From Owenweeksia sp. (GTDB taxonomy: Bacteria > Bacteroidota > Bacteroidia > Flavobacteriales > Schleiferiaceae), in contig NZNV01000017.1 in NCBI GenBank assembly GCA_002695025.1, positions 124,001 to 188,000 of the forward strand: a DNA stretch of 64,000 nucleotides, given 5' to 3'. The notes under the pieces were generated by a model. That model was not told the origin of the DNA. It searched no databases and saw nothing but the letters and a program-made list of their open reading frames with translations. Numbering within the stretch: position 1 is the first letter of the stretch; each line of letters starts with the position of its first letter. This document shows positions 1-64,000 of this stretch, one piece after another. A program made the position numbers and the translations under genes.

Positions 1-1058
1 TTGAAGGCCGCAAAGTTAAACTTCACCGAGAAGATGTTGGAATAAAGAGCATCAGAAACATTCCCGATATCGGTAAGGGCATAGTCAATATGGATACCAC
101 GATATTCAAAGCCTAGTCCTATGTTGGGTTGTAGGGCATAGGAAGTGGATCCGTTAAAGTCGCGCACCTTTTGCACGTTGCCAACACCACCTCTCAGAAA
201 AATGAATTGGCGATAACCCACTTCAAAACCAAAACCGGGATCGATGTTGCCAAAACCAGATGAAACCAGGGTGTTGCGTTGCCCGTCAAAGGTCACATCC
301 AGGTTCAGTTCAGTATGCAGGCTGTATTTGTCGCTTAAGCGGAAACCACGGCCTACACCCAGTAAAAGTCTGGGAATGGTCAGTTCAAGGTTTTCCTCAG
401 GAAGTTCATTACCCAGCTCCTGGAGACGCGTCAGTTTTGCATCATCATAACTCCATGAATTAAAGGTAGAGGTAACATCGCGAAGGGTTCCTCCGAATTG
501 CCAGGCACCCAAGGAATATTGTACACCTGCGTCAAAACCAAAACCTATGGCGTTGGCAAAATCACCGATCTGGCGGTAAATGATCTTTACATTGGCACCA
601 TAACGCAGGTTGGGGAATTTGGCAGACTGCCGGGCGTAGGAACCTAATAGTGCATAATCTGCGGCTGAGAATTTGGTGATCCGGCTATAGTCTACGTTGC
701 CGTCTTCATCAATAAGTTCAGTGGTGTCCAGGATGTCATCCACGCCAAAACGGATCAGCGATACACCTACGGTGCTCAGCGCGTCCACGGGCATGGCGTA
801 GGAAAGATAGTCGTACTGGGCAATACTTGCAAAATACTCTGCATGCATGGCAGCCGCCTGCCAATCATCTTTAATAGCCGCAAGACCTGCCGGGTTCCAG
901 TAACCGGCTGTAACATCCTTAACCGAGCCAATCACCGAATTGCTCATGGCCATGGCGCGGGCATCCACACCAATGTTCAGGAATTCATTACTGTACTTCC
1001 GGCCCTGCCCGAAAAGCAGTACCGGCAGACAAAAAAAGGCAATGGCTAGTTTTTTCAA
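1..1058 (-). CDS. PorV/PorQ-family outer-membrane beta-barrel protein (3' end outside window)
   Basis: The frame stays open for 352 codons and runs off the left edge, so the C-terminus is missing. It begins with a signal peptide (KKLAIAFFCLPVLLFGQG) followed by the family hallmark region FLNIGVDARAMAMSNSV and TAGYWNPAGLA, typical of PorV/PorQ-type proteins. The remainder has alternating aromatic/glycine beta-strand patterning ending in FEYRGIHIDYALTDIG. Known members are outer-membrane barrels; PorV itself shuttles T9SS cargo, and several paralogues (often called PorV2) have no settled role. The most likely start is TTG at 1058, just before the signal peptide; no in-frame ATG lies close by. 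It diverges from pssA. The family is certain, the exact paralogue is not. Confidence 0.85.
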   Translation of the reverse strand, partial: MKKLAIAFFCLPVLLFGQGRKYSNEFLNIGVDARAMAMSNSVIGSVKDVTAGYWNPAGLAAIKDDWQAAAMHAEYFASIAQYDYLSYAMPVDALSTVGVSLIRFGVDDILDTTELIDEDGNVDYSRITKFSAADYALLGSYARQSAKFPNLRYGANVKIIYRQIGDFANAIGFGFDAGVQYSLGAWQFGGTLRDVTSTFNSWSYDDAKLTRLQELGNELPEENLELTIPRLLLGVGRGFRLSDKYSLHTELNLDVTFDGQRNTLVSSGFGNIDPGFGFEVGYRQFIFLRGGVGNVQKVRDFNGSTSYALQPNIGLGFEYRGIHIDYALTDIGNVSDALYSNIFSVKFNFAAF

Positions 1059-1120
1059 TATCCTGTATTTTACGGCAAATAAAATTCAAATTTCCGGCAT
1101 TAAAAACTTCATAATTATAC

Positions 1121-1128
1121 TAATATTG
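1121..1128 (+). promoter_or_regulatory. probable -7 box for pssA-purS
   Basis: TAATATTG differs at one position from the Bacteroidota consensus TAnnTTTG. It lies 20 bases before the pssA start, in the divergent gap with the PorV-like gene. Confidence 0.35.
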
Positions 1129-1148
1129 CCCTAAACCCGCATTAACAG

Positions 1149-1853
1149 TTGAAAAGTTTCATTCCCAACTTACTTACTCTCGCCAATCTGGCCTGTGGCT
1201 TATTGGCCATTGTTTCCATCTTTTCCGGTAACATTAGCACCGCTGCCTGGCTGGTGGGTTTTTCCCTGGTCTTTGATTTTCTGGATGGGTTTATGGCGCG
1301 TCTGCTTCGGGTGCATTCGGAGTTGGGTAAACAACTGGACTCACTGGCAGACCTGGTTACCTTTGGGGTAGCACCTGGTTTCCTCATGTTTAAGTTATTC
1401 AGGTTTGCCATGCAGGGAGGAGAACCCATTCCTGAATTCCTGCCCTACATAGCTTTACTGATACCTTTGTTTTCAGCCCTGCGCCTGGCCAAGTTCAACA
1501 TAGACACCCGGCAGGCGGAATATTTTATAGGCATGCCGACCCCGGCTAACGCCATCTTTATCTTTTCCCTTGCCCTGATGGCTCTTTATGGAAGCAATGA
1601 TACTACCCAGGCTATTCTCCTGCACCCGTTCTTTCTTACCGCTATAACGGTACTGACCTCATTCCTTCTGGTGGCGGAGTTGCCACTCATGTCATTGAAG
1701 GTTAAAAATGCTTCCTGGAGCGATAACCGGGGCCGTATTATCCTTTTGGTAGTGCTGGGCCTGCTTTTGGTGATTTTCCGTTTCAGGGCACTACTCTTTA
1801 TTATACCTTTGTACCTTGTTTTATCGCTTATTTTTAAACCGCATCAGAAATGA
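1149..1853 (+). CDS. pssA: CDP-diacylglycerol--serine O-phosphatidyltransferase
   Basis: A 234-residue polytopic membrane enzyme that makes phosphatidylserine, the precursor of phosphatidylethanolamine, from CDP-diacylglycerol and L-serine. The CDP-alcohol phosphotransferase signature DGx2ARx8Gx3Dx3D is intact: DGFMAR, then G, then D and D in GKQLDSLAD, around residues 45-67. The N-terminus IPNLLTLANLACGLLA is typical of PssA, and about six to seven hydrophobic segments follow. The start is TTG at 1149; no ATG is available in the conserved N-terminal region. Its stop overlaps the purS start by four bases (ATGA), so the two are translationally coupled. Confidence 0.93.
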   Translation: MKSFIPNLLTLANLACGLLAIVSIFSGNISTAAWLVGFSLVFDFLDGFMARLLRVHSELGKQLDSLADLVTFGVAPGFLMFKLFRFAMQGGEPIPEFLPYIALLIPLFSALRLAKFNIDTRQAEYFIGMPTPANAIFIFSLALMALYGSNDTTQAILLHPFFLTAITVLTSFLLVAELPLMSLKVKNASWSDNRGRIILLVVLGLLLVIFRFRALLFIIPLYLVLSLIFKPHQK

Positions 1854-2107
1854 AATTTACCGCTGAGATTGATATTATGCCCCATAAAGCTTTGTTGGAC
1901 CCCCAGGGAAAGGCTGTTAGCAACAGTATGAAAAACGTTGGGCTTCCTGAAATTTCAGGGGTGCGTATCGGTAAACATATTTCTCTTGAAATAGAAGCCG
2001 GCAGCATGGAAGAAGCCGAGGAAAAGGTAACTGAGGCTTGCCGTAAACTGCTGGTAAATCAGATCACTGAAAATTTCCAGTTTGAAATTTTGGAAATGGC
2101 TCAGTAA
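1850..2107 (+). CDS. purS: Phosphoribosylformylglycinamidine synthase subunit PurS
   Basis: An 85-residue protein with the PurS fold sequence: MKFTAEIDIMPHKALLDPQG, then the conserved GLPEISGVRIGKHISLEIEA and AEEKVTEACRKLLVN. PurS bridges PurQ and small-type PurL in the fourth step of purine synthesis. The start ATG overlaps the pssA stop, so the gene is co-transcribed with a phospholipid gene and not with purL or purQ. From general knowledge, many Bacteroidota carry a large single-chain PurL that contains its own PurS-like domain, so the role of a stand-alone PurS here is open. Family assignment is secure. Confidence 0.9.
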   Translation: MKFTAEIDIMPHKALLDPQGKAVSNSMKNVGLPEISGVRIGKHISLEIEAGSMEEAEEKVTEACRKLLVNQITENFQFEILEMAQ

Positions 2108-2123
2108 TCTTCCAAAAGTTTCC

Positions 2124-2131
2124 TATATTTG
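2124..2131 (+). promoter_or_regulatory. -7 box (TATATTTG) inside the purS-3' gap
   Basis: This is an exact match to TAnnTTTG, 17 bases after the purS stop and pointing towards a hairpin terminator at 2169-2205, with no gene between them. It may drive a short RNA. No clear -33 TTG was found at the usual distance. Confidence 0.4.
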
Positions 2132-2137
2132 AGAATC

Positions 2138-2205
2138 TTGAGGATTAAGGTTTTTTAATCGGAACTGTACCCCCGTTTCTTTATTTAAGGGACGGGGGTT
2201 TTTCT
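2138..2205 (+). ncRNA. candidate short RNA or leaderless transcript downstream of purS
   Basis: Inferred from an exact -7 box at 2124-2131 followed by a 6-bp hairpin (GATTAA/TTAATC, 2142-2163) and a strong terminator. The predicted transcript is about 68 nt with no start codon and reasonable frame. The simpler alternative is that this is only the 3' end of the pssA-purS transcript and the -7 box is fortuitous. Confidence 0.2.
2169..2205 (+). terminator. Rho-independent terminator
   Basis: The stem is ACCCCCGT/ACGGGGGT (8 bp, 2169-2176 and 2192-2199) with an A/T-rich loop, followed by a run of T. It ends the pssA-purS transcript or the proposed short RNA. Confidence 0.75.
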
Positions 2206-2230
2206 TTTTAACCCTCCGGGTACAAATACA

Positions 2231-2253
2231 AATCCCCCTGTAACAGGGGGATT
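2231..2253 (-). terminator. Hairpin between convergent transcripts
   Basis: A perfect 11-bp stem (AATCCCCCTGT/ACAGGGGGATT) with almost no loop lies just 3' of the minus-strand cassette that ends at 2281. Its symmetry lets it serve both strands; the T-tract is weak on the minus strand. Confidence 0.6.
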
Positions 2254-2280
2254 TTGCTGTTTTTTCCAGTGCGTTTAAAA

Positions 2281-2697
2281 CTACATATGAATGTGCTTAT
2301 GGAGGGTTTTCTCAGATTCATTGGAGTTGTGATCAGAGGCCGTAACACGTAGTTCGTAATCCTGGTGCATACCCAGATCCGGAATAAAGAATGAAGTGTC
2401 CAGCATGGCCACCTGACCGTGCGAATGTTGATGCACGTGAAGCATTACAGAATCATTTCTTGAGGTATTTACCACATTGAGATGTATCTCGTGTATTTCA
2501 TCATTATCCTCCACTTTTACACTAATGGGCATAGTGGAGCCACTCAGGTAATGGGTGGCAGTATCCGGAGCCAGGAAGGTGATTAACGGAGCTTCAGTAT
2601 CCGTTTCAGGTTTATGGTTACCTTCTTTAGTGTCTTTCTTACAAGCTGCAGTAAGTAAAATTGATAATATACTGGTAATTAATATTTTAGATTTCAT
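2281..2697 (-). CDS. His-rich DUF4625-like lipoprotein
   Basis: A 138-residue lipoprotein with an SPII signal: ILSILLTAACKKD puts the lipidated cysteine at residue 19. The mature part begins with a polar linker and TEAPLITFLAPD, then an Ig-like beta domain with unusually many histidines: DEIHEIHLNV, HVHQHSHGQ and a HKHIHM C-terminus. This resembles the DUF4625 lipoproteins of Bacteroidota, though I cannot confirm the match by search. The histidines suggest metal binding (inference). It is the last gene of a minus-strand set with the CDVCGC barrel (three bases between them), which supports a joint envelope role. Confidence 0.65.
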   Translation of the reverse strand: MKSKILITSILSILLTAACKKDTKEGNHKPETDTEAPLITFLAPDTATHYLSGSTMPISVKVEDNDEIHEIHLNVVNTSRNDSVMLHVHQHSHGQVAMLDTSFFIPDLGMHQDYELRVTASDHNSNESEKTLHKHIHM

Positions 2698-2700
2698 TTT

Positions 2701-3597
2701 TTAAGGGTTTGAAATTTGTTTTTGGGATGTGTTGAATAAATAGCTGGTCGAAATAGCTACTTGTGGGCCCGGGCGGTAATTCCCCTGATTACTCATCAAA
2801 TTGGTTCCACCACGTAGGGTCCATAGCCAGTTCCGGGTCTTTATCTGGGCTCCGGCAATGAGCGCAAGACTTTGCCCGCCTGTGCCGTACTGGTAATATC
2901 CGCGTGCATTGACATCTTTTGAAAAATGTTCAAATGAAACAGAAACAAGCGGTACTAAGGCCCATTTTGGAAAACCGAACTTGTGCGCCATAGTTAATTG
3001 CGCACCTGTTTGATTCCCGAATTTATAAGCTTCAGGATTTAAGGTATTGATCACGTATTGGGCCTGTAGCATGCCTACCCAGTTACCTTCACCCAACTGG
3101 TATTGCCCTTCCAGGAGATAATCCCAGCTGGCTGATCCCAGTTGAAAATTCTGCGGGAGCATACGGTCGGAATGATCTTCAAACTTTCCTGTAGGCAAAA
3201 AGATCCCGCCTGAAAAGGTGAGCTTGCGGTTGGAGCTTTCATTGCCCCCGTAATAAGCGATATAACTGGCTTTAGCCTGCGCATCGCCTATACCGGAAAT
3301 GGTGAAGCTGCCGTTTTCAAGCCCTTGCTTAACGCCCAATAGATAGGGGATGGAAGCTTTTAGGGACCAGCGTGGACTGATCACATAGCGACCGTTGATC
3401 TCTATTTGCGTAAAATGATCGCTATTGCCCAATGCCGAGTAGAACGTACGCGACAAGTAGGATACTCCGATCTTGTTTTGAGGGTATAGGGACAGGTCTC
3501 CAAAACCCATCATCATACCGGCACAGCCACATACATCGCATGACCATGCCTTTGTGGTCAGGACCATGCCCAAAAGCACGGTCGTATATATTTTCAT
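2701..3597 (-). CDS. Outer-membrane barrel with N-terminal CDVCGC motif
   Basis: A 298-residue secreted protein. The signal peptide (MKIYTTVLLGMVLTTKAWS) is followed directly by CDVCGCAGMMMG, a three-cysteine cluster at the mature N-terminus. The rest has beta-barrel patterning with alternating hydrophobic residues and ends in a strand (VAISTSYLF) plus a short tail. Proteins with this motif are annotated as transporter-like barrels in many Bacteroidota; the function is not established. The cysteine cluster would suit metal binding or an Fe/Cu site (inference). It lies between a small CNGTC membrane protein and the His-rich lipoprotein, forming a likely single operon. Confidence 0.65.
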   Translation of the reverse strand: MKIYTTVLLGMVLTTKAWSCDVCGCAGMMMGFGDLSLYPQNKIGVSYLSRTFYSALGNSDHFTQIEINGRYVISPRWSLKASIPYLLGVKQGLENGSFTISGIGDAQAKASYIAYYGGNESSNRKLTFSGGIFLPTGKFEDHSDRMLPQNFQLGSASWDYLLEGQYQLGEGNWVGMLQAQYVINTLNPEAYKFGNQTGAQLTMAHKFGFPKWALVPLVSVSFEHFSKDVNARGYYQYGTGGQSLALIAGAQIKTRNWLWTLRGGTNLMSNQGNYRPGPQVAISTSYLFNTSQKQISNP

Positions 3598-3632
3598 GGG
3601 ATTACTTTAAAGGTTAAAAACTATGTTTAACC

Positions 3633-4013
3633 TCAGGCAATAGGTGGAGGAGTGGGTTGATCCAGATATATAGGGGCGAAATTTATCAGGTACCATATAT
3701 CTGTACCCGATTTAGAGGCGGCTATATAAGTGGTGTTGCTTTCATTTACTTGTGGTGCAACATACCAATACAGGCTTTCAAAAACTGGCAACAAAGGTTT
3801 GTTTACAGCTTTGGATACGTTCAGTTTCTGAGCCAGCTGGCAGGTACCGTTGCATTGTAATTCAGGCTTGTCCTTATTTTCACATAAAACGTTGGCATAG
3901 GCGCCATAATGCAACGTGTAATCCAGAACCGGGAAAATGGGTTTCATAACGGACAGGAAGTAAAAGCCCGTTAGAAAGAAAGCAAGAACCTTATGGAATT
4001 TAAGGAATAGCAT
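3633..4013 (-). CDS. Small membrane protein with CNGTC motif
   Basis: The likely product is 126 residues, starting at MLFLKFHKVLAFFLTGFYF. An upstream extension to 4187 is open but would overlap the divergent AcpH-like gene and adds nothing conserved. One N-terminal membrane segment is followed by a short domain with NVLCENKDKPELQCNGTC, a recurring signature of uncharacterised Bacteroidota proteins (C followed by CxGxC), then a long polar stretch and the C-terminus DQPTPPPIA. With the CDVCGC barrel and His-rich lipoprotein downstream, a role in metal handling across the envelope is plausible but unproven. Confidence 0.55.
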   Translation of the reverse strand: MLFLKFHKVLAFFLTGFYFLSVMKPIFPVLDYTLHYGAYANVLCENKDKPELQCNGTCQLAQKLNVSKAVNKPLLPVFESLYWYVAPQVNESNTTYIAASKSGTDIWYLINFAPIYLDQPTPPPIA

Positions 4014-4062
4014 TTGCGCAAAGGTAATGACCAAATGCAAAAAAGCACGTATCATTGAGCGT

Positions 4063-4653
4063 ATGAATTTTCTGGCCCACCTTTTACTCTCCAATAACGA
4101 TGATGACATTATGATCGGTAACTTTATTGCTGATTCTGTGCGTAGTGCAGAGTGGGAAAACTTCAACCGCGAGGTGGTATATGGCATAGAACTGCACCAT
4201 AAGATCGACTTTTTTACAGATAATCATTCGGTAGTAGAGCAAAGCAAAAAACGATTGCGCGATAAACACGGAAAATATACCCCGGTCATCGTAGACATCG
4301 TGTATGATCATTTCCTGGCAGCTAATTTTTCAAGGTACTCAGAGGAACCACTGGCCGCCTTTGTGGAAAATTGCTACGCGCTCTTTCACAGGCGCTGGGA
4401 TGAGCTGCCTACTGCCGTACAACGCATGTTGCCCTACATGGAAGAGGGAAACTGGCTGGTAAATTATGGCTCCCGCGCAGGCTTGCAACGAACGCTGACC
4501 GGTATGAGCCGCAGGGCATCCTTCCGCAACAAAATGGATGAAGCTACCAGCGATGTCTTTGATGATTATGATCGCTTTGAAGAAGACTTTCATGCGTACT
4601 TTCCCTTGCTCCTGGATTACGTCAGTGAAGAGATCCGTAAATTACCCTGGTAA
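4063..4653 (+). CDS. ACP phosphodiesterase-like protein (AcpH family, DUF479)
   Basis: A 196-residue protein starting at MNFLAHLLLS; an earlier in-frame ATG at 4027 adds 12 non-conserved residues. The AcpH/DUF479 signatures are present: MNFLAHLLLS, IGNFIADSV, GIELHHKIDFFTDNH and VIVDIVYDHFLAANF, whose His and Asp residues bind the catalytic metal in HD-like phosphodiesterases. Family members remove the 4'-phosphopantetheine group from acyl carrier protein. It diverges from the small CNGTC membrane protein with about 50 bases between starts. Confidence 0.85.
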   Translation: MNFLAHLLLSNNDDDIMIGNFIADSVRSAEWENFNREVVYGIELHHKIDFFTDNHSVVEQSKKRLRDKHGKYTPVIVDIVYDHFLAANFSRYSEEPLAAFVENCYALFHRRWDELPTAVQRMLPYMEEGNWLVNYGSRAGLQRTLTGMSRRASFRNKMDEATSDVFDDYDRFEEDFHAYFPLLLDYVSEEIRKLPW

Positions 4654-4680
4654 TCCCGCTGAACCTTCAAAAGCATTTTT

Positions 4681-4698
4681 AGGTTAATAATATAACCT
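4681..4698. repeat. short inverted repeat before the GNAT-nitrilase gene
   Basis: AGGTTA and TAACCT flank six bases and end nine bases before the start codon at 4707. It could be a small operator or leader hairpin; at this length it may be chance. Confidence 0.2.
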
Positions 4699-4706
4699 CA
4701 AATTTT

Positions 4707-6242
4707 ATGGATAATACTCAAGAACTGAAAATTGAACTGCGCAATCTTCAACAGGAAGATTATAAGGATTTGCGTGCTGTGATGGTGGAATCCTACGATG
4801 GGTATGAAGATGAACCCTGGCGCTCCCGTGACATCAATATTCTCCTGGAAAAATTCCCGGAGGGCCAGATATGCATCTGTGCGAATGAAAAGGTAGTGGG
4901 CTGCGCCCTCTCCATTGTGGTAGACTATGATAAGTATACCGATAACCATACGTATGAACAGGTGGTGGATAATTACAACTTCAATACCCATGACCCCAAT
5001 GGAGATGTGTTGTATGGTATAGAAGTATTTGTACACCCTGATTACCGTGGCATGCGTTTGGCCCGCAGGCTGTACGATGCAAGAAAAGAAATCTGTGAAA
5101 GCCTTAACCTTAGGGGAATACTATTCGGAGGCCGCATGGTGCACTATGGTGAATATGCCGATAGCCTTACACCAAAAGAATATATTGAAAAGGTAAAGAA
5201 CAACGATATTTACGATCGTGTGCTCAACTTTCAACTTTCAAACGACTTCCATGTGCGAAAGGTGATCCGTAACTACCTGAAACACGATACCAGCAGTAAG
5301 GATTATGCAGCCCTTATGGAATGGAATAATATCTACTACGAGGAAACCGAAAAGCATATCAATCAAACTAAATCGGTAGTGCGGATAGGTTTGGTACAAT
5401 GGCAGATGAGGGAGCTGGCGTCCTTCAATTCACTGGTGGATTACATCGATTATTTTGTGGATGCCGTAAGCGCCTACCAGTCGGATTTTGCCCTCTTCCC
5501 TGAGTTATTCAACGCCCCTCTGATGCAGGAATACAATCACCTGGGCGAGAGTCAGGCTATCCGCCAACTGGCCGGTTTTACCGAACGCATCAGGGATGTG
5601 TTCATTGAAAAAGCCGTTAGTTACAATATAAACATCATCACCGGAAGCATGCCTTATTTCAGGGATGGTTCGCTTTACAATATTACCTACTTGTGCCGTA
5701 GGGATGGTACCTGGGATTATTACGAAAAGATACACATTACCCCAGCTGAAAAGGATTCCTGGGGCATGCAGGGAGGGGATAAGGTTAAGATATTTGATAC
5801 CGATGCCGGTAAGATCGGTATCATGGTGTGTTATGATGTGGAGTTCCCGGAAATCGCGCGTATGTATGCCGATCAGGGTATGCAGATATTATTCGTTCCT
5901 TTTCTTACCGATACCCAGAATGGCTATATGCGGGTGCGAAGTTGTGCCATGGCCCGTGCTATCGAAAATGAGTGTTACGTAGCTATTGCAGGATCAGTTG
6001 GTAACCTGCCTAAGGTGAACAATATGGATATTCAATACGCCCAGTCTGCGGTATTTACACCCAGTGATTTTGCTTTTCCCACCAATTGCATCAAGGCTGA
6101 AGCCACTCCCAATACGGAAATGACCATTGTTGCCGATGTGGATATGGACCTTCTTAAAGAACTTCACAACTATGGCAGCGTCCGTACGTTAAAAGACCGA
6201 AGGAAAGATCTGTACGAGCTGCAATGGAAATTAAAAAGCTGA
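4707..6242 (+). CDS. GNAT acetyltransferase fused to a carbon-nitrogen hydrolase
   Basis: A 511-residue two-domain protein. Residues 1-215 are a GNAT fold with the acetyl-CoA loop region VHPDYRGMRLARRLYDAR. Residues 225-505 are a nitrilase-superfamily hydrolase with its full triad: Glu266 (ALFPELFNAP), Lys341 (YYEKIHIT) and Cys375 (IMVCYDVEFPE). This fusion is a recognised family across bacteria, but its substrate is unknown; linked amide hydrolysis and N-acetylation is an inference. The 3' end overlaps the M23 lipoprotein gene by 19 bases, suggesting co-transcription. Confidence 0.88.
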   Translation: MDNTQELKIELRNLQQEDYKDLRAVMVESYDGYEDEPWRSRDINILLEKFPEGQICICANEKVVGCALSIVVDYDKYTDNHTYEQVVDNYNFNTHDPNGDVLYGIEVFVHPDYRGMRLARRLYDARKEICESLNLRGILFGGRMVHYGEYADSLTPKEYIEKVKNNDIYDRVLNFQLSNDFHVRKVIRNYLKHDTSSKDYAALMEWNNIYYEETEKHINQTKSVVRIGLVQWQMRELASFNSLVDYIDYFVDAVSAYQSDFALFPELFNAPLMQEYNHLGESQAIRQLAGFTERIRDVFIEKAVSYNINIITGSMPYFRDGSLYNITYLCRRDGTWDYYEKIHITPAEKDSWGMQGGDKVKIFDTDAGKIGIMVCYDVEFPEIARMYADQGMQILFVPFLTDTQNGYMRVRSCAMARAIENECYVAIAGSVGNLPKVNNMDIQYAQSAVFTPSDFAFPTNCIKAEATPNTEMTIVADVDMDLLKELHNYGSVRTLKDRRKDLYELQWKLKS

Positions 6243-7528
6243 TAGGAGCCTGGAGTGTAATTCTTTTGCTAACTGCATGTAAGCAAGGTCAATTGCCCTT
6301 TCTGGTACAAAGCTATCCGCATGAAGATTACGGCAATCAACTCAAAAAGCAAGGCCTTGAGGAGACAAGCCTTGGTAGGCAATGGCTTCAGCGTGCGGAG
6401 TGGGCTCTCCAAAATCCCGTTTCAATTGATATACCTTTTTCGCTCAACGGGGTGTTTTATACAGATGATATTGAAGCCGGAGCCTGGCGTTTTTCTCTAA
6501 AACAAGGTAGTGCTTTGCGGATCCATGCAAACTGGAAAAGTCCGGATTCATCGCGTCTTTTTATGGATGTTTTCTTTTTTGAAGATGGTAAATGGGAACA
6601 TGTAGGAGCCGCAGAAAAGGGAACCTGTCATTTGGATTTCGAATGTACGGAGGACGGGGAGTATCTCTTACGATTGCAACCCGAGTTGCTGGGTGCCGGC
6701 CAGTATAGCCTCACCCTCGAGCGCACACCCACCTATTCCGCATTCCCGGTGCAGGGCAAAGATAGCCGGGCTATATGGAGTGTGTTTGGAGATGACCGTG
6801 ACGGGGGTAAACGCAGGCACGAGGGTATTGATATTTTTGCGGAGCGTGGAACCCCGGTGGTAGCACCGGTTTCAGGAGTGGTAAGTTCTATCCGTAATGG
6901 AGGTTTAGGTGGAAAATCAGTTTGGATGCGGGACCACACTCGTGGCCATAGCCTGTATTTTGCTCATCTTGATAGCCAGGCGGTAAACAGCGGAAAGAGC
7001 GTGAAAACCGGTGATACGTTGGGCTTTGTTGGCAATACCGGTAACGCCCGTAATACCAAACCTCATCTACACTTCGGTATTTATGTGCGCTTCCAGGGAG
7101 CCATAGACCCTTATCCTTTTGTAGACAATCAATTAAGAGAGGCTCCAGTGATAAATGGTTTTCCCACTGAAAGATATCAGGTGGTCAATGGAGCCAAAGC
7201 CAATTTCAGACAAGGTCCTGCTATGGACTTTAAAGTGATCTCAAGTCTTGATGAAGGCGACCTGGTATGGGTAAAAGGCCAAACCAATGAATGGGTACAG
7301 GTAGAAACTCCGGACCTGAGATCAGGCTTTATTCACTCTTCACTTTTGACTTTGCCTTCCCCTAATGTTGAATCCGGTAAGGAACGTTGGGCTTTCTGGG
7401 ACCCATTTGTGCATCCTGCAGATAGTTTTCAACTACGTGAAGGTAGGCTCGCGGTATTGGGAAGTTTTAAAGGGTATAGGTGGGCCCGGGATGAAGAAGG
7501 TCACTCTTTTTGGATATCCTCAAATTAA
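6224..7528 (+). CDS. M23-family metalloendopeptidase lipoprotein with SH3-like domain
   Basis: A 434-residue lipoprotein with lipobox LLLTAC (Cys19). After a beta-rich N-terminal region (about 50-170), an M23 peptidase domain carries the zinc ligands His199 and Asp203 (RRHEGIDIFAERG) and the active-site pair His281 and His283 (KPHLHFG). A bacterial SH3-like domain follows (about 320-370: NGAKANFRQGPAMDFKVI). Such enzymes cut peptide crosslinks in peptidoglycan, and the lipid anchor places it at the inner face of the outer membrane or the periplasm. It overlaps the preceding gene by 19 bases. A terminator lies 20 bases after the stop. Confidence 0.88.
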   Translation: MEIKKLIGAWSVILLLTACKQGQLPFLVQSYPHEDYGNQLKKQGLEETSLGRQWLQRAEWALQNPVSIDIPFSLNGVFYTDDIEAGAWRFSLKQGSALRIHANWKSPDSSRLFMDVFFFEDGKWEHVGAAEKGTCHLDFECTEDGEYLLRLQPELLGAGQYSLTLERTPTYSAFPVQGKDSRAIWSVFGDDRDGGKRRHEGIDIFAERGTPVVAPVSGVVSSIRNGGLGGKSVWMRDHTRGHSLYFAHLDSQAVNSGKSVKTGDTLGFVGNTGNARNTKPHLHFGIYVRFQGAIDPYPFVDNQLREAPVINGFPTERYQVVNGAKANFRQGPAMDFKVISSLDEGDLVWVKGQTNEWVQVETPDLRSGFIHSSLLTLPSPNVESGKERWAFWDPFVHPADSFQLREGRLAVLGSFKGYRWARDEEGHSFWISSN

Positions 7529-7549
7529 ATCTCACCACAGGACATTAAA

Positions 7550-7570
7550 AAAGCCCCTGAACGGGGCTTT
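7550..7570. terminator. Bidirectional terminator
   Basis: An 8-bp stem AAAGCCCC/GGGGCTTT with a five-base loop sits between the M23 gene (+) and the 56-residue gene (-). The T-tract is longer on the minus strand, so it mainly ends the small gene and also closes the plus-strand operon. Confidence 0.75.
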
Positions 7571-7595
7571 AAATATTTTCAGGACTTATAAAGGA

Positions 7596-7766
7596 TTAAT
7601 TGTCACCTTTATAACCGATCATTTTGTGAGCTAATTTGGGGTTGATCGACTCAACTGCCAGCAACGTTAACCAGTAACCTACAAACAGGCCCAGGAAGAT
7701 CAACATGCTGAAACCCATACCGAAAATGAACAGGAAAATAAAAAAGCCTAGTACTTGGGTGAACAT
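7596..7766 (-). CDS. 56-residue single-pass membrane protein
   Basis: A short frame, MFTQVLGFFIFLF followed by IFLGLFVGYWLTLL and a polar tail INPKLAHKMIGYKGDN. It fills what would otherwise be a 300-base gap between the M23 gene and the next membrane protein. It ends 26 bases before the terminator at 7550-7570, whose better T-tract lies on this strand, and a -7-like TAAATTAG lies upstream. One strongly hydrophobic stretch with a basic tail predicts an inner-membrane peptide. I do not recognise the family. Confidence 0.6.
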   Translation of the reverse strand: MFTQVLGFFIFLFIFGMGFSMLIFLGLFVGYWLTLLAVESINPKLAHKMIGYKGDN

Positions 7767-7831
7767 TCTTTCTAATTTTGGCCGCTAATTTAAGGTAAAA
7801 ATGTTTTTTACCACTCATTTTTCAAAGTCTT

Positions 7832-8158
7832 ATGAAATTTAAAATGCCACTCTTTCTTTGGGTAAGCAGTTTGCTGGCGGGGGCCGTTTTCCTTTTACTG
7901 GCATTTGCAGGCTGGCCTTACATATTGTATTTCGGGCAATCAGAGTTTGAAGGGCTAAGCCTGGAAGAACAGAAAATGCTGACAAGCGGATTTGTGATGG
8001 GGCTCAGGGTGCTGGGGGTGGCTATCTTACTTTCAGGGACCCTGCTCTTTTTATTCCGTAAAAAGTTGAGCAGAAAAGTTTACGCTGGTATTTTTGCCTT
8101 TTTAATGATGCTGTGCCTTTTGGTGGCCTCATTAACGGCAAAGCATTTCGGAACATGA
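7832..8158 (+). CDS. Small integral membrane protein
   Basis: A 108-residue protein with three predicted membrane helices (about 6-32, 48-74 and 82-103) and little else. I do not recognise a family. It sits 14 bases upstream of fumC on the same strand and is probably co-transcribed with it. Confidence 0.6.
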   Translation: MKFKMPLFLWVSSLLAGAVFLLLAFAGWPYILYFGQSEFEGLSLEEQKMLTSGFVMGLRVLGVAILLSGTLLFLFRKKLSRKVYAGIFAFLMMLCLLVASLTAKHFGT

Positions 8159-8172
8159 ATAAAATATAGATA

Positions 8173-9567
8173 ATGGACTACAGAATTGAGAAAGACACCA
8201 TGGGTGAAGTAAAGGTTCCTGCCGACAAATATTGGGGAGCCCAAACCGAACGCAGTCGTAATAACTTTAAGATCGGCCCGGAAGCCAGCATGCCTTTGGA
8301 GGTAATCTATGGCTTTGCATACCTTAAAAAAGCAGCGGCCCATACCAATCATGCCCTGGGTGTGTTGTCAGAAGAGAAACGCGATCTTATTTCCAAAGTT
8401 TGCGATGAAATACTGGAGGGTAAGCATGATGACCAGTTTCCTCTGGTGATCTGGCAAACTGGTTCCGGTACCCAGAGTAATATGAATGCCAATGAGGTAA
8501 TAGCTAACCGGGCTCACGTGCTGAAAGGGAATAAACTCGGTGAAGGTGACCGACTTATCCATCCCAACGATGACGTGAATAAAAGTCAGTCCTCTAACGA
8601 TACGTACCCCACGGCCATGCATATTGCCTCGTATAAGATGATCGTGGAGAATACCATTCCTTCGGTGGAAAAACTTCGTGATACGCTGGCCGAGAAATCA
8701 CAAAAGTATTGGGAAGTCGTAAAGATTGGCCGTACGCATCTTATGGATGCCACGCCTCTCACCCTGGGCCAGGAATTCAGCGGTTATGTATCGCAGCTTA
8801 ATCATGGTCTTAAAGCTTTGAAAAATACACTGGATCACCTTTCGGAACTGGCCTTGGGAGGTACTGCCGTGGGTACGGGTATCAACACACCGGAGGGCTA
8901 TGCGGAGCATGTAGCCGGAAAAATTGCGGACTTCACAGGCTTGCCCTTCCGTACCGCAGAAAATAAGTTTGAGGCCCTGGCAGCCCATGATGCTATGGTA
9001 GAAACCCACGGAGCACTGAAGCAGCTTTCGGTTTCCCTGATGAAGATTGCCAACGATATTCGTTTACTGGCCTCCGGCCCTCGCAGTGGCATCGGTGAGA
9101 TTATCATTCCGGCCAACGAGCCAGGTTCATCCATTATGCCCGGAAAAGTAAACCCTACCCAATGTGAAGCCATGACCATGGTGTGCAGCCAGGTAATGGG
9201 TAATGATGTGACCATCAGTGTGGGAGGTTCTACGGGTCACTATGAGTTGAACGTATTTAAACCGGTTATAGCCGCTAATCTTTTACAATCTGCACGCCTG
9301 CTGGGTGATGCTTGTGTAAGTTTTAACGATCATTGTGCGGTGGGCATTGAGCCCAATAAAGACGTGATCCAGCGCCATCTGGATAATTCCCTGATGTTGG
9401 TAACTGCACTCAATACAAAGATTGGTTATGAGAAGGCGGCCAAGATTGCCAAGACGGCTCACGAGAATGGAACTACCCTGAAGGAAGAAGCCGTAAACCT
9501 GGGCTTTCTTACGGCAGAAGAGTTTGACGAGTGGGTACGTCCGGAAGATATGGTGGGTAAGCTGTGA
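8173..9567 (+). CDS. fumC: Class II fumarate hydratase
   Basis: A 464-residue enzyme that hydrates fumarate to malate in the TCA cycle, of normal family length. The fumarase/aspartase signature [13 protein letters not shown] is complete, with the catalytic serine at residue 320, and the conserved His189 sits in [16 protein letters not shown]. The N-terminus has [10 protein letters not shown] and the middle [12 protein letters not shown], both typical. The sequence is class II (iron-independent). The stop overlaps the GTG start of the next gene, an outer-membrane deacylase, by four bases. Confidence 0.97.
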
Positions 9568-10745
9568 TACGCAGCATGGGGGGTGTAAACCTCAGGCAGG
9601 TTTTCCTCTTACTACTGGTATTCGGTGCAGGCTATGATTTAAAATGTCAGATAGCCCCATCTTTTACAAGTGTTTCCATAGCTAAAGGTGAGGTTCAGAG
9701 ACGTTCGGATGACCAGTCTGATATACCGGACCTGGGACGTATATCGTATTACTCCCTGTATGCCGATATAGGTGTGAATGCTGCTTCCGGGTTTTCCTGG
9801 GCCGATGCTTTTGACAACCCGCAGGTAGGTCTTACCGTCCTTGGAAGTAGCTTCTCCAGTCCTTCCATTGATTATATGTTGGGCTTACTGGCTTTTATTG
9901 CTAAAGACTATCCCTTATTCAGCTCTCCTGTCTTCTGTTATTACCATGCGGGCTGGGGAATAACCTATACCGGGAAGGTATTTGACCGGGAAACCAATTA
10001 CACCAATGAGTCGGTGAGCACCCATCTCAACGCTTCTACCGATGTAAGGGTGGGCCTGGGGGTATCGCTTTCCGAAAATTGGAAGGTCCGGGTTGGCGGA
10101 GCTTTGTTCCACTCTTCCAACGTGGGTGTAAAAAAGCCTAATTACGGTATCAACCAGTATAATCTCATGCTGGGGCTTAATTACCAGTTCAGAAAGGACG
10201 GTCCCTTACTGGAGGTAAAGGAGAGTCCCTTACCCAAACAGGAGTTTATGATTACAGGGCATATTGCACCGCGGCAGATAGCCTACCAGGATCCGTATTT
10301 GTTGGTATGGGATGTAAATGCTGAATACAACCGGATACTGAATAGAGTGATCAGGGCGGGATTTGGCATGGCCCTCATGGATGATGGGATCGCCTATGAG
10401 CATAAAAAGTACTTTAAACCCGTTGAAGGCGAAAACTATGAGCCACTTAAGTTTTCGGAAACCCTTTCTTTTGGTACTCACCTGAACCTGGAACTATGTT
10501 TCAACCGCCTTTCTGTGGTGGGCCAGTTGGGGTATTACTGGTGGCATCCGTATCGTGCTATACAGGAATCACCAACATTGCCGGAAGTCTATGCCAACTA
10601 CATGGAGTATCATAATGAGCATTATATCTATAACCGTATCGGTTACCGTTACCGCCTCCGGTCGGGTCTAGTAATCTCGTTGATCGGAAAAACACAATTA
10701 TTTAAGATTCAGTTTACGGAACTGGGTATAGGTTATTCCTTTTAG
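9564..10745 (+). CDS. PagL-like acyloxyacyl hydrolase (lipid A deacylase), outer membrane
   Basis: A 393-residue predicted barrel with a signal peptide ([19 protein letters not shown]). The PagL-type motif is clear in the middle: [16 protein letters not shown], with His183 and Ser185 matching the His-x-Ser of the active site of lipid A 3-O-deacylases and SN and GIN as in the family. The sequence is longer than enterobacterial or pseudomonad PagL (about 170 residues), with a C-terminal extension of about 180 residues ending in [15 protein letters not shown]. It starts with GTG at 9564 or ATG at 9576; the GTG overlaps the fumC stop. Likely role: removal of an acyl chain from lipid A. Confidence 0.75.
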
Positions 10746-10768
10746 TTTTGCATCTAAAATCTGTTCCT

Positions 10769-12415
10769 ATGATCAGGAAAATAGTTGCATTCAGTCTTCT
10801 GCTTTGTACGTTGAATGCTTGTCGCGAGCATAAATCTGCCGATCTCATATTGTATAATGCTAAAGTCTATACCGTGGATTCAGCCTTTACAATTGCGGAG
10901 GCTATGGCCGTAAAAGACGGTAAGATCGTTGAAACCGGAACTACACATAACATCCGTTACAACTACCGGGCTCCTGAAAGTATTGACTTGCAGGGAGCGG
11001 CAATATATCCGGGTTTTATTGATGCGCATTGTCATTTTGTGGGTTATGCCAAAGGCCTTAAGGAAGTTGGATTGTGGGGTACCAGGTCTTTCGGTGAAGT
11101 ACTTGAAAAGGTGGAAGACTTCCAGCAACGGAATCAGGTGGATTTTATCGTGGGTCGGGGTTGGGATCAGAACGACTGGGAAGGCAAAGAATTTCCGGAT
11201 AATAAACGACTGAATGAGCTTTTCCCTGAAACACCGGTATTGCTTACCCGGGTGGATGGTCATGCGGTGCTGGTTAACCAGGCAGCTCTTGATTATGCCG
11301 GAGTCACTAATAAAACCAAGGTGGAGGGCGGTATATTGGAAACCGATGAAGAGGGAGAACTTACCGGTATACTGATCGATAATGCTGTGGAGCTGGTGAC
11401 AAAGCCAAAGCTCAAGGTGTTAGAAATGAGGGAGTTGTTGATGGAAGCTGAGCAAAATTGTCTGGCTTTTGGGCTTACCACGTTAGATGAGGCGGGCCTT
11501 GAAAAAGAGGATATTCTTCTTCTGGATAGCCTGCAACAGTCGGGAGATCTGAAATTAAGGATATACGCTATGGTTTCGGATGAGCCTGCCTCGCAACAAT
11601 ACTTTTTGGAGAAGGGACCATATAAGACTGATAGGCTCAATGTGCGGGGAATGAAATTCTACGCTGACGGAGCTCTGGGCTCAAGGGGTGCCTGCCTTAT
11701 CCAGTCGTATTCTGACCAGCCAGGGCATCATGGTCTCTTGCTGGACTCTCTGGAGCATTTTCAAAAGGCGGCAGCCGAGCTTTCGGGCAAAGGCTGGCAA
11801 ATGAATACGCACGCTATCGGAGATTCGGCCAACCGGTTGATCCTGAATATTTATGGAGAATATACCAAAGGTGCAGATAAGCGCTGGAGGATAGAGCATG
11901 CGCAGGTGGTCCATCCGGATGATTTTGAACTCTTTCAAAAATTCAATGTGGTCCCCAGCGTGCAGCCTACTCATGCTACCTCGGACATGTATTGGGCTGA
12001 AGAGCGCCTGGGTGCTCAACGCCTGAAGGATGCGTATGCCTATAAAAAATTATTGAAGGAATACGGGAAAGTGGCGTTGGGAACCGATTTTCCCGTGGAG
12101 GATATTTCAACTTTTAAGACTTTTTACGCGGCTACCATCCGTAAAGATACTGAAGGCTATCCCGCATCAGGCTTTCAGGTGGAGAATGCGCTGAGTAGGG
12201 AAGAAGCATTGAAAGGAATGACTATATGGGCGGCCTATGCCAATTTTGAGGAAAATGAAAAGGGTAGCCTGGAAAAAGGAAAACTGGCGGATTTTGTGGT
12301 GGTGAATAAGGACCTTATGCAATGCCCGGCTGATTCTGTTTTAAAAGCCCGCGTGCTGAAGACCTATATCAATGGAGAACAGGTTTACCAGCTCCCTGAA
12401 AAATCAACGCATTAG
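10769..12415 (+). CDS. Amidohydrolase (YtcJ-like, Amidohydro_3) lipoprotein
   Basis: A 548-residue lipoprotein starting at ATG 10769 (MIRKIVAFSLLLCTLNAC, lipid Cys18). The amidohydrolase core shows the metal site GFIDAHCHF near residue 90, the lid sequence GRGWDQNDW typical of the YtcJ branch, MKFYADGALGSRGA, HAIGDSANR and a late aspartate in ALGTDFPVED. Such enzymes hydrolyse amide or ester bonds of unknown substrates; YtcJ members are often annotated as amidohydrolase family 3. The lipid anchor suggests periplasmic or outer-membrane location. Its 3' end overlaps the convergent sulfotransferase gene by 12 bases. Confidence 0.85.
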   Translation: MIRKIVAFSLLLCTLNACREHKSADLILYNAKVYTVDSAFTIAEAMAVKDGKIVETGTTHNIRYNYRAPESIDLQGAAIYPGFIDAHCHFVGYAKGLKEVGLWGTRSFGEVLEKVEDFQQRNQVDFIVGRGWDQNDWEGKEFPDNKRLNELFPETPVLLTRVDGHAVLVNQAALDYAGVTNKTKVEGGILETDEEGELTGILIDNAVELVTKPKLKVLEMRELLMEAEQNCLAFGLTTLDEAGLEKEDILLLDSLQQSGDLKLRIYAMVSDEPASQQYFLEKGPYKTDRLNVRGMKFYADGALGSRGACLIQSYSDQPGHHGLLLDSLEHFQKAAAELSGKGWQMNTHAIGDSANRLILNIYGEYTKGADKRWRIEHAQVVHPDDFELFQKFNVVPSVQPTHATSDMYWAEERLGAQRLKDAYAYKKLLKEYGKVALGTDFPVEDISTFKTFYAATIRKDTEGYPASGFQVENALSREEALKGMTIWAAYANFEENEKGSLEKGKLADFVVVNKDLMQCPADSVLKARVLKTYINGEQVYQLPEKSTH

Positions 12416-13150
12416 TTTTTTTGTAGTGCTCAGCATACGTGCCACCGCTTTTTTATGAAAGGGTACATGAATGTGTGACCTTTGTTTCTCAAATATTTTC
12501 AGGCCTGCTTCATAGACCTGCTGATCCCATTCATTGGCCTCTTGCAGTTGTTTGCCAAACTGATTTAACAACTTATTCTTGAGCTCCGGCCTGCGGTTGG
12601 TATTTTGAGGTAGATAATACCATTTCTTCCAACCCAGGCTTTGTCCCAACATAAAAACACTTTCCTCAAAATGCTCGGTAATTCCTATAAAGCTGAGCTG
12701 TTCCAGGCGCTCAATGGCCAGGTTTACATGGTACTTTTCCTCATTTTTAAAGAATTTCCTGCCCTTGGTCCCGGCCAGGAAATGGGTTTGGCGATTCCAG
12801 TTGCCTGTCTTAATTAACTCTTCTTCCGATAGGTAAAACTCCATGGCTTCCATGGCCTTCAGATCGGTATACCGCTGCTCGCGGATCAGGTGAAAAAAAT
12901 TGGATATACATCGGTCTACCGGGTCCCTAAGAAAAGCAAAGAGGAAGTTTTCCGGGCGTACCAGCTCAGGGTGAAAACGAAAATGCCCGAAAAGGCATCG
13001 ATAGCGTTCCACAAAACCCTGGATCTCACTACCGCTCATTTTACCGGCTTTTGTGAGGTGATGGATCTCAGAGGGTTTGTAATTTTTCATTAGCAGTTCC
13101 ATCATGGTAGTGCCTGCCGTTTTCGGAATATGAATGAAAACCGTTTTCAT
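12404..13150 (-). CDS. Sulfotransferase family 2 domain protein
   Basis: A 248-residue cytosolic enzyme. The PAPS 5'-phosphosulfate loop is MKTVFIHIPKTAGTT at the N-terminus and the 3'-phosphate-binding motif is FLRDPVDRCISNFFH around residue 80-95. The start at 13150 (MKTVF) is preferred to one three codons upstream because it gives the usual N-terminus. The family transfers sulfate from PAPS to a glycan or lipid hydroxyl. It stands alone between an amidohydrolase (convergent, 12-base overlap) and fadD (divergent), so its acceptor is not indicated. A second, different sulfotransferase lies at 51832-52482. Confidence 0.8.
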   Translation of the reverse strand: MKTVFIHIPKTAGTTMMELLMKNYKPSEIHHLTKAGKMSGSEIQGFVERYRCLFGHFRFHPELVRPENFLFAFLRDPVDRCISNFFHLIREQRYTDLKAMEAMEFYLSEEELIKTGNWNRQTHFLAGTKGRKFFKNEEKYHVNLAIERLEQLSFIGITEHFEESVFMLGQSLGWKKWYYLPQNTNRRPELKNKLLNQFGKQLQEANEWDQQVYEAGLKIFEKQRSHIHVPFHKKAVARMLSTTKKLMR

Positions 13151-13203
13151 TATGGCCAAATATAGAGAAATAGCAGTATGCCTTCAGATCGCTTCCTGCT
13201 TTG

Positions 13204-13211
13204 TATATTAG
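13204..13211 (+). promoter_or_regulatory. possible -7 box for the acyl-CoA synthetase gene
   Basis: TATATTAG matches TAnnTTTG at all but one position and lies 28 bases before the start at 13240. No copy of the fatty-acid palindrome is present here. Confidence 0.3.
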
Positions 13212-13239
13212 TCAACCCTTTACAAAGATGTTTAGATAG

Positions 13240-15021
13240 ATGAGCAAATCAGCCCCCCGTATTTTTGACTTTTTATACGACCAATTAAAAAATAAACCTT
13301 TACCGGATGCCCTGGTGAATAAGATCAACGGAAAATGGGAGCCCGTTTCAACCGAAGAGTTTGTAAACAGGTCCCGGCAAATTTCAAGGGCATTGCTGAA
13401 AATGGGGGTGAAGGAACAGGAAAAGATTGCCCTGATTTCCTCTACCAATCGCCACGAGTGGAATATCATGGATATCGGTATACTGCAAATAGGGGCAGTG
13501 AATGTGCCGGTCTACCCCACCATTTCCAGTGAAGATTATGAATACATTTTCAATGATGCGGAGGTTACCTACTGCTTTCTTTCAGATCGTGAGCTGTATG
13601 ATAAAGTAGCGAAGATTCGGGATAAGGTACCCAGCTTGAAGGAAATCTATATTTTTAATGAAGAAGAGGGAATTAAAAACTGGAAAGAGGTCCTGAAAGC
13701 GGGGGAAGACGATTCCAACCAACCAGAACTGGAAAGCCGCATGAAGGCTGTAAAGAACGGTGACCTGGCCACACTCATTTATACTTCAGGAACCACGGGT
13801 AAACCCAAGGGGGTTATGCTTTCGCATAATAACCTGGTAAGCAACGTGCTGGATAGCAATGATCGTATTCCCACTTTCGAGAATTCAAAGGCTCTTAGTT
13901 TTTTGCCCGTATGCCACGTGTTTGAGCGTATGCTTACGTACCTCTATATTCAGAATAATATCCCTATCTATTTTGCAGAATCCATTGATAAGATCGGGGA
14001 TAATATCCGTGAAGTCAAACCCGAGATTTTTGCCCTGGTACCACGCTTACTGGAAAAGGTTTATGACCGGATCATGTCCAAAGGTGCCGAGTTAAGCGGT
14101 ATAAAGAAAAGACTCTTTTACTGGGCTGTGGAGCTTGGGGAGAAGTATGATCTGCAACATAATAGCTGGTGGTATAACTTCCGTTTGGGTATTGCCCGTA
14201 AACTGATCTTCAGTAAATGGCAGGAAGCATTGGGAGGTAACGTAAAAGTGATGGTTTCCGGAGGGGCTGCTCTCAACCCACGTTTAAACCGGGTTTTTAC
14301 GGCAGCCGGCTTTAATATACAAGAAGGCTATGGTCTCACCGAAACGTCCCCGGTAATTGCTGTGAACGGGCCTGACGTTGCCCGAAAACGGATCGGTACC
14401 GTGGGTTGGCCTATCAAGGACGTAGAAGTGAAGATAGCTGATGATGGAGAGATATGCTGTAAGGGCCCCAACGTGATGATGGGATACTACAAGCAAAAAC
14501 AAAAGACTGATGAGGTAATTGATGAGGACGGTTATTTCCATACCGGTGATATTGGTGAATGGGTAGAAGGCAAATTCCTCAAGATCACTGACCGTAAGAA
14601 GGAGATGTTTAAAACCTCCGGGGGTAAATATGTGGCTCCTCAATTGCTGGAAAATAAAATAAAGGAATCCCGTTTTATTGAGCAGGTTATGGTGATTGGC
14701 GAAGGCGAAAAAATGACGGCAGCCCTGGTACAGCCGGATTTTGAATTTTTGAAGTCATGGTGCCAGCGCAAGAATATCAGCTGTAGCTCCAATGAGGAAA
14801 TGGTGCAGAATGATCAGGTAAAGGAGCGCATTATGCAGGAAGTGGAAAGGATCAACCAGCATTTTGGAAAGTGGGAACGGGTTAAGCAAATACAACTTAC
14901 ACCGGATCAATGGTCTGTTGATGCCGGCCATCTTACTCCTAAGCTCAGTCTGAAACGCAGGAACATCATAGCGATGTACCCTGAACTCTACAAGAATATT
15001 TACGGACATACTAAAGAATAA
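13240..15021 (+). CDS. Long-chain acyl-CoA synthetase (AMP-binding)
   Basis: A 593-residue ligase that activates fatty acids to acyl-CoA through an acyl-adenylate. The AMP-binding signature YTSGTTGKPKGVMLSH begins near residue 180; the adenylation motifs GYGLTETSP and GEICCKGPNVMMGYYK and the C-terminal DGYFHTGDIGEW and ITDRKKEMFKTSGGKYVAP follow in order. The size fits long-chain (FadD/FACS-like) members. It precedes a secreted coiled-coil gene by six bases and lies upstream of the marR-fadN-fadA operon, supporting a role in fatty-acid degradation. Confidence 0.92.
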   Translation: MSKSAPRIFDFLYDQLKNKPLPDALVNKINGKWEPVSTEEFVNRSRQISRALLKMGVKEQEKIALISSTNRHEWNIMDIGILQIGAVNVPVYPTISSEDYEYIFNDAEVTYCFLSDRELYDKVAKIRDKVPSLKEIYIFNEEEGIKNWKEVLKAGEDDSNQPELESRMKAVKNGDLATLIYTSGTTGKPKGVMLSHNNLVSNVLDSNDRIPTFENSKALSFLPVCHVFERMLTYLYIQNNIPIYFAESIDKIGDNIREVKPEIFALVPRLLEKVYDRIMSKGAELSGIKKRLFYWAVELGEKYDLQHNSWWYNFRLGIARKLIFSKWQEALGGNVKVMVSGGAALNPRLNRVFTAAGFNIQEGYGLTETSPVIAVNGPDVARKRIGTVGWPIKDVEVKIADDGEICCKGPNVMMGYYKQKQKTDEVIDEDGYFHTGDIGEWVEGKFLKITDRKKEMFKTSGGKYVAPQLLENKIKESRFIEQVMVIGEGEKMTAALVQPDFEFLKSWCQRKNISCSSNEEMVQNDQVKERIMQEVERINQHFGKWERVKQIQLTPDQWSVDAGHLTPKLSLKRRNIIAMYPELYKNIYGHTKE

Positions 15022-15027
15022 TCCTGA

Positions 15028-15792
15028 ATGAAAACTATGGGAAAGGCTCTCCTTTTGGGCCTTTTAATCAGTGGTTCCTGTTTGCAGGCACAATCCAAAA
15101 GCGAGTTAAAGGAACGTCTTGCACTGCTTGAATCACAGGTAGATCAGCTTAAAAAAGCTTTGATCAGTGTAAATAATGAGAATAAATCCCTCAAAGCGAA
15201 GGCGGGAGCTACAGAAAAACAACCTAGGGCGGAAGTAAAGTATCAGAACTGTGACAGGCTTAAAGATACTATTGATGAGCAGCGGGAACAGATCCGTTTT
15301 CTCCAGGAAGAACTATACCGTGCACGCCTGGCCAAGGCTGAGCGTATTATGCCGGCCCAGCTTAAGAGACAACACTTTACGGTACACAACGCATCAGTGC
15401 GCGATCGTTTGGATAAAGCCTACTACGAGCATTACCTGGGCAATTGCTTGCGGGTAAGTAATATACAAAGGCTCTTTTCAGAGGATATCATTATAGAGTT
15501 TGAGAAAAACCCTTATGAACACCGGTTTGCAGGATTTTTAAGGCATCGCTATACCCCTGAGATGGGTAAAGATGAATATTCAATGCAACGGATAGAGGGA
15601 ACCTATACATGGGATGAGGAGTTTACCAGTTTGCACATAAATAATCTGGATAACAAAGCGGTGGATATCACCATCCGCTATGAAGATGAACGTGAACTTT
15701 ACAATGAAATTAGCGGCTCCGAGAGGGATCTTGCTCTTATTTCAACCCATTATGGTAACGTACAGGAATTTTCGTTTGTACGTTGCAAGTAA
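15028..15792 (+). CDS. Secreted coiled-coil protein of unknown function
   Basis: A 254-residue protein with a signal peptide (MGKALLLGLLISGSCLQAQ), then a coiled-coil region (about 25-55 and 75-108; KSELKERLALLESQVDQLKK and LKDTIDEQREQIRFLQEEL), then a C-terminal region of about 140 residues rich in charged and aromatic residues (NPYEHRFAGFLRHRYTPEMG). No family was recognised. It begins six bases after the acyl-CoA synthetase stop. Its stop codon falls inside the marR operator palindrome, so the end of the gene and the start of the next operon's control region overlap. Confidence 0.6.
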   Translation: MKTMGKALLLGLLISGSCLQAQSKSELKERLALLESQVDQLKKALISVNNENKSLKAKAGATEKQPRAEVKYQNCDRLKDTIDEQREQIRFLQEELYRARLAKAERIMPAQLKRQHFTVHNASVRDRLDKAYYEHYLGNCLRVSNIQRLFSEDIIIEFEKNPYEHRFAGFLRHRYTPEMGKDEYSMQRIEGTYTWDEEFTSLHINNLDNKAVDITIRYEDERELYNEISGSERDLALISTHYGNVQEFSFVRCK

Positions 15793-15814
15793 ATATTATG
15801 CGCGCATAATATTT
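15791..15814. promoter_or_regulatory. 24-bp perfect palindrome, operator of the marR-fadN-fadA operon
   Basis: A perfect inverted repeat with core TATTATGCGCGCATAATA (15794-15811). Its centre is at 15802.5, 17.5 bases before the -7 box TACTTTTG (15820-15827), so it covers the -33 region. The same core occurs once more, upstream of the acyl-CoA dehydrogenase at 24853-24878. Most likely the binding site of the MarR-type protein encoded just downstream. The stop codon of the preceding gene lies within the palindrome. Confidence 0.8.
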
Positions 15815-15819
15815 TTACG

Positions 15820-15827
15820 TACTTTTG
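15820..15827 (+). promoter_or_regulatory. -7 box of the marR-fadN-fadA operon
   Basis: TACTTTTG matches TAnnTTTG exactly. The predicted transcription start is about 15834, some 20 bases before the TTG start of marR. The operator lies immediately upstream. Confidence 0.65.
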
Positions 15828-15854
15828 ATGCACACCTTGTAATTCTTTCAGGCA

Positions 15855-16292
15855 TTGAAACCCGAGGAAACCGTTGATTTTCATATTAAATACACCTGGC
15901 AGAACATTGCTAAGATGTATAACGAATTAGCTGCCGGTTACGGAACTACAATGGCTACCGGCTATGTTCTGTTGAATATTGATATGGATGAGGGTACTCC
16001 CTCCACTTCTTTGGGCCCAAAAATGGGTATGGAAGCCACTAGTCTTTCCCGCATACTCAAAACCATGGAGGAGAAAGAACTGATTTACCGTAAAAAGAAC
16101 CCGGCTGATGGGCGTAGTGTACTCATCTTTCTCACAGAATTTGGTAAGGAAAAGCGGGAAGATGCTAAAAATGCGGTGATTGAGTTCAATAAAGCTGTTT
16201 TTTCCAATGTTCCTGAACAAAAGCTGGAAGTTTTTTTTGAAGTAATACGCAAGGTGAACGAATTGATATCCAATCGAAAAATATATTCCTGA
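15855..16292 (+). CDS. MarR-family transcriptional regulator
   Basis: A 145-residue winged-helix regulator starting with TTG. The helix-turn-helix and wing region includes MGMEATSLSRILKTMEEKEL and IYRKKNPADGRSVLIFLTEFG, with the conserved DGR of the MarR wing. It is the first gene of an operon with fadN-like (five bases apart) and fadA-like genes and is preceded by a 24-bp palindrome, so it probably represses the operon and is released by a fatty acyl-CoA or similar ligand (inference). A second copy of the operator before fadE suggests that gene is also its target. Confidence 0.9.
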   Translation: MKPEETVDFHIKYTWQNIAKMYNELAAGYGTTMATGYVLLNIDMDEGTPSTSLGPKMGMEATSLSRILKTMEEKELIYRKKNPADGRSVLIFLTEFGKEKREDAKNAVIEFNKAVFSNVPEQKLEVFFEVIRKVNELISNRKIYS

Positions 16293-16297
16293 GGACC

Positions 16298-18703
16298 ATG
16301 AAAAAAACTATTAAAAAGGTGGCAGTGCTGGGTTCCGGTATTATGGGGTCCCGTATTGCATGCCATTTCGCCAACATAGGTGTAAAGGTTTTACTGCTTG
16401 ATATGGTGCCACGTGAGCTTACGGATGCTGAAAAGTCCAGAGGCCTGTCACTGGAAGATAAAGTAGTACGCAACCGCATTGTAAACGAAGCGCTGCAAAG
16501 CACGCTTAAGAGCAATCCTTCACCCATCTACGACAAGGATTTTGCGAGCCGTATCGCCACAGGAAATTTTGATGATGACCTGGAAAAGATAAAGGATTAT
16601 GACTGGGTCATTGAGGTGATAGTGGAGCGCCTGGACATCAAGAAGCAAATGTTTGAAAAAGTAGACCGCTTCCGCAAGGAAGGTACTTTTATATCCTCAA
16701 ACACTTCCGGTATACCCATTCACCTGATGGCCGAGGGGCGCAGTGACGATTTTAAGAAGTATTTCTGTGGAACGCACTTCTTTAACCCGCCACGCTACCT
16801 GGAGTTGCTGGAAATCATACCTACTCCCCATACTGATAAGGAAGTGGTGGATTTCCTTATGCATTATGGAGATGTTTACCTGGGCAAGACCACAGTGTTG
16901 TGTAAGGATACTCCCGCCTTTATTGCTAACCGTGTAGGGATCTTCGGTATTATGGATCTCTTTAACAGCGTTCAGGAGCTTGGGCTGTCCGTAGAAGATG
17001 TGGATAAGCTCACCGGACCGTTGATCGGTAGACCTAAATCTGCTACTTTCCGCACTGCGGATGTGGTGGGATTGGATACCCTGATCCACGTAGCTAACGG
17101 TTTGCACGAGGCTGCTAAGGATGATGAGCGCAGAGAAGTTTTTAAACTCCCTGATTTCCTCCGGAAAATGCAGGAGAACAATTGGCTGGGATCAAAATCC
17201 GGTCAGGGTTTTTATAAAAAAGTTAAAGGAGACGATGGGCAAAGCGAGATACTTTCGTTAGACCTCGATACGCTGGAATATACTCCACAGCAGAAATCGA
17301 AATTTCCCGTATTGGAACAAACCAAGCCTATTGATGACGTAAAAAAGCGTTTTAAAGTACTGATCGGTGGAAAGGATAAGGCCGGGGAATTTTATCGTAA
17401 ATCCCTGGGAGGTTTGTTCGCCTATGTGTCCAATCGTATTCCTGAGATTTCGGATGAATTATACCGGATAGATGAGGCCATGCGTGCCGGTTTTGGCTGG
17501 CAGCACGGGCCCTTTGAAATATGGGATGCTGTAGGTTTGGAAAAAGGTCTGGAACTTATTGAACAAAGCGGGCATAAAGCAGCTGGCTGGGTTAATGAGA
17601 TGAAACAGGCCGGTGTTAATTCTTTTTATGAGGTAAAGGAAGAGATATTGCATTACTATTCCATTCCGGATGAAAAGATGGTAGAGGTGCCGGGTATTCG
17701 CAACTTTATAATCCTGGATCACATACGACCTACCAAAACGGTATGGAGTAACGATGAGTGCAGCGTTGAAGACCTCGGAGATGGTATTCTGAATATAGAG
17801 TTCCGCTCCAAGATGAACTCATTGGGAAGTGGTGTCCTGTCGGGTATCAATAAAGGGATTGAACTGGCAGAGAAAGATTTCCGGGGGGTGGTCATCGGTA
17901 ACCATGGTCAGAACTTTTCAGTAGGAGCTAACCTCGGGATGATCTTTATGATGGCTGTTGAGCAGGAATATGATGAACTCAATTTTGCCATTAAATACTT
18001 CCAGGATACGATGATGCGTGTACGCTATTCGAGTATCCCCGTAGTGGTGGCACCGCATACCATGGCCCTGGGTGGGGGGTGTGAAATGACCCTTCATGCA
18101 GATGCCGTTCAGGCAGCTGCAGAAACGTATATAGGCCTGGTGGAGTTTGGTGTGGGAGTGATCCCGGGTGGTGGTGGAACCAAAGAACTCACGCGTAAAG
18201 CCTCCCAACGTTATGTTAAGGATGATGTGGAGTTGAACGCTTACCGCGAGAACCTTATCAAGATTGCACAGGCCAAAGTCTCTACATCTGCCGAAGAAGC
18301 CTTTGATCTGGGGTTCCTAGTTCGTGGCCGTGATGGCATAAGTATGAATAAACGCAGGCAAATTGCGGATGCAAAAGCACGTGCGATAGCCTTGGCAGAG
18401 TCCGGCTACCACATGCCGGTTAAGGAGAAGGATATTAAAGTGCTGGGGAAAGAAGCCTTAGGAGCCTTTGTGGTGGGTGCCCACCAGATGTTGGAAGGAG
18501 GTTATATCTCGGAGTATGAAAAGAAAATGGTGGAAAAGCTGGGTTACGTAATGGCCGGGGGTGCGCTCAGTGAGCCGGCCTATGTGTCTGAACAATATTT
18601 GCTTGACCTGGAAAGAGAGGCGTTCCTGAGCCTTTGCAGCGAAAAGAAAACGCTGGAGCGGATCCAGCATATGCTGAAAACCGGGAAACCGCTTCGTAAT
18701 TAA
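16298..18703 (+). CDS. 3-hydroxyacyl-CoA dehydrogenase / enoyl-CoA hydratase, FadN-like
   Basis: An 801-residue two-part beta-oxidation enzyme. The N-terminal NAD-binding domain has GSGIMG at residues 12-17, and the dehydrogenase catalytic region GTHFFNPPRYLELLEIIP follows. A second dehydrogenase C-domain lies at about 300-400, and the C-terminal third is an enoyl-CoA hydratase domain with MALGGGCEMTLHAD and EFGVGVIPGGGGT. The order (dehydrogenase first, hydratase last) matches Bacillus FadN and Bacteroidota homologues, not Escherichia FadB/FadJ. It is the second gene of the marR operon; the thiolase follows after 15 bases. Confidence 0.93.
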   Translation: MKKTIKKVAVLGSGIMGSRIACHFANIGVKVLLLDMVPRELTDAEKSRGLSLEDKVVRNRIVNEALQSTLKSNPSPIYDKDFASRIATGNFDDDLEKIKDYDWVIEVIVERLDIKKQMFEKVDRFRKEGTFISSNTSGIPIHLMAEGRSDDFKKYFCGTHFFNPPRYLELLEIIPTPHTDKEVVDFLMHYGDVYLGKTTVLCKDTPAFIANRVGIFGIMDLFNSVQELGLSVEDVDKLTGPLIGRPKSATFRTADVVGLDTLIHVANGLHEAAKDDERREVFKLPDFLRKMQENNWLGSKSGQGFYKKVKGDDGQSEILSLDLDTLEYTPQQKSKFPVLEQTKPIDDVKKRFKVLIGGKDKAGEFYRKSLGGLFAYVSNRIPEISDELYRIDEAMRAGFGWQHGPFEIWDAVGLEKGLELIEQSGHKAAGWVNEMKQAGVNSFYEVKEEILHYYSIPDEKMVEVPGIRNFIILDHIRPTKTVWSNDECSVEDLGDGILNIEFRSKMNSLGSGVLSGINKGIELAEKDFRGVVIGNHGQNFSVGANLGMIFMMAVEQEYDELNFAIKYFQDTMMRVRYSSIPVVVAPHTMALGGGCEMTLHADAVQAAAETYIGLVEFGVGVIPGGGGTKELTRKASQRYVKDDVELNAYRENLIKIAQAKVSTSAEEAFDLGFLVRGRDGISMNKRRQIADAKARAIALAESGYHMPVKEKDIKVLGKEALGAFVVGAHQMLEGGYISEYEKKMVEKLGYVMAGGALSEPAYVSEQYLLDLEREAFLSLCSEKKTLERIQHMLKTGKPLRN

Positions 18704-18718
18704 GAACAGAAAAAATTA

Positions 18719-19906
18719 ATGGGAATCATGCAAGAAGCTTATATAGTTGCCGCTAAAAGAACTGCTGTAGGTAAGGCCCCTCGTGGAGTGTTCCGCTTTA
18801 CCCGTCCTGATGACCTGGCGGCAATGGTCATACAGAATCTGCTGGAAGAAGTTCCGGCCCTGGACAAAGAACGCATCGATGATGTAATAGTAGGAAACGC
18901 AATGCCGGAAGCCGAACAGGGCCTCAACGTGGGAAGATTGATCTCACTGATGGGCTTGCAAACCGAAAAGGTACCCGGGGTTACGGTAAACCGCTATTGC
19001 TCATCAGGTATCGAAACCATCGCCATAGCTACGGCCAAGATCAGAAGTGGTATGGCGGACTGCATCATTGCAGGGGGAACCGAAAGTATGAGCTATATCC
19101 CCATGGGGGGCTTTAAGGTCACCCCTAATTATGGAGTTGCCAAACAACATGCGGACTGGTATAATAATATGGGGCTTACCGCTGAAGCAGTGGCCGAAAA
19201 ATATAAGGTAAGCCGGGAGGATCAGGATGCTTTTGCCCTGCGCTCACACCAAAGAGCCTTAAAAGCTATAGAAGAGGGTAGATTCAAAGAAGAAATTGTG
19301 CCCATTGAGGTTGAAGAAAATTACCTGGATGAAAACGAAAAGCGCCAAAGCCGTGCCTATACAGTAGATACCGATGAAGGCCCTCGTAAGGATACTTCTT
19401 TGGAAGCTCTTTCACGGCTCAGGCCGGTCTTTGCTCAAAAAGGAAGTGTTACTGCGGGTAATTCCTCGCAAACCTCCGATGGAGCAGCTTTCACTATTGT
19501 AATGAGTGAAAAGATGGTAAAGGAGTTGGGTTTACAGCCCATAGCTCGTTTGGTGTCTTATGGTGTGGCTGGCGTAGAACCCCGCATTATGGGCATTGGT
19601 CCGGTAAAAGCTATTCCTAAGGCTTTGGATATGGCGGGGATGCAACTGAAGGATATAGAAATTATAGAACTCAACGAGGCTTTTGCTTCCCAATCTCTGG
19701 CGGTAGCCAGGGAATTGGATATTAATCAGGATATACTGAACGTAAACGGGGGCGCTATTTCCATGGGGCATCCACTAGGGTGCACCGGAGCTAAGCTTAC
19801 TGTTCAGGCTCTGCATGAATTAAAAAGAAGAGGACAAAAATACGGTATGGTTACCATGTGCGTAGGAACCGGGCAGGGAGCTGCCGGCATTTACGAAATG
19901 ATGTAA
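18719..19906 (+). CDS. Acetyl-CoA acyltransferase (thiolase), FadA-like
   Basis: A 395-residue thiolase that cleaves 3-ketoacyl-CoA. Three thiolase signatures are present: the acyl-accepting Cys in [10 protein letters not shown] (residue 94), [15 protein letters not shown] with the active-site His, and the C-terminal [14 protein letters not shown] cysteine. The start may be ATG 18719 or ATG 18728 (MQEAYIV), the latter giving a more typical N-terminus. Third gene of the marR-fadN-fadA operon. A strong terminator follows 20 bases after the stop, so the operon ends here. Confidence 0.94.
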
Positions 19907-19924
19907 AGGTGATTCCAATCCTGT

Positions 19925-19955
19925 AAAAAGCCCCGCTATAAGCGGGGCTTTTTTA
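19925..19955 (+). terminator. Terminator of the marR-fadN-fadA operon
   Basis: An 11-bp stem (AAAGCCCCGCT/AGCGGGGCTTT) with a three-base loop, followed by a T run. It separates the operon from the unrelated genes that precede fadE. Confidence 0.9.
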
Positions 19956-20143
19956 TTCCTGAATAATTCCTTAGTGACGTTTGGTTTAATGATTATTAGC
20001 TTTTGCAGTCCTTTTTTTTGAATTCATTTGCAAAAAATAGTACAGTAAGTTGATAAGCGTGATGAAATAAAATAAGATAATCCTCTGGTTTGAAATAGTG
20101 AGAATTTAGGTTGTAATATTCGGTTTTTTGAGAGGAAAGGGAG

Positions 20144-20177
20144 ATTCTAGTTTAGCCTCATCACTAAAAACTAGAAT
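20144..20177 (+). promoter_or_regulatory. 5'-UTR hairpin just before the CDP-alcohol phosphotransferase start
   Basis: Two perfect 10-base arms (ATTCTAGTTT and AAACTAGAAT) flank a 14-base loop and end three bases before the ATG at 20181, so the stem would mask the ribosome binding site. It has no T-run, so it is not a terminator. A TAATATTC box at 20114-20121, 21 bases after a TTTG, could be the promoter. The rest of the gap from 19956 holds no gene I can support. Confidence 0.4.
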
Positions 20178-20180
20178 ACC

Positions 20181-20786
20181 ATGAAATGGAACATCCCACA
20201 ATTATTGATCATGGCGCGTTTTCTGATGGCGCCAGTGATGTTGATCACCGCATGGAATTACCAGGAGAAGGCTACCTGGTTGATTGTTTTTTTATTGTAC
20301 CTGGGCTTTATGTCAGATGTTTTTGACGGTATAATCGCCCGTCAGCAAGGAATATCCAGTGCAAAGTTGCGAAGAATAGATAGCCAGGTTGACATGATCT
20401 TCTGGCTAAGTGCTGGTTTTTCTCTTTGGTTTATAGCCCCGGAGATTATTCTCAGGAATAAAGGAGGTATATCACTCATCTTCATAATGGAGGCTTCCTG
20501 TTATCTCGTGAGCCTTTTGAAATTCGGTAAAGAAACCTGTACACATGCCTGGCTATCCAAGTTTTGGGGTATCACCCTATTAGTAGCTTTTACGGCTATG
20601 TTGGGTTTCAGAAGTGATGGTTTTTTCTACCATCTCTGCCTGGTAGCGGGTGTGATTTCGCACCTGGATCGCATTGCCATTACACTTATTCTTCCTCAAT
20701 GGACGCATGATGTACCCAGTGCTTATCACGCCTGGTTGATCAGCAAAGGCAAGGATTTCAAAAGATTTAAACTTCTTAATGGTTAA
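20181..20786 (+). CDS. CDP-alcohol phosphotransferase family membrane protein
   Basis: A 201-residue polytopic protein. The signature is DGIIAR, eight residues on, then RIDSQVD, but the glycine of the consensus (DGx2ARx8Gx3Dx3D) is a leucine (KLRRIDSQVD). All catalytic aspartates remain. From memory, a Bacteroidota subfamily shares the LRRxDSxVD variant, so the change may not mean inactivity. The headgroup substrate is unknown. It lies between the fad operon terminator and a T9SS protein, with a hairpin immediately before its start, and may be expressed alone. Confidence 0.75.
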   Translation: MKWNIPQLLIMARFLMAPVMLITAWNYQEKATWLIVFLLYLGFMSDVFDGIIARQQGISSAKLRRIDSQVDMIFWLSAGFSLWFIAPEIILRNKGGISLIFIMEASCYLVSLLKFGKETCTHAWLSKFWGITLLVAFTAMLGFRSDGFFYHLCLVAGVISHLDRIAITLILPQWTHDVPSAYHAWLISKGKDFKRFKLLNG

Positions 20787-20925
20787 GAAATGAATACTGG
20801 TATTCAACTACAAAGAGAGGAAACCGGGAATTCCCCGCTTTTCTGGCAGGCCAGTTACATCTTGCAATTGCAGGTGTTAGAAACTTACAACGAGATCTAT
20901 TGATTTGTCCTTAAATTAAATTCAT

Positions 20926-20950
20926 AAAAACAGCCTCCGGGCTGTTTTTT
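20926..20950 (+). terminator. Rho-independent terminator
   Basis: AAAACAGCC and GGCTGTTTT flank a four-base loop and a T-run follows. It ends the transcript of the CDP-alcohol phosphotransferase gene. Confidence 0.8.
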
Positions 20951-21033
20951 TATTTATTTTCAACTAGATGGCCCTTTTTCAGCGTATTTCGCGTAATGCT
21001 TTAATGAAAAGGCCGCTATATCGAAGCACAATT

Positions 21034-22758
21034 ATGAAGATCAATAGCATCCTGTTATTTTTGATTTTTTCCACGCTAACTGTGGGTCAGATCCCTTTTC
21101 CCTCTACTCAAGCTATCTGGGTGAATACGGTTTATAGTATTTTGGAGCAACAGGGAGCCCCTCCTCAACATCTGCTTAGCCAGGTTGAAAACCTCTGTCT
21201 CAGCGATAAAGACACTATCATTTACGGTAAAAAGTATAAAAAACTCAGGGTTTGCGCAGGTCCTTATCGCGGTGCCATAAGGCAGGCTGGACAAAGGGTT
21301 TATTTCATTCCTCCCGGTGCTTATCTCGAATATATATTGTACGATTTCGGGGTGAATATAGGAGATGTCATTTCCAATGTATACATGGAAGAAGCATCTA
21401 ATTACGGATTACCGGTTATCGGTCAACTGGAAGTAGAAGCCATTGATTATGCCTGGATAGGCGGGGAATACCGTAAAAGAATACATTTTCAGGGAGCTCA
21501 GGGCGGCAGATGGATAGAAGGAGTGGGTTGTACACGAGGTTTTCTTAAGAGTCCTTTTTCCAGCAATCTTTCTGTATTGAATAAACTGGAGTGCATGAGT
21601 GAAAATGATACTTCACGCTATCCAGTCTTGTCGCTTCACCCTTGTAACCTGCCCACCCTATCCCCGGTAAACTATTACGTAGATATCTACGCGGAAGTGA
21701 AAAATGGCAATGGCGATCCTCTTCCCAATTACGCTGTCTATATAGGCGGAGGTTCTGGCCAGGGAGGTGAGCCGCTCAAAAAACTAATCACGGGTCCCAA
21801 CGGAAAGATTCATGATTCGCTTATCCCGGGTAATACCCCAAGCCTGTATGCTTATGTGTACGATTGTTTTGCTGAGAAAGTGATGGATTTTGAAATTGCA
21901 ATGGCTAATACAGAATCGGACAGTACTCACTTTAAGTTTGTACTTACCTGCCCCGGTGATACCTGTGACGTTGTCCTTTCGCATTCACTAGTGGATGCTG
22001 ATGCCAGTTTATTCCGCTTTGAATATGAAGCTGTAGGGGATGCCCCCCAGTCTGCAAATCCCACATGGACTTTCTCGGATGGGGAAATTTTTAGTGGTAA
22101 ATCAGGAATTGAAAGGATTGTAGAGCCTGGTAATTTCACATATTGCGTAGATCTGGGGTGCGGACCCAGTACTTGCCAAAACATGTATGCGGACCCTAAT
22201 TGTAGGGCAGAGTTTTTCTTAGATACCGTGAACTCCATCGTTTTCAACGGGAATATTATTTTCTGGAAAAACACCAAACCAGGTACCCAATATTCCTATG
22301 AGTGGAATTTTGGGGATGGCGCTATCTCCAACAGTACGTATCCTGTACACAGCTACAGTGCTTCAGGGCATTATAACATATGCCTGACTATTACGTACAA
22401 CGATGGTGTAAAGAATTGCACACATACGTTTTGTGATACCATATTCTTTGAAAAAGCTCATCTGACCTTCCAGGTAATGGATCCGGCACTGATCTCAGTT
22501 GAGGATCCTTTGAATGACCAGGATCAGTATACCATATTCCCTAACCCTGCCTCAGAAGAGTTTACAATCAGCTGGAATGAGCATGAAAAAATGATCAGGG
22601 TTTTGCTGTATGAAATTAACGGTCATTTGGTAAGGGAATGGCCGGGAGTAGCCGAAGGCAAACAGATCATCCGGCTGGATGATATCCCTGCCGGTACTTA
22701 TATAATTAAAGCTATTATGCAGGATGCCGCGAAAACCGTCCCGCTGATAGTTGAATAA
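21034..22758 (+). CDS. T9SS-exported PKD-domain protein with C-terminal sorting domain
   Basis: A 574-residue secreted protein starting at ATG 21034 (signal peptide KINSILLFLIFSTLTVGQ). The middle is beta-rich with many cysteines and PKD-like motifs (WTFSDGEIFSG and YEWNFGDGAISNSTYPVHSY). The last 80 residues are a type A T9SS sorting domain: YTIFPNPASEEFTI, then LLYEINGHLVREW and PAGTYIIKAI. Export through the T9SS and surface attachment or release are therefore expected. Substrate or partner is unknown. An in-frame ATG at 20968 would add 22 residues before the signal peptide and is rejected. Confidence 0.85.
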   Translation: MKINSILLFLIFSTLTVGQIPFPSTQAIWVNTVYSILEQQGAPPQHLLSQVENLCLSDKDTIIYGKKYKKLRVCAGPYRGAIRQAGQRVYFIPPGAYLEYILYDFGVNIGDVISNVYMEEASNYGLPVIGQLEVEAIDYAWIGGEYRKRIHFQGAQGGRWIEGVGCTRGFLKSPFSSNLSVLNKLECMSENDTSRYPVLSLHPCNLPTLSPVNYYVDIYAEVKNGNGDPLPNYAVYIGGGSGQGGEPLKKLITGPNGKIHDSLIPGNTPSLYAYVYDCFAEKVMDFEIAMANTESDSTHFKFVLTCPGDTCDVVLSHSLVDADASLFRFEYEAVGDAPQSANPTWTFSDGEIFSGKSGIERIVEPGNFTYCVDLGCGPSTCQNMYADPNCRAEFFLDTVNSIVFNGNIIFWKNTKPGTQYSYEWNFGDGAISNSTYPVHSYSASGHYNICLTITYNDGVKNCTHTFCDTIFFEKAHLTFQVMDPALISVEDPLNDQDQYTIFPNPASEEFTISWNEHEKMIRVLLYEINGHLVREWPGVAEGKQIIRLDDIPAGTYIIKAIMQDAAKTVPLIVE

Positions 22759-22862
22759 AACGAAAACAAACCAATATAAAATGAAGGACCAGAATCTGTT
22801 TTTTTTTAATGGTGTGTGAAGGTCGCACCCACTAAGGGTGAATGATCGTCATACATATTTGT

Positions 22863-23432
22863 ATGCAGAAGGATTTAGACAAAATTTTAAAAAGATGCCT
22901 GAAAAATGATCAGCGGGCGCAGCATGAACTCTATCATCTGTGCTTCGAACGCCTTATGCGTATCTGCGTCAAATTTCAGCGGAACCGGGAAGATGCAGCA
23001 GCTCTTCTGAACGATGGTTTTTTAAAGATTTTACTGAATCTCAAGAAGTATGATTTTGAAAAAGATTTTTTCCCGTGGATATCAACTATTATGGTGCGTA
23101 CGGCAATAGATCAATATAGAAAGTCAAAGGACTATAAGGAAACAATAGACTTACACGTGGATGTGTATACCTATTCCGGTCATGATGATGCAGTGGTGTA
23201 CAACGATGTGATAGATAGAATGGAACAGGTTGAAGTGGATAAAATGCTTCACAGTTTACCGGAAAACGAAAAGGTGGTATTCAACATGTTTGAAATGGAG
23301 GGTTACGCTCACAAGGAAATTGCAGAAATGCTGAATATTTCGGAGCGCAGCTCTAAACGATATCTCCAGTCTGCCAAGGCAAGGTTAAAAGAAATGCTCG
23401 AAAAAAAAACGGAAATTAAAAAGGTAGTTTGA
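22863..23432 (+). CDS. ECF-type RNA polymerase sigma factor
   Basis: About 189 residues from ATG 22863 (MQKDLDKILK); an upstream ATG at 22842 would add seven residues. Region 2 carries RAQHELYHLCFERLMRICVK and FFPWISTIMVRTAIDQYRKS; region 4 carries LPENEKVVFNMFEMEGYAHK and LNISERSSKRYLQSAKARLK with its DNA-reading helix. It overlaps the next gene by one base (TGATG), so it is translationally coupled to a membrane protein that is probably its regulator. Confidence 0.9.
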   Translation: MQKDLDKILKRCLKNDQRAQHELYHLCFERLMRICVKFQRNREDAAALLNDGFLKILLNLKKYDFEKDFFPWISTIMVRTAIDQYRKSKDYKETIDLHVDVYTYSGHDDAVVYNDVIDRMEQVEVDKMLHSLPENEKVVFNMFEMEGYAHKEIAEMLNISERSSKRYLQSAKARLKEMLEKKTEIKKVV

Positions 23433-24817
23433 TGTCAGGAGAGTGGAATAAACTGAAGGAAAAGCTTGAGGCCAGGGATTTGCAACCCAGGGCATCTGAC
23501 TGGGATAAGATGAAAACGGTCATCTCCCGGCACCCTGATCTTATGGTAATCCCCATGTATAAGCGCCCCGCTTTCAAAGGTTTTATGGCAGGTATGGCCC
23601 TGTTGATAGGTGGCGGTTTATGGTGGTTCTCCGGCAATGAAAGTGCGTCCGGTGATGAAAATAATGTGGCTGGCAGTAACGAGGTGGTGCAGGAAGCCGA
23701 GAAGCCTTCATTGGAGCCTCAGTTGAGTGGTGCCCAAAACCCCGGTTCCAAGATTGAGCAGGCCGGTAATATATCGCTAAACAAAGACGCTGCGGATGAT
23801 GAGCAAACGATGAGTAACGGTTCAGATCAATTGGCTGGAGCAAACAGCAGTTCTGAAGATATAGCAGCAAGTAATGTACTTAGGTCTGGCACAGCAGACC
23901 AGGCTTCAGAGACTGTGGATGGTCCTGAATTCATGGCATCGGTGAGTACAACGGCTGGTAATTCAGTTGCTGGTTCATCTGTTCAGCAGGATATGTCCTT
24001 GGCGGTAGGAATAAGTCCTGCCAAGAATGTGGAAGATGAGGCTTGGGATCTATTCCGCAAGTCAGTACACTTTACAGATATAGTGCCTGAAAATGAACTG
24101 CGGGATATAGCTGAAGAAAAACCCGATGAGGAGATAACCTCTTTTCTGAATCCAGCTACCGGCTTCAGGTTGGGAAGAGTGTATGCCATGGCTGATTATG
24201 CCCCTTACCTTCAAAAAGACCGTGCTTATGCTATTGGTGCCGGAATGGAGCTGGAGTTCCTGAGTCAGGGTTTTATTGCCCAAACCGGGTTATACCTTAC
24301 CCATCATAATTATCCGTATTACATTACCGACAGTACCTCTGTGTTAGATGTTACTTCTGAGGCAATAAGCCGCCTTGATTCGAGCTGGAAAATAGATGGA
24401 CCCTTTCAGGGGCACTATGAATATTTCACCGTCTATGACACCATTTATGATACAACCATAACTTATCAGCAAAATAACAGGGCAGCACACCTTGCTTACC
24501 GGTATCTTGAAGTCCCGGTGATGTTTGGGTATCGCTGGAAGAGTCGCACCGCTCACTGGAATTTTGACCTCACTGGGGGTATTATTGCCGGCTGGCTTAA
24601 CTACGATGGTTCCAATGGTGAATCCGGGGCAACGCTGAATGCGCTTAAACTGGATGTGGCATTAAGGCCGTCTGTCTCATACCAGTTCTACTCCGGGTGG
24701 AGTGTAGTAGGGCGCGTAGGTTGGAGATATAATGTATTGGATCATACCAATATGGCGAATTCCACCAAAGCTGCTAATTTTCCTTTTCTCCAACTGGGCG
24801 TGGCATACAGCTGGTAA
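23432..24817 (+). CDS. Putative anti-sigma partner with barrel-like C-terminal domain
   Basis: 461 residues from ATG 23432. The first 46 residues are charged and could be cytosolic (MSGEWNKLKEKLEARDLQPR); one membrane segment follows at about 47-67 (AFKGFMAGMALLIGGGLWWF). Residues 68-235 are a low-complexity acidic/serine-rich linker, and the C-terminal 230 residues look like an outer-membrane beta-barrel with strands such as RAYAIGAGMELEFLSQGFI and FLQLGVAYSW at the end. Coupling to the ECF sigma gene makes an anti-sigma role likely. How one chain places a helix in the inner membrane and a barrel-like domain beyond it is not clear. Confidence 0.65.
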   Translation: MSGEWNKLKEKLEARDLQPRASDWDKMKTVISRHPDLMVIPMYKRPAFKGFMAGMALLIGGGLWWFSGNESASGDENNVAGSNEVVQEAEKPSLEPQLSGAQNPGSKIEQAGNISLNKDAADDEQTMSNGSDQLAGANSSSEDIAASNVLRSGTADQASETVDGPEFMASVSTTAGNSVAGSSVQQDMSLAVGISPAKNVEDEAWDLFRKSVHFTDIVPENELRDIAEEKPDEEITSFLNPATGFRLGRVYAMADYAPYLQKDRAYAIGAGMELEFLSQGFIAQTGLYLTHHNYPYYITDSTSVLDVTSEAISRLDSSWKIDGPFQGHYEYFTVYDTIYDTTITYQQNNRAAHLAYRYLEVPVMFGYRWKSRTAHWNFDLTGGIIAGWLNYDGSNGESGATLNALKLDVALRPSVSYQFYSGWSVVGRVGWRYNVLDHTNMANSTKAANFPFLQLGVAYSW

Positions 24818-24852
24818 CCGGGTGCTTTTCTTTGGTAGACAATTTTCCTGGG

Positions 24853-24878
24853 TTTTTATTATGCGCGCATAATAAAAA
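24853..24878. promoter_or_regulatory. 26-bp perfect palindrome, second fatty-acid operator
   Basis: A perfect inverted repeat with the same 18-bp core as the site at 15791-15814 (TATTATGCGCGCATAATA, here 24857-24874). Its centre is at 24865.5, again exactly 17.5 bases before a -7-like box (24883-24890). This suggests control of the acyl-CoA dehydrogenase by the MarR-type protein at 15855. Confidence 0.8.
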
Positions 24879-24882
24879 ATTG

Positions 24883-24890
24883 TAATTTAG
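24883..24890 (+). promoter_or_regulatory. -7-like box of the acyl-CoA dehydrogenase gene
   Basis: TAATTTAG differs from TAnnTTTG at one position. The spacing to the palindrome equals that of the marR promoter. Confidence 0.5.
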
Positions 24891-24949
24891 TCGGACATCA
24901 GAATCTCTGATGAAAGGTTAATTACGAACTGAAAAACTGTCTGTTTCCA

Positions 24950-26764
24950 ATGTCTGACAATACTGTACAAGCAACCCGATTTCTCAAAGGAGGCGAATTC
25001 CTGATACGTGATGTTTCCTCTGACGAAGTTTTTATTCCGGAGGATTTTAACGAGGAACAAAGGATGATGGCCGAGGCCACCACCGAGTTTATCGAAAAAG
25101 AAGTAATCCCTGAACGTGAGCGTTTTGAGAAAAAGGATTATGACTTTACTCTCAGCCTGATGAAGAAAGCAGGCGAGCTAGGTTTATTGGGAATTTCCGT
25201 AGCTGAAGAATACGGAGGCCTGGGCATGGATTTCAATACATCCATGCTGGTGTGTGACCGTATTTCAGGGGTTTCAGGTTCATTATCCACGGCCTATGGC
25301 GCACATACCGGTATTGGTACCTTGCCGATATCTCTCTACGGGACTGAAGAACAGAAGAAAAAATACCTCCCTAAACTGGCTACCGGTGAATGGATGGGGG
25401 CTTATTGCCTTACTGAACCGGGTGCCGGTTCAGATGCCAATTCCGGTAAATCCAAAGCTGAATTAACGGCAGATGGTAAGCACTACAAGATTAACGGACA
25501 GAAGATATGGATATCCAACGCGGGTTTTGCCAATCTCTTTATTGTGTTTGCCCGTATTGAGGATGATAAGTACCTGACCGGTTTTATTGTCGAGCGGACT
25601 TTTGACGGGATAAGCTTTGGCGAAGAAGAAAATAAATTAGGGATTCGTGCTTCATCTACCCGTCAGGTGTTTTTTAATGACTGCCTGGTACCGGTAGAAA
25701 ATTTGTTGGGTGAGCGTAACGGTGGATTCAAGATTGCAATGAATGCCCTTAATTATGGGCGGATCAAATTAGCCGTGGCTACTCTCGATGCTGCGCGTAG
25801 GGTGCTTACCCATGCTGTACAGTATGGCAACGAAAGAAAACAGTTTGGCCAAAGTATTACCGAATTCGGTGCTATTCAGCAAAAACTGGCCGACATGGCC
25901 ACCTATACCTGGGTGGCAGAAAGTGCTACCTATCGTGCGGGACAGGATATAGAAAATCACATTGCCCGTTTGAAGGAGGAAGGTGCCAGTCTCAGCGAAT
26001 CCAAACTTAAAGGTGTGGAGGAGTACGCCATAGAATGTGCCATTATGAAGGTTTTTGCTTCCGAGGTAGGGAGTTATGTATCTGATGAAGGGGTGCAGAT
26101 TTACGGTGGTATGGGCTACAGTGCTGATGCACCTATGGAGTCAGCTTACCGGGATGTGCGTATAGCCCGTATTTACGAAGGTACTAATGAGATAAACCGC
26201 ATGCATAGCGTGGGTATGCTTCTCAAAAAGGCTTTGAAAGGCGAGTTGGACCTTATGTCTCCCGCGATGAAGATTGGCGGTGAGCTTATGGAGATTCCTT
26301 CCTTTGATACCCCTGATTACTCAGAACTCTTCAGCGAGGAAAAGGAAATACTCGGGAAACTTAAAAAATCCATCCTCATGGTTGCTGGAAAAGCCGTGGA
26401 AAAGTATGCGATGCAGATCGAAGAAGAGCAAGAGTTGCTTATGGCTGCCGCCAATATGATCATTGAGGTATACGCTGCTGAAAGTGCTTTGCTCAGAGCT
26501 GAAAAGCTTTCTAAACAAAGGGGCGAGGAAAAAACGCAAACGGAGATAGATATGACCCGTCTTTTCCTATACCGGGCGGTAGAGAATGTTGGTCGCGCAG
26601 GACGTGAGGCTATTTACAGTTTTGCGGAGGGTGATGAGCAGCGCATGCTGCTGATGGGACTTAAACGTTTCACAAAATTGCAAAACCCGATCAATGTAAC
26701 GGAAACCCGCAGAAGAATAGCCAAAAGGGTGGTTGAAGCCAATCGCTATCCTTTTACTATATAA
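24950..26764 (+). CDS. Acyl-CoA dehydrogenase, FadE-like
   Basis: A 604-residue flavoenzyme for the first step of beta-oxidation. The N-terminal and middle domains have YGGLGMDFNTSMLVCDRIS, MGAYCLTEPGAGSDANSG and KIWISNAGFA; the FAD/acyl site includes YGRIKLAVATLDAARR, and the catalytic region is IYGGMGYSADAPMESAYRD then ARIYEGTNEINR. The extra C-terminal 170 residues fit the long-chain (VLCAD/Bacillus FadE) branch. It has its own operator and promoter and is followed by a terminator, so it is monocistronic, apart from its usual partner genes. Confidence 0.93.
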   Translation: MSDNTVQATRFLKGGEFLIRDVSSDEVFIPEDFNEEQRMMAEATTEFIEKEVIPERERFEKKDYDFTLSLMKKAGELGLLGISVAEEYGGLGMDFNTSMLVCDRISGVSGSLSTAYGAHTGIGTLPISLYGTEEQKKKYLPKLATGEWMGAYCLTEPGAGSDANSGKSKAELTADGKHYKINGQKIWISNAGFANLFIVFARIEDDKYLTGFIVERTFDGISFGEEENKLGIRASSTRQVFFNDCLVPVENLLGERNGGFKIAMNALNYGRIKLAVATLDAARRVLTHAVQYGNERKQFGQSITEFGAIQQKLADMATYTWVAESATYRAGQDIENHIARLKEEGASLSESKLKGVEEYAIECAIMKVFASEVGSYVSDEGVQIYGGMGYSADAPMESAYRDVRIARIYEGTNEINRMHSVGMLLKKALKGELDLMSPAMKIGGELMEIPSFDTPDYSELFSEEKEILGKLKKSILMVAGKAVEKYAMQIEEEQELLMAAANMIIEVYAAESALLRAEKLSKQRGEEKTQTEIDMTRLFLYRAVENVGRAGREAIYSFAEGDEQRMLLMGLKRFTKLQNPINVTETRRRIAKRVVEANRYPFTI

Positions 26765-26788
26765 TAGGTTACTCAATTTGTTGACATG

Positions 26789-26816
26789 AAAGCCCCTGAT
26801 TTCCCAGGGGCTTTTT
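26789..26816 (+). terminator. Terminator of the acyl-CoA dehydrogenase gene
   Basis: A 10-bp stem (AAAGCCCCTG/CAGGGGCTTT) with a six-base loop and T-run, 24 bases after the stop. Confidence 0.9.
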
Positions 26817-26827
26817 AATTTTAGGGT

Positions 26828-27352
26828 ATGGAGGAACTTAGAGGGTTTTTTGAGGATGCCGAAGTGGTGGAGTTTCCCCGAAAAGGTATAATTACACGCG
26901 AAGGTCAGCTTGAAAAGTATCTTTATTGGGTAGAGGAAGGTATACAGAGGAGCTACTATATCCGGAATGGAAAGGAGTATACTATAGCCTTTACCTATCC
27001 GCCTTCCGTAAGCGGTATTCCGGAATCCATGCTTTCAGGGAAACCCTCAAGATATTTCCTTGAATGCATTACTCCCAGTAGTATGCTACGAATGCCCTAC
27101 GCTCGTATTAAAGAGAAAGCAGATGCAGATCCGGGAATGCAAAAGGCGTTCCTGAACATTACTCAAATGGTGCTTATCGGTACTCTGGAAAGGCAGTTTG
27201 AACTTCTGGCCTTTTCTGCGGAGGAAAAATTTAAAACTTTCCTGCAAAGAAGCCCACATCTATTGAACCTGGTGCCTCATAAGCACCTTGCATCATATCT
27301 TGGAATGGATCCCGCAACATTCAGTAAGCTTTTAGGTAGAATAAAGTTGTGA
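26828..27352 (+). CDS. Crp/Fnr-type transcriptional regulator
   Basis: A 174-residue protein with an N-terminal cyclic-nucleotide-binding-like beta-roll (about 1-90: FPRKGIITREGQLEKYLYWV and GIQRSYYIRNGKEYTIAFTY) and a C-terminal helix-turn-helix (HKHLASYLGMDPATFSKLLG). It lacks the conserved residues that bind cAMP, as is common in short Bacteroidota Crp relatives, so the ligand is unknown. It begins 12 bases after the terminator of fadE, probably with its own promoter, and is followed by a diheme cytochrome gene about 100 bases on. Confidence 0.85.
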   Translation: MEELRGFFEDAEVVEFPRKGIITREGQLEKYLYWVEEGIQRSYYIRNGKEYTIAFTYPPSVSGIPESMLSGKPSRYFLECITPSSMLRMPYARIKEKADADPGMQKAFLNITQMVLIGTLERQFELLAFSAEEKFKTFLQRSPHLLNLVPHKHLASYLGMDPATFSKLLGRIKL

Positions 27353-27449
27353 GGGATATTCTCTTGTTATCATTTTTACCAGGGACTACTTGTGTAATGT
27401 TTTGATTTAGTGCTAATTTTATGCTGCAATTAACTCAAATCTTGCGGTG

Positions 27450-28436
27450 ATGAAAAAGTTCTTGAAGGTAGTGGGATACCTGGTTCTCCTTAGTGTGGTT
27501 ATTGGTGGGGCGGCAATTATTTATATCCTTTCTGCCACGCCCGATGTGGGAGAGGCTCCGGACCTGAAAGTGGAAATTTCACCGGATCGGGTAGAGCGGG
27601 GTCGTTATCTGGCCACCAGTGTAATGGGATGTATGGATTGCCATGCACAAAGAGATTGGTCTCATTTTGCCGGTCCGGTAAAGCCTGGTACCACAGGAGG
27701 TGGAGGTGAGCTTTTTGGCAGTGCAATGGGATTGCCGGGGGAGTATTATTCTCCCAACCTTACCCCGTATCATCTGGGCGATTGGACAGATGGTGAGATA
27801 TTCCGTGCGGTAACTTCAGGCGTCAGCAAGGATGGAAGGGCTTTGTTTCCCATTATGCCCTATCTGAATTATGGCCAGTTGGACAAGGAAGATATATTCT
27901 CGGTAATTGCGTACCTGCGTACCCTTGAACCGGTTGAAAATGATGTACAGGAATCCGTTTCCCACTTTCCTATGAATATTATTATTCATACTATACCCCG
28001 TAAGCCGGAGTTTACTCAAAGACCTGATCAGGCCAACAGGCTGGCGTACGGGAAGTATATGTTTACGGCTGCGGCATGTGGTGAATGCCATACCCCGGTT
28101 AAAAAGGGAGAAGCTGTGCCGGGAAAATACCTGGCGGGGGGAATGGAGTTCAGCCTGCCCAATAAGGTGGTGTCCATTTCAGCAAACATTACTCCGGACA
28201 GGAATACTGGAATTGGTTCATGGACTCCTGATCAGTTTGTACAACGTTTCAATGATTTCAACGAGACGGTTTTCAGCTCTTACCCCGTAAAGGACTATGA
28301 GTTCAATACCATAATGCCCTGGATGTATTATTCACGAATGCGTAAAAATGATCTTGAGGCAATTCATACGTACCTTTCCTCCGTGGAAAAAGTGAATAAC
28401 AGGTTAGATAGATACCGTGTTTCAGCGCCCCGATAA
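27450..28436 (+). CDS. Membrane-anchored diheme cytochrome c
   Basis: A 328-residue protein with an N-terminal membrane anchor (FLKVVGYLVLLSVVIGGAAI) and two c-type heme motifs: CMDCH at 61-65 and CGECH at 210-214. Methionine ligand candidates lie in FPIMPYLNY and NTIMPWMYYS after each heme. The duplication of the cytochrome domain suggests electron transfer in the periplasm, possibly in a terminal-oxidase or dehydrogenase chain; no partner oxidase is next to it. A GTG three bases upstream is an alternative start. Confidence 0.85.
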   Translation: MKKFLKVVGYLVLLSVVIGGAAIIYILSATPDVGEAPDLKVEISPDRVERGRYLATSVMGCMDCHAQRDWSHFAGPVKPGTTGGGGELFGSAMGLPGEYYSPNLTPYHLGDWTDGEIFRAVTSGVSKDGRALFPIMPYLNYGQLDKEDIFSVIAYLRTLEPVENDVQESVSHFPMNIIIHTIPRKPEFTQRPDQANRLAYGKYMFTAAACGECHTPVKKGEAVPGKYLAGGMEFSLPNKVVSISANITPDRNTGIGSWTPDQFVQRFNDFNETVFSSYPVKDYEFNTIMPWMYYSRMRKNDLEAIHTYLSSVEKVNNRLDRYRVSAPR

Positions 28437-28460
28437 CTTTTTGTGACCGAAGAAGCACCA

Positions 28461-29021
28461 ATGAATATACAAGCGATTTTGAATATACCGGTATTGGAAA
28501 CCGAACGTTTGATCCTCAAGCCTCTCGCAGAGGAACATTTTGCGGAAGTGATGGTGGGGCTGGGGGATAAGGAAGTAAGACATGGTATGCTCATGCCCGC
28601 CTATGATACACGGGAGAGGCAAATGAAGTGGTGGGACCGCTTCATGCAAGCCCATAGAAAAGGCGAGGCGGCCCAGTGGGCTGCTTTTCAAAAAGACCGG
28701 AACGTGTATACAGGTTTGTTTACGGTAAAGGAGATCGATCACAATATACACCGGGGAGAATTGGGCTACTCTATATTAAAGCCTTTCTGGGGCGGGGGTA
28801 TGGCTTCCGAGGGAGTAAAATGTGTGATGGAATATGTGTTCAAGGAGGTAAACCTTCATACTGTTATTGCCCAGATATTACCGTCAAATTACGCGTCTCT
28901 AAGGGTAGTATCCAAAATGGGTTTTGAACAGGAAGCGCATTTTCATGAAGCGCATTTTTACCAAGGAGAATATTATGATCTCCTTCAGTACTACCGGATC
29001 AACCCAGCTCATAAAAACTAA
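28461..29021 (+). CDS. GNAT N-acetyltransferase, RimJ/RimL type
   Basis: A 186-residue protein from ATG 28461; an upstream GTG at 28443 is possible. It begins with IPVLETERLILKPLAEEHF, the usual RimJ/RimL-like N-terminus, and has HRGELGYSILKPFWGGGMAS with the acetyl-CoA loop, then HTVIAQILPSNYASLRVVSK and MGFEQEA. It probably acetylates an N-terminal or other amine; the substrate is not indicated. It ends at a bidirectional terminator. Confidence 0.85.
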   Translation: MNIQAILNIPVLETERLILKPLAEEHFAEVMVGLGDKEVRHGMLMPAYDTRERQMKWWDRFMQAHRKGEAAQWAAFQKDRNVYTGLFTVKEIDHNIHRGELGYSILKPFWGGGMASEGVKCVMEYVFKEVNLHTVIAQILPSNYASLRVVSKMGFEQEAHFHEAHFYQGEYYDLLQYYRINPAHKN

Positions 29022-29046
29022 AAAAGCCCCCAGTGTGGGGGCTTTT
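29022..29046. terminator. Bidirectional terminator
   Basis: An 11-bp stem (AAAAGCCCCCA/TGGGGGCTTTT) with a three-base loop lies between convergent genes: the GNAT gene (+) and the T9SS protein gene (-). Confidence 0.9.
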
Positions 29047-29064
29047 AATGTAATAATCAATGCT

Positions 29065-31068
29065 TTACTGAATAACGATACGAGCAGTACGGCTGTAATT
29101 GTTGTCTCCGGAAACTTTCAATAAGTAAGCTCCCTTGGTAACAGCAGAGTAATCCAGCTCGATCTTTTCATTGCCGTTGGTGGAAATTGTACGTGAATCC
29201 ACTACCTGACCTATCGTATTGATAAGTTGTAGTTCGAAATCTCCACCACGATCCAGTTCAATATTGGTAATGCCACGGCTGGGGTTAGGGAAGATGCTCA
29301 GGTAATCCGTCCGTACCTGGTCGTCCAAACCAATAGTAGCTGGAATTCTTACGGTTTTAATGAAAGGAGCATTAAAGGTTTCGGAATCTACATAACCGTT
29401 GTACCAGCGGCCTGCATCCACATCAAACATAATGGAACTGGTCCCGCGGGCAGGGAAGCTCTTGTCATTGGCAATGGCAATGCGGTTGTTCCCGGTATTG
29501 GAGAACATAAATACCACGAAGTAGTAGGAACCGGGAGGTACGGCAAACGGAACTCCGTTGTTGGTAAGGTCGTAGCGTACTACGGCACCGTTATCTTCAG
29601 CCGTTCCCAGGGTGTATACCCTTGAAAGGAGAGCCCCGGAACCGAAACCTCCGGTATAACTGAAACCGGTTGAATCATACACTTCAATTTGAATATCACC
29701 ACCGGCTACGGTTGCGGTGGAGTAGTCGATAATCAGGTCGGTGAATTCAACCATGGAAGATCCCGGAGAAGGTTTGTCAAAGTTGTAACGTACAGCCATA
29801 GCACTGCCGTCATCACCCAGTTCAGCCGTTCCTACGGAGTTGCCAAAGGTTCCGAAATCAATGGAGGTGAGACTGTCAGTAGCGCGGATCACAAAAGTGT
29901 CCCGCACGGCTTCAGCATTTGCACTTACAGATATACTATCTGATATAACGGTATAAACAAACCCATAAGTACCTACAGCTGGAGGGGTCCATGCGCTGGT
30001 AGTCAGGTCATCAAAATCCAGTGTATCGCCTTTAACAAGAGTAGATGAATTATTAGATTGAACGGAGGTCATATAAGTGCCGGAGGCATCAAATATTTCT
30101 ACCTTCAGGTCTACCCCGGTTTGATCATCAGCTCCAAAGTTGTATACGTTGGAATCAAAAGTGATGGGCTTAACCTCGTCCATGGTAAAGATCCCGGTTT
30201 TGGTTTTTGAGCTGTTGTTATCGAAGATGATATCATGGGCAGGAGCACCTCCGGCATCTGTAAATTTAGCTTTGTGCCTGGGGAGGTCTGATATCTTTAT
30301 ATCATCTATCATCCAGAAGTAATTGTTGGAATACTGCCCGTTGGCATCAGGACTGGTAGATGTCCAGTTAAAACGGATCTTAACGTTATTGGATCCACCG
30401 TTTGCCAGGATGGAAGAGATATCATATTCAAAATAGTATCCGTAACCCAGGTCCCAATGACGGTCATTCCGGTCGGTTACGTTGGTTTTGAATCGATTGG
30501 CAGCAGGCCAGGTGGCTCCACCATCTGTACTGATTTCCACAAAAACTTCCAGGTCCAGGTTGCAGCAATGGAAAAGTTGCTGGTAGAAGGACAGGAATAC
30601 ATCCGATTTATTAACGTTAATCACCGGAGACGTGAGCTTACCTTCAGCCGGGGAAGTTGCAAAACCTGCCACATCAGGAATGTTGTCATACCAGTCAAAA
30701 ATGGCAAAACCATTGGATGAAGTAGGCGAAGGAAGAGGTCCCCAGCCTGAAGATATCAGGTTGTTTGGTCCATCCATGTCATACATAACCAGGTTGGAAT
30801 TGGCACCACTCACTGTCCATGCGCCATTAGGACTGCCTGTAAAGCCGGCACCGAAATCCTCACTCCATACCACTGCGGCAGAAGTTTTTCCTTTGGAAAT
30901 AGATGAGGCTGCCTTTGCCTGTCCGGCACCGGGATAGTCTTCATCTAAATAAGGTTTTGCAGTTCCCGGACGCGTCCGGCTGTCGAGTTTGTTTTGTTCA
31001 GTGGGCACATTTTGGGCCACGGCAGAGCACGCCACGGCCAAGGCCACGACTGTAGCTAGTTTTTTCAT
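29065..31068 (-). CDS. Large T9SS-exported protein with type A sorting domain
   Basis: A 667-residue secreted protein. It has a signal peptide (MKKLATVVALAVACSAVAQ), then repeated beta-sandwich domains. The first (about 60-245) resembles the choice-of-anchor J / MAM-like fold: VVWSEDFGAGFTGSPNGAWT, ISTDGGATWP and NYFWMIDDIKISDLP. A CARDB-like region and another beta domain follow, and the last 85 residues form a T9SS type A sorting domain: YLSIFPNPSRGITNIEL and TKGAYLLKVSG. It is monocistronic, with a terminator downstream. Adhesive or binding function is inferred from the architecture. Confidence 0.85.
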   Translation of the reverse strand: MKKLATVVALAVACSAVAQNVPTEQNKLDSRTRPGTAKPYLDEDYPGAGQAKAASSISKGKTSAAVVWSEDFGAGFTGSPNGAWTVSGANSNLVMYDMDGPNNLISSGWGPLPSPTSSNGFAIFDWYDNIPDVAGFATSPAEGKLTSPVINVNKSDVFLSFYQQLFHCCNLDLEVFVEISTDGGATWPAANRFKTNVTDRNDRHWDLGYGYYFEYDISSILANGGSNNVKIRFNWTSTSPDANGQYSNNYFWMIDDIKISDLPRHKAKFTDAGGAPAHDIIFDNNSSKTKTGIFTMDEVKPITFDSNVYNFGADDQTGVDLKVEIFDASGTYMTSVQSNNSSTLVKGDTLDFDDLTTSAWTPPAVGTYGFVYTVISDSISVSANAEAVRDTFVIRATDSLTSIDFGTFGNSVGTAELGDDGSAMAVRYNFDKPSPGSSMVEFTDLIIDYSTATVAGGDIQIEVYDSTGFSYTGGFGSGALLSRVYTLGTAEDNGAVVRYDLTNNGVPFAVPPGSYYFVVFMFSNTGNNRIAIANDKSFPARGTSSIMFDVDAGRWYNGYVDSETFNAPFIKTVRIPATIGLDDQVRTDYLSIFPNPSRGITNIELDRGGDFELQLINTIGQVVDSRTISTNGNEKIELDYSAVTKGAYLLKVSGDNNYSRTARIVIQ

Positions 31069-31451
31069 TTTTAAATAAATTTTAGTTTCATAACTAAGGT
31101 CGGAAAAAAATTGATACTTCCAAGAATTTTAACATTTGTACTCAGAAGATTAACTTTTCAGCAAAGCAGGGTTTCGCATGAAACAGCTTTGAGTGTGAGT
31201 GGATGAATGGAGTGAATTACCACATTTTACAACCTCCATCTTCTTCTACCTATGGACTCCTGTTATTTGTGAAGAAGGAGGTAGTGGAATTGTATACTGT
31301 TGTACAATCAAACTAACGGTAAGGGGTAGTATCTATAGTATAGTCTGGAAGAAAAGGCTTATTGAATGATACTAAAATGAGGGCACCAATTAAAATGAAA
31401 AGGCCGCAACCTCCACGGTTGCGGCCTTTATGTTTTCCTCCACATTATTTT
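31069..31451. other. 383-base gap with no gene
   Basis: No gene is supported. The right part holds the terminator of the thioesterase-Dps operon (31399-31429). An imperfect hairpin (CCTCC...TCTTC with GAAGA...GGAGG, about 31229-31281) lies in the middle. A 37-codon frame at 31203-31316 has no upstream signal or recognisable sequence. Confidence 0.6.
31399..31429 (-). terminator. Terminator of the Dps-thioesterase operon
   Basis: A 13-bp stem (AAAGGCCGCAACC/GGTTGCGGCCTTT) with a five-base loop lies 22 bases 3' of the thioesterase gene on the minus strand. The T-run is short. Confidence 0.8.
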
Positions 31452-31856
31452 TCAAAGGCGGTCTTTCACATAAGTTATTTCAGTTTTCCCATGGGGAGCC
31501 GGCTTCCCATCCGGGCCAAGATTTACAAAAACCAGGCGATCAATGCTCAATATCGGTTCACGGGTTAATTTGTTTCGAACTTCACAACGTAAGGTTAAAG
31601 AACTTTTTCCGAAGTGGGTAGCAATTAGTCCCATCTCAATAATATCTCCTTGTACCGGTGCGGTAATAAAATTGATCTCCGAGATCAGTTTGGTCACTAC
31701 TTTTGGGTTTTCCAACTGAATAATGGCATAGATTACCGCCTCTTCATCAATCCACTTTAAGAGGCTTCCTCCAAACAATGTCTCGTTGGGGTTCAGGTCT
31801 TCTGGCTTTACCCATTTTCGGGTATGAAAACGTACGGATTGGGCTTCTTCACTCAT
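31452..31856 (-). CDS. Acyl-CoA thioesterase (hotdog fold)
   Basis: A 134-residue hotdog-fold protein of the YciA/cytosolic acyl-CoA thioester hydrolase type. NPNETLFGGSLLKWIDEEAV carries the conserved asparagine and catalytic aspartate of the family. ISEINFITAPVQGDIIEMGL and HFGKSSLTLRCEVRN follow. It hydrolyses acyl-CoA to free acid and CoA. It starts four bases after the dps stop and shares its promoter. Confidence 0.88.
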   Translation of the reverse strand: MSEEAQSVRFHTRKWVKPEDLNPNETLFGGSLLKWIDEEAVIYAIIQLENPKVVTKLISEINFITAPVQGDIIEMGLIATHFGKSSLTLRCEVRNKLTREPILSIDRLVFVNLGPDGKPAPHGKTEITYVKDRL

Positions 31857-31860
31857 ATCA

Positions 31861-32328
31861 TTATTTTAAAAAGGATGAATACATCCAAACCATTTTTTCC
31901 TGTTCACGGATATAATCGCTCATCAGGGCATTGGTACCTTCATCATCCGCATCAGCTGATAATTGCAGGATATCCCGTTCAATTTCCAGCAGTATGCGGA
32001 ATCCGTCCACTATATGTTGAACAGCTTCTTTGCCGTCCGATATATTTACGGCTTCCTTAATGGAAGACTCCTTAAGATAGGCGGTGAAGGTATGGGACGG
32101 AGTAAATCCCAATGTCAGCACGCGCTCGGCTATTTCATCAATCTTTTCCAGTGAGTTAGTATACAACTCTTCGAATTTAAGGTGGAGTTCAAAAAATTTT
32201 TCACCGGTAATGTTCCAGTGAAAACCGCGGGTATTAATGTAAAACAATTGATAGTTGGCCAACAGGTCATTTAAGCGTTGTGCCAGTTTTTCGGATTTAT
32301 TTTTCTCCAGACCAATTAAGCTTTTCAT
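31861..32328 (-). CDS. dps: Dps-type DNA-binding ferritin-like protein
   Basis: 155 residues from ATG 32328. The Dps ferroxidase motif is complete: HWNITG (His), then FFELHLKFEELY and KIDEIAERVLTLG with the conserved Asp and Glu ligands. Dps protects DNA by storing iron and detoxifying peroxide. The start at 32328 is favoured over an ATG at 32346 because the exact -7 box at 32344-32351 overlaps that codon. First gene of an operon with an acyl-CoA thioesterase. Confidence 0.93.
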   Translation of the reverse strand: MKSLIGLEKNKSEKLAQRLNDLLANYQLFYINTRGFHWNITGEKFFELHLKFEELYTNSLEKIDEIAERVLTLGFTPSHTFTAYLKESSIKEAVNISDGKEAVQHIVDGFRILLEIERDILQLSADADDEGTNALMSDYIREQEKMVWMYSSFLK

Positions 32329-32343
32329 AATTTTTCTTTTACT

Positions 32344-32351
32344 CAAAGATA
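32344..32351 (-). promoter_or_regulatory. -7 box of dps
   Basis: TATCTTTG on the minus strand matches TAnnTTTG exactly and predicts a transcription start near 32337, just before the ATG at 32328. Confidence 0.6.
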
Positions 32352-32510
32352 GGTACTCATCCTGCTTTTCAGGCGATATTCGGAGTATTTGTAATGATAG
32401 TTTAATAGTTTATGACTATTGAGATTAAATTCTAATAGCCGGAATAATGATGACTTTGTGCATTTTACCTGATCGTTCATTTTTACGTTCTTTACACTGA
32501 TTTTGCCCGC

Positions 32511-33359
32511 ATGAATAAAAAGGTACTCAAGTACGCTATCCGTGTTATCCTAAGCGTGGTGGCACTTTATATTATCATTAGTAAGGTAGACCTTACCCAG
32601 GCGTGGAATTATCTACAAAGAGCAAAGTGGGGTTACCTGATCCTGTCCTTTTTGTCATTCTTTATTTCCAAGGTAATAGCCGCTTTCCGTCTCAACAGCC
32701 TTTACCGTACTCAGGAGTTGATCCTTTCGGAAAAGCTTAATCTGAAACTCAACTTTTTGGGGATGTTTTACAACCTCTTTATCCCTTTGGTAGGAGGTGA
32801 AGGATATAAAGCCTTCTGGATCAAAAAACACTTTAATGTGCGGGTAAAGAAACTGGTAAGTTCAGCGCTCCTGGACCGGGCCAGCGGGTTGGTGGCTTTA
32901 TGCCTGCTTACTGTGGTCTTCTTTTGGTACAGCCATTATGATATCCCATACAAACCCATGTTCTTTTTGGCCGTTCCACTCATTTATTTTGGTCATTGGC
33001 TGGTATTGCGATTGTTCTTCAAATCATTCTTACCTTCCTGGGGAATAACCAGCATTTATTCGTTTTTTGTGCAGGTACTACAGGCGGCCACAACCTATTT
33101 TATTATTCTGGCCATAGGTATAGACCAACACATACTGGATTATATATTCGTATTCCTGCTCAGTTGTTTTGCTTTTGTGCTGCCCATGATAGGAGCCCGG
33201 GAAATGGCCTTTGTTTTCGGAGCGGATTACCTGGGACTGAATATGGAATTGTCCCTGGCTATCAGCTTGTTATTTTATCTTTCCCTGGCATTGTCCTCTT
33301 TAAGTGGGGCTTACTTTGTTTTGGTTCCCCGCAGCCTGGAAAAGGAACTCAGGTCCTGA
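32511..33359 (+). CDS. LPG-synthase-type (UPF0104) membrane protein
   Basis: A 282-residue polytopic protein with about seven membrane segments and the family motifs IPLVGGEGYKAFWIKKHFN and SSALLDRASGLVALCLL. Relatives form the flippase-like domain of lysylphosphatidylglycerol synthase; single-domain members are proposed to move lipids or isoprenoid-linked sugars. The next gene is a convergent GT39 transferase, overlapping it by 11 bases at the 3' end. Confidence 0.8.
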   Translation: MNKKVLKYAIRVILSVVALYIIISKVDLTQAWNYLQRAKWGYLILSFLSFFISKVIAAFRLNSLYRTQELILSEKLNLKLNFLGMFYNLFIPLVGGEGYKAFWIKKHFNVRVKKLVSSALLDRASGLVALCLLTVVFFWYSHYDIPYKPMFFLAVPLIYFGHWLVLRLFFKSFLPSWGITSIYSFFVQVLQAATTYFIILAIGIDQHILDYIFVFLLSCFAFVLPMIGAREMAFVFGADYLGLNMELSLAISLLFYLSLALSSLSGAYFVLVPRSLEKELRS

Positions 33360-34977
33360 TCAATACCATTTCCTGGCCTTTCCATTTATCTTCAAAACGG
33401 AAGAGGGGTGGGTAATCAGTTATATTCACCATATCGGCCGGGGCAATATAATACCTTCCAGGTACTAACTCCTCCGTAAACTGTACGATCAATCCGTTGT
33501 GCCGGGTGATGTAATACGGAATCTGGTAGGCGATCAAGGGTGCCGTGGTCAGCGTGGTCTCTTCAAAAGTCAATGGCCCAATGGAAGCATCACTGGGAAA
33601 GTTATAGGCATTGCCATAGAGGAATACCTGTTCCTTACCGGTTATTTCCAATAATTCGGCCATGGTGGAACGGTAGTACATTACGTTTTTATCGGCCTGG
33701 AGTGCAGGTAAATAGTAGAGGTTAAGCCCCAGGCGTGCTACCACCATAAATAAGGCCAGTGCCAAAACGCGTGAAGTTCCTTTAAAAAAGAGAAAGGCTA
33801 CCAGGGTGGCAAGAGTAAACAGCAGGATCGCACGCCACCAGATGAAAGGCAACACTGCTGTTTGAGGTACAAAAGCGGGAATGATCAATAGCAGGGGAAA
33901 GATAACCACCTGGAAACCAAAAAAACCAAAGAGCACCTTTTGTAGCCTGGGCATTTTACTGCTGTTCTGATCGTAGAAATAAGCAAACCAGCTAACTATA
34001 AAAGGCAGGAACATATAGTAGTAGCGGGCTTTAAAATCACCGGAGATCCAGTATATCCAGATGTTGGCCAACACAAATACTACCGAAAAGGCGATAAAGG
34101 CATTTTGCCGAAGCGTTTTAAGAAAGCCCTTCTTAAAGAAGAAAACCAGGAAAAGTGACCAGGGTAAGGTAAGTTTTACCAGTTGTAGAGGAAAGGTGAA
34201 GAACTGCAAAGCGGTATCCGAAAATTCTGTTTCCAGCCCTGTTCTTTGGGAAGCTTCCTTAAACTGTCTTACAAAGAAAGCCAGGACATCGTCCCGACTG
34301 TCATACAGGTAGAGGTAGGCCCCGCAGGAAACAACCAGAAGTAAAATACCACAGATGTGCTGCCATCCGAAAAGTAGCCTGAACTTTCTGAAATAGATAG
34401 CTCCACCCAGTAATGTGAAAACCTGGAAAGCCAGGGATGGCAACCCTTTGGTAAGGAAACCTACCGCAACCAGTAAATAAGAAACCAGGAAAAGGCTCCA
34501 GTACTTTTGGTGATAAAACCCTTTAAAGATGACGATTACCTGTAGATATACCACCAGTGCATAAAAAGGATCTATTTCCCCGGTATTTACCGAGCCATAC
34601 AGTAACAAATCTGCTGAAGTAAGCCAGAATAGTGATGCGAAAAGAGCTACTTTTTGATTAATGTATTGCTTTACATATCTGTAATGCAATAGCCCCAGTA
34701 CGAGGTAGGAGAGCAGGGAGGGCAATCGTACCACCCATTCGCTAAAGGAACCTGTTATTTCAAAAAACAGCATCATCAGCCAGTTGAAAACGGGTGGTTT
34801 GTTATAGTAGGTCCAGCCGTTTATCTGGGGAACAATCCAGTTGCCGGATAAATACATTTCAAGCGAGACTATGGCTCTTCGGGGCTCTTCGGCTCTTAAT
34901 TCAATATAGCCGAGCCATCCAAAAACAGCAACCGCTAAAAGGCCAAGGATAAGGAATACAAGGTTTCTTTGACTCAT
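33349..34977 (-). CDS. GT39-type (ArnT/PMT-like) membrane glycosyltransferase
   Basis: A 542-residue membrane enzyme with about 11-12 hydrophobic segments. The N-terminal loop GYIELRAEEPRRAIVSLEMY and NGWTYYNKPPVFNWLMMLFF carry the acidic residues and KPP motif typical of GT39/ArnT-like enzymes that use polyprenyl-linked sugars. It could modify lipid A or another envelope glycan. The start overlaps the stop of an SRPBCC gene by four bases, so the two are probably one operon. Confidence 0.82.
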   Translation of the reverse strand: MSQRNLVFLILGLLAVAVFGWLGYIELRAEEPRRAIVSLEMYLSGNWIVPQINGWTYYNKPPVFNWLMMLFFEITGSFSEWVVRLPSLLSYLVLGLLHYRYVKQYINQKVALFASLFWLTSADLLLYGSVNTGEIDPFYALVVYLQVIVIFKGFYHQKYWSLFLVSYLLVAVGFLTKGLPSLAFQVFTLLGGAIYFRKFRLLFGWQHICGILLLVVSCGAYLYLYDSRDDVLAFFVRQFKEASQRTGLETEFSDTALQFFTFPLQLVKLTLPWSLFLVFFFKKGFLKTLRQNAFIAFSVVFVLANIWIYWISGDFKARYYYMFLPFIVSWFAYFYDQNSSKMPRLQKVLFGFFGFQVVIFPLLLIIPAFVPQTAVLPFIWWRAILLFTLATLVAFLFFKGTSRVLALALFMVVARLGLNLYYLPALQADKNVMYYRSTMAELLEITGKEQVFLYGNAYNFPSDASIGPLTFEETTLTTAPLIAYQIPYYITRHNGLIVQFTEELVPGRYYIAPADMVNITDYPPLFRFEDKWKGQEMVLIRT

Positions 34978-35435
34978 GTTGCGCTAGTCTCTGCAGGGAT
35001 TTCACGTTCCGCAAACTGCTTGAACAGCACCATGTAACGATAGGATTGCTTTTTGAAAGCCCCGGGCATCAGCAAGCCCATGAGTTTCATTGAGAAACTG
35101 CTAAAACGGAATTCACATTCTGAGGTCCAAAGAGTGCGGTTGTTTTCCAGTTCCGTGAAATAGTTTTTCTGAATATTGAGGGTTCCGTGTGCTTCATAAG
35201 TTCCGTGAAATTCATCCGGAAGATTTCGTGTAGTAATGGTTTCTACCATTTCCATGTGGCGTTTCCCCATTTGGTAACTCAACCTGGTTATTGCTCCCTC
35301 TTTGCCCGTGTCTCCGCTTACAGGCTCGTAACTTTGCAGTCCGGGTTGCCATTCCTTCCGGTTTTCAGGATTGCAGAAGAGTTGTACAACTTCCTCCCGT
35401 GGGCCGTTAATCTCTATGGTTAAAGTATACTGCAT
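34974..35435 (-). CDS. SRPBCC-fold (polyketide cyclase/START-like) protein
   Basis: A 153-residue protein with the SRPBCC pattern: MQYTLTIEINGPREEVVQLF, NPENRKEWQPGLQSYEPVSG, then METTITTRN-like strands (MVETITTRNLPDEFHGTYE) and a C-terminal helix. Family members bind hydrophobic ligands; the ligand here is unknown. It is the first gene of a pair with the GT39 transferase. Confidence 0.8.
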   Translation of the reverse strand: MQYTLTIEINGPREEVVQLFCNPENRKEWQPGLQSYEPVSGDTGKEGAITRLSYQMGKRHMEMVETITTRNLPDEFHGTYEAHGTLNIQKNYFTELENNRTLWTSECEFRFSSFSMKLMGLLMPGAFKKQSYRYMVLFKQFAEREIPAETSAT

Positions 35436-35507
35436 GAGAAATAGTTTTGAAGAGCCAATTTAGAATATTTGCTCATAACCGGGTGTCGCGATACAAAAGC
35501 CCTTTAC

Positions 35508-35515
35508 TATTTTCG
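35508..35515 (+). promoter_or_regulatory. possible -7 box for the DUF1015 gene
   Basis: TATTTTCG differs from TAnnTTTG at one position, but it is only a few bases before the start at 35520, so it would imply a nearly leaderless transcript. Confidence 0.2.
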
Positions 35516-35519
35516 CCAC

Positions 35520-36752
35520 ATGATCCACATCAAACCTTTCTGTGCCATTCGGCCACCTAGGGATAAAGCTTACCTGGTGGCTACCCGCTCCTATCTTACC
35601 TATTCCGATGAGGAGTTGGATGATAAGCTACATAATAATCCTTTCACCTTCCTGCACGTGATCAATCCGAAAGGCGGGCGCCACCTTCCTTACGGTAAGG
35701 TCAAGTATCAAATGGTGAAGAAGTGCTTTGAAGATTTCACGGGGGAGGGGACTTTCCATCAGGACGAAAAACCTGGTTTTTACCTGTACCGTCAGGTGAA
35801 GGAGGGGAACGAATATATTGGTCTGATTGCAGCGGTGGCGGTTGAGGATTATTTTGGAGGAAAGATCAGGAAACACGAAAAAACCCTGACCCACCGTGAA
35901 AAGATGTTTACGGATTACCTGGAGGTAACCGGCTTTAATGCGGAACCGGTCTTATTGACCTATAAAGACGACCTGCGGCTGGACCAGCTTTTTGCCCGTT
36001 ATATTACGCAACGCTCTGAATATGAATTTACCAGTACTGACCGGGTGCTTCATCAATTGTGGCTGGTACAGGATGAAGATGACATCAAGAGGATAAGTAA
36101 GGTTTTTGAAGACCAGGAGGCTCTTTACATAGCCGATGGCCATCATCGTTGCAGTAGCAGTTCATTATTGGCCAGGCGGTTGGAAAAGAACGGAGCCCAG
36201 CCGGAAAACGATCACCACCGGTATTTTATGGCTTTTCTCATAGGGGAGGAACAAATGAAGGTGTATGATTTTAACCGCCTGGTGAAGGGACTTAACGGAC
36301 TTTCACCTCAAGAGTTACTGCAGAACATTAGTAAGGATTTTTTGGTGGATGCCAAAGGTGAGCGGCCTTATAAGCCTGAAAAACTGCATGAAATAAGTAT
36401 GTACCTGGAGGGCGGGTGGTATAAACTGGTACCCCGTACGGGCAGTTTTGATCCCGGTCATCCGGTAGAACACCTGGATACACAGATCGTATCCAAAAAA
36501 ATCCTGAAACCCTTGCTGGGTATTCAGAATATCAAAACCGATAATCGGGTTGGCTTCTTACCCGGGACCGAAGGTTTGGAAGGTTTGATCAAGGCCGTAG
36601 ATTCAGGTGCCTACGATATAGCTTTTGCCTTGTTTCCGGTTAGTATGGAACAAATTAAGGAAGTGGCGGATGCCGGCAAGACCATGCCTCCCAAAAGCAC
36701 CTATATAGAACCGAAGTTAAGAAGCGGACTGACGATCTATCGAATTTTATAA
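35520..36752 (+). CDS. DUF1015-family protein
   Basis: 410 residues from ATG 35520 (MIHIKPFCAIRPPRDKAYL). The DUF1015 signature sequences are present: AIRPPRDKA, NPFTFLHVINP, KHEKTLTHREK and the IADGHHRCSSSSLLARRLEK motif. Members are often found near serine-synthesis genes and have been linked to serine phosphorylation, but I cannot assign a reaction from sequence alone. It converges on a thioredoxin-like gene with a six-base overlap of the stop codons. Confidence 0.8.
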   Translation: MIHIKPFCAIRPPRDKAYLVATRSYLTYSDEELDDKLHNNPFTFLHVINPKGGRHLPYGKVKYQMVKKCFEDFTGEGTFHQDEKPGFYLYRQVKEGNEYIGLIAAVAVEDYFGGKIRKHEKTLTHREKMFTDYLEVTGFNAEPVLLTYKDDLRLDQLFARYITQRSEYEFTSTDRVLHQLWLVQDEDDIKRISKVFEDQEALYIADGHHRCSSSSLLARRLEKNGAQPENDHHRYFMAFLIGEEQMKVYDFNRLVKGLNGLSPQELLQNISKDFLVDAKGERPYKPEKLHEISMYLEGGWYKLVPRTGSFDPGHPVEHLDTQIVSKKILKPLLGIQNIKTDNRVGFLPGTEGLEGLIKAVDSGAYDIAFALFPVSMEQIKEVADAGKTMPPKSTYIEPKLRSGLTIYRIL

Positions 36753-37280
36753 AGCCGATTTGAAATCGGTCTGGAAGGTTTCAAAATTGGTTGTTTTGTA
36801 GTGATCGTCTCCTATAAACTTGATGATCTGCTCCATCTTGATAGCGTCCTGATAACCTGGAACAGGTTGTATCATGTTCAGATTCTCATCCAGGTAAACT
36901 ATAGAAGGGTAAGACATTTTCCCCTTTAAAAGGTCAGCAGCCAGCTCGTGATACCCTCTGCGTCCATTGGGAACGTACTTAAATTCGGTATCCTTGAACT
37001 TGATAGTTTCCTTTTGCTCGGCATTCAGCTTTACAGCGTAGTATTTCTCGTTTATATAACGGGTAATCTCAGGATTTTGAAAGGTGGTCTTATCCATGCG
37101 TTTACACCAACCACACCAATCGGTATACACATCAATAATGATCTTGCGAGGTTCTTTGGCATGGGCCTTTTCCATTTCTTCCATGGACATCCATTTGATA
37201 CTTGCCGATTCTGCGTCCTGGGCATAACTAAGGATGGTGAAAAGGCAAAGAAAAGCCGAAAGCAAGAGTGTCTTTTTCAT
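36747..37280 (-). CDS. Secreted thioredoxin-like protein
   Basis: 177 residues from ATG 37280, beginning with a signal peptide (MKKTLLLSAFLCLFTILSYA). The redox motif is DWCGWCK (Cys56, Cys59), then a DsbD-gamma/thioredoxin-like fold with MSYPSIVYLDENLNMI around a cis-Pro. It is expected to act in the periplasm on disulfides. The -7 box TATATTTG lies 35 bases upstream at 37315-37322. Confidence 0.88.
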   Translation of the reverse strand: MKKTLLLSAFLCLFTILSYAQDAESASIKWMSMEEMEKAHAKEPRKIIIDVYTDWCGWCKRMDKTTFQNPEITRYINEKYYAVKLNAEQKETIKFKDTEFKYVPNGRRGYHELAADLLKGKMSYPSIVYLDENLNMIQPVPGYQDAIKMEQIIKFIGDDHYKTTNFETFQTDFKSAL

Positions 37281-37314
37281 AGGTGTTTTATTAATTCCCA
37301 AGCAAGGGTTATTC

Positions 37315-37322
37315 CAAATATA
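37315..37322 (-). promoter_or_regulatory. -7 box of the thioredoxin-like gene
   Basis: TATATTTG on the minus strand matches TAnnTTTG exactly and lies 35 bases from the start codon at 37280. It is immediately after the terminator of the POT transporter gene. Confidence 0.6.
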
Positions 37323-37332
37323 AGATTAATAA

Positions 37333-37360
37333 AAAAAGGCCATCCTGCGATGGCCTTTTT
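37333..37360 (-). terminator. Terminator of the POT transporter gene
   Basis: A 12-bp stem (AAAAAGGCCATC/GATGGCCTTTTT) with a four-base loop lies 18 bases after the stop at 37378, with a T-run on the minus strand. Confidence 0.88.
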
Positions 37361-37377
37361 TAAGTGACAGATCTTGC

Positions 37378-39180
37378 TTAATGAGCATCCACCTGGGCTT
37401 CTTCCTCGTCTTCGCCCATGTCACGCTCAGCTTCTTCGGCTCCGTGAGTGAGCTTTTTAAGCTTTTTAAGGAAGAGCAACAGTAATAGGCCAAATGCTAC
37501 AGTAAAGATTACCAGAAAGCTGAAAATTTTATATTCCTGGTTACTTTGTTCTTCATCAATTACAAAAGAAACGCCATAGTTTTTACCATCTCCCGTGTTT
37601 TCAGAAATCTGGGCCGCATCCTTATCTTTTTCAAACATAAGTTTAGCATGGTAGGGGTTTTGCTGCGTAACACTATGTTCGTTAAGGTAATCCCTCAATT
37701 GAGATTCAGACTCGTCTGAAATTGAAAAGAGATTATTAATAGTCTCACCACTTTGCAGGTCTTTAAAAACCAGGCCATCACCTGTAGGGTAAACCTCGGA
37801 CTTAATACTGAAGTTTTTGTCCAGGTTAATAGGATAATCATAAAAGTCCTTGATCCCGCCTTTGGTCTTTATCTCAATGGTGTCCCGCTGAGAATAATTG
37901 AAAACCAACTCCTTTGGGGCTGTCATTTCGCCCGAATAAGGCTCAAGCTGTGAACTTTCACCAATAGTGCCTGCCAGTTTATTTCCGAAACCTGTCGCTG
38001 CGAAATAAATACCCATCATTATGGAAGCATATTTCAAAGGGGCCAACTTGGTGATGAAAGATAGAGCCACCGGAGAAGTACATAGCTCTCCAAGAGTATG
38101 GAACAGGTAGGCCAGGAATATCCAGATCATCGCGGCTTTGCCAAAAGGCACTGCAGATGCTTCCTGAGAAGCAAACATCATGAATACATAACCCAGGCCC
38201 ATTATGATAGTACCAATGGCCATCTTAAAGAGTGAAGAGGACTCTTTTCCTTTACGCTTTCTGGAAGCCCAAAAACCGGCAACTAGGGTGCCGAAAATGA
38301 TTATATATCCTGCGTTAAGTGATTGAAATACAGCAGCTGGAATTTCCATCAACCAGTTCAGCCCAGTGGTTCGGTCTACTTTAGCATCTGTATACAGATT
38401 CATCAAACCTCCGGCTTGCTCAAAGGCTCCCCAAAAGACAACTACAATAAGAAAGGAGATGAGCAATACAACTACCCGGTCTTTTTCAATCTTAGTCAAT
38501 GGACGCTTAGCTACCTCAGGGTCTACCGAATCCTTACCGCCCACATATTCACCTACACCCTTAAGGTATTTCTGGCCCCCCATGAACACTATTTGACCTA
38601 ATAACATCCCAATTCCAGCTAATCCAAAACCATAGTGCCAACCATAATAGTAAGCCACTAGTCCTACGGAAATACTAGCCAGAAAAGCACCAATGTTAAT
38701 TCCAATATAAAAAATAGTAAAACCGCTATCCCTCCGGATATCTCCTTCGCGATACAGGCCTCCTACCATAGTAGATATATTTGGTTTTAAGCCACCCACG
38801 CCTAGGATGATCAAAATCAACCCCGTGAAAAAGGCCCAATCCTGAGGTACGGCCAAAATACCATGCCCGAAGCATAGTAAAAGTCCGCCTAGCATTACAG
38901 TTTTCTTTTGGCCAAGGAACTTGTCCGCTATCCATCCTCCTGGTATGGAAGCCACATAAACCAGCATAGTATACCAGCCGTATAACCAAATGGCGTCTTT
39001 ATTACTCCATCCCAGACCTGGGTCTATTGCTGTAGCCGAAGTCGCAATATAAAGGGTGAGTATACCGCGCATACCGTAATACGAGAATCGTTCCCACATT
39101 TCTGTGAAAAAGAGGATATATAATCCTACGGGATGCCCCCAAAGTTCCTTGCGCTTAATGGGTTGTACAGCGTTTGCCAT
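37378..39180 (-). CDS. POT-family proton-coupled peptide transporter
   Basis: A 600-residue major-facilitator protein. The N-terminal ExxERF motif EMWERFSYYGMRGIL is the proton-coupling signature of peptide transporters, and GLKPNISTMVGGLY and FYIGINIGAFLAS follow. Most members are about 450-500 residues; this one has an extra hydrophilic stretch of roughly 140 residues (about 400-540, SQRDTIEIKTKGGIKDFYDY to SFVIDEEQS) before the last helix, probably periplasmic. It imports di- or tripeptides. The S9 peptidase gene lies upstream on the same strand, which fits use of peptides. Confidence 0.9.
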   Translation of the reverse strand: MANAVQPIKRKELWGHPVGLYILFFTEMWERFSYYGMRGILTLYIATSATAIDPGLGWSNKDAIWLYGWYTMLVYVASIPGGWIADKFLGQKKTVMLGGLLLCFGHGILAVPQDWAFFTGLILIILGVGGLKPNISTMVGGLYREGDIRRDSGFTIFYIGINIGAFLASISVGLVAYYYGWHYGFGLAGIGMLLGQIVFMGGQKYLKGVGEYVGGKDSVDPEVAKRPLTKIEKDRVVVLLISFLIVVVFWGAFEQAGGLMNLYTDAKVDRTTGLNWLMEIPAAVFQSLNAGYIIIFGTLVAGFWASRKRKGKESSSLFKMAIGTIIMGLGYVFMMFASQEASAVPFGKAAMIWIFLAYLFHTLGELCTSPVALSFITKLAPLKYASIMMGIYFAATGFGNKLAGTIGESSQLEPYSGEMTAPKELVFNYSQRDTIEIKTKGGIKDFYDYPINLDKNFSIKSEVYPTGDGLVFKDLQSGETINNLFSISDESESQLRDYLNEHSVTQQNPYHAKLMFEKDKDAAQISENTGDGKNYGVSFVIDEEQSNQEYKIFSFLVIFTVAFGLLLLLFLKKLKKLTHGAEEAERDMGEDEEEAQVDAH

Positions 39181-39249
39181 GTGTTCGGTCTATTTAAATT
39201 ATTCTGTTAATTCTGAATTAAAACGGGCCAAAATATCAAAAATCCACCA

Positions 39250-41427
39250 TTAAAGGTTTTCATTAATGAAATTGGTCATCTTCTTAAAAAGATGGTAGCG
39301 GGTATATCCTCCGTAAATGCCGTGGTTCTTATCGGGGTACACAAAGAGGTCGAACTGTTTATTGGCATCCACTAAGGCTGATATCATCCGGGTGGTATTC
39401 TGGAAATGCACATTATCATCTGCCGTACCATGAATGAGCAGGTAGGCACCTTTTAGCTTGGAAACATGGTTGATGGGGGAGTTTTCATCGTAACCACTGG
39501 CGTTATCCTGGGGGGTGCGCATATACCTTTCTGTATAAATGCTATCGTAAAAACGCCAGTTGGTAACGGGGGCTACGGCCACGGCCATCTTAAATACATC
39601 TGCACCCTTGGTAATGCACAGGCTGCTCATATAACCTCCGTAACTCCAACCCCATATGCCGATACGGTCTTTGTCCACATAAGGAAGGGTGCCCAGGTAT
39701 TTGGCTCCGGATATCTGATCCTCGGTTTCAAATTTCCCGAGTTCCTGGTAGGTGGTAGTGCGAAAGTCGCGCCCACGGGCTCCTGTGCCGCGATTGTCTA
39801 CGGAAACGATGAGGTAACCCTGGTTGGCAAGAGTTTCATAATAGAAGTGATTGAAACCATCATACTGGTTTTTCACGGTTTGTGACCCGGGGCCTCCGTA
39901 TACGAACATCAATACGGGATATTTTTTAGCTGGGTCAAAGTCAAAAGGTTTCATAATCCAACCGTTGAGTTCCACCTGGTCCTCAGTGGTGAAGGTGAAG
40001 AATTCCTTGGAAGCCAGGTTGTAACTTCTGAGCCGGGCCTTCAGGTCAGTATTGTCCTGGATAACCCGTAGTTGGTTGCCGTCACTGGTGTGAAGGGTTT
40101 CAAGTGTGGGTACATCCTTGGAGGAATAGGAGTTGATGTAGTATTTAAAGCCATTGCTGAATTCAGCATTATTCCAGCCATTGAGTTTGGAGAGTTTCTT
40201 CTTAGTATTCCCTTTCAGGTTAATGCTGTACACTGCTCGCTCCAGGGGAGATTCTTCTGCCGATTGGTAGTACAGGGTTTGGGAATCTTCGTCAATGCCG
40301 TAAAACTCAGTTACAGGCCATTCGCCTTTGGTGATCTGGGTTTTAATCTCTCCCTTAACGGAAATGTGATAAATGTGATTATAACCATCCCGCTCAGAAG
40401 TCCAGATGAAGGAGCCGTCTTTCAAAAAGCGGACATCATCCGTAATTTCAAGGTAAGAAGGAGCATTTTCCTGGTACAGGAGATAAGGCTCGGCATCTTC
40501 AGGATTTACGCGCCACAGGGTAAGTTTGTTTTGCAGGCGATTCATGGTGTAAATAACCAGTTGGTTGCCCTTGGTCCATTTAATGCGGGGAATGTATTCA
40601 TACTCCTCAGGCAATTCAACCGTAATATCCTGCTGATCATTCATGTGCAAAAGATGAATGGTAACCTTGGAATTAGGCTCCCCGGCTTTAGGATATTTGA
40701 ATTCGTATTCTGACGGATAGAGACCTTTGCCGAAGATATCCATGGAAAAGAGAGGAACCTCACGTTCGTCAAACTGGTAGTAAGCGATGAAATCACCATC
40801 GGGTGACCATTCAAAGCCTTTATCAAAGCTGAACTCTTCTTCGTAAACCCAATCAACGGCCCCGGCAATAAAGGCATCATCCTTACCTTTTCCAAATGCA
40901 ATAAGTTGTGTGCCTTTGGTATCCAGGTCCTGCACAAACATGTGATTATCGTGCACAAAGGCTACCTGGTTGCGGGTAGGTGAAAAGGTAGCCAACTGCT
41001 GCTTACCTTCCACTGGTATTGAATCCAGCAAAGCCGCTTTGAGATCATAGATATAATAATGGCTTTTGGAGGAATGACGGTAAATGGATTCCGTTTCGGT
41101 GGCCAGCAGTACCTTATCTTCGTTGGGGCTGAACTGGTATTGATCGAACTGGATGTTTTTCCCTGTTTGTTCCTTGATTACTTTTGCAGAAATAATGAAT
41201 CCCACAGATTCACCAGTTTTGTAACTGAATTTTTCAACGGTGGGTCCATTATCGGAATTAGTAAGGGCTGTGTAGTGCAAGCCGTCTTTCATAGACCGCA
41301 GCCCTGAAGTGCCTTTAGGGCTGAAACGGTATTGCAACCATACATCTTCAAGGGATACTTTCTTGGATTGTGCGGATAAACCGAAGACCAGAAATAAAAG
41401 AGCGTGCGTAAGAACCAGTTTCTTCAT
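39250..41427 (-). CDS. S9-family prolyl (dipeptidyl) peptidase
   Basis: 725 residues from ATG 41427, with a signal peptide (MKKLVLTHALLFLVFGLSAQ). The N-terminal beta-propeller (about 30-500) ends in an alpha/beta hydrolase whose nucleophile is Ser595 in GIWGWSYGGYMSSLC; the Asp is in HGTADDNVHFQN and the His in PDKNHGIYGG. This is a DPP-IV-like enzyme that removes dipeptides after Pro or Ala. The periplasmic location and the downstream POT transporter gene suggest peptide uptake. It has its own leader, 70 bases from the POT gene. Confidence 0.92.
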   Translation of the reverse strand: MKKLVLTHALLFLVFGLSAQSKKVSLEDVWLQYRFSPKGTSGLRSMKDGLHYTALTNSDNGPTVEKFSYKTGESVGFIISAKVIKEQTGKNIQFDQYQFSPNEDKVLLATETESIYRHSSKSHYYIYDLKAALLDSIPVEGKQQLATFSPTRNQVAFVHDNHMFVQDLDTKGTQLIAFGKGKDDAFIAGAVDWVYEEEFSFDKGFEWSPDGDFIAYYQFDEREVPLFSMDIFGKGLYPSEYEFKYPKAGEPNSKVTIHLLHMNDQQDITVELPEEYEYIPRIKWTKGNQLVIYTMNRLQNKLTLWRVNPEDAEPYLLYQENAPSYLEITDDVRFLKDGSFIWTSERDGYNHIYHISVKGEIKTQITKGEWPVTEFYGIDEDSQTLYYQSAEESPLERAVYSINLKGNTKKKLSKLNGWNNAEFSNGFKYYINSYSSKDVPTLETLHTSDGNQLRVIQDNTDLKARLRSYNLASKEFFTFTTEDQVELNGWIMKPFDFDPAKKYPVLMFVYGGPGSQTVKNQYDGFNHFYYETLANQGYLIVSVDNRGTGARGRDFRTTTYQELGKFETEDQISGAKYLGTLPYVDKDRIGIWGWSYGGYMSSLCITKGADVFKMAVAVAPVTNWRFYDSIYTERYMRTPQDNASGYDENSPINHVSKLKGAYLLIHGTADDNVHFQNTTRMISALVDANKQFDLFVYPDKNHGIYGGYTRYHLFKKMTNFINENL

Positions 41428-41478
41428 TGATAATTTGAAATTAATTGAAGGCGGACTAAAATAGAACATTTACAAGAG

Positions 41479-42888
41479 ATGAACTACAACAGGCTAAGCA
41501 AAGAGCATAAATCATTCCTTAAAGAAATAGTGGGAGAGAAGGGTTTTACAGATACCCCCGAAGAACTGGAAAAATATAGCCATGATGAAACTGAGGACTT
41601 TAGCTTTCTGCCGGAAGCGGTTGTTAAGCCTTCCAATACGGGTGAGGTAAGTCAGATTCTGAAATACTGTAATGACCATAAAATTGCAGTAACCGCCAGT
41701 GGAGCGCGTACGGGACTCAGTGGAGGAGCTCTGCCGGTGGCCGGTGGCATCAATCTTTCTATGGAAAGGATGAACCGGATCATTGATATAGATGCACGTA
41801 ACCTTCAGGCTACCGTAGAACCGGGGGTTATCAACCAGGTATTTCACATGGCCTGTAAGGAAAAGGGACTTTTTTACCCGCCTGATCCCAGTAGCTGGGG
41901 CAGTAGTTTTCTTGGGGGTAACCTGGCCCTGAATGCCGGTGGTCCCAAGGCGGTAAAGTATGGCGTTACCAATGCCTACGTATTAAACCTGGAAGTAGTA
42001 CTGGCTAGCGGTGAAGTTATATGGACGGGTGCCAACGTGCTGAAGAACAGTACGGGTTACAACTTAACCCAGCTGATGGTGGGTAGTGAAGGTACCCTGG
42101 GTATTATCACCAAAGCCGTATTCCGCCTTATACCTTATCCCAAGCATAACCTGCTGATGCTGATCCCCTTTGGAGCACCGGAAAAAGCTTGTGAAGCGGT
42201 TTCGGCTATCTTCCAAAGCGGGATAACACCCAGCGGAATGGAATTTATGGAGCGCGATGCCATTGACTGGACCTTACGGTTTGTGGAGGATGTGCAGCTT
42301 CCTATTGGTGATGATGTGAAGGCGCACCTGCTCATAGAGGTGGACGGTAATGACGAGGATATATTAATGCGGGAATGTGAGGAAATTGCCACTATAGCAG
42401 AAGCATATGGAGCCGGGGAAGTGCTTTTTGCGGATAACCAGAATGATAAGGATGCCTTGTGGAAATTGCGCAGAAGAGTAGGAGAGGCCGTAAAATCACA
42501 CAGCATATACAAAGAGGAGGATACTGTGGTGCCCAGGGCTGAATTGGCAAAGTTGCTGCTCGGGGTTAAGGAAATTGGCGCTAAGTATGGTTTTAAATCC
42601 GTATGTTACGGGCACGCTGGTGACGGAAACCTGCATGTGAATATTGTAAAGGCTGATATGAGCGATGATGCCTGGCAGAATGAACTACCCAAGGGCATAC
42701 GCGAAATATTTAAACTGGTAAAAGGCCTGGGCGGAACTATAAGCGGGGAACACGGCATCGGCTGGGTGCAAAAAGATTATATGGACATTGTTTTTTCTCC
42801 AGCCGAGCTAGCGTTACAAAGAGCTATCAAAAATGCCTTTGATCCTAACGGTATATTGAATCCCGGAAAAATATTTGTGGATCATTGA
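41479..42888 (+). CDS. FAD-binding oxidase (GlcD / D-lactate dehydrogenase type)
   Basis: A 469-residue flavoprotein of the vanillyl-alcohol oxidase family. The PCMH-type FAD site is in AVTASGARTGLSGGALPVAG and PPDPSSWGSSFLGGNLALNA. The C-terminal oxidase domain has CYGHAGDGNLHVNIV and LGGTISGEHGIGW, which hold the substrate-binding histidines. It oxidises a 2-hydroxyacid such as D-lactate or glycolate; a GlcE/GlcF subunit is absent here, so it is closer to single-subunit D-lactate dehydrogenases. Confidence 0.88.
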   Translation: MNYNRLSKEHKSFLKEIVGEKGFTDTPEELEKYSHDETEDFSFLPEAVVKPSNTGEVSQILKYCNDHKIAVTASGARTGLSGGALPVAGGINLSMERMNRIIDIDARNLQATVEPGVINQVFHMACKEKGLFYPPDPSSWGSSFLGGNLALNAGGPKAVKYGVTNAYVLNLEVVLASGEVIWTGANVLKNSTGYNLTQLMVGSEGTLGIITKAVFRLIPYPKHNLLMLIPFGAPEKACEAVSAIFQSGITPSGMEFMERDAIDWTLRFVEDVQLPIGDDVKAHLLIEVDGNDEDILMRECEEIATIAEAYGAGEVLFADNQNDKDALWKLRRRVGEAVKSHSIYKEEDTVVPRAELAKLLLGVKEIGAKYGFKSVCYGHAGDGNLHVNIVKADMSDDAWQNELPKGIREIFKLVKGLGGTISGEHGIGWVQKDYMDIVFSPAELALQRAIKNAFDPNGILNPGKIFVDH

Positions 42889-42898
42889 AAAATTAACA

Positions 42899-42928
42899 TA
42901 CTACACTCTAAATCATAATGGTGTAGTA
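42899..42928. repeat. inverted repeat upstream of the histidine kinase gene
   Basis: TACTACAC and GTGTAGTA (8-bp arms, 14-base loop) lie 11 bases after the FAD oxidase stop and 21 bases before the kinase -7 box. There is no T-run. It could be an operator or a hairpin at the oxidase gene 3' end. Confidence 0.3.
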
Positions 42929-42948
42929 CTATTCTTTCAGATAAATAT

Positions 42949-42956
42949 TATATTTG
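42949..42956 (+). promoter_or_regulatory. -7 box of the histidine kinase gene
   Basis: TATATTTG matches TAnnTTTG exactly and lies 21 bases before the start at 42977. Confidence 0.6.
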
Positions 42957-42976
42957 CGTAAACTGATCTGGCGCAA

Positions 42977-45733
42977 ATGGTAAACAATCCCATTTTTTCT
43001 GAAAACCTTAGGAAATTGATAAAGTCAGGAACCGTAATGACAGGACTTGAGAATATCCTGGAAAATGTGGAGAAGGTTTTTGTGGTTGTGAATAAGGACT
43101 ACAAGATCATTTACGCTAATCCATACGCTAATGAATTAAAAGTATCAGGAGCTAAAACTTCGTTTTCCCTGGGAGAATCCATCATTGATGCATTGGGTCC
43201 TAAGGCATGGGAGTTTATGGAAACTTCTTTTGAGCAATGTCTTGTTGGGCTGGAAACAGCGGATATCGTACAATGGGAAGATGCCCTCGGGCGGCCTTTT
43301 TACCTTAAATACAACCTAAGCCCTGTAACCCTTAAGGATAAAACTAAGGGACTGCTTTTCCAGGCCAGTGATTATTCGGAACAAATATTCATAGAGCATC
43401 ACGTTAAAACCGGTAACAACCTGATGGATGTGATCTTCAGGACGGTGGAAAACAGCATTGTAATACTGAACAGCTCAGGCAGTATCATTAAAAGTAACAG
43501 AGCCTTTGAAGAACTGTTGGGTTTTTCAGGCGAAGAGCTGGAGGGTAGAAGCTTTGATGAATTGATACTTGAATGTGAAGATGGCTGCCTCGATAAACTC
43601 AGGCGCATGGATAACTGCCAGAGTGAATGCAGCCTTAAGACCAAAGACGGAGGACGGGCTTATGTACGTGCTTCCGGGAAACTCCTCAAATCACAGGTGG
43701 AGGATTTTCTCATTATTTCTTTGGAAGATATCAGCCGGCAAAAAGAACTGGAGAACGAGCTAAGGTTATCCAGAGACCGTCTTTCTTCCCTTGTGGACAA
43801 TCTTTCCTTATACCTTTGGTCGTTAGACACGGATCTGTGTTTTGTGACTGCCAATAAAGCGGCCATTGATATTTTTAAAAAGTCATTTGATTATGATTTT
43901 GAGCCGGGTGACCATATTATGGAGCTTTACCATAAACGGGATCAGACGGACTTGGTGCTGTGGATGGCCAAGTACAATGCCGTTCTCGAAACCAGGGAAT
44001 CACAATATTTTGAACTGGCGGAGAATTTCTACGGACGTTTCAGTCATATTACCGTTGAACTGCACCCCATCGCCACCAAAGGCAAATTAAGAGGTATCAG
44101 TTGCCTGGTAAGAAATGATACCAACAAATACTTAAAGAATCAGCTGAACCAGGCCCTGAGTAACTTCAAGTCCAGGGCTTTGAACACTACTTCTATTAAC
44201 GACCTTCTTTGGGCGGTTACGGACGAGATCCTGGCTCATTTGCATCTGGAGGATGCCATTATCCTGATGCGGAAGGATGATACGCTTCAGATAAAGACCG
44301 CATACGGCAGTAAAAGGGTAGGGCATAAACGCATCAATTCACCGCTGAGCATTAAAATAGGTAAAGGAGTTACCGGAAATGTGGCGGCTACCGGAGAGTC
44401 AGCCATAGTAAATGACACCTCTAATGATCCCCGTTATTTTGAAGTGCACTTTTCAGCGGGCTCGGAGATAGTGGTTCCCATTAAAATTGGCGAGGAAGTA
44501 ATAGGGGTGATCAACTGTGAAAGCTCCCATAAAAACTTTTTTAAAGATATACACCTCGAAATACTGGAGGAGGTAGCGCAGGTAACAGCCGAGAAAATAA
44601 CCCAGATCATCGCAGAAAGGAGATTGAGAAAAGTAGAGGAACTGAACCGTGCGGTGCTCAATTCTACTCCCAATAGCTACATGCTTTTAAATGCTGAAAT
44701 GAAAATTGAATCCTTCAACAGGACGGCATTTAAATCCATCCTTAATTTTTATGGGATGGAAATTACCAAGGGCACGGATTTCAACAGCCTCATTATTCCT
44801 GAATTGAAGGATGAGTTTTTTGCTCATTTCCAAAGAGCTTTGGGTGGTGAATTAACCAGGGAGGAAGAGTTTGTGGAACATCCCAAATATGGTGGGCTAT
44901 GGTTCAGTGTTACCTTTGCCCCGGCTGTAAACCGGCAACGAAAGGTGTTTGGCGTAACGGTGATCATGGAGAATATTACCAAGAGTAAAGAGTCTGAAAA
45001 CCTCATACTTCAGAAAAACCAGGATCTTATAAAAGCCAACCAGGAACTGGATAAGTTTGTGTACAGCGTTTCGCATGACCTTCGCTCTCCGGTTTCCAGC
45101 GTTATGGGTATCACCGCGCTTGCCAATCATACAGACGATATTGAAGAGATAAGGCAGTATAATAATCTGATCCGTGAATCCATGGAGCGCATGGATAGCT
45201 TTATTCACAACATCCTTGATTATTCCCGCAATAGCCGCGTAGAGCTTAAATATGAAGATGTAAATGTAAAAGCACTGGTTGATAGTATCCTTAGGGATCA
45301 TTCACACATGGAAGGCGTCAAGGATATTGATTTTAAGCTGGATATCCGTTTGGAAGACATCAGGACCGATCAGCAAAGGCTAAGTATCATTCTGAGTAAT
45401 CTTATTTCCAACGCGGTTAAATACCATGATACTACCAAGCAAAACCAGTTTATACATATAACTGCAGAAAGCCGCGACAACATCTATGTCTTCAAGGTTT
45501 CAGATAATGGTCAAGGCATCAGGAAAGAGCATATAGACCGGTTATTCCAAATGTTTTTTACCGCTAACCTAAGGGCAAAAGGTTCAGGAATAGGGCTTTA
45601 TATACTTAAGGAGGCAGTGGAGAATCTGCACGGCACCATAGAAGTGGATTCCGAGTATGGTCAGGGAACAGAATTTATAGCTAAATTGCCCATTCCAAAC
45701 GTTACTACCCACAATGAAATACTTGCTGATTGA
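42977..45733 (+). CDS. Multi-PAS/GAF sensor histidine kinase
   Basis: A 918-residue soluble-looking kinase (no clear membrane segment). Predicted order: PAS-like domain (about 20-130), PAS (about 150-260), PAS-like (about 270-390), GAF (about 405-550, GKGVTGNVAATGESAIVNDT), PAS (about 555-670), HisKA with His700 in YSVSHDLRSPVSSV, then HATPase with the N-box (ILSNLISNAVKYHD), G1 (DNGQGIRKEHI) and G2 (GSGIGLYIL). The multi-sensor layout suits an intracellular redox, light or ligand signal, but none can be named. The 3' end overlaps the response regulator gene by 20 bases. Confidence 0.9.
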   Translation: MVNNPIFSENLRKLIKSGTVMTGLENILENVEKVFVVVNKDYKIIYANPYANELKVSGAKTSFSLGESIIDALGPKAWEFMETSFEQCLVGLETADIVQWEDALGRPFYLKYNLSPVTLKDKTKGLLFQASDYSEQIFIEHHVKTGNNLMDVIFRTVENSIVILNSSGSIIKSNRAFEELLGFSGEELEGRSFDELILECEDGCLDKLRRMDNCQSECSLKTKDGGRAYVRASGKLLKSQVEDFLIISLEDISRQKELENELRLSRDRLSSLVDNLSLYLWSLDTDLCFVTANKAAIDIFKKSFDYDFEPGDHIMELYHKRDQTDLVLWMAKYNAVLETRESQYFELAENFYGRFSHITVELHPIATKGKLRGISCLVRNDTNKYLKNQLNQALSNFKSRALNTTSINDLLWAVTDEILAHLHLEDAIILMRKDDTLQIKTAYGSKRVGHKRINSPLSIKIGKGVTGNVAATGESAIVNDTSNDPRYFEVHFSAGSEIVVPIKIGEEVIGVINCESSHKNFFKDIHLEILEEVAQVTAEKITQIIAERRLRKVEELNRAVLNSTPNSYMLLNAEMKIESFNRTAFKSILNFYGMEITKGTDFNSLIIPELKDEFFAHFQRALGGELTREEEFVEHPKYGGLWFSVTFAPAVNRQRKVFGVTVIMENITKSKESENLILQKNQDLIKANQELDKFVYSVSHDLRSPVSSVMGITALANHTDDIEEIRQYNNLIRESMERMDSFIHNILDYSRNSRVELKYEDVNVKALVDSILRDHSHMEGVKDIDFKLDIRLEDIRTDQQRLSIILSNLISNAVKYHDTTKQNQFIHITAESRDNIYVFKVSDNGQGIRKEHIDRLFQMFFTANLRAKGSGIGLYILKEAVENLHGTIEVDSEYGQGTEFIAKLPIPNVTTHNEILAD

Positions 45734-46082
45734 CGATAATCCAATTGACCTTCTGGTTAATGAGAAGGTTATTCTTAATATCAGCAGTTCCAGTGAGATC
45801 GTGAAAAAGCAATCCGGACCTGAAGCTTTGGAATATCTTCTTGAAAACAAGCAATCTCTCCCAGATATTATCCTGCTGGATATAAAGATGCCCCTCATGA
45901 ATGGCTTTGAATTCCTGGAGGCTTTGGAAGCGCGTCAGCCCGAACTTCTTTCCAAAATGAAGATCTACATGGTTTCTTCATCCATAGATCCTTTGGACCA
46001 TCAACGTTCAAAGGAAAATCCCAATGTAAAAGGTTTCCTGGAAAAGCCCTTGCAGCGGGAAGTACTTATTGAAGAGATCTGA
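45714..46082 (+). CDS. CheY-like single-domain response regulator
   Basis: A 122-residue receiver domain only: acidic pair in LLIDDNPID, phosphorylation-site Asp in ILLDIKMPLMNGFE, and the conserved Lys in FLEKPLQ. It overlaps the histidine kinase gene by 20 bases and has no DNA-binding output, so it likely acts by protein contact or in a phosphorelay. A convergent aminotransferase gene starts three bases beyond its stop. Confidence 0.9.
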   Translation: MKYLLIDDNPIDLLVNEKVILNISSSSEIVKKQSGPEALEYLLENKQSLPDIILLDIKMPLMNGFEFLEALEARQPELLSKMKIYMVSSSIDPLDHQRSKENPNVKGFLEKPLQREVLIEEI

Positions 46083-46084
46083 GC

Positions 46085-47278
46085 TTAACGGGAATATACG
46101 GCATCCAGCGCTTTAAGAATGATCCCACAGGCCTCCCGGATCTCATCCGTGGAAATAGTGAGAGGGGGGCTTATACGCATAGCATTGTCACAGAAGAGGA
46201 ACCAATCGGTGATAAGACCATCTTCCAGGCAGTTTTCAATAACTTTCTGCAGGTTTTCAAAAGTGTCCAGTTGAAGTGCCAGCATGAGCCCTTCGCCACG
46301 AAGTTCTTGAATAGCCGGGTGTTGCAGGAGTTCGTGAAACTGTGTGCTCTTTGCGTCTACCTGTTCCGCCAGCTTTTCACGCTCAATAACTTCCAGTGCC
46401 GCCAGTGAAGAGGCACAACTTACCGGGTGACCACCAAAGGTGGTGATGTGCCCGAGGATGGGGTCCTGTTTAAGGCAATCCATAATCCTTTTGGAAGTGA
46501 CAAATGCTCCGAGGGGCATCCCCCCTCCCATCCCTTTGGCCAGGGTAATGATGTTGGGTTGTACGCCCAGCTTCTGAAAAGCGAATAAGGAGCCGGTTCT
46601 GCCGAAGCCGGTTTGTACTTCGTCAAAGATCAGCAGGCTGCCTGTTTCATTACACTTTTTTCTCAGCGCCTGCAAGTAAGCGGGTGCAGGAGGTATGTAT
46701 CCGGCTTCACCCTGCACGGGTTCTACAATAACCGCAGCGGTACGGGTGGTGATGGAGCTGATGTCGTTGAGGTCATTGAAGCGAATACTGCGACTGCCTG
46801 GAGCCAGGGGGCGGAACGCGCGTTTGAAACCTTCATCCCCGATTACGGAAAGAGCCCCGGAAGTACTTCCGTGGTAGGCCTTATCCATGTAAATAATTTC
46901 CGGGCGCCCGGTATACCTGCGGGCCAGTTTGAGTGCTCCTTCGGTAGCTTCACTACCGGAATTCACAAAATACACCGACTCAAAACCCTCGCCCATCCGC
47001 TCACTAAGCCTGCGGGCCAGTTGTACCTGCGGGTATTGGATGTACTCGCCATACACCATCAGATGAAGGTATTTGTCAAGCTGTTCCTGAATAGCATGGA
47101 TAACCTTTGGGTGGCGGTGCCCTACGTTACTCACGGAAATACCGGAGATCAGGTCCAGGTATTTCTTGCCGCCCCTGGCGTAGAGGTATACACCTTCTGC
47201 CTTCTCAATTTCCAGGCTCAGAGGAAAATCGGTGGTTTGTGCCAAATGGTTAAGAAAGAGTTGTCTTTGCGAGATCAT
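46085..47278 (-). CDS. Class III PLP-dependent aminotransferase
   Basis: A 397-residue enzyme with the class III features: GSEATEGALKLARRYTG, the Asp that binds PLP in LLIFDEVQTGFGRTG, and the PLP lysine in ITLAKGMGGGMPLGAF. It resembles acetylornithine or ornithine/4-aminobutyrate aminotransferases. No arginine-synthesis genes lie nearby, so the specific amine substrate cannot be assigned. Confidence 0.88.
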   Translation of the reverse strand: MISQRQLFLNHLAQTTDFPLSLEIEKAEGVYLYARGGKKYLDLISGISVSNVGHRHPKVIHAIQEQLDKYLHLMVYGEYIQYPQVQLARRLSERMGEGFESVYFVNSGSEATEGALKLARRYTGRPEIIYMDKAYHGSTSGALSVIGDEGFKRAFRPLAPGSRSIRFNDLNDISSITTRTAAVIVEPVQGEAGYIPPAPAYLQALRKKCNETGSLLIFDEVQTGFGRTGSLFAFQKLGVQPNIITLAKGMGGGMPLGAFVTSKRIMDCLKQDPILGHITTFGGHPVSCASSLAALEVIEREKLAEQVDAKSTQFHELLQHPAIQELRGEGLMLALQLDTFENLQKVIENCLEDGLITDWFLFCDNAMRISPPLTISTDEIREACGIILKALDAVYSR

Positions 47279-47293
47279 GCCGCAAAGTTAGGA

Positions 47294-47953
47294 TTATGCC
47301 AATACCTGGTAAAAAACAAAGGCATACAGGAAAAACCGCAAAAGGCGGCTTAAGGCGATAAGAAGAAACTTCAACAAAGGGTATTTCACTACACCTGAAA
47401 CCACGCTCACCCATGAAAAGGGAAGAGGTGCCATGGCGGAGATGAAGATCAGGAGACCGCCATATTTGCGGAAGGCCAGGAATTGTTCAGCAAAGCGTAC
47501 GTGCACCCATTGTTTAACCCGTGGTATTTTATAAAGCTGGGTGCCTACAAAGTAAGAGATAACTCCACCGGCATAGGAAACAAGGGACAGTACGAGAACC
47601 ATAGCGTAAGGATTGGGCAGTGTCTTGGCCCAGAAAATATACAGGTCCGGGGGAAGCAGGCCAATCACACTTTCGCTCAGCAGCAGAGTTCCCACAACCA
47701 CCCATTTCGGGAAACGGTTAAAGATGAAGTTCATGACAGTATCGAGGTCTATCAGGTAGGTGGTTACAAACCAGGCCCCTGCCGCAAAAGCTGCGATCAC
47801 CCCGAACACCCGCAGCAGGTTCTTACCCACAAAACGGTAGCGCCCCGTTCTTTTGAAATAATAATGGTAACGATACGTATGCTCCATAAAGCTGCGATCC
47901 GGTTTCCCAGCTTTCTTTTTGTTGGATTGCGGTGTGGAGCGGTCTTCTGCCAT
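47294..47953 (-). CDS. VTT/DedA-domain membrane protein
   Basis: A 219-residue membrane protein. After a polar N-terminus of about 45 residues, it shows the VTT (SNARE-associated, DedA-like) fold with SESVIGLLPPDLYIFWAKTL and GGLLIFISAMAPLPFSWVSV, around four to five hydrophobic segments. DedA-like proteins have been linked to lipid scrambling and membrane homeostasis. It is 15 bases from the start of the aminotransferase gene (same strand) and diverges from the O-antigen ligase gene. Confidence 0.85.
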   Translation of the reverse strand: MAEDRSTPQSNKKKAGKPDRSFMEHTYRYHYYFKRTGRYRFVGKNLLRVFGVIAAFAAGAWFVTTYLIDLDTVMNFIFNRFPKWVVVGTLLLSESVIGLLPPDLYIFWAKTLPNPYAMVLVLSLVSYAGGVISYFVGTQLYKIPRVKQWVHVRFAEQFLAFRKYGGLLIFISAMAPLPFSWVSVVSGVVKYPLLKFLLIALSRLLRFFLYAFVFYQVLA

Positions 47954-48034
47954 GGGGCTTTACCTCAAATATTAAATGTGGACTACTGTTATGGTGTTCC
48001 TTTGTGTATTTTAGCCCAAAGCAAAAAACCGGCC

Positions 48035-49957
48035 ATGGATCATACAAGGTATAAAGCCACAACAACGGATTGGCTCTATCTTTTATTTTGGGCAATATTA
48101 CCCTTAATTTACGTAAAGTCCATAGTGGACTATTCCCTGTTGCCGCGCCAGCTTTACGCCTCTGTATTTGTGCTACTTATAGCGGTACTGTCCTGGAAAA
48201 CCCTCTTTAAAAATGGTTCTTTACGGGCACCGCTTTTGTGGTATTCCGGTTTTATGGTGGTTATGACCATTTCCTCCTTCGGGGCAATAAACCCGGTAGA
48301 AAGTTACGCCACACTGTCACGTTTTGTAATGGCCTTTTCCTACCTGCTGGTTACCCTTGGTGTGATACATAGTGGCACCCTTCATCTTAAACACATGGTT
48401 AAAGGGATAGTTTTGTTTGCAACTTTAGCCGGGGTTTTTACGTTGGTTGAAATTTTCCGGGCCATCGGTAGCGGTGATTTTTTTCTCAATATCTACACGG
48501 TCAGTGCTACTTTCAGTCATAAGAACCTGCTGTCTTCCGTCTTACTTTTCAGCATTCCCTTTGTGTGGATGGGTAACGCTGTGCTTAGCGGTATGTGGAA
48601 AAAAGGTTCCTTACTACTGCTATTCCTGCTTATTGCGGAGATATTCGTACTGAGAACCCGCGGGGTGTGGGTCTCTTTTTTCCTGGCTTCCGTGCTTACA
48701 CTTGGCACCTATTATACTCTATCCAAGGAAGTGAGGAATACCATGAAATTACCAGGACGTTTGATCGGCCTGGGTTTGGGTATTGCGGTGGTTCTATTGG
48801 TGGGTTTTTTTATGTCTCCGGACGCCAAAACTTCACTTGCCGATACTTCTAACCTTGATAAGCGTACCGTATTCTGGGAACACAGCCTGGAGATGTTGAA
48901 GGAAAAGCCTTTACTGGGTGTAGGGCCGGGCAACTGGAAAATTTACTTCCCCAAATACGGTTTAAAGGGCACCGATATAAGTGCCAAGCAGGGCATTACC
49001 CATATCCAAAGACCCCACAATGATTATTTATGGGTGCTTTCCGAAGGAGGTCCCCTGAGCCTGGTATTTTTTCTGGGGGTTTTTGTAGTAACCTTTGTCC
49101 GCCTGCGGAAGAACCTTCGGATAGCTGCTAGCCGCGAAGATCGCTTGATAGACCTGGCGTTATTATTTGGACTGGTGGCTTATATGGGCTTTTCATTTAC
49201 GGATTTTCCTATGGAGCGGACCTCCCATACTTTACTCCTGTTCAGCCTGGTGGCCTTAAGTTATCGCCATGCGGCCAAGAAGGCCCTCTTAAGTGGGGTT
49301 GCTCCCCGGATACTGGTGATAGCTGCCGCAGGAGTATCCCTGCTTATATCCTATTACCGCATTCAGGGCGAAAGGCATTCCCTGGATGTGTTGCAGGCCA
49401 ATGGCAGTCGTAATGCTACGGTAATGATACAGTCCACCGAGCTGGCGATTAATTCCTTCTTCAACATGGATAATTTTGCCAACCCACTTAAATACTACAG
49501 TTCCATAGGTTACCTGGTAAAAGAGGATCTTAAGAGTAGCTGGGAAGATGCACAGCAAGCTTATCAACTACACCCCTATAACATTGTGGTGCTGAACCAA
49601 CTGGGAAATGTAAAAAAGGCGGAGCGGAAGCTGGACGAAGCCCTCAGGTATTACGATATGGTAACGGACCTGTCTCCGCGCATGCAGTATGCCAGGCTGA
49701 GTAAGGCGGAAATACTGCTGAACAAGAACCAATACAGTGATGCCATGTACGAGCTGAACTGGGTGAATATGGATTCCCAGAATGCCAGGTTCCTGCAGTT
49801 GGTGGCTATTGTGGTTCCCAAATTCCTGGAAGAGTCTGCGGTAAACGGCCGCATGGCCAAGTTGGCACAGCAGATACGCTTACAACAACCTGCCAACGGG
49901 CCGGAATACATTCAAGCCTACCGCACGGCAAAGTTGAACTTACGTGCTAATCCGTAG
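48035..49957 (+). CDS. O-antigen ligase family protein with TPR tail
   Basis: 640 residues from ATG 48035 (MDHTRYKATTTDWLYLLF). The first 430 residues are polytopic (about 11 helices) with the Wzy/WaaL-type periplasmic loop GPGNWKIYFPKYGL and ITHIQRPHNDYLWVLSEGG, the conserved Arg and His of glycan ligases. The last 150 residues hold TPR-like repeats (SWEDAQQAYQLHPYNIVVLN, LDEALRYYDMVTDLSP). An extension to 47483 is open but lies antisense to the VTT gene and is rejected. It probably transfers a glycan from an undecaprenyl carrier. Its 3' end overlaps a GT2 gene by 18 bases. Confidence 0.85.
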   Translation: MDHTRYKATTTDWLYLLFWAILPLIYVKSIVDYSLLPRQLYASVFVLLIAVLSWKTLFKNGSLRAPLLWYSGFMVVMTISSFGAINPVESYATLSRFVMAFSYLLVTLGVIHSGTLHLKHMVKGIVLFATLAGVFTLVEIFRAIGSGDFFLNIYTVSATFSHKNLLSSVLLFSIPFVWMGNAVLSGMWKKGSLLLLFLLIAEIFVLRTRGVWVSFFLASVLTLGTYYTLSKEVRNTMKLPGRLIGLGLGIAVVLLVGFFMSPDAKTSLADTSNLDKRTVFWEHSLEMLKEKPLLGVGPGNWKIYFPKYGLKGTDISAKQGITHIQRPHNDYLWVLSEGGPLSLVFFLGVFVVTFVRLRKNLRIAASREDRLIDLALLFGLVAYMGFSFTDFPMERTSHTLLLFSLVALSYRHAAKKALLSGVAPRILVIAAAGVSLLISYYRIQGERHSLDVLQANGSRNATVMIQSTELAINSFFNMDNFANPLKYYSSIGYLVKEDLKSSWEDAQQAYQLHPYNIVVLNQLGNVKKAERKLDEALRYYDMVTDLSPRMQYARLSKAEILLNKNQYSDAMYELNWVNMDSQNARFLQLVAIVVPKFLEESAVNGRMAKLAQQIRLQQPANGPEYIQAYRTAKLNLRANP

Positions 49958-50803
49958 GTAATTCATCAAGCGCAGCGCCAGGCTTTTCGGAGCATAGGAA
50001 CGGGATGCAGAGTAATGCCAGCCTGCCTCGCGATGGAGGCTCCGCTTGTGGTTAAAACGGGCAGCTTCATAGTGTTTCCTACGGATGGCCTTTTCAAGCA
50101 ACTCTGCAGAAATGATCTCTGCCTCTGCAAAATGCCGGAATACGCTAATCACTTTCTTTAAATGCTCGTCCAGGCGGGTACTCATACCACCTTCTTCACG
50201 GTAGAGGGTAAGCGGGGCGGGAAAGAAATGCAGGTTATGCCCTTCATGCAGTAAAGTGATCCAAAGAAAAAGGTCTTCAGCGCCATGGTAAGCTTCATCC
50301 GTCACAAAAGGATGCGCTTTGGCGAGGTCAGAAAACAGGGCCACTGCTGATGGTACAATAGGGTTGCCCTTCAGTACCAGTTCCCGGATCGACTTCACGG
50401 GCCAGGCTTTACGTTGCCAATGCTTTTGCAAGCCGAAGGTAACTACCGGATGATACAACATCGCAGGCTCATGCCGGATAATCTCCTGGTGCAGTACCTC
50501 TAACTTTTCCGGTTTCCAAAGATCATCCGCATCCAGCAGTACACAGTATTTTCCCGTTGCCGCCTGAATAGCCGCGTTGCGTGCTGCCCCCAAACCCCGG
50601 TTGTCCTGCTCTATCAGGGTAATGTCCCTTTGAGGGTGGGCTTTTTTGAAAGATCGCAATAAAGAAACGGTGGCATCGGTACTGCCATCGTTCACCAATA
50701 GGATCTCGTAATCCGTAAAGCTTTGCGAGGTCACGGACCGCAAGGTCTCCTCAATGGTGCTTTCACCTTCGTAAACCGGTATGATAACGGAGAAAAAAGG
50801 CAT
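49940..50803 (-). CDS. GT2-family glycosyltransferase
   Basis: A 287-residue GT-A enzyme with the nucleotide-sugar signature FSVIIPVYEGESTIEETLRS, EILLVNDGSTDAT and the DxD motif in CVLLDADDLWKPEKL. Likely acts in the surface-glycan pathway. Its start overlaps the next upstream gene's stop codon by one base (50803), so it is in an operon with the next glycosyltransferase. Acceptor and sugar are unknown. Confidence 0.85.
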   Translation of the reverse strand: MPFFSVIIPVYEGESTIEETLRSVTSQSFTDYEILLVNDGSTDATVSLLRSFKKAHPQRDITLIEQDNRGLGAARNAAIQAATGKYCVLLDADDLWKPEKLEVLHQEIIRHEPAMLYHPVVTFGLQKHWQRKAWPVKSIRELVLKGNPIVPSAVALFSDLAKAHPFVTDEAYHGAEDLFLWITLLHEGHNLHFFPAPLTLYREEGGMSTRLDEHLKKVISVFRHFAEAEIISAELLEKAIRRKHYEAARFNHKRSLHREAGWHYSASRSYAPKSLALRLMNYLRIST

Positions 50804-51831
50804 CAGTTATTGAAGTATTTACCGGGAAACAAGGTCCCCCTTACTTTTTTAGCGGCTTTGATCAGGCCCAGCGTCTTCAGGACCTTCCGGATGCTTACAA
50901 AAGCAAATATGTAAACAATGCCCAGGATGAGCCTGCTCTTATAGGTGTTGAAGGTGCGGTACAGCCTGAGGTTGGCCTTCCAGCTTTGGCGGTTCCACTT
51001 CTGGTACGGCAAACTACCGGCCCACCACCCGGCTACTCTTTTTAAGGCTTCTGCTGCGTTTTTTTCGGAGCCTGGAATGTTTTGCACAATGTAGCGGTTG
51101 ATCTCAATGATCTCATCATAGACTTTATAGGTAGTGCGGGTCCGTGCTCTTTGGGTGTGCTGATGCACCCGGAAATGGTTTAGGGTTTCTGCCACAAAAC
51201 CGAGTTTCCATTGGCTCAGGATCTTTGTATAGAGGAACCAGTCGCCATTCAACCGCATAGCGGGATCTGCGCCACCGGCTTGTTGGTAGGCCTTTTTGCG
51301 TATGAGGCATCCACTGGCATTGGGTATGGGGTTGTGGAACAGCATCCACTCCCGGCATACCCACTCGCCATTTTGGATAAAATTACTGCGCCAGTGTTCG
51401 GAATGATAAATAAACTCCAGGTTTTCCAGGTAGTTGTTAATGAGCCTGCCTTCTTCGTCTACCAGGTCGGATTGGCAATAGGCGATCCCTGCCTCTGCAT
51501 TATTTTCCAGTACTGGCAATACCTTTTCCAGGAAGTGCGGGAGACAGCTGTCATCACTCTCCGCTATCCAGATGATATCCGCGTTGGCCATTCCAACACC
51601 TTTGTTCCACTGGGCAAAGGGGCTTCCGGAGTTTTGGGTATTGGGATGCAGGGATATTCTCGGGTCTTTTGCCGCATATTCCTTCAAAATGGAAAGACTA
51701 TCATCCGTACTGCAATCGTCCAGGAGTATGAGTTCAAAATCCTGGAAAGTCTGGTTCAATACCGAGTCAATGCGTTCCCTTAAAAAAGGAGCATGGTTGT
51801 AGTTGGGAATAATTACGGATACTCTCGGCAT
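50803..51831 (-). CDS. GT2-family glycosyltransferase
   Basis: A 342-residue GT-A enzyme beginning VSVIIPNYNHAPFLRERI. It has ELILLDDCSTDDSLSILKEY and the substrate motif IIWIAESDDSCLPHFLEKVL (DD in place of DxD), and a C-terminal extension with hydrophobic residues. It overlaps the neighbouring GT2 gene by one base, and the sulfotransferase gene ends one base upstream, giving one operon of glycan enzymes. Confidence 0.85.
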   Translation of the reverse strand: MPRVSVIIPNYNHAPFLRERIDSVLNQTFQDFELILLDDCSTDDSLSILKEYAAKDPRISLHPNTQNSGSPFAQWNKGVGMANADIIWIAESDDSCLPHFLEKVLPVLENNAEAGIAYCQSDLVDEEGRLINNYLENLEFIYHSEHWRSNFIQNGEWVCREWMLFHNPIPNASGCLIRKKAYQQAGGADPAMRLNGDWFLYTKILSQWKLGFVAETLNHFRVHQHTQRARTRTTYKVYDEIIEINRYIVQNIPGSEKNAAEALKRVAGWWAGSLPYQKWNRQSWKANLRLYRTFNTYKSRLILGIVYIFAFVSIRKVLKTLGLIKAAKKVRGTLFPGKYFNN

Positions 51832-52482
51832 CTACCGCACGTATTTGGCAAACAAACCTACTAATTTGCGATTACAGAACTTCTCCAGTTTTCCAATGGC
51901 TTCTGCATTTCCCGAGACTATATCGGTATAATTGATCTCCAGGAAGCGATGGCCCAGGCCTTGGAAGGACCGTGCCTGTTGCAGGTATTTGTCCCAAAGG
52001 GCCAGGTTGAATTCCATATCATTCAGGCGGCTGTCGTGAACCTCACCCGGTTTATTGTTTCTTTTCCGGAGGCTCTTAGCCACTTCTTCTCCGTTCCGGA
52101 ACACGTGTATCACCTTAGCCTGCGGGAACATTTCCAGCCACATGGCCAGGGTAAAGGTGTTTCGGGGATCTTTCCAGCCCCAATCCGGTTTTTTTAAGGA
52201 GTTGGCCAATTTCTGAAAGCTGGTGTTCAGGCGAAAATGCTCGCGGTATAATTCATGCTCCGGGATGGTCCGGTAAAACTCCCGGGCCGGTACTTTCGGG
52301 TCCAGCCAGCTGGCTCCTGCCGCCCAGAGTGTTTGTTGGTTGAGGCTCAGGAAGTGCATGGCCTCGTAATTATGATCTTTGATGACTCCCATAAAAATGC
52401 CGGCCTTTTCCAGCACTTTGGCTACCAGGGAGGTGCCGCTGCGGTGCATGCCGATGATGATGTAAGGCTGTTTATGGGCCAT
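51832..52482 (-). CDS. Sulfotransferase-family protein
   Basis: A 216-residue protein with the PAPS-binding P-loop MAHKQPYIIIGMHRSGTSLV, then WGWKDPRNTFTLAMWLEMFP and KVIHVFRNGEEVAKSLRKRN with the 3'-phosphate-binding arginine/serine region. It differs from the family 2 sulfotransferase at 12404. Within the glycan locus it probably sulfates the exported polysaccharide. Its stop abuts the next GT2 gene, showing a common transcript. Confidence 0.8.
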   Translation of the reverse strand: MAHKQPYIIIGMHRSGTSLVAKVLEKAGIFMGVIKDHNYEAMHFLSLNQQTLWAAGASWLDPKVPAREFYRTIPEHELYREHFRLNTSFQKLANSLKKPDWGWKDPRNTFTLAMWLEMFPQAKVIHVFRNGEEVAKSLRKRNNKPGEVHDSRLNDMEFNLALWDKYLQQARSFQGLGHRFLEINYTDIVSGNAEAIGKLEKFCNRKLVGLFAKYVR

Positions 52483-52554
52483 GATGGGATTTTGAACTTC
52501 AAAGAAAATTAATTTTAGGCCTCAGGACCAAACACAAAGCAAGAATATAGGCAT

Positions 52555-53736
52555 CTAGTATGCCGGGGGTGTGGCATCCCATTGCTGCTCTATATAAATG
52601 CCCGGCCTGTTTTCGGTGCTTTGATAGCCGGAATGGTAATAATCGCCTTTGGCTACCTTAAAGCGGAAAGCCTGTTCTACGCGGTCACTGCGCAGCCCGT
52701 TCACAAAAAGGTTGCAGGTAACCGTATACTCTCCGTGCATAAAAGGCAAATGCTCAAAGTGGCAGTATAACGAGCCGGTGCCCGGCACCTGGTGCAGGGC
52801 GTGCCCGCTCATATCGTTGTTCAGGCTCACCACAAATTCCTGCTCTCCTTTAAATACGTTGAATACACAGCGGATGTTTCCCAAAGTGTCCAGGTGAGCA
52901 GAATAGTAATCTATCTTTAAGGTGGCTGGCTGACCGGAAATCAGGGTGCCTTTCTGAGGGCTCAGCCATTCCAGGCGGGTGAGTATAGCCTCACCAGTAC
53001 CCTTGCGGTCCTTGCGTTCACGGAGTTCTACTTCCTGGGATATTTGCTGCATATCCCGGAGGTAATTACGGGTGATCTCGCGGGCTTCCCCTATCTGTTT
53101 GATCTTTCCCTCCTGCAGCCACACCACCTCATCGCAAAGGTGATTGATAGCGGTCATATTGTGGCTCACAAAAAGAATGGTGCGCCCTTCGGCTGATTTG
53201 GCCTCATCCATTTTGCGCAGGCATTTTTCCTGGAACTGGGCGTCTCCAACGGCCAGCACTTCATCAATGATCAGTATTTCCGGGGTGAGGTTGGCGGCCA
53301 CAGAGAAAGCCAGGCGTACGTACATGCCACTGCTATAGTGTTTTACGGGAGTGTCAATAAATTTTTCAATACCGGAAAACTCTACGATGTCGTCAAATTT
53401 GGCCCTGATCTCCTGTCGAGACATTCCGAGGATGGAACCGTTGAGAAATATATTCTCCCGACCGCTCAGTTCGGAATGAAAGCCGGTACCTACTTCCAGC
53501 AGCGAAGCCAGCCGTCCTTCAATGCTTACCCGTCCGGAGGTGGGGTAGGTGATGCGTGAGAGTATTTTCAAGAGGGTGGATTTACCGGCCCCGTTGGAGC
53601 CGATGATGCCCAGGATCTTTCCGCGCTCTACTTTCAGCGAAACCGAATCCAGTGCCTTGAAGGTCTGGTGCCTGCCCTGCGTTTTTATCTCATACTGCTT
53701 AGAGAGCTTTTCGATATGTACCGCAATGTCCTTCAT
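52555..53736 (-). CDS. Wzt-type ABC transporter ATP-binding protein with C-terminal domain
   Basis: A 393-residue ATPase. The Walker A motif GSNGAGKST is at 46-54; signature [12 protein letters not shown] and Walker [14 protein letters not shown] follow. The first 240 residues are the ATPase, and residues about 250-393 form an extra beta-rich domain ([40 protein letters not shown]) like that of Wzt, which recognises the O-antigen chain end. Overlaps the permease gene by four bases. It energises export of a polysaccharide. Confidence 0.88.
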
Positions 53737-54560
53737 ATATGATCAGCCATTTTTTTATCGGTACGGATAAAGAATAATACCCCGGCCACAAAAATGATCA
53801 CGGCACTGACCACCGAGATCCATACCAGAGGGCTTATTTCGCCACCGTACAGAAGGCCCCGAAAGAGCTCCAGGAAACCGGTTATCGGGTTAAAATAGAC
53901 CAGCCAGCTCCATTCATCGGGAATTACGCTGGAAAGCAAGGCCTGCGGGTAGGCTACCGGTGTAATAAAGAACAGCAGTTGCAAGGCAAAGGGTATGATC
54001 TGTTGCAAGTCACGGTAGCGCAGGGAAACCGAGCTGATGATCATTCCGATCCCTACTGCGGTGAGTGCGGTAAGGAGTAGGATAAGCGGGAAAAACAGTA
54101 GTCCTGCCAGGGGTTGCCCTAAAACGAGGTTGACGATAAAAAGAAGAAGAAGGGCTACGCCAAAGTCGATAAGCCCCACAAAACTTTTACCGATGGGCAG
54201 TGCCAGGCGCGGAAAGTAGATCTTCTTGATCATGGTTTGCACATTCACCAGGCTGGCGGATGATTGGGTGACCACATAACTGAAGTAGTTCCAGAAAATA
54301 AGGCCGCTAAGCGCAAAGGACAGGTAGGGGATCTCCCCGGTTTGTACCCCGGCAATCTTAAAGAACAGCACGAATACGGCTGCCAGGCCAAAGAGCGGCT
54401 GGATAAGGCTCCACGCCAGGCCCAGGTAAGTTTGTGCGTAGCGCACCCGTATGTCACGATAGGTAAAGGTCCATAGCAGGTCCGGGTTTTGAAAAAGCTC
54501 GCGGAGTGCTTTGGAAACTGAATTACCCTGTGGGGTTATAACCGTTCTGTTCCTGCTCAA
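53733..54560 (-). CDS. Wzm-type polysaccharide export permease
   Basis: A 275-residue membrane protein of the ABC-2 type with six predicted helices, and the family's [20 protein letters not shown] and [20 protein letters not shown] regions. It pairs with the ATPase (Wzt), four bases overlapping at the stop. Together they translocate a lipid-linked glycan across the inner membrane. It is the first gene of the export operon; recG lies 40 bases upstream on the same strand. Confidence 0.88.
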
Positions 54561-54599
54561 AGTGGGTTGTTGATCTGAAAACCGAAAGTATAAAATCTA

Positions 54600-56708
54600 T
54601 CAGGATATACGACTCCATTGGATCTTGCCTTTGGTGCGCGCCAGGAAGGCATTTTTCAGAACGATGTGCTCGCTCCTTTTAAGCTGGGGATCTTTTTCAA
54701 AAACCGAGATGGCCGCTTCCCGCGCTTCTTTCAGTATTCCGGCATCTTTGGTGATATCGGCAATCTTAAGGTCCAGGACCCCGCTCTGGCGGGTGCCCAT
54801 CATATCACCGGGACCGCGCAGTTTCATATCCACCTCCGCAATCTCAAAACCATCGTTGGTGCGCACCATGGTCTTAATGCGCGTTTTGGCTTCATTGCTC
54901 AGTTTATTCCCGGTCATCAGTACGCAGTAGCTTTTTTCGGCTCCGCGCCCCACGCGGCCCCGTAGCTGGTGCAACTGGCTTAGCCCGAAACGTTCGGAAC
55001 TTTCAATCACCATTACCGAAGCGTTGGGCACATTCACGCCCACCTCAATAACGGTGGTGGCTACCAGTATCTGCGTTTTTCCGCTGGCAAAGCGCTGCAT
55101 CTCAAAATCCTTGTCGGCCGGTTTCATTTTGCCGTGTACAATGCTCACCTGGTAATCTGGTTTCGGAAAAGCGCGTACTACGCTCTCGTAACCATCCATA
55201 AGATCTTTGTAATCCATTTTTTCGGATTCTTCAATCAGCGGGTATACAATATACACCTGGCGGCCTTTGGCAATTTCTTCCTTCAAAAAACCAAACACTT
55301 TTAAGCGGTTGGTATCAAAGCGGTGTACCGTGGTAATGGGTTTGCGGCCGGGGGGCAGTTCATCAATCACCGAAATATCCAGGTTACCGTATAAGGTCAT
55401 GGCCAGGGTGCGGGGGATAGGCGTGGCCGTCATGATGAGGATATGGGGTGGCAGGGCGTTCTTTTTCCAGAGCCGTGCGCGCTGGGCTACCCCAAAGCGG
55501 TGTTGCTCATCCACAATGGCAAGGCCCAGGTTCTTGTACTTTACTTTTTCTTCCAGCAGGGCATGAGTGCCTACCAGCAGGTGCAGCTCCCCGTTCTGGA
55601 GTTGTTCATGCAGAACCTTGCGCTCCGAAGCTTTTGTGGAACCGGTGAGCAGCGCTATGTTGATGGGAAGATCGGCCGTCAGTTCGCTCAGGCCCTGGTA
55701 GTGCTGGTTGGCCAGTATTTCGGTGGGCGCCATCAGGCAGGCCTGGAAGCCGTTGTCAATGGCCATCAGGGCGGCCATCAGCGCCACAATGGTCTTGCCG
55801 CTGCCTACGTCTCCCTGTACCAGGCGGTTCATGTGGGCACCGTTGCGGATATCCTGCCGTATTTCCTTCAGTACCCTTTTTTGCGCACCGGTTAATTCAA
55901 AGGGCAGTATTCCCTCAAAAAAGCGGTTGAAATTTTCCCCCAGCTCCCTAAAGGCAAAGCCTCGGTATTTGTGGCGGTGCACTTCCTTCTGGCGGATCAG
56001 CTCCATTTGCAAAAAGAAAAGTTCGTTGAACTTGAGCCTCCTGCGGGCTTGCTCCAATTCTTCCAGGTTGGAGGGGAAGTGTACATCCACGTAGGCTTTC
56101 TCCAGGCTTTGGAGGTGATAGCGTGAGATGAGGTAGTCCGGGAGAACTTCCTGTATAGCTCCTTTGAGCTGTGGGATAAGGTTTTTGAGCAGTTTGGAGA
56201 TACCACGTGAATTCAGGCCTTTGGCGTTCAGCTTTTCCGTGCTGGGGTATACCGGTTGCAGGCCTTTCAGCGGACTGGCTTTAAAATCTTCCAGCAGTTC
56301 CAGTTCCGGGTGGGGGAAACTGAATTTGTTCAGGTACCAATTGGGTTTACCAAACAATACGTAAGGCTCATTCACCTTAAGGGCCGTTTTGATCCAGCGG
56401 GCCCCCTGGAACCATACCAGCTCTACAGAACCGGTCTTGTCCGTAAAAGTAGCTACTAAACGCTTGTGGCGGCCTTTACCCGCTACCTCCTCAAGTTGGG
56501 TGATGCGTCCCACTATCTGCACTTCGGTATCCGCATCGCGGATCTCCGCGATGGTGTAGAATTGCGAACGGTCTACATAGCGGAAGGGAAAGAGGTGCAG
56601 CAGGTCACCAAAAGAGAATATCTGAGCTTCTTTCTTGAGGAGCTCGGCTTTGGCGGGACCTACGCCTTTCAGGTATTCAATGGATGTATCGAGCGTATAA
56701 TGCTGCAC
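54600..56708 (-). CDS. recG: ATP-dependent DNA helicase RecG
   Basis: A 702-residue superfamily 2 helicase that reverses stalled forks and processes Holliday junctions. The N-terminal wedge region (VGRITQLEEVAGKGRHKRLV) is followed by the helicase core: Walker A NRLVQGDVGSGKTIVALM, DEQHRFGVAQR (DEQH box), MTATPIPRTLAMT and SQLHQLRGRVGRGAEKSYCV (motif VI). The length is normal for the family. A small membrane-protein gene follows 31 bases upstream, on the same strand. Confidence 0.96.
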   Translation of the reverse strand: MQHYTLDTSIEYLKGVGPAKAELLKKEAQIFSFGDLLHLFPFRYVDRSQFYTIAEIRDADTEVQIVGRITQLEEVAGKGRHKRLVATFTDKTGSVELVWFQGARWIKTALKVNEPYVLFGKPNWYLNKFSFPHPELELLEDFKASPLKGLQPVYPSTEKLNAKGLNSRGISKLLKNLIPQLKGAIQEVLPDYLISRYHLQSLEKAYVDVHFPSNLEELEQARRRLKFNELFFLQMELIRQKEVHRHKYRGFAFRELGENFNRFFEGILPFELTGAQKRVLKEIRQDIRNGAHMNRLVQGDVGSGKTIVALMAALMAIDNGFQACLMAPTEILANQHYQGLSELTADLPINIALLTGSTKASERKVLHEQLQNGELHLLVGTHALLEEKVKYKNLGLAIVDEQHRFGVAQRARLWKKNALPPHILIMTATPIPRTLAMTLYGNLDISVIDELPPGRKPITTVHRFDTNRLKVFGFLKEEIAKGRQVYIVYPLIEESEKMDYKDLMDGYESVVRAFPKPDYQVSIVHGKMKPADKDFEMQRFASGKTQILVATTVIEVGVNVPNASVMVIESSERFGLSQLHQLRGRVGRGAEKSYCVLMTGNKLSNEAKTRIKTMVRTNDGFEIAEVDMKLRGPGDMMGTRQSGVLDLKIADITKDAGILKEAREAAISVFEKDPQLKRSEHIVLKNAFLARTKGKIQWSRIS

Positions 56709-56739
56709 ACTGCAAATTAAAAACTCCGCGATGGATAAG

Positions 56740-57180
56740 CTAGTATAACTTTCGGGGATCTTTAAATAAAGGTTGTAAGTAGCTTTTCAAATCAAAATAG
56801 GTAACTAGAAAGCCGGCCATGGCTGAACCTAAACCATATGCAATCCAATACTGGACAAAGTATAGTGGTTTCTCCTTAACAAAAGTGCTCACCGCAAATA
56901 TCCATATAGAGGTTAATACAGGTCCTAATGCTACATTGAGGATGTAATACAACTTTGGATCAGGTTTGGTAAAGTGAAGAATGCCGTAAAAAATAAGGAT
57001 GGGAATAAGAAGGGGAAGCGCAAACAGAAAACTGATAAAGAAACTACCCAGTATAACACCCCCAGTTATAGGAATGGTCTCCCACTCCGGGTTACCGGCT
57101 AGGGTCATGGAGATAAGCGCCAGGATGATACTTCCCAGTAATAAGGTCAGGAAAAAGTAGGTTATAGATTTGCGGATCAT
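56740..57180 (-). CDS. Small four-helix membrane protein, paralogue A
   Basis: 146 residues with four hydrophobic segments (about 8-28, 38-64, 77-98, 105-128) and a short basic C-terminus (FDLKSYLQPLFKDPRKLY). It shares a pattern with the two genes upstream: PLLIPILIFYGILHFTKPDP, then LYYILNVALGPVLTSIWIFA and FVKE. This indicates tandem duplication. I do not recognise a named family. Same strand, 15 bases after the second paralogue. Confidence 0.65.
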   Translation of the reverse strand: MIRKSITYFFLTLLLGSIILALISMTLAGNPEWETIPITGGVILGSFFISFLFALPLLIPILIFYGILHFTKPDPKLYYILNVALGPVLTSIWIFAVSTFVKEKPLYFVQYWIAYGLGSAMAGFLVTYFDLKSYLQPLFKDPRKLY

Positions 57181-57195
57181 CCTTGCTAATTTAAC

Positions 57196-57585
57196 TCATC
57201 TTCCAGAACGGGAAGCCCGGATAAAGAGCAGTTCTATACCCAGCGCGCTAAGGGTAGCGGCTACTATAAAAGGCCAGGTAAACGCCCAAACGGCTTCCTG
57301 TACAAAAAGCTCGGCCATAAGCGTAAGGGTGGTACTCAATACCAGACCAAAAGCCGCGCCCAAAAAATAGTTTAGCGGAGGGAAGGGCTTAAAAGTCCCC
57401 ATAACCCAATAGAAGAACATACAGGGTACTATAATGGGAGAACCAAAAATAACCATAGCGGATGTCACGATAAAGAACTCCCCCGTGGACCCAATAGGCC
57501 AGGCCGGGAGAAAGAGCAATAAAGCGTTTCCCGCCAGTACGGTAAGCATAAACAGCAGGATGGATTTGCTGAATATATTCGGCAT
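57196..57585 (-). CDS. Small four-helix membrane protein, paralogue B
   Basis: 129 residues from ATG 57585 (MPNIFSKSILLFMLTVLAGN); an upstream frame to 57684 overlaps the preceding gene and is rejected. Four predicted helices, and a conserved central segment PIIVPCMFFYWVMGTFKPFP then NYFLGAAFGLVLSTTLTLMA and FVQE, aligned with the same positions of paralogue A. Function unknown. Confidence 0.65.
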   Translation of the reverse strand: MPNIFSKSILLFMLTVLAGNALLLFLPAWPIGSTGEFFIVTSAMVIFGSPIIVPCMFFYWVMGTFKPFPPLNYFLGAAFGLVLSTTLTLMAELFVQEAVWAFTWPFIVAATLSALGIELLFIRASRSGR

Positions 57586-57586
57586 A

Positions 57587-57997
57587 TCAGGTTTTACGGA
57601 AAGGTAAATGAAATAGCAGAGCCGTAAAAATTCCGGAAACGCAGGCAGCCATAATAAAGGGCAGGAAGAAGCCCAGGTCACCAATATCTTGAAGCATTAA
57701 AGCCCAGCCCAGTCCTAAAAGTAAGCCAAAGCCCGCATTAAAACAGAGCAGGGCAGGTAGGCCCAGTTTACGTTGCCAGTTACCAAACACACCAAAATAA
57801 GGAAGTATAACCAGCCAGAGAGGCAGGCAAAACGCGTAGGCTAACATGGCAAATGAGCATAGGGACCCCAGGCTTTGTAAAGGATGACTTAAGAGTCTTT
57901 GAAGGTTGGTTTCCCCTAAAAGCAAACTTGCCGTGCCCAGTATAATGGTACAGCTGTAAAAGAACAGCGACTTGGGAAAAGAAAGACCTTTTCTCAT
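57587..57997 (-). CDS. Small four-helix membrane protein, paralogue C
   Basis: 136 residues with four predicted helices. The central part PLWLVILPYFGVFGNWQRKL, then LLCFNAGFGLLLGLGWALML, is diverged but follows the spacing of paralogues A and B (hydrophobic run, basic turn, glycine-rich helix). Its start is coupled to the DUF4173 gene by a four-base overlap. Function unknown. Confidence 0.6.
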   Translation of the reverse strand: MRKGLSFPKSLFFYSCTIILGTASLLLGETNLQRLLSHPLQSLGSLCSFAMLAYAFCLPLWLVILPYFGVFGNWQRKLGLPALLCFNAGFGLLLGLGWALMLQDIGDLGFFLPFIMAACVSGIFTALLFHLPFRKT

Positions 57998-59451
57998 GGC
58001 TGTATATAATAGGATTGGGCGTACAACCGGGCTACATGCATTTCTCTCCAGTCCGGGGCGTACTGTGTTGCCTCTCCACGTTTAAAAGCCAGGCGTTCCC
58101 GGAATTCATCCTGTTCTTTTTTATCGTTGATCTTTATCTCATTTCGATGGGCATCCACCTGGGGCAGCGTACGTGTATCCATACGGAGCAAGTAGGCCCA
58201 ATCCAACTCCTGTCCATATTTTATATGTTGATGAATATTGTAGCGCACCACCGTGGTACTCCAATCTATGCAGATGTTAAGGGTAAGAAGGATAAAGAAT
58301 GACCAGTACACCTGGCGGATCAGGAAAGCGTTGGTTTTACGCTTGTACAACTTCACGAGGGTTACCACGAGGCCAGTGAGGGCCAGCAGGAGGTAAATAA
58401 ATACCCCGATCCTTTTCAGGCTTAAAGAATACTCGCCTACGTACAGGAGATTTTTGGCGGCTGTGGAGCAGGTGATGCCGATGTTAAGGAATACCCAGGT
58501 AATAGCCAAAATTTTTAAAGCATTGCGGCCCGGCAGCAAAGCGTTCTCCGCATTCCGGAAATAGTAAAGAATAAGAGCGGTGGCAATCACTATGGAAAAA
58601 ATCAGGAGCCCCACTCCCTGGTGAACATAATGGGCGTATTCATCGGCCACACCTTGCCAGATGTCCTGTAAAAAGAAAACATCGCTCAGCAGGAATATGA
58701 ACAAGGTTATATTGAGAAGCGAAAAGAGGATGATACCACCCTGCCTTTCAATATTATTGGGTGATGAGGATGTACCTTCCGGGTTAAAATTGTTGCCGAA
58801 TAAGCGGTCCAGGAGAAGGATGCGTTCAGGAATTACCTGCAGTATGGCTATAGAGATCACGGCAATACCGAGGGCAATGGTAATGAGGAGGCTGAAGTCG
58901 ATCATATCCAGGGTACGCTTGAAGTAATCTGCGAAGATGGGGTTCAGATTTTGGTACAGAGAGGCAAAGAGGAGGGTAAAACAAAGAGGAAGTACCAGGA
59001 ATACCAGGATCTTTTTAATACGGGTTTGCCGGAATTCCACCCCTTCGCTCTTATCAGTACCGATAAGGCTGATCATGCCGTACCAGGGTGCCATAATAAA
59101 GCGGAGCAGGGTTTTACTTTCCCAAAAGAGCATGCTTCCCTGAGGGTAATGCAGGAACTGGCTGAGTACCATAAGACAGATGATCGTCCACAAAATGGTA
59201 TCTCCTGTGCCGTACCAGGTGGTGGCCAAAGCGCTTATTACCGTGGCAGCAGCAGCTATTCTTACCGAAGTAAGCTTGAAGGCCTCCTTTTTCCGGGCAA
59301 ACCAGTAGGTGAGCAACAGCAGGGAAAATAAAGCCAGGTTCAAACCGATCCCGGCTTTATGGAAAAGGACGGTAAAGGTCAGGCAAGCCAGAATGAAGAC
59401 TTGGTTAATGGATTTGGTTTTTTCAAAAGTACTTTGAATTTCAAAGTTCAT
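57994..59451 (-). CDS. DUF4173/DUF4153-type membrane protein
   Basis: A 485-residue membrane protein with about a dozen helices and the family's C-terminal region (EYSLSLKRIGVFIYLLLALT, DWSTTVVRYNIHQHIKYGQE, DWAYLLRMDTRTLPQVDAHR). From memory these match the DUF4173/DUF4153 proteins of Bacteroidota, whose function is unknown. It is downstream of a winged-helix regulator gene by 12 bases and upstream of three small membrane paralogues, so all five probably share a transcript. Confidence 0.75.
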   Translation of the reverse strand: MNFEIQSTFEKTKSINQVFILACLTFTVLFHKAGIGLNLALFSLLLLTYWFARKKEAFKLTSVRIAAAATVISALATTWYGTGDTILWTIICLMVLSQFLHYPQGSMLFWESKTLLRFIMAPWYGMISLIGTDKSEGVEFRQTRIKKILVFLVLPLCFTLLFASLYQNLNPIFADYFKRTLDMIDFSLLITIALGIAVISIAILQVIPERILLLDRLFGNNFNPEGTSSSPNNIERQGGIILFSLLNITLFIFLLSDVFFLQDIWQGVADEYAHYVHQGVGLLIFSIVIATALILYYFRNAENALLPGRNALKILAITWVFLNIGITCSTAAKNLLYVGEYSLSLKRIGVFIYLLLALTGLVVTLVKLYKRKTNAFLIRQVYWSFFILLTLNICIDWSTTVVRYNIHQHIKYGQELDWAYLLRMDTRTLPQVDAHRNEIKINDKKEQDEFRERLAFKRGEATQYAPDWREMHVARLYAQSYYIQP

Positions 59452-59463
59452 AATTAAAAAATT

Positions 59464-59763
59464 TTAGGGGTTATTTTTTACAAGTGCTTCCAAAGCGGTC
59501 AGGTGCTCGGTAAAAGCCTGGCGTCCCTTGTCAGTAGCGGCATAGGAAGTATTGGGTTTTTTACCGATGAATTTTTTGGTGATGGTGATCATTTTCTTTT
59601 TTTCCAGGGCGGAAGCGTGGCTGGCCAGGTTGCCGTCCGTTACTTCCAGCACATCCTTAATCTCGTTGAAATCCACCGTATCATTCACCATGAGGATACT
59701 CATGATCCCAAGCTTGATGCGGTTTTCAAACTCTTTATGGAGGCCTTTTATAGGGTTTTTCAT
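59464..59763 (-). CDS. Winged-helix transcriptional regulator
   Basis: A 99-residue protein from ATG 59763 (MKNPIKGLHKEFENRIKLGI). It has the winged-helix pattern of the HTH_34-type (PF13601-like) family: SILMVNDTVDFNEIKDVLEV, TDGNLASHASALEKKKMITI and a wing with KKFIGKKPNTSYAATDKGR. It probably controls its own operon of membrane proteins. Its start overlaps the stop of the next upstream gene by four bases. Confidence 0.85.
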   Translation of the reverse strand: MKNPIKGLHKEFENRIKLGIMSILMVNDTVDFNEIKDVLEVTDGNLASHASALEKKKMITITKKFIGKKPNTSYAATDKGRQAFTEHLTALEALVKNNP

Positions 59764-60341
59764 CGTTCGTACTTCCAGTACATCAAAGCTCCGTAAATAA
59801 TGTGGAGTACTCCAAAACCAGCACCCCAAAACAGGAGGTCGTAACCGGTATATGCTACGGCTATAAGGCCCAGGGCTATTTCCAGCAGTCCCAGGTACCG
59901 TATATCGTTCAGGGTGTATTTGCTTCCGTTAATGAGGGCCAGGCCATAGAAGATGAGCATCACAGGCGCTGCCAGGGAGTACATCTCCCGGTACAGCAGT
60001 ATAAGGAGGAATATACCTCCGCTTAGGAGCGGAATACCCAGGTTCAACAACATCCGTTGGGAAAGTTTGTCCCATACTTTCTGATTCTTTTTGCGGGCGT
60101 TTCGGGTGGTTAAAAAAATGGCGGTGACCAGGGAGAGGACCAACACGGCCATTGCAAGCCCCACCAATGGTGCGAAACTTTCCGGGCCGGGAGTGTTTTC
60201 CATAATCCGATAAGCCAGCCAGGTGCCTACCAGGGCATAAATGCCGGCAAATATTCCTGATAAACCCGAAAGAGAAATAAAGCGTGATGAACGCTCCATT
60301 AAATTCTTGATTTCCCGAAGATCCGTTTCTGCTGTTCTCAT
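59760..60341 (-). CDS. Membrane protein with N-terminal cytosolic helix region
   Basis: A 193-residue protein from ATG 60341. After a polar N-terminus (MRTAETDLREIKNLMERSSR) there are five or so hydrophobic segments. I do not know a named family; such proteins often accompany the PF13601-like regulator in Bacteroidota (from memory). It is the first gene of the operon, and the -7 box at 60363-60370 is 22 bases upstream. Confidence 0.65.
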   Translation of the reverse strand: MRTAETDLREIKNLMERSSRFISLSGLSGIFAGIYALVGTWLAYRIMENTPGPESFAPLVGLAMAVLVLSLVTAIFLTTRNARKKNQKVWDKLSQRMLLNLGIPLLSGGIFLLILLYREMYSLAAPVMLIFYGLALINGSKYTLNDIRYLGLLEIALGLIAVAYTGYDLLFWGAGFGVLHIIYGALMYWKYER

Positions 60342-60362
60342 AAAGTACTTTGAAAAACAAAG

Positions 60363-60370
60363 CAAAGATA
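60363..60370 (-). promoter_or_regulatory. -7 box of the regulator/DUF4173 operon
   Basis: TATCTTTG on the minus strand matches TAnnTTTG exactly and lies 22 bases before the start at 60341. Confidence 0.55.
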
Positions 60371-60425
60371 AAAAAATTGTATACGCAATGCGATTAACCT
60401 TTCTTTAACGTTGCCATTTTGCCGT

Positions 60426-62273
60426 TCAGGATTGCTTTTGCAGGAACACCCGCTGTTCAGGCAGGCTTTTAACTGTATTCAGGAATAGGCGTATCTCCGC
60501 ATAGCGGTTGGCATCATACATGCCCGGCTTTAATACCGCCTGCAGGACGCACTTCAATTGACCTTCATCGATAGTAAAATCTGAACTATAGCTGCCAAAG
60601 TCAGATTCAGTGGAGGTGGATGTTGGTAAATCAGAAGCTATATAACCTTCAGGAAGGTTTATAGTGATCGTATCCAGAATACGGTATCCTTTTCTGAAAT
60701 GAAGCTGGTGAATACGATTATCGGCATGCGGAAGTTCGGGGAAATCATATTTGAAAAAACGAGGTTTCACCGATAGATAGCCGGCAACTTTCTGAGCAAA
60801 ACGAGGCACATAACCAGCAGTGTATATTCGGTTGGTAAAGGCTTTTTCTTCACAATTGGCGATGTGAAATGTGTCTAGCTCAAAAGAGGTAAAATCCACA
60901 TTTTCCGTTATTGCCCTTTTCCTGGTATCCGGTTCTACAGATTCCCAGGCCCAATAAAAATCCAGCCCGGAATGATAACTTTCTGAAGTTATAAGAGCCG
61001 ACCCATCTGACTGCACCTCCATTTGAATTTTCCTGCTCACCTTATGGTAACCGGATGATGTGGACGGGGTGGTTACCAGTTGGCTTTGGTTTTTCTCCAC
61101 AATAAGGGCTTTCCGGTTTTCTACACCATAACCCAGGTAATTGAGGGGAATCTGTTGGTTGGTACACTCCAGCCAGATGGTATCTGTCTTCATCGGAACA
61201 CTCAGGATAACATGATTGAAAGCCTGGTTGGGAAAGTCAGGATCCACCGGGTCGCGGCCCTTTCCGTAATTGACCAGGCAATAGTGCGCTTTTATACCCA
61301 AGTGCTGGAGAGCACTCCGGGTGTAATTGACCAGGGCCTTGCAGTCCCCATAACCGTATTCGTCAACTTCGCTGGCCGGCATTGGTTTCCAGCCTCCCAA
61401 GCCTTGTTGTATACTGATATAGCGGGTACGATTTTGAACCCACCGGAACACCTGCTGGATTCTTTGAAGTGTATCTGAAACGGTGTCTGTGATCCGGTCC
61501 AGCGCTGCTTTGGAGTCGTAACCGATATCATCGGTGCCGTATAGCATAGCCGCGGACCAGTTGCCAAATTCAGCCCATGAGGCAAAACTTCCACGGGTTT
61601 TTTCAATTTCAAATTGCAGGGCTGATACTTCTGCCCAGGGGGTTAAGCTCAATAGAGCTGGCATATAAGGCTCCTCCGCTACAGTGGGAAATGAATCCAT
61701 GTGATATTGGTAGGAGATAGTTCCTTCCGTTCTTTCGATGTGAGGCTCATTGAGCTTTTGGGTCTTGAAGCTTAAGGCAAAATCAAGGGGAGCCTGCACG
61801 GTGAAGGAAGCCTTTTCCACCAATTGATCCGTAAACTTAACCGGTCTGAAAGCCGGCAGGAAAAGGGAAGCGCTTTGTCGGATTTTCATTTCATAGCGGA
61901 TGGAGACCGGCATTGCCGAACTGCTCAGTGGCAAACTTAAAATCTTGTCATCCACAATATTTCCTTCCCAGGATAAGCTGTTTTCCACCAGGTCTCTTTC
62001 ACGGATGGTTTTGATAACCTCTCCGGCAGAATTGATGATCTCAGCCTGGAAAAATTTCAGTTCATTAAACTTGTCAATGTGGGTTACCACCAGATCATCC
62101 TCAAGTCGGGCGAAAGAGTAGTAAGTAATATAAGCTTCCTCATAGATATCAATATCCGTAGCAGAATTAATTTCTATCCGCAGGTCAAAATGGTGTATAA
62201 CGGACTTGTAGGCGCTTGCTCCTTTGGGAAACAGGAATGTTATACAAAAGAGGAAAGATAAAAGAGGATGCAT
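60426..62273 (-). CDS. DUF3857 transglutaminase-like protein
   Basis: 615 residues from ATG 62273 with a signal peptide (MHPLLSFLFCITFLFPKGAS). The DUF3857 N-terminal domain (about 25-250) is followed by a transglutaminase fold with Cys311 (EYGYGDCKALVNYTR), His354 (FNHVILS) and Glu369 (TIWLECTN) as a probable Cys-His-Glu triad. The rest is a beta-rich C-terminal region. Such proteins are predicted secreted or periplasmic in Bacteroidota, with unknown substrate. It lies one base from the preceding DUF3857 gene, so the pair is one transcript. Confidence 0.85.
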   Translation of the reverse strand: MHPLLSFLFCITFLFPKGASAYKSVIHHFDLRIEINSATDIDIYEEAYITYYSFARLEDDLVVTHIDKFNELKFFQAEIINSAGEVIKTIRERDLVENSLSWEGNIVDDKILSLPLSSSAMPVSIRYEMKIRQSASLFLPAFRPVKFTDQLVEKASFTVQAPLDFALSFKTQKLNEPHIERTEGTISYQYHMDSFPTVAEEPYMPALLSLTPWAEVSALQFEIEKTRGSFASWAEFGNWSAAMLYGTDDIGYDSKAALDRITDTVSDTLQRIQQVFRWVQNRTRYISIQQGLGGWKPMPASEVDEYGYGDCKALVNYTRSALQHLGIKAHYCLVNYGKGRDPVDPDFPNQAFNHVILSVPMKTDTIWLECTNQQIPLNYLGYGVENRKALIVEKNQSQLVTTPSTSSGYHKVSRKIQMEVQSDGSALITSESYHSGLDFYWAWESVEPDTRKRAITENVDFTSFELDTFHIANCEEKAFTNRIYTAGYVPRFAQKVAGYLSVKPRFFKYDFPELPHADNRIHQLHFRKGYRILDTITINLPEGYIASDLPTSTSTESDFGSYSSDFTIDEGQLKCVLQAVLKPGMYDANRYAEIRLFLNTVKSLPEQRVFLQKQS

Positions 62274-62274
62274 C

Positions 62275-64000
62275 TTAACTCTGTTTATCCAGTACAAGAG
62301 GTTCATTGATCTTGTCGATCATCAACGAAAAAAACTGTTTTAAGAGCGGGTAATCTTCAGAGGAGTACATACTCTCATTCAGTTCATACCGGAATTGCAC
62401 CTGTATCATTTTACCCACCTTAATTACCTGGTACATAAAGCTGCCCTTGCCATCTGGTAAAACGATCCGGGCTGGTTCCGGGTTGGCGTCCATATGATAG
62501 TTATCCGGTAAATGATACGTTATGGAATAGTTTTCGGCCTGCCGATAGCCAAAATCCACGGGGTAAGTGCGGTTTTCAGACTTGAAGGGATTATCCGAAA
62601 AGGAAAACATGAACGAGGGTGTGATCAATAGTTTTGAACCCAGTTTTTCAATGGAACCGCTGTGGATATCCATGGTGAGCATCAGGTCTTGTTCGGGGGC
62701 TTCGAAACCGTTCATGGCCGGGTTGGATATTTTGTAATTGGAGTAGTCATTAGCCAAAGCGGCAATATATTCTTCTGAAGAACCTTCATTATTCACTTTT
62801 AACCTTTCCAGGAAAGCGTGGTAACCGCTAAAATTCCGCTGTACGTTAGCAGACCATTCGGATTCAGAGAGCCTGGCAACCACGGCCGTAGAAGTAATTC
62901 CCTTTTGGGTGGAGCTGAGGTTTACCCACCCTCTCTGGCTGGGATGTACCAGGCGGGCCGTGCCGTTAAGCGTACGGAAGGGAAGAGTTCCGGGAAGGCA
63001 ACTAGCGCAGGAGGCATCCATAAAAACCAGGGAAGAATCTATGATAACGGCTGCCACCACATGGTTAAACTGACTAAGCGAAGCATAAGAGGTACGTACC
63101 ATTCCATGATCACGCGTGCTGGCTACCACGGGGTAACTTTCCACTCCTTGCTGGTTCAGCAGGTTAACCAACATCAGGTTAATCTCAGCGGAGGAACCTT
63201 CACCTTGCTTAAAAACATCACGAAGGCTGCTATTGGTCAGGGTCCTTAATTTACCGTTGAACTTTACATATTGTAAAATGGACAGGTAGGTATTCAGGAC
63301 AATTTCTTCGGGAGTATTGCCCTGCAGTTGCAATTGTTCCAATACGTAACGGCCATCATTCCGGTCAGAGATATAACCTCCAAAGCCTTTGTGTTCCAGG
63401 AATTGTTTGTCTATAGAAGCCCAGTCCCGTGAATAGACGTCAACGGTGGAATACGGGAATTTAACCGAAAGAAGTTCAAACTTGATGGAACTCATAAAAT
63501 TCCTGGCAGATGAGAGGTAGGGCTCTTCCCTGAAAGCTTCCACCTCACGGGCCACATAGGTGTGAAGGGTACTGTGAGAGTTGATGTCATAGGAGCCGCG
63601 GTCTCCGCTATTGCCAAATTGGGTGTGGCGGTTGTCATACTGTATGGTAAACTTCTGGTTTTCTCCCTTCAGGGGTAGTGACTCCACCTTTATATACCCA
63701 TGAATGGATTTATTATAATTGAAGTACTCGGGTAGTAAAACCTTGTAACGACTGTATTCTACGGGATACATACTCTGGAAATCCCAGGGTTGCAGGTTAA
63801 AGAGAAAGTCGGAGATAATGGAGTATTCGATTTCTACAATATCACCCACACCCACTTGTACGGCATTGAAAAAAACCTTATCCAGATTATCGCTTATGGA
63901 TTCTTCAAACTCATTGTCATTGGACATTTTGTAACTCTCAACTTTACCATTCTCCAGTTTATAGGTAGTTACTTTTAGTTTGGTCAGTTTTTCGCGGTTA
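62275..64000 (-). CDS. DUF3857-family protein without the transglutaminase Cys (5' end outside window)
   Basis: The frame extends through the right edge without a start, so the N-terminus is missing; the visible part has about 575 residues. It starts in the DUF3857 region (KVTTYKLENGKVESYKMSND, IVEIEYSIISDFLFNLQPWD) and continues through the transglutaminase-like fold, where the position that holds Cys in its partner reads GEGSSAEINLMLVNLL, so the catalytic cysteine is absent. The conserved His (FNHVVAAVI) remains. It probably has a structural or binding role. It adjoins the catalytic paralogue by one base. Confidence 0.85.
   Translation of the reverse strand, partial: NREKLTKLKVTTYKLENGKVESYKMSNDNEFEESISDNLDKVFFNAVQVGVGDIVEIEYSIISDFLFNLQPWDFQSMYPVEYSRYKVLLPEYFNYNKSIHGYIKVESLPLKGENQKFTIQYDNRHTQFGNSGDRGSYDINSHSTLHTYVAREVEAFREEPYLSSARNFMSSIKFELLSVKFPYSTVDVYSRDWASIDKQFLEHKGFGGYISDRNDGRYVLEQLQLQGNTPEEIVLNTYLSILQYVKFNGKLRTLTNSSLRDVFKQGEGSSAEINLMLVNLLNQQGVESYPVVASTRDHGMVRTSYASLSQFNHVVAAVIIDSSLVFMDASCASCLPGTLPFRTLNGTARLVHPSQRGWVNLSSTQKGITSTAVVARLSESEWSANVQRNFSGYHAFLERLKVNNEGSSEEYIAALANDYSNYKISNPAMNGFEAPEQDLMLTMDIHSGSIEKLGSKLLITPSFMFSFSDNPFKSENRTYPVDFGYRQAENYSITYHLPDNYHMDANPEPARIVLPDGKGSFMYQVIKVGKMIQVQFRYELNESMYSSEDYPLLKQFFSLMIDKINEPLVLDKQS

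Follow-up and report, generated by a model that had tools for sequence, protein, structure and literature searches.

The question raised by this locus is which regulator, if any, reads two perfect palindromes that lie ahead of beta-oxidation genes and share an identical 18-bp core. A sequence-only reading of the window (the whole 64-kb stretch of DNA analyzed here) had described palindromes of 24 bp and 26 bp, placed them ahead of marR-fadN-fadA and fadE, and assigned them to one regulator of a fatty-acid regulon, most simply the MarR protein encoded at 15855-16292. Our analysis confirmed the positions of both palindromes and the identity of the shared core, and family matches agree with the gene identities proposed on their flanks. 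The features concerned are as follows.

15791..15814, no strand assigned: putative operator 1, a 24-bp perfect palindrome with 12-bp arms and its core at 15794-15811
15820..15827, + strand: -7 box TACTTTTG of the marR promoter, a full fit to TAnnTTTG
15855..16292, + strand: marR, TTG start, 145 aa, the proposed repressor (Pfam MarR, 4.6e-11)
16298..18703, + strand: fadN-type 3-hydroxyacyl-CoA dehydrogenase / enoyl-CoA hydratase, by profile matches
18719..19906, + strand: fadA-type thiolase (acetyl-CoA C-acyltransferase), by profile matches
24853..24878, no strand assigned: putative operator 2, a 26-bp perfect palindrome with 13-bp arms and its core at 24857-24874
24883..24890, + strand: -7-like box TAATTTAG of the fadE promoter, one mismatch to TAnnTTTG
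24950..26764, + strand: fadE-type acyl-CoA dehydrogenase (NCBIfam NF058590, acyl-CoA dehydrogenase FadE; 775.9 bits against a cut-off of 600)

No perfect palindrome of 18 bp or longer other than these two occurs in the 64-kb window, and a search for the 18-bp core with ≤3 mismatches returned two matches, compared with 0.02 expected from shuffled sequence; the claim that the window holds no further copy therefore stands. The same reading had suggested a search of the entire genome (4.46 Mb in 41 contigs), in which we found the exact core at only two places, 15794-15811 and 24857-24874, each ahead of one of the two beta-oxidation units; occurrence at many unrelated promoters, which had been named as evidence against a shared regulator, was not what the genome contained. 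When 3 mismatches were allowed, four more places appeared in the genome and one in a reversed-pattern control. We do not claim these four places (L003-L006) as sites; three of them overlap or abut coding ORFs, and no kept counterpart was found for them.

The protein encoded at 15855-16292 contains a MarR winged-helix domain (PF01047, 42.9 bits against a cut-off of 24.6). A model of the monomer predicted the winged-helix MarR fold with a mean pLDDT of 94.0, including the N- and C-terminal dimerization helices, and among the best 50 PDB matches listed for this model, all were MarR-type regulators or homologues (best Z 16.5). Eleven NCBIfam families matched the protein, none of them at the cut-off for a named MarR equivalog (best score 48.5 bits against 200). 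Residues S63, L64, and R66 of the recognition helix were invariant across 23 diverse MarRs.

We examined 110 loci of MarR relatives, 30 from genomes of the order and 80 from a named set, for conservation of the palindrome. The 12-bp core TATGCNNGCATA was present ≤300 bp upstream of the orthologous marR in 105 of the 110 loci. Within the same distance, the longer motif TAYTATGCNNGCATARTA was found with ≤3 mismatches in 104/110 loci, 74 of them exact, and with ≤1 mismatch in 90/110 loci, compared with 3 of 11,000 dinucleotide shuffles. Throughout the 772 kb of the 80 named loci, there were only 9 further sites with ≤1 mismatch, all from Aquimarina and located at about -2.1 kb. A fadN gene follows within 900 bp of marR in 104/110 loci (it does not in five, and one locus ends too early), and a fadA-type thiolase is present in all 69 loci with enough downstream DNA. 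The loci in which marR has no adjacent fadN are informative: the core is kept upstream of marR in 4 of these 5, suggesting that the site goes with marR and not with fadN and pointing to MarR itself as the regulator. Three congeneric genomes (G010, G026, and G034) have marR-fadN and the conserved recognition helix, yet no core was found ≤300 bp upstream.

The motif and the protein also occur together across genomes. Exact TAYTATGCNNGCATARTA is present in 139 of the 296 genomes of the order (reversed control, 0/296), and a MarR orthologue is present in 190; 136 genomes have both, 3 have the motif alone (G046, G073, and G291), 54 have MarR alone, and 103 have neither, such that 54/190 MarR-positive genomes lack the exact motif. 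The odds ratio for this association is 86, falling to 44 once 50 tiny symbiont genomes are excluded, and p-values overstate this evidence, as the species are related, the order and phylum samples overlap, and the observations are not independent. In the phylum sample, the motif was detected in 52/395 genomes (control, 1/395) and MarR in 73/395; 51 of the 52 genomes with the motif encode MarR, including all six outside the order, which come from one family. As for the genomes with the motif alone, G073 has one site, at etfB, in a 370-contig assembly in which a contig end truncates fadN, and the stretch with marR is probably missing from the assembly.

At both marR and fadE, the palindrome center is 17.5 bp from the -7-type box, and a TATG in the left half of each palindrome stands 19 bases ahead of each -7 box; this TATG may represent the -33 element. 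The fadE box TAATTTAG is found with identical letters and at an identical distance in a genus-mate (G002). The -7 box consensus is placed at -12 to -5 in PMC9723704, which would give operator 1 a span of about -41 to -18. Among relatives, the distance from center to box is 17 or 18 bases at 87 of 104 marR promoters. At fadE-type sites of relatives, it is 12-15 bases in 5/8, and the other 3/8 lack a full box. At etfB sites, the distance to a full TAnnTTTG box is 27-30 bases in 10 of 20 (center at about -39.5 to -42.5) and 14 in one, with no full box in nine; at the etfB site of the window's own genome, the center is 33 bases from the box, at about -45.5. The etfB site is ~12-16 bp further upstream than the site at marR. 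The 17.5-bp geometry put forward in the sequence-only reading therefore holds at marR and fadE of the window and at marR of relatives, but it is not a rule for all sites, as etfB and other fadE-type sites differ.

To describe the regulon beyond marR, we considered 57 non-marR sites in relatives, which were chosen from listed places rather than at random and some of which have ≤3 mismatches to the 18-mer of the window. The facing genes of these sites include 20 etfB, 7 fadE, 1 other acyl-CoA dehydrogenase, and 2 fadD; at the remaining 27, the facing gene is another gene or none was recognized, and some have no obvious link to lipids. Pfam analysis of 10 other neighbors, including the other acyl-CoA dehydrogenase, identified two esterases, a secretory lipase, a short-chain dehydrogenase, a KAS III-like enzyme, a nitronate monooxygenase, two outer-membrane proteins, and a FadL-like porin, the last with a match (L157, 27.9) under the Pfam gathering score of 29.7. 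Most of the identified target genes function in degradation, whereas site L189 precedes the KAS III-like gene.

Closer to the window, the core lies ahead of fadE in all four of the nearest genomes that were read out (G001, G002, G005, and G018), and sites at both marR and fadE are kept in each, suggesting that the paired sites are an inherited arrangement. The 12-bp core showed no enrichment in the window's own genome (8 places compared with 6 in the control), and we dropped it as a means of listing the own-genome regulon. Because this core is not above control, the own-genome sites at etfB and at a TonB receptor gene are assigned on conservation only. A weaker site in the etfB-pdhB intergenic region (L147) is kept in G002 (L261), with distances to etfB of 74 and 75 bases, and G011, G020, G029, and G017 likewise retain the etfB site. 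None of the 10 core places of G005 was found to be an etfB site, and no etfB neighbor was found among the 3 core places of G001 or the 4 of G018. A G005 site that faces an alpha/beta hydrolase gene is not counted. Another weaker site of the own genome, ~100 bp before a gene for a TonB-plug receptor, is kept in G002 (L146 and L155). Based on these comparisons, the own-genome regulon probably also includes etfBA and the TonB-dependent receptor, and it would then be wider than the two sites originally described. Putative operators are found at several unlinked beta-oxidation genes, namely marR-fadNA, fadE, and etfB.

Taken as sequence evidence, these results make it very probable that both palindromes serve as operators for the MarR protein at 15855-16292, through which it would repress its own operon, marR-fadN-fadA, together with fadE until a fatty-acid-derived ligand relieves the repression. 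The proposal of this protein as the single regulator is supported by the comparison (105/110 loci, 136/139 genomes, and 4/5 loci without adjacent fadN). In the proposed mechanism, a MarR dimer would bind TAYTATGCNNGCATARTA; at the marR promoter, the palindrome would cover the place of the -33 element, and bound MarR would block RNA polymerase. The ligand, most likely long-chain acyl-CoA (a guess from the target genes), would free the dimer when fatty acids arrive, and acyl-CoA dehydrogenase, hydratase/dehydrogenase, and thiolase would then be made together. Inclusion of etfBA would bring in the electron acceptor of FadE, and in relatives the regulon probably also comprises fadD, the FadL-like porin, and secreted lipases. 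In Flavobacterium psychrophilum, fish mucus and plasma strongly induce beta-oxidation genes (PMC9723704), indicating that beta-oxidation is regulated in a flavobacterium; the passages that report this name no regulator.

The position of the etfB site does not fit simple occlusion of the -33 element. In a different mode of action, MarR would bind the sites but be an activator, or an activator at etfB and a repressor at marR and fadE. The upstream etfB centers given above, near -41.5 in several Flavobacterium-type genomes, are in its favor. We nevertheless consider activation unlikely, as the marR site, over -41 to -18, is in a typical repressor position and its spacing recurs at 87/104 loci. 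It is less probable still that the palindrome is the operator of an unlinked regulator, such as a TetR-type fatty-acid sensor, with marR as just another target. GntR and TetR types are known regulators of fatty-acid degradation in other phyla, and exact sites persist before lipase- and esterase-like genes in two genomes, G046 and G291, although neither a MarR orthologue nor a FadN match was found in them; these sites are either relics or read by another protein. However, the motif follows MarR through the order and the phylum and remains at marR in loci where fadN is not adjacent, and MarR proteins usually autoregulate.

A chance or structural origin has a negligible probability in our assessment. 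In favor of such an origin, both palindromes are inverted repeats without mismatch, and the first starts at the stop codon of the ORF ahead of it (15028-15792); however, neither has a spacer for a hairpin loop, and we ruled out a terminator or repeat element based on the conservation of the bases across families and the presence of only two exact copies.

Operator binding by MarR, as proposed above, may be part of something broader. We tentatively suggest that an ancient MarR-type sensor, predating the order, generally switches the use of exogenous lipid in Flavobacteriales and in some of their relatives, possibly joining lipase secretion, outer-membrane uptake, activation, beta-oxidation, and ETF via one strictly conserved operator in two geometries: occlusion of the -33 element at marR and fadE, and a center near -41.5 to -45.5 at etfB, where the mode of action may be different. 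Flavobacteria play a major role in degradation in both water and soil. The literature that we searched contained no regulator or operator of flavobacterial fatty-acid degradation, and this widely conserved regulon of an ordinary kind of repressor has apparently gone unreported so far. The conserved operator offers a handle for finding lipid-use genes, including those for uncharacterized receptors and lipases.

In its proposed logic, namely acyl-CoA-relieved repression of scattered beta-oxidation genes, this system resembles FadR of E. coli and FadR/PsrA of other bacteria; however, those regulators are of the GntR type and the TetR type, respectively, whereas the regulator here, for which repression and ligand are proposed, belongs to the MarR family. 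FabT of Streptococcus pneumoniae (6jbx, a DNA complex) shares the MarR fold (Z 14.9, rmsd 2.7, 140 aligned residues) and is likewise a regulator of lipid metabolism with a palindromic operator. The two proteins have 13% identity in the structural alignment, and FabT governs genes of fatty-acid synthesis, whereas most of the target genes identified for the operator here serve degradation. CouR of Rhodococcus jostii (5cyv, with p-coumaroyl-CoA) also has the MarR fold (Z 15.1, rmsd 3.4, 141 aligned residues) and is among the better PDB sequence matches to our MarR (E 3.3e-07). Although CouR differs in serving an aromatic substrate pathway and has 20% identity to our protein, it binds a CoA-thioester, thus providing a precedent for acyl-CoA sensing by the MarR family.

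Core sites also occur in the Owenweeksia genome outside the window:

G000:C21:55688, core site L147 (TATGCATGCATA), in the etfB-pdhB intergenic region
G000:C3:72961, core site L146, ~100 bp upstream of a gene encoding a TonB-plug/CarboxypepD outer-membrane receptor

A site of the L147 type is retained in the genus-mate G002 at a distance unchanged from that in the own genome, and G002 also retains the receptor-gene site; L147 is probably a further member of the regulon.

One gene near marR was also considered:

window 13240-15021, gene for an AMP-binding protein resembling long-chain acyl-CoA ligases, second gene upstream from marR

No site precedes this gene, unlike the fadD-type genes of two relatives, each of which has the site in front (L156 and L197). 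The start codon of marR itself (window 15855) is TTG rather than ATG, and TTG also occurs at the aligned marR starts in several relatives.

Several loci in other genomes depart from the usual arrangement. In genus g9 (L019, L020, and L023), marR-fadN is present and the palindrome is absent upstream; in its stead, TTATTATG-type half-sites recur close to the start codon. Elsewhere, marR orthologues are separated from fadN, with a different gene next downstream (L031-L033) or a short zinc-ribbon ORF that appears transposase-like by eye (L035); the core is retained at three of these four loci. Two genomes without this MarR and FadN carry exact sites upstream of lipase/esterase-like genes (L160 and L162 in G046; L200 and L201 in G291). 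In Aquimarina, an additional one-mismatch site lies ~2.0-2.15 kb 5' of marR at loci L103, L107, L111, L112, L120, L123, L124, L140, and L143.
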